DNA of 29,555 nt from a virus: positions 1 through 29,555 of the IMG/VR virus record IMGVR_UViG_3300046809_000252; one strand, given 5' to 3'. Position numbers and translations under genes: made by a program. Below are positions 1-29,555 of this stretch, in pieces (positions within the stretch are counted from its first letter, which is position 1; each line of letters begins with the position of its first letter). The notes below the pieces were generated by a model, which saw only the letters and a program-made list of their open reading frames with translations, ran no database searches and was not told the DNA's origin.

Positions 1-804
1 CTCGCCGGGTGGCCAGCAACTCGGCCTGTTTGGACCGGCTCCTGCCCCTGCCAGCCTTTCAGCGCCATCGGACGACAACGGGGAACCGCCGATGAGCGAA
101 ACCTCTGGCCTGTCTGGTTCGAGCAGATCCGCGTCCAACGACCGGACACAATTTTTGGCGAACAGGTTGGCAACGCGATTGGCTTCGGTTGGCTCGATGG
201 AATATCGGCAGACTTGGAAGCAGAAGGCTACACCATCGGGGCGGTTGTATTGGGCGCACACAGCATCGGCGCGCCCCACATCCGACAACGGCTCTACTTC
301 GTGGCTTCCATCGATCCGGGCGGATGGGAGCGGGTTGTCTTCTCTTCCGACTGCGACGAGGACGGCAACTGCCCCAGGTGCGGAATCGATTATGCCGACT
401 GTCCGTGCCTTGGACCCACCCAGGACGGAGTCGAATACCAGGAGCGGCCCGACGGACTTTACGCTCGCCGGTTGGGTGAGTCCTTCGACCAGGGATTGGA
501 AAGACACACCAGGGATGGCAACGACCGCCGTGAATCCGGACGGCTCGGCCCGGACCCGGCAGGATCAATTACCGCGCCAGGCGGCAATGGTTTCTGGGAC
601 CGATACGAACTCGCCTATTGCACAGACGGGAAAGCGCGGCGCATTGAACCCGGAACTCTCCCGCTGGCTGATGGGGTTTCCCAGCGCGTGGGCAAACTGC
701 GCGCCTACGGCAACGCCATCGTCCCGCAGGTCGCGGCGGAATTCGTGAAAGCGTTTCTTGAATCCACAAACCCACAACCAGGAGGATACTTTGAAAAAAA
801 ATAG
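1..804 (+). CDS. C5 cytosine-specific DNA methyltransferase, C-terminal part (5' end outside window)
   Basis: The frame is open from the first base, so the N-terminal SAM-binding motif I is missing from view. Near the left edge GSCPCQPFS matches motif IV, with the catalytic Cys of the PCQ loop. It is followed by a degenerate motif VI (GEQV instead of ENV) and by HIRQRLYFVA, which fits motif VIII (QRR-type). The C-terminus has YGNAIVPQVA, the motif X signature that completes the SAM fold. A Cys-rich insertion (CPRCGIDYADCPC) in the target-recognition region looks able to bind zinc. The family methylates C5 of cytosine in DNA. In phages this usually protects against host restriction, which fits the ArdC-like gene in the same window. 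The 3' end overlaps the start of the next gene by 14 nt. Family assignment is firm; target sequence is unknown. Confidence 0.9.
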   Translation, partial: LAGWPATRPVWTGSCPCQPFSAIGRQRGTADERNLWPVWFEQIRVQRPDTIFGEQVGNAIGFGWLDGISADLEAEGYTIGAVVLGAHSIGAPHIRQRLYFVASIDPGGWERVVFSSDCDEDGNCPRCGIDYADCPCLGPTQDGVEYQERPDGLYARRLGESFDQGLERHTRDGNDRRESGRLGPDPAGSITAPGGNGFWDRYELAYCTDGKARRIEPGTLPLADGVSQRVGKLRAYGNAIVPQVAAEFVKAFLESTNPQPGGYFEKK

Positions 805-1432
805 TGCCCGTATCACCATCGTGCTCGACCGATCCGGATCGATGGAATGTGTTCGCCAGGCCACCATCGACGGGTTCAACGAATTCATCCACGGCCAGAA
901 GGACGTTCTCGGCGAGTGCCACGTCCGATTGATCCAGTTCGACCACGAGATAGAAACCGTCTGGGACCGGCCTCTGTACCACGTTCCGAAGCTGGGGGTG
1001 GAAAACTACGTCCCTCGCGGCAACACGGCCCTGTTCGACGCTATAGGCGAAACAATCACGTCTCTGGGGATCAATCTTGCCCGGCTTCCGGAGTCCGAGC
1101 GGCCCGAGCATGTGATCGTGATGGTGTTGACCGATGGCCAGGAAAACGCGAGCCGGGAATATAGCCAGGCGCAGATTCGCCAGATGGTGCAACACCAACG
1201 CGAGCAGTACAACTGGCAGTTCATTTTCCTCGGTGCGAATCAGGACGCGGTACTCACCGCCCAGGGGTTCGGTATCCCGAGGCAAGCGGCGATGACATAC
1301 GCCTCGAACACGATCGGCACGCGCAATGCGTTTCGGTCCAGCACTGCGTATTCCAACAGCGTCCGGATGGGTGCCAACAACGTCGCGTTTTCCACCGACG
1401 ACCGCACCAAGGCGATGGAGGAAACCAAGTGA
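791..1432 (+). CDS. von Willebrand factor type A (vWA) domain protein
   Basis: A 213-aa single-domain vWA protein. The metal-ion-dependent adhesion site is complete: DRSGS at residues 13-17 (DxSxS), Thr79 in RGNTAL, and Asp115 in LTDGQEN. This predicts divalent-metal-dependent binding to a partner protein. No signal peptide or membrane segment is seen, so it should be cytoplasmic. I chose the TTG at 791 because AGGAGG lies five bases upstream (780-785). An ATG at 758 in the same frame has no such site and would lie deeper inside the methyltransferase gene. The gene overlaps the methyltransferase by 14 nt and the next gene by GTGA, so it belongs to the same translationally coupled set. The family in bacteria includes YegL-like proteins and chelatase or AAA+ partners. 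No AAA+ partner is visible here, so the role is unknown. Confidence 0.85.
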   Translation: MKKNSARITIVLDRSGSMECVRQATIDGFNEFIHGQKDVLGECHVRLIQFDHEIETVWDRPLYHVPKLGVENYVPRGNTALFDAIGETITSLGINLARLPESERPEHVIVMVLTDGQENASREYSQAQIRQMVQHQREQYNWQFIFLGANQDAVLTAQGFGIPRQAAMTYASNTIGTRNAFRSSTAYSNSVRMGANNVAFSTDDRTKAMEETK

Positions 1433-1611
1433 CCAAAGCTGCGTTGATCGCGATGCTCGAACCGATGCCCGAGGACGTGGAGCTATTGGTTCGCGACCAT
1501 CCGATGTTGAACTCATGGTCCGAGGCCGTGGTTGTTGCCGAGATGGACGCCCACGGCGGTCGGGTGTATTTCTATCCGCCAGGCGCGGCACCGGCTCCCG
1601 ATATCGAGTGA
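1429..1611 (+). CDS. Small hypothetical protein (60 aa)
   Basis: A 60-aa acidic protein starting at GTG 1429, inside the GTGA overlap with the vWA stop, and ending in another GTGA overlap with the DUF1064 gene. The sequence begins with an amphipathic helix (LIAMLEPMPEDVELLV). A predicted beta-type segment (AVVVAEMDAHGGRVYFYPP) follows. It resembles the small phage proteins of the pattern 'LL..MPEDAEV.v', but I do not recognise a function. The tight coupling on both sides supports that it is translated. Confidence 0.6.
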   Translation: MTKAALIAMLEPMPEDVELLVRDHPMLNSWSEAVVVAEMDAHGGRVYFYPPGAAPAPDIE

Positions 1612-1970
1612 AGGCGAATTCCAAAAAAGTCACCATCGACGGGATCGTGTTCGATTCCGGCCATGAGGGAGACGTGTACCGGGACCAACTCCGACCGCTG
1701 GCCCGCAGCGGGGCCATCACGCAGTTACAGTGCCACCCGAAGTTCACGTTCATCGTCAACGGCGTGATTGTGGGCACCATGAAGCCGGATTTTGTTTTCG
1801 TGGATTCGAAGGGGTTGTTCGGCCCGGCTGGGATGTTGCTTTGTTGGGACGCGAAAGGTTTTCGCAGGTCGAAAAAGACAGGGCGGATGTTGCCCAGGGT
1901 GGACCGGGAATTCGGAATGAAAAAAAGGCTACTCCGCGCGCTGTTCGCTCTGGAGATTGTGTGCGTCTGA
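1608..1970 (+). CDS. DUF1064 family protein, PD-(D/E)XK nuclease-like
   Basis: A 120-aa protein starting at GTG 1608, which overlaps the preceding stop as GTGA. The N-terminal VTIDGIVFDSGHEGDVYRDQL matches the DUF1064 signature (T-DGI-FDS--E---Y---L). RSGAITQLQCHPKF and MKPDFVFVD follow in the expected order, then DAKGF. Candidate nuclease residues are Glu20, Asp61, Asp81 and Lys83, the E...D...DxK arrangement of PD-(D/E)XK folds. DUF1064 proteins are common in phage early or recombination regions and are thought to be nucleases or Holliday-junction-type enzymes, but activity is mostly unproven. A longer in-frame extension to 1326 is unlikely because it would run across two other genes. The gene ends 9 bp before a strong hairpin. 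Confidence 0.8.
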   Translation: MKANSKKVTIDGIVFDSGHEGDVYRDQLRPLARSGAITQLQCHPKFTFIVNGVIVGTMKPDFVFVDSKGLFGPAGMLLCWDAKGFRRSKKTGRMLPRVDREFGMKKRLLRALFALEIVCV

Positions 1971-1978
1971 CACGAGAA

Positions 1979-2010
1979 AAGGCCGGGACCCTTTCGGAGT
2001 TCCCGGCCTT
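1979..2010. terminator. Convergent hairpin terminator
   Basis: A perfect 10-bp stem (AAGGCCGGGA at 1979-1988 pairing with TCCCGGCCTT at 2001-2010) encloses a 12-nt loop. Read on the minus strand the stem runs into TTTT, a typical intrinsic terminator for the leftward block. On the plus strand it lies 9 bp after the DUF1064 stop, with an A-tract before it and only TT after it, so rightward termination is probably weaker. It sits exactly where the two convergent blocks meet. Confidence 0.8.
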
Positions 2011-2056
2011 CCCCCCAGTGCAGCCATCCACGGCGGGAGGCTATCACAACACGGCG

Positions 2057-2140
2057 CTACTTGTGTCGGTCGTTTCGAATCCGGTCCAGTTGGTACAGCA
2101 GGCCCAGGAGTATCACGACGACGGCCACGGTCCAGTTCAT
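2057..2140 (-). CDS. Very small membrane protein (27 aa)
   Basis: The ATG at 2140 (minus) overlaps the upstream stop as ATGA and is preceded by a GGGGGA purine tract. The 27-residue product starts MNWTVAVVVILLGLLYQL, giving one hydrophobic helix (about residues 3-17). It ends with a basic tail, DRIRNDRHK, so the topology would be N-out, C-in. It is the last gene of the leftward block before the terminator. Single-helix phage proteins of this size include lysis accessory and membrane-modulating peptides, but nothing here specifies a function. Confidence 0.6.
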   Translation of the reverse strand: MNWTVAVVVILLGLLYQLDRIRNDRHK

Positions 2141-2301
2141 TGGTTCCCCCGATACTTCCGGACGGGGTTTTCCTTTCGCGGTCGGCCACCGCGCTTCCCG
2201 TTTTCGCGGGAGGCGGCGGCTTTCGCTTCCGATGTGACCGAGGCAATGCAGGCGGGGCATTGCAGGATTGTGCCGTGGGTGGGACATTTCGGGTTTTTCA
2301 C
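2137..2301 (-). CDS. 54-aa basic zinc-knuckle protein from internal GTG start
   Basis: This GTG at 2301 lies 6 bases downstream of ACACACGAAAGGA, the leader found before nine other starts in this block, which is the reason to believe it is used. The product has CPTHG and CPAC (possible Zn ligands at Cys6, His9, Cys15, Cys18) and then an alanine-rich helix. A basic tail containing GKRGGRPRK closes the protein. It is in the same frame as the upstream ORF, with no stop codon between them, so it would be the C-terminal half of that ORF made independently. DNA or RNA binding is plausible but unproven. Confidence 0.55.
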   Translation of the reverse strand: MKNPKCPTHGTILQCPACIASVTSEAKAAASRENGKRGGRPRKENPVRKYRGNQ

Positions 2302-2466
2302 TGTATTCCTTTCGTGTGTTCGGCCGGTTCGTTCGCAAAAGCTGGCCGGATTGTTCAGGTCCGTTTCGACGTTGCAGGCGTTACAGCGCACGGCCTCATA
2401 GCCGAGCGCGCCGTCATGGAATACGGTATCGGTGCTTTGACATTGCGGACAGGCGGGCGCGCTCAT
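2137..2466 (-). CDS. Zinc-knuckle protein, 109-aa frame that contains a second internal start
   Basis: The ATG at 2466 overlaps the upstream stop as ATGA. The N-terminal half (residues 1-45) carries CPQC and CNAC, spaced like a two-knuckle zinc ribbon. The frame does not stop there. It reads straight through the block's shared ribosome-binding leader, translated as THERNTV, into a second Cys-containing region (CPTHG...CPAC) and a basic tail with GKRGGRPRK. So the locus may make a 109-aa two-domain protein, a separate 54-aa C-terminal protein from an internal GTG, or both. The basic RGGRPRK stretch is AT-hook-like and suggests nucleic-acid contact. No family name is certain. Confidence 0.6.
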   Translation of the reverse strand: MSAPACPQCQSTDTVFHDGALGYEAVRCNACNVETDLNNPASFCERTGRTHERNTVKNPKCPTHGTILQCPACIASVTSEAKAAASRENGKRGGRPRKENPVRKYRGNQ

Positions 2467-2780
2467 GGCCGCACGACCGGCGCGCTGTTTGTCGTGACGG
2501 CACCGCAGACGGTACAGTATTCCAGGTATCCGTTGAAAGACTGCATCGGCTGTTGAGCGTCCCCAGGATGCTCGCAGAAGGCGTTCAATCGAAGGTCGCG
2601 GGCTTTTTCTTCGGCGTCGAAAACGGCATCGGTGCGATTCATCCGGTCCACCGGCAAGGTTATCGAGTAGAGTTCGCGGTCATCGCCCAGGACGCGAACC
2701 ACCCCGTTCCAGGTCGGCACCGGCAACCCGCCCCGCAGGCGGGCGAATCGTCCGGTTTGTCGCGCGGTTGTTTTAATCAT
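2463..2780 (-). CDS. Hypothetical protein (105 aa)
   Basis: The ATG at 2780 follows the leader motif (ACACGGAAGGATAACACG, one mismatch) and overlaps the upstream stop as ATGA. The open frame extends upstream to 2945, but that part would be antisense to the normal leader and lacks its own site. The start is basic (RQTGRFARLRGG), followed by a beta-rich core (VPTWNGVVRVLGDDRELYSITLPVD). A helix (DAVFDAEEKARDLRLNAF) comes next, and the tail has YCTVCG, a possible half zinc site. No family recognised. Confidence 0.65.
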   Translation of the reverse strand: MIKTTARQTGRFARLRGGLPVPTWNGVVRVLGDDRELYSITLPVDRMNRTDAVFDAEEKARDLRLNAFCEHPGDAQQPMQSFNGYLEYCTVCGAVTTNSAPVVRP

Positions 2781-2998
2781 CGTGTTATCCTTCCGTGTGT
2801 TGCGGCGTAGTAGGGGCACCCAGGGGCGCAATTGCTTCCGCCTCGGCCATTGTGCCGGTGTTGTTCGTGGGCAATGTAGGCGTCGATTTCGGTGCGGTTG
2901 TCGCGGATGAACTCGGCCATCGGCTGGCGGCTTCCGCGCTTCCACCGATATAAACCCTCATCGTTGTTGACCCAATCCGCCCGTTCTTTGTTGTTCAT
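2777..2998 (-). CDS. Conserved-type small phage protein (73 aa)
   Basis: The ATG at 2998 follows a full leader copy (CACACGAAAGGACAACACG). The product begins MNNKERADWVNNDEGLYRW. The W-NDEGLY-W pattern, followed by SRQPMAEFIRDNRTEID, is a recurrent signature of small phage and plasmid proteins of unknown function. The C-terminal CAPGCPYYAATHG could coordinate metal. Its last codons (THGRITR) are themselves the next gene's leader sequence read in frame, so coding and ribosome-binding functions share the same bases. The stop overlaps the next ATG as ATGA. Confidence 0.7.
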   Translation of the reverse strand: MNNKERADWVNNDEGLYRWKRGSRQPMAEFIRDNRTEIDAYIAHEQHRHNGRGGSNCAPGCPYYAATHGRITR

Positions 2999-3026
2999 CG
3001 TGTTGTCCTTTCGTGTGTTGGGAAAT

Positions 3027-3044
3027 GGCCCCGTTGCCAGGGCC
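3027..3044 (-). other. Short GC hairpin between leftward genes
   Basis: GGCCC (3027-3031) pairs with GGGCC (3040-3044) around an 8-nt loop. It lies just after the stop of the 130-aa gene and just before the leader of the next gene. There is no T-run on the minus strand, so it is at best an mRNA-stabilising or weak attenuating element. Confidence 0.3.
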
Positions 3045-3053
3045 GTTGCAGAT

Positions 3054-3446
3054 TTATTCTCCAATCGCCCAGGCGGCGTCATCATACCCAGGCAGGCAAC
3101 CCGCCAGGCTTCCGGCCAGGTTTTCGCACCAATCGCGGACAGGGCTGGCCTTCCACCCCTCATGCTCGCAGCTTTGATACACGTAGCAGTTGATCGCTTT
3201 CAGGGCTTCGACCGTGGACAGGTGGCGGACGGGTTCCAGGACATAGGGCTTTTCGGGAACCTCTCCGGCTCGGGACCCGTACCGCGTTCGGACGCTTGTG
3301 ACGTTTTCGGCAATCATGGCCGCGCCGATATCGCCATCGAAGCGGATGGGATACCACCCCATGCGGGAGGCGTCATTCTTGGGGCCGTGCTGGGCGACGA
3401 AAACCAGGGCGTCAATATGGGCCTTCGGGACGATGAACGCGCTCAC
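3054..3446 (-). CDS. Conserved phage protein of unknown function (130 aa)
   Basis: It starts at GTG 3446, inside a GTGA overlap with the stop of the 509-aa gene, so its translation is coupled to that gene; no leader motif is present. It begins MSAFIVPKAHIDALV. Further in are NVTSVRTRY and LSTVEALKAINCYVYQSCEHEGW. The start and the 'LS-VEALKAI-CY-YQSCEH-GW' element are a pattern I know from many phage and prophage proteins of unknown function. No catalytic motif is evident. It shares an operon and probably a regulatory fate with the clamp-like protein. Confidence 0.75.
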   Translation of the reverse strand: MSAFIVPKAHIDALVFVAQHGPKNDASRMGWYPIRFDGDIGAAMIAENVTSVRTRYGSRAGEVPEKPYVLEPVRHLSTVEALKAINCYVYQSCEHEGWKASPVRDWCENLAGSLAGCLPGYDDAAWAIGE

Positions 3447-4972
3447 AGGGCACCGCCTTCGGTGCCGTCTGTATGCTTCCGGAAAAGTTTCACGACATAA
3501 TCCCCCAGGAGCAGATGGCGGGTTTTTTCCACGAACTGCCGATAATGGCGACCGGCATGGTACCGCAGCGCGTCCGCAGCGGTCTCGAATTCCAGCATCA
3601 TCACGACCATATAGCCGCCCATTTCGGTCAGGGCTTCGCCTCGGACGATGGCACCGGCCAGGCCGCGAATATGTTCGAGCATGGCGCGAACGACATCCCG
3701 CGCTTGGGTTTCCGATACCGTTTCGCCGATGAGCATCCGCGTGCAGCGCGGTTCCGGCACCCCAGGGCCGGACGGCCCCAGGGGTTCCGGCTTTGCCGGT
3801 GGCGGCACCGGCACCGGCTCGGGTTCGGTGGCCGCGATGGTGGCCGGTTCCTTGGAAACTATTGCGTCCCGCCCGCTATTCCATTGCGCGGACGTGAAAG
3901 CATCGCCGCACGAACCGATCAAGCGCCCGTCTTTGGTGCGGGTTTCTTTTAGGGTTACCGTGTCGCCACAAATCGGGCACAAGTCCGATTCAACCGCCTC
4001 GGGTTCCGGCTCGGGGAAAAAGTCCGCAAGGTTCAGCGGCACCGGCTCGGGTTCGGCCTCGGGTTCCAGTGCGGCGTCCGCGCGCCCAGGGGTTACCCCG
4101 TCCCAGGTACGGGACAGGTCCACCCCGTCCCACTTGTCGCCCAGCGGCATTACAACGTACCGAAAGGAAAGATCGTCCGCTTCGAACACGATGGCGTTGG
4201 TGTCACCGGCATACCACACGGTCAGGGGCCAAGCGCCGCACATCGGCTCCAGGAACTCGGGATTGATTGCAACGTGCCAGGGTTCCCAGCTTGTGACCGG
4301 CAAGGTTTCTTCGAAATCACCGGCATCATTGCCAGCGGTTTGCCGGACGGGTTCGCCATGCTCGGACGTTATCCGCAATTCGCCAGGGTTGCCGATGAGA
4401 CGAACCCGAGGCGCGCGTTCGTCCACCATGAGCGCGGCGCGCTTCAACGCCAGGTGAAACTCGGGATTGTCGAGTAACCCCACCTTGCGCGCGGCACCGG
4501 CCCATATATCCAGGATCGGGGTTCGTGTGCCCACGCCAGCGCCAGGTTTCAACAGGGCGGTTTTCCCATCGGTCGAAACAATTTCCCACCCGTCCAGGCA
4601 CGGGGTTCCATTGTACCGGCCAAAATTTGCGCGCGCGTTTTTCAGCATCCGTTTCTGGATACTGTCTTTGATACGTTCGAACGCCTTCGAGAATCCAGTG
4701 GCCCCAGGGGTTTCGATTCGCGGTTTCAGCGCGGGCATTTTGAAAGGTTTCGAACCCGGTGCGGCATATTTCAGGCAGTTCGGATTCGAATAGGTGACGG
4801 TCCCATCGCGCTGGATTCGAAGGAACGAACCCGACGACGTTTTCCGTCCAGGTTCCCAGGTGTATCCAGGGCCGGTGTATCGGACGGGGTTGCCGTTATG
4901 ATCGGTCGCGGGTTTCGCGGGCGGAATTGCCAGGGCGGTTTCGATTTCGATTTCGTCAATTGTTGTGCTCAT
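3443..4972 (-). CDS. 509-aa multidomain protein with a DnaN (sliding clamp)-like segment
   Basis: The ATG at 4972 follows a complete leader copy. Residues 1-110 are of unknown fold. Residues 119-142 include CLDGWEIVSTDGKTALL, reminiscent of the 'ATDGHRLA' strand of DnaN domain II. Residues 171-277 run EFHLALKRAALMVDERAPRV, then GELRITSE, then FEETLPV, then HVAINPEFLEPM, then RYVVMPLGD. These match, in order and spacing, the third domain of bacterial beta clamps (in E. coli: RAAILSNEKFRGVRLY, LKITANN, AEEILDV, IGFNVSYVLDVL, YVVMPMRL). Residues 302-330 are a Pro/Glu linker containing PLNLADFF, similar to a clamp-binding (PIP-type) peptide. CPICG...C (332-355) is a possible zinc knuckle. A second Pro-rich linker leads to a helical C-terminal domain (418-499). 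The clamp reading is inference, and the full three-domain length is not evident. The role could be polymerase access, clamp mimicry or clamp inhibition. Confidence 0.6.
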   Translation of the reverse strand: MSTTIDEIEIETALAIPPAKPATDHNGNPVRYTGPGYTWEPGRKTSSGSFLRIQRDGTVTYSNPNCLKYAAPGSKPFKMPALKPRIETPGATGFSKAFERIKDSIQKRMLKNARANFGRYNGTPCLDGWEIVSTDGKTALLKPGAGVGTRTPILDIWAGAARKVGLLDNPEFHLALKRAALMVDERAPRVRLIGNPGELRITSEHGEPVRQTAGNDAGDFEETLPVTSWEPWHVAINPEFLEPMCGAWPLTVWYAGDTNAIVFEADDLSFRYVVMPLGDKWDGVDLSRTWDGVTPGRADAALEPEAEPEPVPLNLADFFPEPEPEAVESDLCPICGDTVTLKETRTKDGRLIGSCGDAFTSAQWNSGRDAIVSKEPATIAATEPEPVPVPPPAKPEPLGPSGPGVPEPRCTRMLIGETVSETQARDVVRAMLEHIRGLAGAIVRGEALTEMGGYMVVMMLEFETAADALRYHAGRHYRQFVEKTRHLLLGDYVVKLFRKHTDGTEGGAL

Positions 4973-5012
4973 TGCTGTGCTGTCCTTTCGTGTGTCGTGT
5001 TGTTGGTTTGTT

Positions 5013-5033
5013 GGGGCGGCGTGTGCCCGCCCC
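5013..5033 (-). terminator. GC-rich hairpin after the 61-aa gene
   Basis: GGGGCGG (5013-5019) pairs with CCGCCCC (5027-5033), extendable by one T-A pair, around a 7-nt loop. It follows the stop of the 61-aa gene by a few bases on the leftward transcript. No T-run follows, so it may be a partial terminator or a 3'-end stabiliser rather than a full intrinsic terminator. Confidence 0.4.
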
Positions 5034-5040
5034 AGGGTTG

Positions 5041-5226
5041 CTAGTGTTGATAGCGTCCTTCGATGACGGCGAGTTCGTTGGTTTCGATGGCGTCATTCCA
5101 GATTGCGATATCGATTTCCAGGTTGGCAATTTCCACCCGCAGCGCGGCGATGCGCGCGTGGGCTTTTTGCAGGTTCGCCAGGTCGGCGGAAACTTGGGCG
5201 CGGTAGAATTCTTTCGTCTCGAACAT
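5041..5226 (-). CDS. Small coiled-coil protein (61 aa)
   Basis: The ATG at 5226 follows the leader motif (CACACGAAAGGACACAACG). It is the first gene downstream of one of the two identical leftward promoters, with an expected 5' leader of about 35 nt. The product is almost wholly helical, with heptad-like hydrophobic spacing (LANLQKAHARIAALRVEIANL), so it probably forms a coiled-coil dimer. No family or active site is recognised. The upstream in-frame codons to 5262 are leader sequence and are not counted. Confidence 0.65.
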   Translation of the reverse strand: MFETKEFYRAQVSADLANLQKAHARIAALRVEIANLEIDIAIWNDAIETNELAVIEGRYQH

Positions 5227-5267
5227 TATCGTTGTGTCCTTTCGTGTGTCGTGTGCGGCCACCTTGA

Positions 5268-5296
5268 AATATAGGCTAGCCGTTGGGTTATGTCAA
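5268..5296 (-). promoter_or_regulatory. Leftward sigma70-type promoter, copy 1
   Basis: On the minus strand TTGACA (5291-5296) is followed by a 17-bp spacer and TATATT (5268-5273), close to the sigma70 consensus. The spacer contains the 8-bp palindrome GGCTAGCC. The same promoter with an identical spacer recurs at 7433-7461. The start point should be near 5261, about 35 nt before the 61-aa gene. Confidence 0.85.
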
Positions 5297-5298
5297 TG
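5268..5298 (-). repeat. 31-bp promoter repeat, copy 1
   Basis: Identical over 31 bp to 7433-7463. It covers both promoter hexamers, the whole spacer with its GGCTAGCC palindrome, and two bases upstream of the -35. Identity of the non-hexamer bases suggests they are also recognised, for example by a regulator. Confidence 0.85.
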
Positions 5299-5326
5299 GG
5301 CGGGTTCGTTGCCAGGGAACCCGCCC
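5298..5326 (-). terminator. 10-bp perfect hairpin after the ardC-like gene
   Basis: GGGCGGGTTC (5298-5307) pairs perfectly with GAACCCGCCC (5317-5326) around a 9-nt loop. It starts 7 bp past the stop of the ArdC-like gene and abuts the -35 of the next promoter. There is no T-run. It probably ends or attenuates transcription from the upstream promoter, insulating the downstream promoter unit. Confidence 0.55.
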
Positions 5327-5333
5327 CAGGGAA

Positions 5334-6146
5334 CTAATCGTAATCGGGCCGGTCCTCGGTGCCGTCTCGGTCCTCGGTCACACGACCGGCTTTCAAGATA
5401 GTGTCGGCGGCGTGGAAAATCTTTTGTGCCGAACGCTCGGGTATTTCGCCGCCCCAGTTCTGGATATACCCGCGACAAAATTCCGCCCCAGGCAACCCGA
5501 GCGATTCCAGGCAAAGTAGCGCCACCGATTCCGCTTCGATTTCTTTCAAATTGCGCGGGGTTGCTTCGGTATCGTTGAAAGCGGTTTCGGTCGTGTGTCC
5601 CAGGAGTATGTGCCCGAGTTCGTGAAAGGTTGTTTTCGCGGGCAATTCCGCCAGCGGGTTTATCGCGATTTCCCGAGCGCGGGCGTAACCCTGTACGTTG
5701 CCGTTGAGTATCTGGAATTCGGTTTCGGTCACGTCAAGCGCCGCCAGGGCCGTTGTACGATCCCAGGCCGGAACCGCTGGCGGAACATACTCCGCGCCAT
5801 CGGTTTGTCCGAGCGCGAACCAATTTTTTCGATAGATGAAACGGACGAAACGGCGGGTTTCCTTGTCGCCAGCGGCGTTCGTGGTTTCCGCTTTGCGTGT
5901 GACCGGCATACAGAGTTCAATCGCTTTCGAACCCTTTTTGACAAAGCGTCCTTTGTCTTTCCATGCCATGAAAGACGCTATCGGCCCAAGCGGAATTCCG
6001 CGCTCGGACAATTGAAGCATGGCGAGCAATTGGTTTCCCGAACTGTAATTCCAGAACGCGGAGTAGGCGGCGAGCATTTTCCCAGGCGTGCGGACGGCAT
6101 CGGCGAGCAATTCCGCCCATTTTGTGTTTTCGATTTTGGTTTCCAT
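5334..6146 (-). CDS. ArdC-like antirestriction protein: ssDNA-binding domain plus zincin metallopeptidase domain
   Basis: A 270-aa protein starting at ATG 6146, after a full leader copy. Residues 8-110 resemble the ArdC N-terminal (DUF1738) ssDNA-binding domain, with NYSSGNQLLAML and FMAWKDKGRFVKKGSKAIEL, then RFIYRKNWFALGQTDG. The C-terminal half is a zincin with HELGH at residues 175-179 and a likely third ligand in the downstream EIEAES (about residues 202-206). ArdC proteins enter with conjugating plasmids or phage DNA and counter host restriction. The metallopeptidase domain belongs to the MPTase-polyvalent group found in mobile-element effectors. It lies mid-block among small early-type genes and ahead of a promoter repeat, consistent with early expression. 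Confidence 0.88.
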   Translation of the reverse strand: METKIENTKWAELLADAVRTPGKMLAAYSAFWNYSSGNQLLAMLQLSERGIPLGPIASFMAWKDKGRFVKKGSKAIELCMPVTRKAETTNAAGDKETRRFVRFIYRKNWFALGQTDGAEYVPPAVPAWDRTTALAALDVTETEFQILNGNVQGYARAREIAINPLAELPAKTTFHELGHILLGHTTETAFNDTEATPRNLKEIEAESVALLCLESLGLPGAEFCRGYIQNWGGEIPERSAQKIFHAADTILKAGRVTEDRDGTEDRPDYD

Positions 6147-6180
6147 TGTGTTGTGTCCTTTCGTGTGTTGTGTCGTGTGT

Positions 6181-6240
6181 CCGGCTTTGCCGGAATCCGA
6201 TACCGCGCTGTGACACGCGGTTACGCCTTGCGGCTATCGG
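6181..6240 (-). other. Compact multi-hairpin RNA element between genes
   Basis: Read leftward, the 60 bases after the stop of the 121-aa gene fold into a closing stem CCGAT/ATCGG (6236-6240 with 6197-6201). This encloses a GCC-GCAA-GGC tetraloop hairpin (6225-6234) and an ACCGCG/CGCGGT stem (6202-6207 with 6216-6221). A further hairpin TCCGGC-AAA-GCCGGA (6180-6194) follows. Together these make a three-way junction plus a hairpin, just ahead of the leader of the ardC-like gene. It could be a processing, stability or attenuation element; no known RNA family is recognised. Confidence 0.45.
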
Positions 6241-6606
6241 CTATTCGCCCGCCAGGGCGGTCAAGAGGCGCGCGGCGCGCTTTGTTGCGTGGTAGGCATC
6301 TTCCAGTTCCGCAAGGTATCGCTGGCGGTCAAAAATCGCGTTTTCCAGGGTTTTGAGTTCCGCGCGTTTTTTGTCCACATCGGCGCGCGCTTTGGATAGT
6401 TCCGCGCGCTGGCGTTCGGATTCCGCCATGAAATCCGCTAGCGGAATGAAACCGAAATCGCTATCGATGGCGTTTTCAATGTTTGGCGCGCAATAGGTGA
6501 GAATGTCGCGAACGTAACCCGATGGCAGTTTCGCCAGGAGTTTCGCGAATAGCTTTTTTTCTTCCGCTTTGGACAGGTAGATTTTTCGGTCGTTCAATTC
6601 AATCAT
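6241..6606 (-). CDS. Coiled-coil protein (121 aa)
   Basis: The ATG at 6606 follows a leader copy (ACACACGAAAGGAAACACCA). The N-terminal part (MIELNDRKIYLSKAEEKKLF) is followed by a short globular stretch. Residues 65-115 form a long charged helix rich in Arg, Glu and Ala (ESERQRAELSKARADVDKKR and following), typical of a coiled coil. No family recognised. A longer frame to 6696 crosses the leader and is rejected. Confidence 0.65.
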   Translation of the reverse strand: MIELNDRKIYLSKAEEKKLFAKLLAKLPSGYVRDILTYCAPNIENAIDSDFGFIPLADFMAESERQRAELSKARADVDKKRAELKTLENAIFDRQRYLAELEDAYHATKRAARLLTALAGE

Positions 6607-6637
6607 TGGTGTTTCCTTTCGTGTGTCGTGTGTCGTG

Positions 6638-6934
6638 TTATCGGGTTTCGATTTCGGCGTCATAGCGCGCTTCGAATGCCGGATAGGTGTCCACAAGGTC
6701 CGCTACTTCGCGGATGTAGTTTCTTCGGTCGATGGAATTCCAATCGGCGGAAATGAGTTTTCGAAGCAAGGTTTCGTAGGCTTTTTCGAATTGCGCATAG
6801 GTGAGACCTTGCGCGTCCTCTCCGGCGTGTGTCCGGCCAAAACATCCGCAATTCATTTCGCTCGGATGTTCACAGGAAACGTATTTCCCATCGCGGACCC
6901 AAGCTTGTCGTGTGTAGTCAAAGTACAGTTCCAT
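6638..6934 (-). CDS. Conserved-type small protein with Cys/His cluster (98 aa)
   Basis: The ATG at 6934 follows a shortened leader (AGCACGAAAGGACTAGACGAAC). The N-terminus runs WVRDGKYVSCEHPSEMNCGC and then FGRTHAGE, a Cys/His cluster (Cys, His, Cys, Cys, His) suited to one metal ion. The rest is helical (TYAQFEKAYETLLRKLISAD). The 'W--DGKY--C-HP--M-CGC-GR-HAGE' pattern is one I associate with small plasmid and phage proteins of unknown function. Confidence 0.65.
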   Translation of the reverse strand: MELYFDYTRQAWVRDGKYVSCEHPSEMNCGCFGRTHAGEDAQGLTYAQFEKAYETLLRKLISADWNSIDRRNYIREVADLVDTYPAFEARYDAEIETR

Positions 6935-6954
6935 GTTCGTCTAGTCCTTTCGTG

Positions 6955-7101
6955 CTATTGGATCGTTTCCAAAACATGCTGGGCGATATGCGCCAACACT
7001 TCCATGCGGGGTTCCGAGGCGTCCGCCCAAGCGATGTCGAATTCTCCGGTCATGATGTCGAGCAGTTCAAACAATCGCGCGTGCAATGATGGGGTTTTCA
7101 T
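6955..7101 (-). CDS. Small helical protein (48 aa)
   Basis: The ATG at 7101 follows GAAAGGACACACGAAC, a variant of the block's leader. The product begins MKTPSLHARLFELLDIMTGE and ends EVLAHIAQHVLETIQ: two amphipathic helices joined by an acidic linker. The leader and close packing between neighbours (22 bp downstream, 20 bp upstream) are the main evidence for expression. No family recognised. Confidence 0.6.
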   Translation of the reverse strand: MKTPSLHARLFELLDIMTGEFDIAWADASEPRMEVLAHIAQHVLETIQ

Positions 7102-7123
7102 GTTCGTGTGTCCTTTCATTGGG

Positions 7124-7390
7124 CTATCGGGTTTCGGCGGCGTGTGTCCGGATGGCGTCCTGAATTCCAGCTACTTCCGAGGCGTTCAATATTCCGCCCA
7201 TCATTTGCAAGCCGGAACCCGCGTGCAGGTCGAGAAACGTGGAATCGTAATAGGAACCCGCCAGAAATCGCGGGTTCGGGTTCGCATCGTTCAAAATCCA
7301 GATTTCGACAACAAACCGGCCACAATCGCGAACGATATCGCGGTGATTAAACGTGACGTGGTAGCGACCGATGGGCAAAGCCAGAAACAT
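7124..7390 (-). CDS. Hypothetical protein (88 aa), first gene of the leftward block
   Basis: The ATG at 7390 follows GAAAGGACACACGAAT and is the first start downstream of promoter copy 2. The product looks like a compact beta-rich domain (MFLALPIGRYHVTFNHRDIV, then FVVEIWILNDANPNPRF). A helical C-terminus follows (NASEVAGIQDAIRTHAAETR). The frame is open to 7495, but that part spans the promoter, so the shorter start is preferred. No family recognised. Confidence 0.65.
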   Translation of the reverse strand: MFLALPIGRYHVTFNHRDIVRDCGRFVVEIWILNDANPNPRFLAGSYYDSTFLDLHAGSGLQMMGGILNASEVAGIQDAIRTHAAETR

Positions 7391-7406
7391 ATTCGTGTGT
7401 CCTTTC

Positions 7407-7429
7407 ATATACAAACCCGCCTTGTATAT
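7407..7429 (-). promoter_or_regulatory. 5'-end leader hairpin of the leftward transcript
   Basis: ATATACAA (7407-7414) pairs with TTGTATAT (7422-7429) around a GC-rich 7-nt loop. The predicted start point is near 7426, so the hairpin would form the very 5' end of the mRNA, immediately before the GAAAGGA ribosome-binding core. It could protect the 5' end or act as an operator; only one of the two promoter copies has it. Confidence 0.5.
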
Positions 7430-7432
7430 ATG

Positions 7433-7461
7433 AATATAGGCTAGCCGTTGGGTTATGTCAA
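7433..7461 (-). promoter_or_regulatory. Leftward sigma70-type promoter, copy 2
   Basis: On the minus strand TTGACA (7456-7461), a 17-bp spacer identical to that of copy 1 with its GGCTAGCC palindrome, and TATATT (7433-7438). It should start the whole leftward block at about 7426. Confidence 0.87.
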
Positions 7462-7463
7462 TG
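7433..7463 (-). repeat. 31-bp promoter repeat, copy 2
   Basis: Identical to 5268-5298. The surrounding bases differ, so the repeat boundaries coincide with the promoter itself. Confidence 0.85.
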
Positions 7464-7950
7464 CCCCTGGCGATTTTTCTTCGAATTCTTTCCACCGCTT
7501 TGTTGGTGTGCTACCCTCGGACGAAACCGAAACCGACACCCGTACCGGGTGGAGTTCCCCATACGATGTCCGGGACAAACAACACCCGGCCTCGGAGCCG
7601 GGTGGAACGAATGCGCCTGTATCGGGTGGACAGGTGGCAGGGTGGCGGGAAAGGACGGGAAAGGGTACTCCCGAGCACCGATGGTGCACCGGCACCGAAA
7701 CCGAAACCCGCCACCCGGTCCTATACAGACACCTGCACACGAAACCTGGCGATATCCACATAACAAATATTATGCGACACCGTATGTCGCTGATTCTATT
7801 GGGACAGACGGCGAGACCGGATGGGCCGGAACCGACCGAATTTGATAGGACCCAACGCGAAGGCCGGGCCGGTTCACCGGGCCGGGGGGCCGAAATCCTG
7901 CGCTACCCCCAACCCTGATGACAAAAATTTTCAGAACCTGGCACCGGCTT
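7464..7950. promoter_or_regulatory. Gene-free divergent intergenic region rich in repeats and dyads
   Basis: No convincing gene lies here; the frames that stay open have low-complexity products and no ribosome sites. It contains CGGGTGGA at 7546-7553, 7599-7606 and 7623-7630, with its 7-bp core inverted at 7711-7717. A 12-bp direct repeat GAAACCGAAACC lies at 7523-7534 and 7697-7708. There are hairpins at 7583-7604 (CACCCGGC/GCCGGGTG) and 7675-7687 (GCACC/GGTGC). An operator-like inverted repeat GCGACA-5-TGTCGC (7774-7790) abuts a TATTAT box (7768-7773). A CCGG-based dyad lies at 7864-7885. The rightward promoter should lie here, but I see no good -35. An iteron-type replication origin is another possibility. 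Confidence 0.5.
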
Positions 7951-7992
7951 CCTCCAGAGAGGAAACCGATGTATCGGTTTACGATCTGGAGG
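7951..7992 (+). promoter_or_regulatory. RBS-sequestering hairpin ahead of the rightward accessory block
   Basis: CCTCCAGA (7951-7958) pairs perfectly with TCTGGAGG (7985-7992), which contains the Shine-Dalgarno of the gene starting at 7997. Inside, AAACCGAT (7963-7970) pairs with ATCGGTTT (7973-7980), with a 4/4 internal loop between the stems. The upper stem has only a 2-nt loop, so its top pair would open. The structure would hide GGAGG until melted, bound or bypassed, suggesting translational control. DNA-level operator function is an alternative. Confidence 0.65.
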
Positions 7993-7996
7993 AGGT

Positions 7997-8416
7997 ATGC
8001 CAGTGCCGGATGACTACGAGTCCGCTTCGAAACTATTGGAGGAGACCATGCCCGATGAACCAAAGCTAGGGAAGGTCGAGTTCTTTCCCGATCTGACGCA
8101 GTGCGCAGACGCTCATCGCAAGGATGCGTTGCACCCACCGCGATGCGGTGAGGCGTCGTTGCAGGCCGCGTCGGTCACTGCCAATGACCTGCTGGCCGCG
8201 ATCCAGCGAACGCCACCGGGTGCGATTGGATCGTTCATACCCGACACTGCCGCTGCTGCGATGCGGCTGGCCGAGGAGTCTGCCCTGGCGTTGAAGCGGG
8301 AGCGCAACTACCAGCTGCTCCAGGCTGCGGCGATCCTGAGGGTGGATTGCGAATGCGTGGTAGCCGTGGAGCGTGCCGTCCAGTTGCTTGCCGAAATCGA
8401 ACGGAGAAATCCATAG
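7997..8416 (+). CDS. Hypothetical protein (139 aa)
   Basis: First gene of the rightward accessory block. The ATG at 7997 is only 4 bases after GGAGG. An in-frame GTG (8003), or an ATG at 8048 with its own GGAGGAG, could also serve. The protein has an acidic N-terminus, then a helical C-terminal half (TAAAAMRLAEESALALKRER, then YQLLQAAAILRVDCECVVAV). No motif or family recognised. The hairpin at 7951-7992 covers the upstream ribosome site, so the 8048 start might be used when it is folded. Confidence 0.65.
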   Translation: MPVPDDYESASKLLEETMPDEPKLGKVEFFPDLTQCADAHRKDALHPPRCGEASLQAASVTANDLLAAIQRTPPGAIGSFIPDTAAAAMRLAEESALALKRERNYQLLQAAAILRVDCECVVAVERAVQLLAEIERRNP

Positions 8417-8425
8417 GAGGAACCC

Positions 8426-8569
8426 ATGCCCACACCCACACTGACTGCTGCACAGAAAAAGGAACTGCTCCAGGTCGCCGCCTTCATCATGGCCAGTGGT
8501 CGATTCAGTTTTTCCCAGGCTCTGGAGCAGGCGCAGTTGCTGATGGCGGCAATCGAAGCGTTGCCCTGA
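8426..8569 (+). CDS. Small helical protein (47 aa)
   Basis: The ATG at 8426 follows TAGGAGG at good spacing. The product (MPTPTLTAAQKKELLQVAAF ... QALEQAQLLMAAIEALP) is two amphipathic helices. The stop overlaps the next ATG by one base (TGATG). No family recognised. Confidence 0.6.
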   Translation: MPTPTLTAAQKKELLQVAAFIMASGRFSFSQALEQAQLLMAAIEALP

Positions 8570-8826
8570 TGGATTCGGAGGATACCGGACTTCACTTGGA
8601 GTGGGTGCTTGCCGAACTGGACGCGCAGGATATCGGCGTGTATGCCGACAAGCACTGTGTCGCGCTCGACACCCCGAAAGGGAACTACATCGTTCCCGTG
8701 CGGTGGATTCAGTTCCTGCGGCACAAGCCCCATCGGGCGCAACTGATCGCGTTGCTGGACAGCCGTCCCGAGACACCGTTCCAGCGATTGGTCCGGGAAT
8801 CCATGCAGAAGAGTTTGCCCCTGTAG
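8569..8826 (+). CDS. Hypothetical protein (85 aa), 3' end inside a tRNA gene
   Basis: The ATG at 8569 overlaps the previous stop (TGATG). The product is MDSEDTGLHLEWVLAELDAQ..., a mixed alpha/beta domain with an Arg-rich helical tail (FQRLVRESMQKSLPL). Its stop codon TAG (8824-8826) is made of bases 8-10 of the tRNA, so the last three residues are encoded by the tRNA acceptor strand. An upstream ATG at 8347 in frame is rejected because it overlaps two genes. No family recognised. Confidence 0.6.
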   Translation: MDSEDTGLHLEWVLAELDAQDIGVYADKHCVALDTPKGNYIVPVRWIQFLRHKPHRAQLIALLDSRPETPFQRLVRESMQKSLPL

Positions 8827-8888
8827 CTCAACAGCAGAGCGTCCGGTTCGTAACCAGAAAGATGGTGGTTCAAATCCATCCGGGGGCT
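8817..8888 (+). tRNA. tRNA-Thr (anticodon CGT), somewhat degenerate
   Basis: Acceptor GCCCCTG (8817-8823) pairs with CGGGGGC (8881-8887), with one T-G pair. The D-stem GCTC/GAGC (8826-8829, 8837-8840) has only a 7-nt loop without the usual GG. The anticodon stem TCCGG/CCAGA (8842-8846, 8854-8858) has one C-A mismatch around TTCGTAA, giving anticodon CGT, which reads ACG. The T-stem GGTGG/CCATC (8864-8868, 8876-8880) encloses TTCAAAT. Variable loop 5 nt, no encoded CCA. Phage tRNAs often supplement host decoding. The reduced D-loop and mismatch leave some doubt about function. Confidence 0.8.
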
Positions 8889-8892
8889 TTCT

Positions 8893-9105
8893 ATGTATCG
8901 GTCGATGGAACGAATCGATGGCGACTCTTCCTGCCACGGGAAGATCCGCTATCGCGAAACCTCTGCCAGGAAAGCGGCCAGGGAGATGACCGCCAAGAAG
9001 CGGGAACCCTTCGAAGCGTATCCATGCCGGTACTGCATTGGCTGGCATGTCGGTCATCCGCGATTCTGGAAGTGGACCGAAGAACAGAAGAAAACCATCG
9101 CGTGA
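8893..9105 (+). CDS. Small zinc-finger-type protein (70 aa)
   Basis: The ATG at 8893 starts five bases after the tRNA, and GGGGG in the tRNA 3' strand is the only purine tract upstream. A second in-frame ATG is at 8905. The pattern C-GK-RY--ts---A...YPCRYC-GWH-GH (Cys14, Cys45, Cys48, His52, His55) is the recurrent 'C-GK ... Y-C--C--WH' zinc-finger arrangement of small phage and bacterial proteins. Function unknown; nucleic-acid or protein binding is the usual guess. Confidence 0.7.
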   Translation: MYRSMERIDGDSSCHGKIRYRETSARKAAREMTAKKREPFEAYPCRYCIGWHVGHPRFWKWTEEQKKTIA

Positions 9106-9150
9106 TTTTTTCCTACCAGCCCGCCACGTATCGGAATAGAATTTCCGAAA

Positions 9151-9441
9151 ATGAAACCCAAGCGCAAAAAGATTCCCTACCTCTGGGTCAGCTTTGCCAA
9201 TGAGGATCACGGCTCTGCCGGTGTGGTTATCATCCGCGCCAGAAATGTGCTCGATGCGGCACGAGCCATCCAGGCGCTCGATATCGCGCCAAAAGATTTC
9301 CACGGCCAGGTCGCGGCGTTCCGCGCGCCCGATGATGTCGATATCCCGGAGGAAGCCACCAACCGGCTGTTGCAGTTGGCCGACGTGAAGCGACTGTTGC
9401 CGCATGTGCCGGTGATGAATTCCAAGGGAGAGCCGCGATGA
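9151..9441 (+). CDS. Hypothetical protein (96 aa)
   Basis: The ATG at 9151 opens with MKPKRKKIPYLWVSFANEDH, a basic start then a predicted beta-alpha-beta domain (GVVIIRARNVLDAARAIQAL). No clear Shine-Dalgarno precedes it. A small CGGAA/TTCCG hairpin (9132-9147) lies just upstream. It ends in an ATGA overlap with the coiled-coil gene. No family recognised. Confidence 0.6.
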   Translation: MKPKRKKIPYLWVSFANEDHGSAGVVIIRARNVLDAARAIQALDIAPKDFHGQVAAFRAPDDVDIPEEATNRLLQLADVKRLLPHVPVMNSKGEPR

Positions 9442-9623
9442 CACCCACCGCGCTCAAGGCCGCATCCATCCCGGCATTGAACGAACTGAAGAAATCCCTC
9501 ATCGTGCGGCTGGATGCGCTCGACCAGGAAATGTCGGAAATGGAGCGGCGAGACAAAAACATCCGCGCCCAAATCCGGCGCATCAATCGCGAACTGGAAA
9601 CTCGGAGGACGCTACCGAAATGA
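9438..9623 (+). CDS. Small coiled-coil protein (61 aa)
   Basis: Coupled on both sides by ATGA overlaps. The sequence is a single heptad-like helix (IVRLDALDQEMSEMERRDKN, then IRAQIRRINRELETRR), so it should form a coiled coil. No family recognised. Confidence 0.6.
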   Translation: MTPTALKAASIPALNELKKSLIVRLDALDQEMSEMERRDKNIRAQIRRINRELETRRTLPK

Positions 9624-9964
9624 ATTGCATCGTCATCACCGGCAGTCGCGACTGGACCGACGCGGCGGCAATTGAAAAACGGCTCGAAGCCGAACCGCCC
9701 GATACGGTATTCATCGAAGGCGGTGCGCGGGGCGCGGATGCGGTCTGTCGGTTCTGGTGTTCGCTGCACAACCGAAACCACATTCGCGTCGATGCAAACT
9801 GGGAATACTACGGAAACTCCGCAGGCGTGATTCGCAACGGATGGATGCTCGACATGCGACCGCGCCTGGTGATCGCGTTCTGGCGAAACAATTCCCGTGG
9901 AACCGCCGACTGCATCCATCAGGCCGAGGCGCTGGGCATTCCCGTGGAGAAACATATCCGATGA
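9620..9964 (+). CDS. SLOG-superfamily protein (DUF2493/YspA-like)
   Basis: A 114-aa Rossmann-like single domain. Signatures in order are VITGSRDWTD (residues 5-14), FIEGGARGADAVC (31-43), GVIRNGWMLD (69-78) and GTADCIHQAEALGIPV (94-109). These are the nucleotide-binding elements of the DUF2493 branch of the SLOG (YpsA/LOG-like) superfamily. SLOG proteins are predicted to bind nucleotides or nucleotide-derived signals or NAD-like ligands, and some are sensors in anti-phage systems. Phage-encoded single-domain versions could bind or hydrolyse such signals. ATGA overlaps tie it to the coiled-coil gene upstream and the zinc-finger gene downstream. Confidence 0.85.
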   Translation: MNCIVITGSRDWTDAAAIEKRLEAEPPDTVFIEGGARGADAVCRFWCSLHNRNHIRVDANWEYYGNSAGVIRNGWMLDMRPRLVIAFWRNNSRGTADCIHQAEALGIPVEKHIR

Positions 9965-10212
9965 GCCATGAAACGATGACCGAACCCGAAGGCTGCGCCT
10001 TGTGCGGGGCTGGCCCGGTCTGGACCGTCTGGAAAGATGATCCGTTTCAATACGGGCCTGGGCCGGATGCGCCTGTCATTGAGGTGCGTGTCCCGGTTCG
10101 GCATTGCCAATCGTGCGGTGAGGAGTGGACCGACTGGGAAGCCGAGCAAATCCGCGACACGGCCATCGCGTTGTACAAAGCCGCCGCGAAGGAGGCCGAG
10201 CATGACGCATGA
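9961..10212 (+). CDS. YgiT-type zinc finger protein (83 aa)
   Basis: The ATG at 9961 overlaps the SLOG gene stop as ATGA. CALCGAG at residues 12-18 and CQSCGEEW at about 46-53 flank a beta-strand segment ending VRVPVRHCQSCGE, the YgiT/MqsA N-terminal zinc-binding pattern. In MqsA this is followed by an HTH domain that is absent here. The family includes antitoxin-like proteins; with no toxin (MqsR) nearby, the role is open. Confidence 0.7.
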   Translation: MSHETMTEPEGCALCGAGPVWTVWKDDPFQYGPGPDAPVIEVRVPVRHCQSCGEEWTDWEAEQIRDTAIALYKAAAKEAEHDA

Positions 10213-10381
10213 AGACAGACCGCTCGAATGGGGAATCGGTCACGTCATCAACACCTACAAGAAGTGTCCCAAGTGCGGCGGCAGTAATTTCGAAGTCCGA
10301 AACTACGACCTGATGTGGCACGACGGTGAAGTGTGGTGCACCGACTGTGACGTGTACGTGCGCGGCTATGATGCGGGGTGA
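10202..10381 (+). CDS. Small zinc-ribbon protein (59 aa)
   Basis: The ATG at 10202 overlaps the previous gene by 11 nt. CPKCGG (residues 22-27) and CTDC (residues 46-49) form a zinc ribbon, joined by NFEVRNYDLMWHDGEVW. It ends 3 bp before the Fic-gene start. No family name; it belongs to the run of small Cys-rich proteins in this block. Confidence 0.65.
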   Translation: MTHEDRPLEWGIGHVINTYKKCPKCGGSNFEVRNYDLMWHDGEVWCTDCDVYVRGYDAG

Positions 10382-10384
10382 ACA

Positions 10385-10933
10385 ATGGACAAGGCTGACA
10401 ACGAACGAATTCTGGATCTGGTGCGGACTTCCAAGGAGGCCATCGATGAGTATCTGCGCGAGGAGCCGTTGCACCATTGGGATGTCATCGACTACGTGCG
10501 CGAGGAAGTCTGGCGGCAGGGTCACGATGTGGAAACCCTCGACGGTATCGAGCGCGTGTGCTGGATGCTCAATGCCTGGCGCTACGCGATGCGAATGCAG
10601 GCCCCGTTGACGGTGAACCAGATCATCCGGATTGGCCAGCGCATCGAACCGCAGAAAAACCAGACGGGCCTGCGCACGGTCGGCGTGCGCGTCGGCAACC
10701 GCATCTGTCCACCAGCAGAGAATGTCCGCGCCCTGCTGTTCGGCCTGGTCGAATTGCATCGCAATCACGGGATGACGCCGATGGAGTTCTACCGGCAGCT
10801 GCTGGAGATCCACCCCTTTGTCGATGGCAACGGGCGCACCGGCAAGGTGGTGCTCAATTGGCTGAACGGCACGCTACTGGAGCCGATATTTCCACCGAAG
10901 GATTTCTGGGGGTATCCGATTCGGAATCCGTAG
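10385..10933 (+). CDS. Fic-domain protein (putative AMPylase/nucleotidyltransferase)
   Basis: A 182-aa protein with the Fic catalytic motif HPFVDGNGRTGK at residues 143-154. His143 is the general base, Asp147 the Mg-binding acid and GNGR the phosphate-binding loop. The last position is Lys154 instead of the usual Arg. The preceding helices (AENVRALLFGLVELHRNHGM, then EFYRQLLEI) fit the Fic fold. An inhibitory (S/T)xxxE(G/N) helix is not visible inside the protein, and the small gene just upstream is a zinc ribbon, not a recognisable antitoxin. Fic enzymes transfer AMP or other nucleotides to target-protein hydroxyls (for example elongation factors, gyrase, topoisomerase IV). In a phage this could modify host proteins. 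Start ATG 10385 follows GGGGTGA. Confidence 0.85.
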   Translation: MDKADNERILDLVRTSKEAIDEYLREEPLHHWDVIDYVREEVWRQGHDVETLDGIERVCWMLNAWRYAMRMQAPLTVNQIIRIGQRIEPQKNQTGLRTVGVRVGNRICPPAENVRALLFGLVELHRNHGMTPMEFYRQLLEIHPFVDGNGRTGKVVLNWLNGTLLEPIFPPKDFWGYPIRNP

Positions 10934-11113
10934 TCAGTGCAGTCGCGGCACCGGCATATCGACCACGCCAAGGCGCTGCAATACGTAGAACAGGACGCAC
11001 AGCAAGGCGATCACGATGATGGCGTTGGCGAATGGCTTTGGCATTGGGATGTAGGTCACGACCAGGTAGGCCACCAATCCCACAAGAGCGATCCAGAGGA
11101 TGAGGGTAATCAT
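10934..11113 (-). CDS. Small two-helix membrane protein, Thivi_2564-like, on the opposite strand
   Basis: A 59-aa minus-strand frame reading MITLILWIALVGLVAYLVVT, then YIPMPKPF, then NAIIVIALLCVLFYVLQRLG. It has two transmembrane helices separated by a YIPMP turn, which closely resembles the small Thivi_2564-type membrane proteins. The match is by pattern only. It has no Shine-Dalgarno on the minus strand (the bases before its ATG are TCCTCC), and the surrounding genes all run rightward. It fills what would otherwise be a 197-bp gap. Confidence 0.6.
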   Translation of the reverse strand: MITLILWIALVGLVAYLVVTYIPMPKPFANAIIVIALLCVLFYVLQRLGVVDMPVPRLH

Positions 11114-11130
11114 GCGCGGAGGATATCACA

Positions 11131-11520
11131 GTGAAATGCGAGAGCGTTTGCATTGGCGTTGATGACGCCGACATGCCCTCGTACTACAGCGAGGAGTTTA
11201 TCTACGCCAGAAAGCCACGGACGTGCTGCGAGTGCGGTGGAACGATTCCGGCGAAAGCCCGGTACTTCAAGGCCGTTGGCAAATGGGATGGCGAGTGGGT
11301 GCGGTTTCGCCAGTGCATCCCATGCAATGAAATCCAGCGCGTATTCTCCTGTGATCGCGGGTTTCACTTCGGCGGATTGTGGGAAGCCTGGAATGACGCT
11401 GACGGATTCGCGAACCTCACCGTCCGCGATCCGTGCTTTCAGAAACTGTCGTTCGCAGCGCGCGTATTTTTGATCGACCGATGGTGGCACTGGCGGGAAT
11501 TGCATCCATTCGAGGAGTAG
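11131..11520 (+). CDS. Zinc-binding hypothetical protein (129 aa)
   Basis: GTG 11131 with GGAGG (11118-11122) at 8-base spacing. The N-terminal domain has CCECGGTIPAKARYF (about residues 32-46) and CIPCNEI (about 63-69), a C--C...C--C ribbon with a 'G-I--G--Y' turn found in many phage proteins. The second half (FSCDRGFHFGGLWEAW, then FAARVFLIDRWWHW) is aromatic-rich. No function recognised. Confidence 0.7.
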   Translation: MKCESVCIGVDDADMPSYYSEEFIYARKPRTCCECGGTIPAKARYFKAVGKWDGEWVRFRQCIPCNEIQRVFSCDRGFHFGGLWEAWNDADGFANLTVRDPCFQKLSFAARVFLIDRWWHWRELHPFEE

Positions 11521-11536
11521 TGCTAGGCTGCTTCGT

Positions 11537-11968
11537 ATGGATCACAACATCTACCCGACGCATACGTGTTTCGACGACGCGCTGGATCTGATGATGGCGA
11601 TACTGAAGGAGAACCAGGAATCCCCCGACGACGTGAAGGCGTCACTGCGCGATGACCTGTACCTGGTCCACGGTGTGACGATGATTACCGGCAAGCCGTC
11701 CGCGCACGCATGGGTGGAATACGATTTCAACAACACCGCGTTGTTTGTCGGCATCCTCAATGGCAAACGCGAAAACTTTTCCGCGCCTCGCGATGAGTAC
11801 TACCGCGAATTGCAGGTGGTCGAGCACACCCGGTATCGCTACCGCGAGGCGTTCGCGTTCAACCGCGCAACCGGCCACTACGGCCCGTGGAACGAGCGGT
11901 ACAAGAAGATGCTCCGCGCCTCCCCGCAGGTGGACGCCTACAAGATCGACCGGATCGGGCCGCTGTGA
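11537..11968 (+). CDS. Hypothetical protein (143 aa) with a HAWVE motif
   Basis: The ATG at 11537 opens with MDHNIYPTHTCFDDALDLMM, followed by LYLVHGVTM and SAHAWVEYDF, then FVGILNGKRENFSAPRDEYY. Cys11, His57 in HAWVE, and an Asp after it resemble in order the Cys-His-Asp layout of papain/transglutaminase-like folds, but this is weak. No firm family. It overlaps the next ATG by one base (TGATG). Confidence 0.6.
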   Translation: MDHNIYPTHTCFDDALDLMMAILKENQESPDDVKASLRDDLYLVHGVTMITGKPSAHAWVEYDFNNTALFVGILNGKRENFSAPRDEYYRELQVVEHTRYRYREAFAFNRATGHYGPWNERYKKMLRASPQVDAYKIDRIGPL

Positions 11969-12162
11969 TGGCAACATCACCGCACGGCTGGACACATGCC
12001 ATGTGCAACAGGTGTTGGTACGACACCAAGCCGGGACGCGAACCCGTCAAGGTGCGCGATCCCAAGGCGGAGAGGTGTTGCTTTTGCGGACGCATGACCG
12101 CCTATGGCGTTTACGTGCGCCGCGATCCGGACGCCATAGAATTGAAATGCAACAAGGACTGA
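11968..12162 (+). CDS. Small double-knuckle zinc protein (64 aa)
   Basis: The ATG at 11968 overlaps the previous stop (TGATG). CNRCW (residues 13-17) and CCFCG (residues 37-41) lie either side of the PGREPVKVRD stretch, followed by YGVYVRRDP. This 'C--CW ... CCFCG ... GIYVR-DP' arrangement recurs in small phage proteins of unknown function. It is likely to bind one zinc ion. Confidence 0.7.
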   Translation: MATSPHGWTHAMCNRCWYDTKPGREPVKVRDPKAERCCFCGRMTAYGVYVRRDPDAIELKCNKD

Positions 12163-12172
12163 CGGAGGGGCA

Positions 12173-12487
12173 ATGAAAGTCACGATGGCGCAGTCGATTG
12201 ATCGCAATCGCGGGATCTGTTCGACGTGTCAGTATTTTTCCGCGCGATTGTTTGAAAACGGAAACCAGCGATTCGTCTGCCGCAAGGACAATGTGTTTCT
12301 GAAAGCCCACGTCGCCGAATGCACCGACTATCAGCGCAAGAACAACGGACTGTTTGGCGACGCCGCCTGGCAGGTCGGCCTGAACACGGAAACCGGCATC
12401 GTGGAATTCCGCGACCCGAACTATCGCACGTTCCACCTGGTCGAAGGCAAGCCAGTGCGCATCAAACCGAAGGACGATGATGATTGA
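12173..12487 (+). CDS. Cys-containing hypothetical protein (104 aa)
   Basis: The ATG at 12173 follows GGAGGGGCA. CSTCQYF (residues 16-22), Cys36 in VCRKD, and Cys50 in AECTDY form a possible four-Cys cluster. The C-terminal half (GIVEFRDPNYRTFHLVEGKP) looks beta-rich, with a Lys/Asp tail. No family recognised. Confidence 0.6.
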   Translation: MKVTMAQSIDRNRGICSTCQYFSARLFENGNQRFVCRKDNVFLKAHVAECTDYQRKNNGLFGDAAWQVGLNTETGIVEFRDPNYRTFHLVEGKPVRIKPKDDDD

Positions 12488-12767
12488 GCATGACGCCGAC
12501 TGCGATGCCGTTGGCGTTGGTCCCGACCTGGAACCATCCACGAAGCCCTGCAACTGCGGGGCGGACAACGCATCGCAGATCATTCGCATGAGCCGCCTGC
12601 TGCGCTGTGCGTCAGGGTTCCACGAACCGCTGATTCGCCCGATTGCGATGGGTGGCGTCATCGAGGAGCCGGTTCGCTTTGAGATTCCCAGCCGCGACCA
12701 CGGGCCGGTCCACGCCGCGATCTGCCGACACTGCCGGGTTCTCTATATGCGGAGGCGTGATGAGTGA
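12477..12767 (+). CDS. Cys-rich hypothetical protein (96 aa)
   Basis: The ATG at 12477 (or 12480) overlaps the previous gene by 11 nt. CDAVGVGPDLEPSTKPCNCG at the N-terminus and CRHC at the C-terminus suggest a metal site. MSRLLRCASGFH lies between them. The product is one more of the small Cys-rich proteins of this block; no function recognised. Confidence 0.55.
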   Translation: MMIEHDADCDAVGVGPDLEPSTKPCNCGADNASQIIRMSRLLRCASGFHEPLIRPIAMGGVIEEPVRFEIPSRDHGPVHAAICRHCRVLYMRRRDE

Positions 12768-13089
12768 AATTCCGATGCGCGAGGCCACCGAAACCGAAGC
12801 ACGCGAAGCCGTGATGGCGGTATTGAAGTTCAATCGCCGCTGGGCGATTCGCGGTGTCCTGATTATGGGTGGAAATCTGCTGATTGCGGCGTGGGATGCC
12901 TACTGGATGGCCCATGATCTCGCGCATCACTACCGCTTCCTTGCCGTTTTCATGGCGCTGGCCTCATTGGTCGGGGTCTGGTCCGCAGGCCGGTGCTGGC
13001 CGATGTTCATTCTCAACTTTCGCCTGTGGCAAATGCACTGTTTGATGTTGGAAACCTTCGTGAAGCCCCCGCCTGCCGACCGCCCCTAG
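12760..13089 (+). CDS. Two-helix membrane protein (109 aa)
   Basis: The ATG at 12760 follows GGAGGCGTG and overlaps the previous gene by 8 nt. Residues 29-49 and 60-77 are hydrophobic (GVLIMGGNLLIAAWDAYWMA; FLAVFMALASLVGVW), separated by a His-rich turn. A Pro-rich tail ends the protein. No holin-like charge pattern is strong enough to name it. It is the last gene before an AT-rich gap and the packaging genes. Confidence 0.65.
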   Translation: MSEIPMREATETEAREAVMAVLKFNRRWAIRGVLIMGGNLLIAAWDAYWMAHDLAHHYRFLAVFMALASLVGVWSAGRCWPMFILNFRLWQMHCLMLETFVKPPPADRP

Positions 13090-13157
13090 TCCAAATCTTC
13101 CATTTTTCATAGATTTAATTCCAAAAACCATATTTCCGGGTGTATCTTCGAGGCACG
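13090..13157 (+). promoter_or_regulatory. AT-rich gap upstream of the packaging genes (possible late promoter)
   Basis: A markedly AT-rich stretch (TTTTTCATAGATTTAATTCC, then CCAAAAACCATATTTCC) in an otherwise GC-rich genome, ending just before the TerS start. No canonical -35/-10 pair at proper spacing is visible. It might bind a phage-specific factor or serve as a late promoter or packaging-site signal. The claim rests on composition and position only. Confidence 0.35.
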
Positions 13158-13793
13158 ATGGCCGAGGAATACACCGATTTGCCGTTTTCGGACGCAAATT
13201 CCGACAAAACCCTGAGTCCCCATGCCGCCCGCCTTCAGGAACAGAAGGTTTTGAACTACGTGCGCCGTGGGATGGGCAAAACCGGGGTTTCCCATCGGGT
13301 GATGACCGATGCCGAGCGGATGACCATCTGCATGTTGTGTGGACAGGGCCTGTCCTACGATGAAATCGGCGAGCAGGTCAAGCGATCCCCGGCCACCGTG
13401 CGTGGTGTCATCTTCCAGGCGCGAAAAGCGGCATCCGCCGCAGGGTTGAACTACGACTGGCGCGCGGACTTGAAGGAAAAATCCGTCCAGGCGATCCGCG
13501 CTGCGTTGGTTCACGACAAGGACCCCTACAAAGCCGGTGGCATCGCGGTCCAGACCATGAAGGGCCTGGGCGAATTCGAAAACGAGGGCCAGGTCCACAT
13601 CGCGACCCTCTTGAATTCCATCCCGGAATCCCAGCGAGACCGCTATGTATCGCTCGATACCGCCGACGCCATCGAAATCGAGGGCAACGAAGTTCCCGAC
13701 CCGGCTCCAGCGGAAGTTCCTTTTGAGGACGAGCCAGAGGCCGAGCCTCCAACCGTGGACGACCCGGAGCCGGGGAAGGAACCGACGCCATGA
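13158..13793 (+). CDS. Terminase small subunit-like DNA-binding protein
   Basis: I prefer ATG 13158 (MAEEYTD) to the ATG at 13140 because CGAGGCACG precedes it. The 211-aa product has a helix-turn-helix at about residues 60-90 (CMLCGQGLSYDEIGEQVKRS, then PATVRGVIFQAR). A central helical region follows, and the tail is acidic and Pro-rich (residues 170-211). TerS recognises the packaging site and recruits TerL. The stop overlaps the TerL start as ATGA, supporting the pairing. The identification rests on position and the HTH, since small terminases diverge quickly. Confidence 0.7.
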   Translation: MAEEYTDLPFSDANSDKTLSPHAARLQEQKVLNYVRRGMGKTGVSHRVMTDAERMTICMLCGQGLSYDEIGEQVKRSPATVRGVIFQARKAASAAGLNYDWRADLKEKSVQAIRAALVHDKDPYKAGGIAVQTMKGLGEFENEGQVHIATLLNSIPESQRDRYVSLDTADAIEIEGNEVPDPAPAEVPFEDEPEAEPPTVDDPEPGKEPTP

Positions 13794-15544
13794 GCCGGGA
13801 GATGCCGCAATCGCTATCGCTTCCGGCACGCAAAAAATACATGGCGTCGTATCTGGCCGACCGCGAGCGCGGGCGCAAGGATCTGCTCTGGCTCTGCCGT
13901 GAAGTGTTGGGCTATCGCGACATCCGTGGAGCGGACCCCGGCTGGGAAGACCTGGGTAATATCTCTGCCGGGGAAAACCATCAGCCGTTGCTCGACGGCC
14001 TGCACAAGTTCGCCGGTCGAAAAGAAATCGCCGACTGCGAAGCGATGACGGTGGTTTCCTCCATCGAGCGCGTGGCGATGTACGACCAACTGGAGCCGGA
14101 CGGGAACCGCAATTTCCTCGCCCTATTTCCTCGCGATCATCTCAAAACCAGCATCTGCACCATCGGTCACACGTTGCAGTGGATTTTGAACTATCCCGAC
14201 GTGCGCATCCTGCTTTCATTCTCCTCCGGCGACCACGGCGACCGCATTATGACCGCGATCCTGGGCCACTTCCGATACAACTCGAATTTTCGATTCTGGT
14301 ATCCGGAGTTTTGCCCGCCTGCGAAAAACGCGAAGGACTTCGGGAGTCTGCAATCGTTCATCGTTCCCAACCGCACCCGGCAAATCACCGAACCCACCGT
14401 GATGGCGGTGTCGGTGGGCAAAATGATTGCCGGAACCCACCAGGACGTACACAAACATTCCGACCTTGTGGACAAGGAGAACGTCAAGACTGCCGCAGGT
14501 ATCCGCGAGGTGGTGGACCACTTCAAATACACCGATCCGCTGTTGGCGCGCGTTGCAGGCAAGCAAGGCTGGCGCGATGTCGAGGGCACACCCTACGACT
14601 TTTCCGATCTCTACGGTCACATCCGCGATACCGAATCGAACCTGCCCGAAGCGCAGCGCAGTTGGCGTGTGGTCGAGCGCGGCGCGCAGATCCACGCCGA
14701 GACGGGCAAGACTTTGTGGCCACATCGATACGACTGGGCATCGTTGGAGCGAATCAAGCACCTGGTCGGCCTCTACATCTTCGAGGCCCAGTACAACATG
14801 CGCTGTATTGCACCATCCGGGGGACTGGCCACGCGCGAAGAGATCATGTGGATACCCCGCGCGAGGGTCGCCGAACTGATGCCGCAATACCGGATTCACA
14901 CCACCGTGGATTTGGCCGGAATGGAGGAGAAATCCGACGGCGCGTTTTGCGCGCTGACCACCTGCGGTTTCCTTCCTTCCGGCTACATCCATGTGATCGA
15001 TATCCGGCACGGACACTTCACCCCGTTCCAGGTCATCTGGCATTTCTTCGACATCCACAAGAAGTACCGGCCCAGGGATTTCAAGATGGAGAAGAACCAC
15101 CATGCGCAGGTCATCGAACCGTTTCTGCGGCAGGAGATGGCCAAGCGAAACACGTACCTGAACGTGTTGAACATTCCCCGCGACAACGCGATATCGAAAG
15201 ACAACCGGATTTCGGGATTGCAATCGTGGTTCGCGGCGAAACGGATTCGCATCGTGGACGACCTTGCCTGCGATGGGCATCTCATCATGGAGATCACCCG
15301 TTTCAACAAGTACAAGTACAAGGACATCCTCGACACTCTTGCCGACCAGTTGCAGCACGCCGATGGCGTGGGCATCGAGCCGGACCTATACCCGCGCCAG
15401 AGCGAAGATTCGGGCCGTCCGTGGTTTGAAGAACTGGGCCGCGCGAAATTTCTCGGATTTGATCCGATGTCCAAGCAAGCCATTTTCGGTGGGCAACCCA
15501 CCGAGACCGAAGACAGCTACTACCACGCGAGGACGGGATTGTAA
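13790..15544 (+). CDS. Terminase large subunit
   Basis: A 584-aa packaging motor. ATPase motifs: FPRDHLKTS at residues 113-121 (Walker A variant, Lys119/Thr120) and HSDLVDKENVKT at 223-234 (Walker B region). The nuclease domain shows HTTVDLAGMEEKSDG (Asp374 with KSDG), HVIDIRHG (Asp404), and DILDTLADQLQHA near residue 512-524, the RNase-H-like acidic triad. The arrangement matches terminases of podovirus-like phages, where TerL cuts and pumps DNA through the portal. It overlaps TerS by ATGA and the portal by TAATG. Confidence 0.93.
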   Translation: MSREMPQSLSLPARKKYMASYLADRERGRKDLLWLCREVLGYRDIRGADPGWEDLGNISAGENHQPLLDGLHKFAGRKEIADCEAMTVVSSIERVAMYDQLEPDGNRNFLALFPRDHLKTSICTIGHTLQWILNYPDVRILLSFSSGDHGDRIMTAILGHFRYNSNFRFWYPEFCPPAKNAKDFGSLQSFIVPNRTRQITEPTVMAVSVGKMIAGTHQDVHKHSDLVDKENVKTAAGIREVVDHFKYTDPLLARVAGKQGWRDVEGTPYDFSDLYGHIRDTESNLPEAQRSWRVVERGAQIHAETGKTLWPHRYDWASLERIKHLVGLYIFEAQYNMRCIAPSGGLATREEIMWIPRARVAELMPQYRIHTTVDLAGMEEKSDGAFCALTTCGFLPSGYIHVIDIRHGHFTPFQVIWHFFDIHKKYRPRDFKMEKNHHAQVIEPFLRQEMAKRNTYLNVLNIPRDNAISKDNRISGLQSWFAAKRIRIVDDLACDGHLIMEITRFNKYKYKDILDTLADQLQHADGVGIEPDLYPRQSEDSGRPWFEELGRAKFLGFDPMSKQAIFGGQPTETEDSYYHARTGL

Positions 15545-17556
15545 TGGCCAGCTACGGAACCGCCGCGCTCGACGCCTACGCCCCGCTCACCGAAGCGGAA
15601 GCCGCAAAGATCACCACCACCGAACAGGAGTGGTCCGATAGCTTCGCGTTGAAAATTGTGTGCGACGATTTCTCGCGCGCGGAAAACTATCGCTCGCAAA
15701 ACCACGACTGGCGCTGGCAGAACGCCGACGCGCTCTACCTGGGATACGTCGCGCAAAAGTTTTGGGAAGGCACGAAGATCCCGCGCGCATCGATCCCGGT
15801 ATTCACCGCCTACGAACAAATCGAATCGATGGTGCCGCGTGTGGTCCAGGCATTGTTTGGCGATAACCCGTGGTTTGAAGCATCGCCGATTGGCAAGACC
15901 ACGCCGAAGGCCGCGCGGGTGAGCCGCGACACGATTCTGGCGCAGATGGCCGAGACCCGGATCAAGCGCGTGGTGGAACTGGCGCTGCGCAGCGGTCTCA
16001 CCTACGGCAACGGAATTCTGGAATCGTCCTGGCTCTATCAATCGCAAATGGTGAAAAAGTTCGTGCCACGCTTCCAGCCCCAGCGCCGCCCGATCCAGCA
16101 TCCCATTACCGGCCAGACGTTCTCGGTGCCATCGGGTGGCTTCGACCGCGTCGTGGTGGAAGTGATGGAGGAGGAGTATGTCAACCGGCCCAACGTCGAG
16201 ACCGTCTCGCTGAAGGATTTCTACATCGATCCGAACTGTCCGACATCGGACCCCTCCGACGCGCGCTACACCGTCAAGCGCCTGTTCCTGGATCTGGACT
16301 ATTTGAAATCCCTGCGGGCGCTGGAGGATTTCACGATTCCCGACGATGCGACGTTGACCGAGATGGCGCAGGTGAAGCCATCCACGCAGGGCGACAACAC
16401 CAAGTCCTGGCAGGAGTCCGCGCGCATGGCGAATTGGCAACCGCAGGTGGATCAAACCGCCGATCCCGGTGGCACGCGGGTGGAGGTGTTGATCTACAAG
16501 ACAGACCGGCGAATTGTGTGGGTGGCCAACCGCTCGATGGTGTTCTACAACCGGCCCAACCCCTACGGGCGGAAACTGCAATACAACTTCTGCTACACGG
16601 ATCTGCTGGACCGTTTCTACGGTCTCGCGATCACCGATGTGGTCGAAGGCGAACAGCGATTGCAGGAAGGCGTATTGAATGGGCGTATCGATGAACTGGC
16701 GCTCAACATCCACCCCCAGACCGTGGTGGCCAGGTCCAATACCGAACCTGTCTACAAGCTGCGAGTGCGGCCTGGGGGTGTGACGTATTCCACCGATCCG
16801 AAAAACGACATGCGCCGGGAGTACACGCAGAACGTGACCCAACAGGCGTTCATGGAAACCGCAGCGTCCGACGTGCGCGTGCAGAAAATCACCGGGCAAA
16901 ACGATCTCGTGTCGGGCGCGCAAAATCCGGTGGCGCGATCCGCGACCGGCGCGGGCCTGCAAGGCCAGGCGACATTCAGTCGGTCGCAGTACCAGGTGGA
17001 GAAGGTCGAAGACAACATGCTGGGGCCGATTCTGACCGACGTGCACATGCTCAACCAGCACCACCTGGACCCGAACCAGATGATTGAGGCCGTCGATGGC
17101 CAGATGATCGACCCGATGGAAGTATTCGGCGCGAAGGTGCGATTTGAAATGCGTGCCGGTTCTCGCATGGCGTCCCGTCAAGGACTGCTCCAGGTGCTGC
17201 CCTACATCATGCAGTACGCGATGAACCCGCAATTGAATTCGCAGCTGGCCGACCAGGGCAAGACGCTCGACTACGAGGAAATTTTCCAGATGCTGCTGGA
17301 TTCCACCGGCTACAAGAAAAAGGCCACCTGGATTCGCGACATGACCCCGCAGGAACAGCAGGCGCTCCAGGCCGCGCGCCAGAATCCGCAAAACGCCGAA
17401 CTCCAGAAACAGCGCGAGCGCATGGCGCAGATGGCCACGATGCAGCAGAACAAGGGCGAACTGGATCTGACCAAGGTGGCCATCCAGGCGCGCTCCGACG
17501 AGAAGATTGCATTGCTGGATGCGAAAACAAAACTGGAGACCAGCGGCAGTGATTGA
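15544..17556 (+). CDS. Portal protein
   Basis: 670 aa, the usual size for portals of N4-like and related short-tailed phages. It lies directly after TerL. The N-terminal half (YVAQKFWEGTKIPRASIPVF, then TAYEQIESMVPRVVQALFG) and GLTYGNGILESSW are typical of large portal subunits. The C-terminal region is long, Gln/Ala-rich and helical (PQEQQALQAARQNPQNAELQ), matching the barrel and crown. Portals form the dodecameric DNA-entry ring. The identification relies on size, order and pattern. Confidence 0.85.
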   Translation: MASYGTAALDAYAPLTEAEAAKITTTEQEWSDSFALKIVCDDFSRAENYRSQNHDWRWQNADALYLGYVAQKFWEGTKIPRASIPVFTAYEQIESMVPRVVQALFGDNPWFEASPIGKTTPKAARVSRDTILAQMAETRIKRVVELALRSGLTYGNGILESSWLYQSQMVKKFVPRFQPQRRPIQHPITGQTFSVPSGGFDRVVVEVMEEEYVNRPNVETVSLKDFYIDPNCPTSDPSDARYTVKRLFLDLDYLKSLRALEDFTIPDDATLTEMAQVKPSTQGDNTKSWQESARMANWQPQVDQTADPGGTRVEVLIYKTDRRIVWVANRSMVFYNRPNPYGRKLQYNFCYTDLLDRFYGLAITDVVEGEQRLQEGVLNGRIDELALNIHPQTVVARSNTEPVYKLRVRPGGVTYSTDPKNDMRREYTQNVTQQAFMETAASDVRVQKITGQNDLVSGAQNPVARSATGAGLQGQATFSRSQYQVEKVEDNMLGPILTDVHMLNQHHLDPNQMIEAVDGQMIDPMEVFGAKVRFEMRAGSRMASRQGLLQVLPYIMQYAMNPQLNSQLADQGKTLDYEEIFQMLLDSTGYKKKATWIRDMTPQEQQALQAARQNPQNAELQKQRERMAQMATMQQNKGELDLTKVAIQARSDEKIALLDAKTKLETSGSD

Positions 17557-17893
17557 GTCCGATGGTGGCCTCGGCCATGACCAGATTGACGCGCTCCAGA
17601 AAGCCGCCTCGTATCGCGCGCTGGCGGAATCGGACGGCTATCACCGGCTGTTGGACTTTCTCGAATCCTGGTCGAACCTGGCGCTACAGAACATGCGCAC
17701 TGCCAGCTTTCGCGACGATGACCGGACGCGAACCAACATGCAGTTGATCTGGTCGGAACGTGAAAACACGCTCGAAGAAATCCAGCACGAAGTGCAACGC
17801 GGCATTGCCGCAGGCCAGCAACTGGCCAACGAAATTGATCCCGAAGTACGCATCAACGCTGGACTCCCAATGGAGTTTGGCGACAACGAATAG
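17549..17893 (+). CDS. Hypothetical structural-region protein (114 aa)
   Basis: GTG 17549 overlaps the portal by 8 nt. The product is wholly helical and charged (YRALAESDGYHRLLDFLESW, then LIWSERENTLEEIQHEVQRG). Its place between portal and scaffold suggests a portal accessory or scaffold-associated role; no family recognised. Confidence 0.65.
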   Translation: MIESDGGLGHDQIDALQKAASYRALAESDGYHRLLDFLESWSNLALQNMRTASFRDDDRTRTNMQLIWSERENTLEEIQHEVQRGIAAGQQLANEIDPEVRINAGLPMEFGDNE

Positions 17894-17905
17894 AGGAATC
17901 CCGCG

Positions 17906-18874
17906 ATGAAAGACGAAAAGGACCTGCCCGTATCACCCAACGAGCCGCCTGCTGCGGAGGACACCACACACCTGTTCACCGACTCCGGCGATGGTGGCGG
18001 CGAATCGATGCTGCCTGGCTACGATGGCGCAGAAGGTAGCCCCACGGCGGTGCCGGAACCCTACGAGGCAAAGGGCGAAAAACTACTGCGATTGAAACTG
18101 CCGGGCGGTCACGCCTACACGGCCAAGACCGAACGCGAATTGCTCGAACTGGTCTACAAGGGCAAGGTCGCCGCCGATGAAGCGATCCGCGACCGCGAAG
18201 CGCAGATTCGCAACTTGCAGCAGGCCGGGCCTGCGGGTGCGCGTCCGAACCCATCCCCGGGCATGGTGCAAGCGCCACCGATGACACCGGGCGAGGAATG
18301 GGACCCGCAAAAATACCTGAACCTGCTGGGCGAAGATCCGATGAAGGCGCGGCTCTACCAGGACAAGTTCATGTACGGCGGTCTCGATCCAGTGCAGGCG
18401 ACATCGTATGCGTATAACGTCGCGCAGAAACTCGACCAGCAGATGCTCGCCGCATCGTTCCACGACCGCAATCCCGATTTTCCGATTTCGCCGGAGAACT
18501 CCCAGAAACTGATGGGCGTGCTCCAGGCGCGCGGTCTGGCTCCCAACATCGTGAACCTGGAATGGGCCTACGGCGAAATGAAGCGCAACGGAGTACTGGC
18601 ACCTGCCGGTCCCGGTGCTGCGGTGGACGAAAACCAATACGAGGAAATCGACTTCGGTGCCCCAGGCACCAATCATGCGCCCCCGGTAGCTCCACGGCCT
18701 GCGGCACCTGCTCCGCCTCAACAGCCTGCTGGCCCGCAACGTCGCGGCGGGGGCGCACCGCCGTCCCCGCGCAATGGCGGTGGAAACAACACGCCCGATG
18801 TCGTCAGCTTCGAGCAGATGACGCTGGCGGAATTGAAAGCGCACGCGCAGAAAATCGGCGCGCTTCGGCACTGA
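17906..18874 (+). CDS. Putative capsid scaffold protein
   Basis: A 322-aa acidic protein directly upstream of the capsid gene, starting at ATG 17906 after GAGGA. Residues 1-55 are disordered and acidic. The central part has a helical region (ERELLELVYKGKVAADEAIR) and EEWDPQKYLNLLGEDPMKAR. Residues 240-300 are Pro/Gly-rich, and the tail is a short helix (FEQMTLAELKAHAQKIGAL). This composition (disordered, acidic, helical) and location are standard for scaffolds, but there is no diagnostic motif. Confidence 0.75.
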   Translation: MKDEKDLPVSPNEPPAAEDTTHLFTDSGDGGGESMLPGYDGAEGSPTAVPEPYEAKGEKLLRLKLPGGHAYTAKTERELLELVYKGKVAADEAIRDREAQIRNLQQAGPAGARPNPSPGMVQAPPMTPGEEWDPQKYLNLLGEDPMKARLYQDKFMYGGLDPVQATSYAYNVAQKLDQQMLAASFHDRNPDFPISPENSQKLMGVLQARGLAPNIVNLEWAYGEMKRNGVLAPAGPGAAVDENQYEEIDFGAPGTNHAPPVAPRPAAPAPPQQPAGPQRRGGGAPPSPRNGGGNNTPDVVSFEQMTLAELKAHAQKIGALRH

Positions 18875-18893
18875 AACTATTGTTCGCTTGACG

Positions 18894-18914
18894 ACTCGGC
18901 GCGACCGAGTTTTT
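18894..18914 (+). terminator. Intrinsic terminator between scaffold and capsid genes
   Basis: ACTCGG (18894-18899), loop CGCGA, CCGAGT (18905-18910), then TTTT (five T's counting the stem base). It lies about 20 bp after the scaffold stop. TTGACG (18888-18893) upstream and TTTAAT (18912-18917) downstream are spaced 18 bp, so the same bases could also be a promoter for the capsid gene. Confidence 0.7.
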
Positions 18915-19076
18915 AATCACTGGCAGCGCGGAGTACTTTCAACCAAGAAGCACCCGCGCTTGTCATCAACCTGCACTCCGGAACCACACGGGGTCTTTTC
19001 CGCTCGATAACCACATCGGCGCTCTCTGAACCCAAGTTTCGTTTTCATCGTTTCCACGAACGAACAGGAGAGCTAT

Positions 19077-20039
19077 ATGGCCTATACCCCGGCAAGCAAT
19101 CTCACCGGCACGGCGACCATCCGTCACCTTGCCACGGTGTACTACAAGAAACAGGCGCTGGACCAGCTGATGAAGAAGTTCTACTTCATGTCGGCAGGCG
19201 AACCCGACATCATCCCGCTGCGTTCCGGCAAAACCGTCCAGTACTATCGCTACACGTTGTTCGCCGCCAACACCGCGCCAACAACGGAAGGCACCGTGGG
19301 CACCGGCCTCTCGCTGGACACCACGACCATTTCGGCGACCGTCTCCGAGTACAGCGACTTCCTCACGGGATCTTCGCTCTTGGAGGAAACGGCCATCGAT
19401 CCCATCGCGGAAAATTCCGCCAAGCAGTTGGGATATCGCGCCGGTCTCTCGGTCGATACCATCTGCCGCATCGAACTCGATTCTCCCGGCGCTCTCATCA
19501 ACCAGGCCACCATCGCGGCCAACGGAACATCCGCCGATCTGCGCAAAGCCAAGGCGCTCCTGAACGGCCAGGATGTGGGTCCAAAGGAAGGCGAGGATTT
19601 CCTCGGGATCATCCACCCCTACGTGCTCTACGACATCCTCTCCGACAACGCCGCTGGCGGGTTCATCGACGTGATGCGCTATTCCCAGCCCGAGGTCGCG
19701 ATGACGGGTGAAGTGGGAAAAGTCGAAGGCGTGCGATTGGTGAAGTCCACCAACGTGAAGAACGATGGCGTTGCCGCTCCCGGCACCAAATATTCCACCT
19801 ACGTCATCGGCGAAGGCGCGATGGGTGTGGTTTCCCTCGGTGGCCGTGCTCCGTCGAAAGTCATCGACCCGAAGAAGCAGAGCTTCCAGGTCAACGTGAT
19901 CCCCGGCAAGCCGCAGATCGCCGATCCGGAAGGCAAGATCGGATTCGCGGTCAGCTATCGATTCGTGTTCGTCGCGAAATTGCTCGACACGACCACGTAC
20001 CGATACAAAGCCATTCAGATGGATTCGTCCATCGTCTAG
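19077..20039 (+). CDS. Major capsid protein, N4-gp56 family
   Basis: A 320-aa protein with the N4-gp56-type layout. The N-terminus is ATVYYKKQALDQLMKKFYF. The segments IPLRSGKTVQYYRYTLF, TTTISATVSEYSDFLTGSSL, and EDFLGIIHPYVLYDI match, in order, the HK97-fold capsid proteins of this family. It follows a scaffold-like gene, as expected. Start ATG 19077 follows CAGGAGAGCTAT. The 160-nt untranslated leader after the 18894 terminator is long for this genome, which otherwise overlaps its genes, suggesting separate promotion of the most abundant protein. Confidence 0.9.
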   Translation: MAYTPASNLTGTATIRHLATVYYKKQALDQLMKKFYFMSAGEPDIIPLRSGKTVQYYRYTLFAANTAPTTEGTVGTGLSLDTTTISATVSEYSDFLTGSSLLEETAIDPIAENSAKQLGYRAGLSVDTICRIELDSPGALINQATIAANGTSADLRKAKALLNGQDVGPKEGEDFLGIIHPYVLYDILSDNAAGGFIDVMRYSQPEVAMTGEVGKVEGVRLVKSTNVKNDGVAAPGTKYSTYVIGEGAMGVVSLGGRAPSKVIDPKKQSFQVNVIPGKPQIADPEGKIGFAVSYRFVFVAKLLDTTTYRYKAIQMDSSIV

Positions 20040-20048
20040 GAGGCCGCT

Positions 20049-20627
20049 ATGGCGCAGGCGTCTGTTATCAGACTCGCCGCGCAGCTGCCTTCGCAGGAAC
20101 TCAATCTCGGCGCGGTTTCCGTCGCCGAGAAGGTGTTCCGCAAAAATGATGGCAGTGCGCTGGTGCTTCCGTTTCCGCTGACATCGCTCGCTGGGCCGAC
20201 CGGCAAAATTATGTCGCTGTTCCGCATTCGCGCGGCAGGTCGCGTGTTTGGTAGCGGTGCCATGAACTTCACGCCCCAGTTGCTGTGGGGCACGTCGATC
20301 ACGGTGGCGCAGAACACGGACCTCGAATCCGGTGTGGCCGGTGCGTTGACTTCCCAGGATGGGACCTGGCGCATCGACGGGGACTACTCGATTGATTTCA
20401 CCACGGGACGTATCAGCGGGTTCGCCACCAATTTCATGTCCGGCAACGCGCAGGTCCTCACGGCGGCGGCGATTTCGGATTTGCAGATTGGAAACCTGTC
20501 TACGCCTCCGATGGTGTTCAACCGGCCAGAGAACCAGTACGGGTTTGTGGTCTCCGGGACATTCTCGGTCGGCAACGCTTTGAACAAGGCGTACCTGGAT
20601 ATTTTCCAACTCGAAATGGTGGGGTAG
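20049..20627 (+). CDS. Structural protein, possible capsid decoration or head protein
   Basis: A 192-aa protein starting at ATG 20049 after TAGGAGG. It is beta-rich, with MNFTPQLLWGTSITVAQNTD, IDFTTGRISGFATNFMSG, and GFVVSGTFSVGNALNKAYLD. No signal peptide is seen. Immediately after the capsid gene, decoration or head-associated proteins are common, but no family is certain. Confidence 0.6.
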   Translation: MAQASVIRLAAQLPSQELNLGAVSVAEKVFRKNDGSALVLPFPLTSLAGPTGKIMSLFRIRAAGRVFGSGAMNFTPQLLWGTSITVAQNTDLESGVAGALTSQDGTWRIDGDYSIDFTTGRISGFATNFMSGNAQVLTAAAISDLQIGNLSTPPMVFNRPENQYGFVVSGTFSVGNALNKAYLDIFQLEMVG

Positions 20628-20629
20628 TC

Positions 20630-21496
20630 GTGCTCATAAAAACCGAAAGCAATCAAGCTGCGATTGCCGAAGAGGATCTGGTCCGCAAGACGCGGCACCA
20701 CTTCGAGCAGGAAGATCGCGCCCAAACAAAACGAGACGCTGACACGATTGCGCCGGACCTGGCGGGGATGGATGTCACCAGCCCCGGCCAGAGGGCAGGA
20801 CGCCCGATGTCGGGATGGACGCTCCAGCAGAAGCTGGAAAAGATCGTGTCGATTCTCTACTTCGAGCGCAGCAACGCCGATCCGACAAAGACCGGCATCT
20901 ACCTGGTGCTGCATCGATCCACAAGCGCGAACAAATACGACGGCCTGCGATTTCTCTGCGGCATGGAGACCGGCGTGATGCCGGAGTTTTCTGTCATCGA
21001 GGCCGAGGCCCACACCGTTCCCGATCCGGAAGCGCCAGGGGGCAACCGCATCGAGTTCGGCATGGCCAAGGAAATTCGCGGCTGGCGCACGGTGCTGCTG
21101 CGCCTCATGCAAAACCGCGTTCTGTCGGCGCACGACATCGAACGCTATTTCAACATTTCAATGGGTCGAGATTCCCAGCGATGGCAACAACTCCTGGCCG
21201 GGAATTTCGAACTCGTGACCGAGGAGTACGACGATGGGAGAGATTCGGGAGCGACTGGCGAAGACCGAAGCGGGGATCGAACACCGGATGGAGACGGAGA
21301 ACCAATCGGTGGGGATCAACCTGAACATGGACCAGCTGATGGCGTTGATACGGGAAATGAAGAAACCCGACGACGAGACGATGGCGGCGAAAGCAGCCGA
21401 GGACAAGCGCAAGAAGGACGCGATGGACTCGATGATTGCGCTCACGAAGCTGGAACAGGAGAACCGCGCGCGGGGGCAGAAGAACTGCCCGCATGA
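20630..21496 (+). CDS. Structural-region protein with a long overlapping low-complexity tail
   Basis: GTG 20630. Residues 60-200 look like a folded domain (WTLQQKLEKIVSILYFERSN, YLVLHRSTSANKYDGLRFLC, EIRGWRTVLLRLMQNRVLSA). After residue 202 the frame overlaps the next gene for 263 bp and becomes Gly/Asp/Glu-rich (GDRTPDGDGEPIGGDQ). The overlap may be genuine. Alternatively the tail is a chance extension in GC-rich DNA, or a frameshift removed an earlier stop. No family recognised. Confidence 0.6.
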   Translation: MLIKTESNQAAIAEEDLVRKTRHHFEQEDRAQTKRDADTIAPDLAGMDVTSPGQRAGRPMSGWTLQQKLEKIVSILYFERSNADPTKTGIYLVLHRSTSANKYDGLRFLCGMETGVMPEFSVIEAEAHTVPDPEAPGGNRIEFGMAKEIRGWRTVLLRLMQNRVLSAHDIERYFNISMGRDSQRWQQLLAGNFELVTEEYDDGRDSGATGEDRSGDRTPDGDGEPIGGDQPEHGPADGVDTGNEETRRRDDGGESSRGQAQEGRDGLDDCAHEAGTGEPRAGAEELPA

Positions 21497-21635
21497 AAAG
21501 CAGGACAAGACCTCGACCTGGTACGGCCAGGTGCATTCCGATGGATTGATCCATCCGATTTGCGTGCGCTGCCAGAAGGAAGCGACACCGTATCCACCGC
21601 CACGGGAATTGATTTCCGGAATGGGACTGAGCTAA
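21234..21635 (+). CDS. Helical protein with zinc-knuckle C-terminus (133 aa)
   Basis: The ATG at 21234 follows GAGGAGTACGACG. It has a long helix (residues 30-80; MDQLMALIREMKKPDDETMA), then CPHEKQDKTS and CVRCQKE, possible zinc ligands (Cys85, His87, Cys111, Cys114). It overlaps the preceding gene by 263 bp in another frame. Of the two readings, this one has the more ordinary amino-acid composition. Confidence 0.7.
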   Translation: MGEIRERLAKTEAGIEHRMETENQSVGINLNMDQLMALIREMKKPDDETMAAKAAEDKRKKDAMDSMIALTKLEQENRARGQKNCPHEKQDKTSTWYGQVHSDGLIHPICVRCQKEATPYPPPRELISGMGLS

Positions 21636-21639
21636 ACCA

Positions 21640-22383
21640 ATGGCATCGACCTACAAGATTTCCGACGCGATCACCTACGCGCAGGCGATTTGTGTAGGGA
21701 TGCCCGTGGCCGCGATCCAGCTTGCCGCCGCCGACATGGTGAACGCCATCATCTGGAATGCGTACCCGTGGCAGTGGGCGCGAAAGAACGCACCGGCCAT
21801 TCCACTCATCGACGGACAGCAGGACTATTCGTTCGCGACGGTCGCCGACTACATGCGGCTGTTGAAGGCCACGTTGGTGCGAACCAGCACCACGCCCAAT
21901 GCCTACGAAGAACTCACCGTTGTTCGCAATCTCGCGCAGGATCTCACGAAGGCCGGGTTTCGCTCCGGTCTGTCCCAGGTCGCCTATGACGGCACCACGG
22001 GCGGGCCGATCCTGCGATTGAACCAGGCCGCTGCGGTTCCTGCGGGGAATGTCGTCGCGCTGGTGCCGCAGTACCAGTTCCAGCCGGTGAAAATTACAGC
22101 GGTCACCGCGACGATGGTGTTCCCCGACCAGTATTTTATGGTGTTTTGCGCGGGCCTGCTTTGGCAGTTCTATCTGCTGGCGAAGGACGGTCGCGCCGGT
22201 ACCGCGCAGGCCACCAAAACCGGATCGATGGTCTACACCGGCCAGATGGGGATCTTCTACGACGAATTGATTTCGATGCGCGAGGCCGAAGACTACGGCG
22301 GCGGCGATACCTTGCACCCGTCCGAACCTATCGGCATCGGCGGGCCGGGCACATGGATTGGTGCCGGAATCTATGGGCCATAA
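21640..22383 (+). CDS. Putative head-tail connector or tail protein
   Basis: A 247-aa protein, starting at ATG 21640. It has QAICVGMPVAAIQLAAADMV near the N-terminus and a hydrophobic central stretch (YFMVFCAGLLWQFYLLAKDG). Together with the next gene it occupies the place of head-completion/tail connector proteins in short-tailed phages. There is no diagnostic motif, so the role is inferred from order. Confidence 0.6.
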   Translation: MASTYKISDAITYAQAICVGMPVAAIQLAAADMVNAIIWNAYPWQWARKNAPAIPLIDGQQDYSFATVADYMRLLKATLVRTSTTPNAYEELTVVRNLAQDLTKAGFRSGLSQVAYDGTTGGPILRLNQAAAVPAGNVVALVPQYQFQPVKITAVTATMVFPDQYFMVFCAGLLWQFYLLAKDGRAGTAQATKTGSMVYTGQMGIFYDELISMREAEDYGGGDTLHPSEPIGIGGPGTWIGAGIYGP

Positions 22384-22386
22384 CCG

Positions 22387-24228
22387 ATGCCATCCGAGAA
22401 CGACAAGTTCAATCACGCCCGCATCGAAAACACGGCGCTGCCCTATATTTCCAACGCCTCGATTGTGGAAGCGCGTCCGCACTGGGTTCCGGGATCGCAT
22501 GACACCCTCGCGTCGATTCGCGGATGGACGGAACGCCGACCGGGATTTGCGCTCTACGAAGGCGGCGTCAGCTATGGTAGTTCGAACGCGGTGCGGTTCT
22601 TCTCCTGGCAGCGGTGGGATGGATCGTTCTATGTGATGATGTCGGTCACCGATGTCGGCGCGAACACGTCGAAAGTCTACAAACAGAAAATCGGAACCGA
22701 TGCGACCTTCCAGCTACTCTTGACCGACGCCACCACGTCGGAGGCGTTCGACTATGTCGAAGCCAACAATTTCATTTTCTTCGGCAACGGCAACCTCATG
22801 CGGAAGTACGACGGCACCACCGTCACCAACTGGGGTATCAATCCGCAACCCGCATCGGTGGCCACGCTGGTCAATACCGCTGCCGGGAATGTCCCCAATA
22901 GTATCGGCCACCGATATATCTATACCTATGGCGTGAGCGGAACCGGATACCTGTCCGACGTGTCCGATCCTTCGCTGGTGACCACGCCAGGTGTCACGCT
23001 GCGGCAATGGACGGTGAGTGGTCCGTTCTGCGCCGACACGCAGTGCAATCAGATCCACATCTACCGCACCGAAGACGGTGGATCGGTGTATCTGGAATTG
23101 CCGAATTCTCCAATCGCGAACCCCGGCTCCGGCACCTGGTCGATCATCGACAACGCGGCAGATTCCGCATTGCAGCAGGCATTCCCCGCGCCATTCCCTG
23201 GTGTGAACGATCCACCGATTCCGATGCTGGGCTTTCGGTTCTTTGCCGGGCGCATCTGGGGATTCAAGGGCGATACAGTGTACTTCTCCACCTACGAGGA
23301 AAACACCACGTCGGTCGCGGAGGAGTGCTTCGGCCAACCGCGCACCAACTCGCGTGCCTTCGGATCGCAGGTGTTCGGCATTGCCAAGACGCCGGAATTC
23401 CTGCTGGTGTTCACCACACGCGGCATCTATCGCATTGGCGGGGACTCGCTCAACACGTTTGCCTACTCGCAGCTGTCGCACAACATGGGTGTCCGCAACC
23501 GCGCCACCATTGCGGAATTCGATGACAAGGTGGCATGGTTTGATATGTCCGACACCATCCAGATCACGGATGGAAACGCCATCGCGAAAGACGATCTGTC
23601 CCTGGCGATTCGCCCCGATATTGAAAACGTCCCGCATCCTTCGGCGCGCATGGCCGTGTATGCGGTCGGCAAATACAAGTGGCTCATGTTTGCCGATGGA
23701 CAGACCAACCGCGTTTGGGTCTACGACTTGTCGTTGAACCAATGGAACCCGGCCTGGACGCAGATCATCAGCGGTATCGGCTCGGTGCAGACTGCTGCGG
23801 GTGTGTTCAAGCTGCTGGCCGGTGTCTTCAATGGAACCAATATCGAAGTCCGCGTGGTGGATCACACGACGTTTGCCGATGCCGGGGTCCCGTATGCGCC
23901 GGAGTCGCGATTGAATCTGGTCCAGGTGAACCGCGACAACCCGACCTCGGTGGGCGTGCTCGAATACGTTGGCGTCGAACGTAACAATGTCGCGCTGTCG
24001 GATGTGGGGATGCTCACCGATGAAGATTTCACGACCGGCATCTATACCAGCATTTTCGCCAACGAAACCGAACCGGCCAACCGCACCAACGGTGTGAACC
24101 TGGTGGAGAAATGGTATTGGGCCAACACGCCATCGGCACAGCGTGTGTCGGTCAGTCTGAAATGGGCAGCGGTGAATTCGAAGTTCATCCTCTACGTGCT
24201 CGATGTGATCTCGCGGAAGGTGAACTGA
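22387..24228 (+). CDS. Large beta-rich virion protein, probable tail or DNA-stabilisation protein
   Basis: A 613-aa protein of repeating beta-strand units (GFRFFAGRIWGFKGDTVYFS, LLVFTTRGIYRIGGDS, YAVGKYKWLMFADGQTNRVW). The W/G-rich strand repeats suggest a beta-propeller, as in the packaged-DNA stabilisation (gp10-type) and tail proteins of podoviruses. It overlaps the tail fibre start by TGATG. The function is inferred from fold pattern and position. Confidence 0.65.
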   Translation: MPSENDKFNHARIENTALPYISNASIVEARPHWVPGSHDTLASIRGWTERRPGFALYEGGVSYGSSNAVRFFSWQRWDGSFYVMMSVTDVGANTSKVYKQKIGTDATFQLLLTDATTSEAFDYVEANNFIFFGNGNLMRKYDGTTVTNWGINPQPASVATLVNTAAGNVPNSIGHRYIYTYGVSGTGYLSDVSDPSLVTTPGVTLRQWTVSGPFCADTQCNQIHIYRTEDGGSVYLELPNSPIANPGSGTWSIIDNAADSALQQAFPAPFPGVNDPPIPMLGFRFFAGRIWGFKGDTVYFSTYEENTTSVAEECFGQPRTNSRAFGSQVFGIAKTPEFLLVFTTRGIYRIGGDSLNTFAYSQLSHNMGVRNRATIAEFDDKVAWFDMSDTIQITDGNAIAKDDLSLAIRPDIENVPHPSARMAVYAVGKYKWLMFADGQTNRVWVYDLSLNQWNPAWTQIISGIGSVQTAAGVFKLLAGVFNGTNIEVRVVDHTTFADAGVPYAPESRLNLVQVNRDNPTSVGVLEYVGVERNNVALSDVGMLTDEDFTTGIYTSIFANETEPANRTNGVNLVEKWYWANTPSAQRVSVSLKWAAVNSKFILYVLDVISRKVN

Positions 24229-26162
24229 TGGACATTTTCGCGCCCGATATCGGATTCGAAAAGAGCAATGCCAGCAGCGTGCTGGTCAATCAAAACATCC
24301 CCGGCACCACCATCGGCTCCACCAACAACTACATCTACGACGCCAATGGTGTGGCGCGAAATCCGCAGGCGCAGGGTCTGGCCACCAGTCTTGGCCAGGG
24401 CGCGGTGGCCCCATTTCCAGGCGGTGTATCGCTGGGCACATCTGCCGGTGCGCTGGCCAACGGCTGCACCGCTGTCGGATACCATGCGCTGGCGAAGATA
24501 TTTTCCGGGACAGCCCTGGGCGACCAGGCGCAATCGCTGGCCTACCGTGGAATTGCCATCGGGCGCTGCGCTGTTGTGACTCCGACTGGATTGAACGGGA
24601 TTGCCATCGGATCGCTGTCCAGCGTCTCCGGTGCAAACGGAATCGCGATGGGCAACGGGGCCGTATCGAGCGGGGACAGTTCCATCAGTTTTGGCAACAA
24701 AGTGCAGGCGTCCGGGGCGCAATCGATTTGCATCGGAACCTCCAGCGTGGCCAGCGGATCGCAGGATGTCGTCATCGGATATCTCAATTCCGTCTCCGGC
24801 TTCAATGTGATCGCCATCGGCAACGGTATCCAGACCGCGCAGAACAATTGCGTCCTGTTGGGCAAGGGTGCCATCCCGGCTGCGCCGAATAGTTTCGTTG
24901 CCGGTGCGCCGGGATTGTTCCAGCAGGGGCCGATATTGGATGTGTTCTTCGGCCAGGGTCCGCGAGTGTTTCTGGCTGGCGGAACCGTGATGGGTTCCTA
25001 CACCATCCACGGCGAGGAGGCCGGTGGTGGCGCGACGGGTGGCGCGAATACGAATCTGAATCGTGCGGGTGGAAACCTCAATCTCGCAGGTGGCAGAAGC
25101 ACCGGATCTGGCGTCGGCGGCAGCGTCAACATTCAGGTGTGCGGTTCGTTTGGCAGCAATGAAACGCTGAACTCGCTGGCCACCGCCCTGTCGGTCGCGC
25201 CTGGACCCACCATCACCATGTCGGCCACAACGATAGTGAATGGACCGCTCACCGTGAACAACATCGGCGGCAGTGTCAATCTGCACATCACTGGCCCTGT
25301 CGGTACAAACCGTGCGATTTACTTCGAGACGGCTGGTGTCATTCGTTGGCAGATGACAGCAGAATCATCGCCAGAATCGGGCGGCAACGTGGGATCTGCC
25401 TTTGGGCTGTATGCCTACGGTGATGGCGGGGGATTTATCGACAACCCGATCTTGATCGCCCGTCCTGCCGGTGGGACGATCACCGTCACCCGTCCAGTCG
25501 TTGTTGCCGCTGCCGCTGGTGCGGACCCCATCCTCTACATGTCCGGTGTCCCAGGAAGGAATCGGCTCGTCTACGGCCTCAGTTCGGGCGTGCCTCGTTG
25601 GGCAATGGTACTCGGAAATAGCACGCCGGAATCGGGAGGCGACAACGGCTCCGACTTCCAGTTGTTTGCCTACACCGACGCGGGGGCGCAAATTGATCCG
25701 GTGATGGGAGTCGTCCGCAAGGCTTTCGGTGCGATATTTTTCAATCGCGGTGTGAACATCACCGGGAATCTGAATGTCAGCGGGACAATCACTGGCGGTG
25801 CTTCCGCCGCGTCGTCTGGCACCTACACGCCGGGATTTGCCGATGCTGGCAACGCCGCCAGCGCGGTCGCAAATGCCCCGTTCACATGGATGCGGATTGG
25901 GAATGTCGTTCACGTCGCTGGGAATGCCACTGTCGCTCCCATCACTCCCGGAGTGCCATTTTCGATGTATGTGACGCTCCCGATTGCCAGCAATCTCGTC
26001 AGTCTTGGCGATCTGGCTGGAGTGATGGCGTTCGGCGGTGCCAGCGCCAACTTTGCTGGCGGCGTGTACGCGCATCCCGCCAGTGACAGAGCGCAGTGCT
26101 ATTCGTACATGGGTACGGGGGGCGACAACGCCGCAATCTCATTTTCCTATATCGTGCAGTAG
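24228..26162 (+). CDS. Tail fibre with YadA-like head repeats
   Basis: 644 aa starting at ATG 24228 (the frame extends upstream to 24111, but the TGATG overlap favours this start). Residues 67-212 form eleven left-handed beta-roll repeats with a 14-residue period ending in (I/V/L)xG (VSLG, TAVG, TALG, IAIG, IAIG, IAMG, ISFG, ICIG, VVIG, IAIG, VLLG; one spacing is 16). This is the pattern of YadA/Hia trimeric autotransporter heads. Two tandem modules follow (about 351-424 and 436-509; NRAIYFETAGVIRWQM and NRLVYGLSSGVPRWAM, each with ESGG-NGS-F-L-AY-D-G). A C-terminal receptor-binding-type domain ends the protein (YTPGFADAGN..., FTWMRIGNVVHVAGN). It should form a trimer contacting the host surface. 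Confidence 0.85.
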   Translation: MDIFAPDIGFEKSNASSVLVNQNIPGTTIGSTNNYIYDANGVARNPQAQGLATSLGQGAVAPFPGGVSLGTSAGALANGCTAVGYHALAKIFSGTALGDQAQSLAYRGIAIGRCAVVTPTGLNGIAIGSLSSVSGANGIAMGNGAVSSGDSSISFGNKVQASGAQSICIGTSSVASGSQDVVIGYLNSVSGFNVIAIGNGIQTAQNNCVLLGKGAIPAAPNSFVAGAPGLFQQGPILDVFFGQGPRVFLAGGTVMGSYTIHGEEAGGGATGGANTNLNRAGGNLNLAGGRSTGSGVGGSVNIQVCGSFGSNETLNSLATALSVAPGPTITMSATTIVNGPLTVNNIGGSVNLHITGPVGTNRAIYFETAGVIRWQMTAESSPESGGNVGSAFGLYAYGDGGGFIDNPILIARPAGGTITVTRPVVVAAAAGADPILYMSGVPGRNRLVYGLSSGVPRWAMVLGNSTPESGGDNGSDFQLFAYTDAGAQIDPVMGVVRKAFGAIFFNRGVNITGNLNVSGTITGGASAASSGTYTPGFADAGNAASAVANAPFTWMRIGNVVHVAGNATVAPITPGVPFSMYVTLPIASNLVSLGDLAGVMAFGGASANFAGGVYAHPASDRAQCYSYMGTGGDNAAISFSYIVQ

Positions 26163-26175
26163 TTTTGGAGGTTCC

Positions 26176-26379
26176 GTGGATTTGAAAATGTCCGATTACG
26201 ATTACGAATTGTTTTTGCTCGTGCATGGCGCATTCCGCAAGGCCGATGCGCTGGTGATGGAGTTTCTCAATCGCACCGCGACCGCAGCCGGGATTGATCC
26301 CAAGACGCATCGGTTCAACATCGAGACGCGATGCTTTGAGCCGATACCGGAGGCACCGCCGCCAGCAACAGTCGAATAG
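26176..26379 (+). CDS. Small protein after the tail fibre (67 aa)
   Basis: GTG 26176 follows GGAGG at good spacing. The product (MDLKMSDYDYELFLLVHGAF ... ALVMEFLNRTATAAGIDPKT) is largely helical and ends Pro-rich. It may be a fibre chaperone or assembly factor, a common neighbour of fibre genes, but nothing specific supports this. Confidence 0.6.
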   Translation: MDLKMSDYDYELFLLVHGAFRKADALVMEFLNRTATAAGIDPKTHRFNIETRCFEPIPEAPPPATVE

Positions 26380-26394
26380 TTTTGGCTCGATTCG

Positions 26395-26403
26395 TGTTAT
26401 AAA
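26395..26403 (+). promoter_or_regulatory. Possible extended -10 promoter before the internal virion genes
   Basis: TGTTATAAA at 26395-26403 resembles an extended -10 (TGnTATAAT). No good -35 is at the right distance. The position, in a 73-bp gap before the internal virion protein genes, supports it weakly. Confidence 0.35.
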
Positions 26404-26422
26404 CCGAAGCACAGATCCGACG

Positions 26423-26453
26423 TAGCTACCGTCGTCGATTCGCGAGGTAGCTA
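26423..26453 (+). promoter_or_regulatory. Start-site-sequestering hairpin before the internal virion protein gene
   Basis: TAGCTACC (26423-26430) pairs perfectly with GGTAGCTA (26446-26453) around a 15-nt loop. The right arm overlaps the GAGG ribosome site and the A of the start codon, so folding would block initiation. It is the second such element in the window, after 7951-7992. Confidence 0.55.
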
Positions 26454-27835
26454 TGTCCGCACAAGACGATCTACAGGCCCTGCAAGGACAACTCGGAAGC
26501 CGCGCCGGAATGCTCGACCCCGGCCTGGCCGATCTCAGCGGCATGTTTGGTGGTGCTGCGGATTCCTACCAGAAATTCCTCGACAATCAAAACACGGCAA
26601 CGGGCCTGTCGCCCGAGGCGCTATCGGCGCTGCGCACGCAGGGTACATCCGGCATCAACGACCAATACCAATCTGCGGCGCAATCGATCAATTCGCAATT
26701 GCTCCGTCGCGGCGCTGCCGGTGGTGGCGAACTGCCAGGCTCTGGCGGCGATATCTCGCGCGCGTACCAGCCGCTGTATTCCGCAATGGAGGCCGCGAAA
26801 ACGAAAGCGCAAACCGACACGATCATGGCCGACGAAGCCGCGAAGGAAAAATCGCTCTACCAGAACCAGCAACTGGCGATGCAGGCCGCTGGCAATGTTT
26901 TCGGCAACGCAAACACACTCTACAACTCCGGCAACAACGCCATTCTCGGTGCTGCGGGCATCGCGGACAAGGCGGCGGAACTCGAAGGCCCCAGCTGGCT
27001 GAAGCTGCTGGGCACTGCGGGAATATCCGGCCTGTTGAATCCCAGTTCTTCTGGCGGTGGCCTGGGCGGATTGATCTCCGGTGGCGGCACCAATGGCAGC
27101 GGCAAGTTCGGCGTACTCGGCGATTTGCTCGGCGGAATTTTCGGTGGTGGTAACAGCACGCACGGCACCGATGCCGAGGCGCTGAGTAAAGTCGATTGGG
27201 GCGCGAACGACAACTCCTCCGCGCTGGGCAAGGTGGCCGGTCTTGGCGAAGCAGGGCTGGCCGACGCATTCAAGCAACTTCCAGCGGCAGGTGGTGCCGT
27301 GGCCGATGCGGCGGGCAGTGCCGGTGGATTCCTGGGCGATGCGCTCGGCACGGTCGGCGCTGGACTCGGCACCGCAGCAAGCGCGGTGGGTTCTGGAATC
27401 GCCTCTGCGGCGGGTGCGGTCGGTTCCGGCCTGAGTTCTCTAGCCTCGGCGGCGGTTCCGCTTCTGACCAACCCGATCACGGCGATTGCCGGTGCGGCGA
27501 TCCTCGGTGCAGTGGCCTGGACGAAATCGCAGGCGCATTGGGAAGCCAATACCTGGACGAAGGGTTTCCAGGCACCGTTCGACAATCACATGCAGGATGC
27601 CGTCAACCAGGTGCAGCAGCTGAAGGCGTCGGGCCAGTACACTCCCGAGGTGGCCCAGCAGATGCAATCCAGCGCGAAGGACGCCATCGATGGATACCTC
27701 CAGAAACTGGACACATTCTATCGCGAGAAGGGCACCAACAGCGACCAGGCGAAGGTCGCCTCCCAGGCATGGGCGACGTTCCAGAAATACTACGGTCCAG
27801 GCGGGCAGGGATACCTGGACCAACTGGCGGCATAG
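26453..27835 (+). CDS. Putative internal virion (ejection) protein 1
   Basis: A 460-aa protein starting at ATG 26453. Residues 1-170 are helical, Ala/Gln-rich. Residues 190-365 are unusually Gly/Ala-rich and include repeated alternations (GDALGTVGAGLGTAASAVGS) and a hydrophobic segment (ITAIAGAAILGAVAWT). The C-terminus is helical (EVAQQMQSSAKDAIDGYLQK). Ala/Gly-rich, partly membrane-inserting proteins downstream of the tail fibre are typical of ejected internal proteins of short-tailed phages. Assignment is by position and composition. Confidence 0.65.
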   Translation: MSAQDDLQALQGQLGSRAGMLDPGLADLSGMFGGAADSYQKFLDNQNTATGLSPEALSALRTQGTSGINDQYQSAAQSINSQLLRRGAAGGGELPGSGGDISRAYQPLYSAMEAAKTKAQTDTIMADEAAKEKSLYQNQQLAMQAAGNVFGNANTLYNSGNNAILGAAGIADKAAELEGPSWLKLLGTAGISGLLNPSSSGGGLGGLISGGGTNGSGKFGVLGDLLGGIFGGGNSTHGTDAEALSKVDWGANDNSSALGKVAGLGEAGLADAFKQLPAAGGAVADAAGSAGGFLGDALGTVGAGLGTAASAVGSGIASAAGAVGSGLSSLASAAVPLLTNPITAIAGAAILGAVAWTKSQAHWEANTWTKGFQAPFDNHMQDAVNQVQQLKASGQYTPEVAQQMQSSAKDAIDGYLQKLDTFYREKGTNSDQAKVASQAWATFQKYYGPGGQGYLDQLAA

Positions 27836-29188
27836 ATGGACCAACTCGATACACTCATACAGCAACTCGGGCAGCAGCGCGCGGGCATCCAGTCTCCGGC
27901 GATTTCACCCATTGCGTCGTTGGACTTCGGTGCCAACGGTCCACCACCGGACCCGGTGCCGCTGCCGCCCGAGGATTTCATTGTCTCCCCGGACCCGAAC
28001 AATCCACGCACGCCCGACCAGCGCATGGAAGGGTTTCGGCGAATGCTCACGAACTTCACATTCGACCTGGGAAGTGGACTGTCCGCAGCCAGCGCCAATC
28101 CTCGCGGTCGCACGCTACGCACCGAGGCGGGCATGGGCGCGATTTTGCAGATGCCGAAAAACCTGCAAGACCAGCAGCAGGCATTCGGGGAACGGCAGGC
28201 CGCGCAGAAACTGGCAAGGCAAAAAGCCATCATCGAGGCAATCCAGAACCAAAACCAGGGCGACTACCAGGCCGGTGTGTTGCAGAACCAGCAAGACACA
28301 CTGGCACAGTCGAGGATTCGAGATGCGGAAACCGAACGGAAAGATCGCGCACAGGAAGCCCAGAAGCTCGGCTCGGACGAAGCCACACTCCGCAAGGCCG
28401 GACTCCAACGAGACGCCGATGGGAAAATCGTCAAGGTGGACCGCGCCGATCTCACGCCAAAGGAACTGGCCGATCTCAACGACAAAGAGGCGCTGACCGA
28501 CTATCGCGACAAGCAGCAGGAACTGGCCGACGCCACCATTGCATGGCGCAAGTTCCAATCCGATCCGAACAACCCGCAATATCAACTCGCGAAGGATCGA
28601 CTCGACAATGCGCGGCGCAACACCGCTGTCGCGGAAAAACGTCTCGGTGTTTCCCAGCAGCGCCTGGATTTGAGTGAGGACATTTTCAAAGCGGGACAGT
28701 TCGGCGGATTCGCCAAAGCCCAGGTGTTCCTCGATAGCGTTTCCGAACTCGCCGACAAGATCAACACCAGCAATGGAGTTTGGGCGAAGGCGAAAGGGTC
28801 CGAGCGCGAGCAGGCTGCGAAACTCAACCTGGACGATGATGTGGCCGAGTACGACTCCCTCGTGGAAGCGTTCACACCGCTATGGGCGCGGGCGCTCGGA
28901 CACAGCGGGGTACTGACCCAACAGGATGTGGATAGCGCCAGGGCGGCGTTGCCGAAGGCCGGGGACAGCAAGACCTTGAAGGATCGGAAAATTGCGCGCA
29001 TCCAAAAGATCATGGCGGGCGAAATGAAGGCCACCGAGGCGGTGACCGGCCAGGAGAATCCAACAGGACCAGCGAAGGCCGCGCCGACGCCGGGTGCTAC
29101 CGGAAAGACGACGGCCCCCAAGGGAGTCGCCCAGGAAGACTGGAACGCAATGACTGACGCGGAGAGGGCGCTATGGCCGAAGAACTGA
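27836..29188 (+). CDS. Putative internal virion (ejection) protein 2
   Basis: The ATG at 27836 directly follows the previous stop (TAG ATG). The 450-aa product is mainly coiled-coil/helical (QAAQKLARQKAIIEAIQNQN, then DKEALTDYRDKQQELADATI), with a Pro/Ala/Lys-rich tail. It overlaps the next gene by 16 nt. Such proteins sit inside the capsid and enter the host with the DNA in N4/T7-like phages; no motif confirms it. Confidence 0.65.
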   Translation: MDQLDTLIQQLGQQRAGIQSPAISPIASLDFGANGPPPDPVPLPPEDFIVSPDPNNPRTPDQRMEGFRRMLTNFTFDLGSGLSAASANPRGRTLRTEAGMGAILQMPKNLQDQQQAFGERQAAQKLARQKAIIEAIQNQNQGDYQAGVLQNQQDTLAQSRIRDAETERKDRAQEAQKLGSDEATLRKAGLQRDADGKIVKVDRADLTPKELADLNDKEALTDYRDKQQELADATIAWRKFQSDPNNPQYQLAKDRLDNARRNTAVAEKRLGVSQQRLDLSEDIFKAGQFGGFAKAQVFLDSVSELADKINTSNGVWAKAKGSEREQAAKLNLDDDVAEYDSLVEAFTPLWARALGHSGVLTQQDVDSARAALPKAGDSKTLKDRKIARIQKIMAGEMKATEAVTGQENPTGPAKAAPTPGATGKTTAPKGVAQEDWNAMTDAERALWPKN

Positions 29189-29555
29189 CAATCGAGCAGC
29201 AGCAGGCCATTGCCCTGGCTCGCGTGCGGCGGCTTCGGCAACAAGATGCTGGCGGCGGTGCAGCCGTGGATATCGATACCGGCATCGGTGGGCCGAAACT
29301 GAAACCGCCCGCAGGCTACCAGACAGCGGACTACATCCAGGGCGCGCGCGGATTCGTGAAGAACCCGTTCCGGCCCAATGCGAAAACCACCGGCACCGTC
29401 ACCGTTCGAATCGGTGACAAAGAACAGCAGATGACCATCGGCGACAATGTGCCCGCAGCCGCCGTGCCCGCGATGATCCAGAAAAATGTCGATTACCAGT
29501 CGAGCGCGTTGAACCCGGAGAACATCGGTAATGCCGTTGCGAATTTCGGCAGGGC
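29173..29555 (+). CDS. Start of a further virion protein (3' end outside window)
   Basis: The ATG at 29173 opens MAEELTIEQQQAIALARVRR and the frame remains open to the end of the window (127 codons). A charged N-terminal helix is followed by a segment with KTTGTVTVRIGDKEQQMTI. Large ejected proteins, sometimes with a transglycosylase or polymerase domain, often sit here; none is visible in this portion. Confidence 0.65.
   Translation, partial: MAEELTIEQQQAIALARVRRLRQQDAGGGAAVDIDTGIGGPKLKPPAGYQTADYIQGARGFVKNPFRPNAKTTGTVTVRIGDKEQQMTIGDNVPAAAVPAMIQKNVDYQSSALNPENIGNAVANFGR

Follow-up and report, generated by a model that had tools for sequence, protein, structure and literature searches.

The window (the whole stretch of DNA analysed here, a virus record of 29,555 bases) encodes a terminase, an SU10-type portal protein and a capsid protein, and its Pfam and PHROG matches give the gene order terminase, SU10-type portal, capsid, adaptor-like protein, connector-like protein and fibre (Table 1). 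The portal protein matches PF23899, an SU10-type family, at E 9.5e-26, and the adaptor-like protein matches PF24175 weakly (E 7.9e-4, 20.4 bits versus a cut-off of 27). Judging from this gene content, the source is a tailed phage whose portal is of the SU10 type, seen in this analysis in virus contigs only. The fibre gene, an ORF lying where an earlier note on this sequence had placed it, runs from an ATG at 24228 to a stop codon at 26160-26162. Its ATG shares one base with the stop codon of the upstream gene (TGATG), and a GGAAGG-type ribosome site lies 5' of its start. The 613-aa protein encoded upstream had no match among phage records; we would guess that it possibly acts as a propeller nozzle.

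Table 1. Positions of the tail-fibre gene, its parts and associated phage genes within the window
Feature	Position	Strand	Size or basis
SU10-type portal protein	15544..17556	+	Pfam PF23899 and PHROG
SU10-type adaptor-like protein	21640..22383	+	match below Pfam cut-off
Upstream 613-aa tail/connector protein	22387..24228	+	weak head-closure Hc3 and Kelch matches
Tail-fibre gene	24228..26162	+	644-aa ORF
N-terminal part, residues 1-47	24228..24368	+	46/47 identical in G001
YadA-type beta-roll, residues 48-233	24369..24926	+	PF05658, periodicity, AF2 monomer, structural matches
Gly-rich conserved segment, residues 237-322	24936..25193	+	86/86 identical in G001
Diverged distal half, residues 323-644	25194..26159	+	164/321 aligned residues identical to G001
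Tandem module 1, residues 352-424	25281..25499	+	akin to phage tail proteins, Bd3182 beta-helix
Tandem module 2, residues 436-509	25533..25754	+	45% identical to module 1
C-terminal region, residues 525-644	25800..26159	+	no convincing Pfam or PDB match

The YadA-type repeats and their predicted fold

The first half of the fibre protein carries twelve h-x-h-G motifs, starting at residues 53, 67, 81, 95, 109, 125, 139, 153, 167, 181, 195 and 209, which are spaced by 14 residues save for one 16-residue step and whose repeats fill residues 53-222. A loose motif expression also matches at residues 239 and 253; these are out of step and were left out of the count. The earlier note had described eleven 14-residue repeats matching a YadA-type beta-roll, of which the repeats and the match both stand, while their number is twelve rather than eleven. 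Across residues 45-232, a lag of 14 is the best of all lags from 5 to 44, with a reduced-alphabet match of 0.42 compared with a mean of 0.195 (sd 0.029) for shuffles at the same lag, and none of 2000 shuffles attains this value at any lag in this range.

The same region accounts for the sole Pfam family matched in the whole fibre at E values up to 1, namely YadA_head (PF05658; E 3.9e-8, 33.9 bits versus a gathering score of 25), which reaches 43.5 bits against the head region alone. None of nine shuffled heads matches this family, and three of the nine match some other family at E 0.08 or worse. A search with YadA-head profiles was among the checks suggested by the earlier note, and its outcome agrees with the proposed assignment. 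Further matches come from phmmer searches of the PDB, which return BpaC (E 3.2e-7), YadA (1p9h, E 6.4e-6) and other adhesin heads. The head alone also weakly matches a grass ice-binding beta-roll family (E 0.0026, below the cut-off), so the repeat profile by itself cannot fix ancestry.

An AF2 monomer of the head (residues 48-233) has a pLDDT of 96.1 and a pTM of 0.89. Its alignment was built from 26 of 37 candidate sequences from viral contigs, which were chosen by the repeat motif, and the model is therefore not independent of that motif, whereas the sequence matches are. Foldseek places BpaC at the top of the matches to this model (TMq 0.85, E 3.2e-6), and the best 10 rows of a VIA-align search against the PDB are all trimeric-autotransporter heads (Z 17.0-23.6), followed by CsgA (Z 15.9), an ice-binding protein (14.5) and phage phi29 gp12 (13.0). 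Among the matches listed from a viral structure library, 9 of 50 are named YadA, and 6 of these 9 come from tailed phages. The full-length AF2 model, made from two sequences, exhibits regularly spaced short strands at residues 125-189; with a pLDDT of 34.9 it was set aside for claims about fold, and the trusted fold is thus limited to residues 48-233. The sequence profile and the predicted monomer together support a YadA-type beta-roll fold for the repeats. The earlier note had held that a predicted structure lacking the beta-roll would speak against its proposal, and the monomer model does contain one; superposition suggests that it is left-handed.

Parts of the fibre around the repeats

From its position, the N-terminal part (residues 1-47) is presumed to attach the fibre to the virion. 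The segment around residues 236-331, beyond the beta-roll, had no match among phage records. It is followed by two tandem modules, as the earlier note had recognised, which are identical at 33 of 74 positions (E 5e-17). This region links the protein to annotated phage tail fibre and spike proteins, both through phrog_29706 (tail spike, E 4.3e-13) and through phage records: 20 of the 22 matching records (some of them duplicates) match the module region, with 12 of the 20 annotated as tail fibre or minor tail protein and the others lacking such a name. Module 1 also aligns to PDB 8ojn, the tip of the Bdellovibrio fibre Bd3182 (E 1.5e-4), as does the module 2 region (residues 438-520) in a full-length search (E 0.0012). 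Bd3182 is described as a mosaic adhesive trimer related to phage adhesins, whose tip, a trimeric beta-helix, has a cleft on its surface that is likened to O-antigen binding phage proteins (PMC10769870). However, as described in that source, Bd3182 is bacterial and belongs to an S74-terminating group, whereas the phage fibre here has no S74 peptidase match in Pfam. The C-terminal region is presumed to be a tip or receptor-binding domain. Its last 120 residues yield two weak matches among phage records (E 6e-3 and 1e-2) and, in the PDB, a single chain at E 0.82, with no relative of known function in either collection.

A sister phage with a different second half

Over 19.8 kb, the window is 98.2% identical to the phage G001 (43,947 bases), and two further stretches align above 99%. 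When the comparison is divided into 76 segments of 300 bases, the median identity is 0.99 and six segments fall below 0.90. Four of these six are consecutive and cover the tip half of the fibre gene and the DNA past its end (25194-26393), while the remaining ones start at 9294 and, for the short last segment, at 28194. Within the fibre, residues 1-322, beta-roll included, are identical to G001 at 320 of 322 positions (99.4%) with 31 synonymous codon differences, and residues 48-236 at 188 of 189 with 14 such differences. In contrast, residues 323-644 share only 51% of their aligned residues with G001, at a nucleotide identity of 0.59, and the divergence, which includes indels and 84 synonymous codon differences, spans about 1 kb; a comparison of C-terminal domains among related phages had been suggested by the earlier note, and these values come from one pair. 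The boundary between the two halves is abrupt and the flanking genes are conserved, the 613-aa upstream protein being 99.8% and a 460-aa downstream protein 98.5% identical. Another relative, G002, matches the window at 99.98% identity along 5,881 bases; being almost the same sequence, it adds nothing on this boundary, which is thus that of one phage pair.

Directly 3' of the fibre gene lies a small ORF (26176-26379, 67 aa from a GTG), for which Pfam and PHROG searches gave no match; it is possibly a fibre chaperone, which is a guess. Over three successive 100-base segments from 26140, the DNA identity between the window and G001 is 0.79, 0.98 and 0.64.

The fibre is modular, since its first half is retained in G001 while the second half there differs greatly. 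This pattern of conservation suggests purifying selection on the first half and, as the most likely cause of the different tip, replacement through recombination, which we infer from a single pair of phages. Situated in the conserved, probably virion-proximal half, the beta-roll looks like a shaft rather than a binding head. Of the modular receptor-binding design put forward in the earlier note, the modularity consequently holds up.

Based upon these features, we consider it quite probable that the gene encodes a homotrimeric tail fibre of a phage with an SU10-type portal, consisting of a conserved beta-roll shaft and a host-binding tip that is exchanged by recombination. From the virion outwards, such a fibre would comprise an N-terminal attachment part sitting on the tail, a rigid YadA-type beta-roll, the Gly-rich segment, two beta-helical modules and a C-terminal tip. 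Everything before residue 323 would form the conserved shaft, whereas the tip half would meet and bind the host and would be replaced by recombination between close phages. A broader proposal, which we regard as possible and advance tentatively, is that a constant YadA-type shaft receives whole receptor-binding tips, the junction being fixed near residue 323, with the beta-roll serving as a spacer here and as a binding head in bacteria. Two phages that are about 98% identical over 20 kb and have a common YadA-type shaft but a different fibre tip constitute a natural comparison, which indicates the part that probably determines host specificity and suggests that a YadA-type beta-roll can serve as a structural spacer. 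The general picture of phage fibres and adhesins is unchanged by this gene.

Receptor-binding parts usually vary most. The near identity of residues 48-236 to G001 (188/189, versus 51% in the second half) consequently argues against the beta-roll being the adhesive part, as it is in YadA, with the C-terminal half acting as a cap or a trimerisation/folding element. We consider this alternative unlikely, even though host binding by YadA-type heads occurs in bacterial adhesins and CbpF-CEACAM complexes are found among the structural matches of the head model. It would also be consistent with the YadA domain of a pelagiphage tail fibre, which is C-terminal and lies in the variable, presumed host-recognition end (PMC3909814). 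As that fibre is described, the two proteins have a YadA-like domain in common, but the arrangement is opposite, the domain here being in the conserved half. For a conserved shaft with an exchanged tip, it is also relevant how the tip came to differ. Divergence through a diversity-generating retroelement or fast point mutation instead of DNA replacement would fit the distal location of the diverged part, but it is very improbable, since such retroelements change a short variable repeat at template adenines, unlike the roughly 1 kb of divergence with indels and numerous synonymous differences observed here, and a PF00078 reverse transcriptase is found in 0 of 3 records, which may be fragments.

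Bacterial adhesins and other viruses

The best sequence and solved-structure matches of the fibre are bacterial adhesin heads, and like the YadA-type heads (PF05658; YadA, BpaC, BoaA and CbpF) it combines 14-residue repeats with a predicted beta-roll. Despite this, it is highly improbable that the gene is a recently captured trimeric autotransporter gene, or that the contig contains bacterial DNA here. This is supported by several observations: 1) Pfam detects neither YadA_anchor (PF03895) nor YadA_stalk (PF05662, the coiled stalk) in the fibre at E values up to 1, 2) by hydropathy, the first 45 residues contain no hydrophobic stretch (peak 11-residue mean 0.53), 3) the upstream phage genes are common to G001 and G002 and the downstream DNA is common to G001, and 4) the three bacterial genome matches, from a search meant for close relatives, are 30-33% identical. 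The whole-protein autotransporter models EmaA and Ata of NCBIfam reach 19 bits each, versus cut-offs of 3000 and 2500, and match the head region only. Furthermore, the beta-roll sits between an N-terminus belonging to a phage gene and phage fibre modules, and by these sequence features the fibre is not a trimeric autotransporter.

The viral contigs with YadA-type repeats number at least some dozens. When viral-contig DNA was scanned with a strict pattern of three repeats (spacing 31 N), at least 120 stretches matched, and among the matches listed (n = 120) all include an open frame that matches in frame, with 80 of the frames closed; viral contigs may contain bacterial DNA, and some of these stretches are simple repeats (L067, L097). 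From these, 55 frames with at least three adjacent motif pairs and a length of 250-1600 aa were scanned together with this fibre (P0001). YadA_head is matched at E values up to 0.001 in 50 of the 56 proteins, this fibre included, compared with one protein for YadA_anchor and four for YadA_stalk. Taken together with the 30-33% bacterial identity, this spread means that the gene displays a shared fold and gives no direction or date. The exchange between adhesins and phage fibres suggested by the earlier note is hence unsupported as an event in this gene, and recent exchange with bacterial adhesins is likewise not supported by the sequence; the repeats are too short and divergent to settle a direction.

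Searches reaching close relatives, made with the whole fibre, its distal part, a C-terminal alignment and the upstream protein, found no viral relatives beyond G001 and G002, and a whole-fibre alignment, using two N-terminal peptide patterns, found none in genome contigs. The two records of the phage collection matched by the head bear the name Salmonella enterica and are probably bacterial.

The phage PhiEco32 is a relative of SU10. It is listed among other phages with a YadA domain protein in a report on cyanophage S-SZBM1, in which a YadA domain-containing structural protein was found by LC-MS (PMC9146016). The S-SZBM1 protein is likewise a phage structural protein, and its likeness to the present fibre is one of description, apart from domain order or sequence. 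Pelagimyophage structural proteins are also described as including YadA domains (PMC7029224). Since YadA-type phage proteins have already been reported in these sources (PMC3909814, PMC7029224, PMC9146016) and the viral contigs supply further matches, the fibre is a clear further example rather than something new.

Several other features of the window were encountered as well. Along residues 1-145, the gene at 27836-29188 shares 93% identity with G001, and it has no tblastn match beyond them, which points to a second mosaic boundary. The ends of G001 (5694-5811 in the window) overlap by 118 bases, 4 of which are mismatched, and the genome may therefore be circular or circularly permuted, at about 43.8 kb. 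On the minus strand, 5334-6146 encodes an ArdC-type anti-restriction protein (PF08401 ArdcN above the cut-off, Peptidase_M78 just below it, and phrog_7245, anti-restriction), and 3443-4972 has a weak match, below the cut-off, to the C-terminal domain of the DNA polymerase III beta subunit. Lastly, an identical 31-base repeat is located at 5268-5298 and 7433-7463, and G001 has both copies at matching places.
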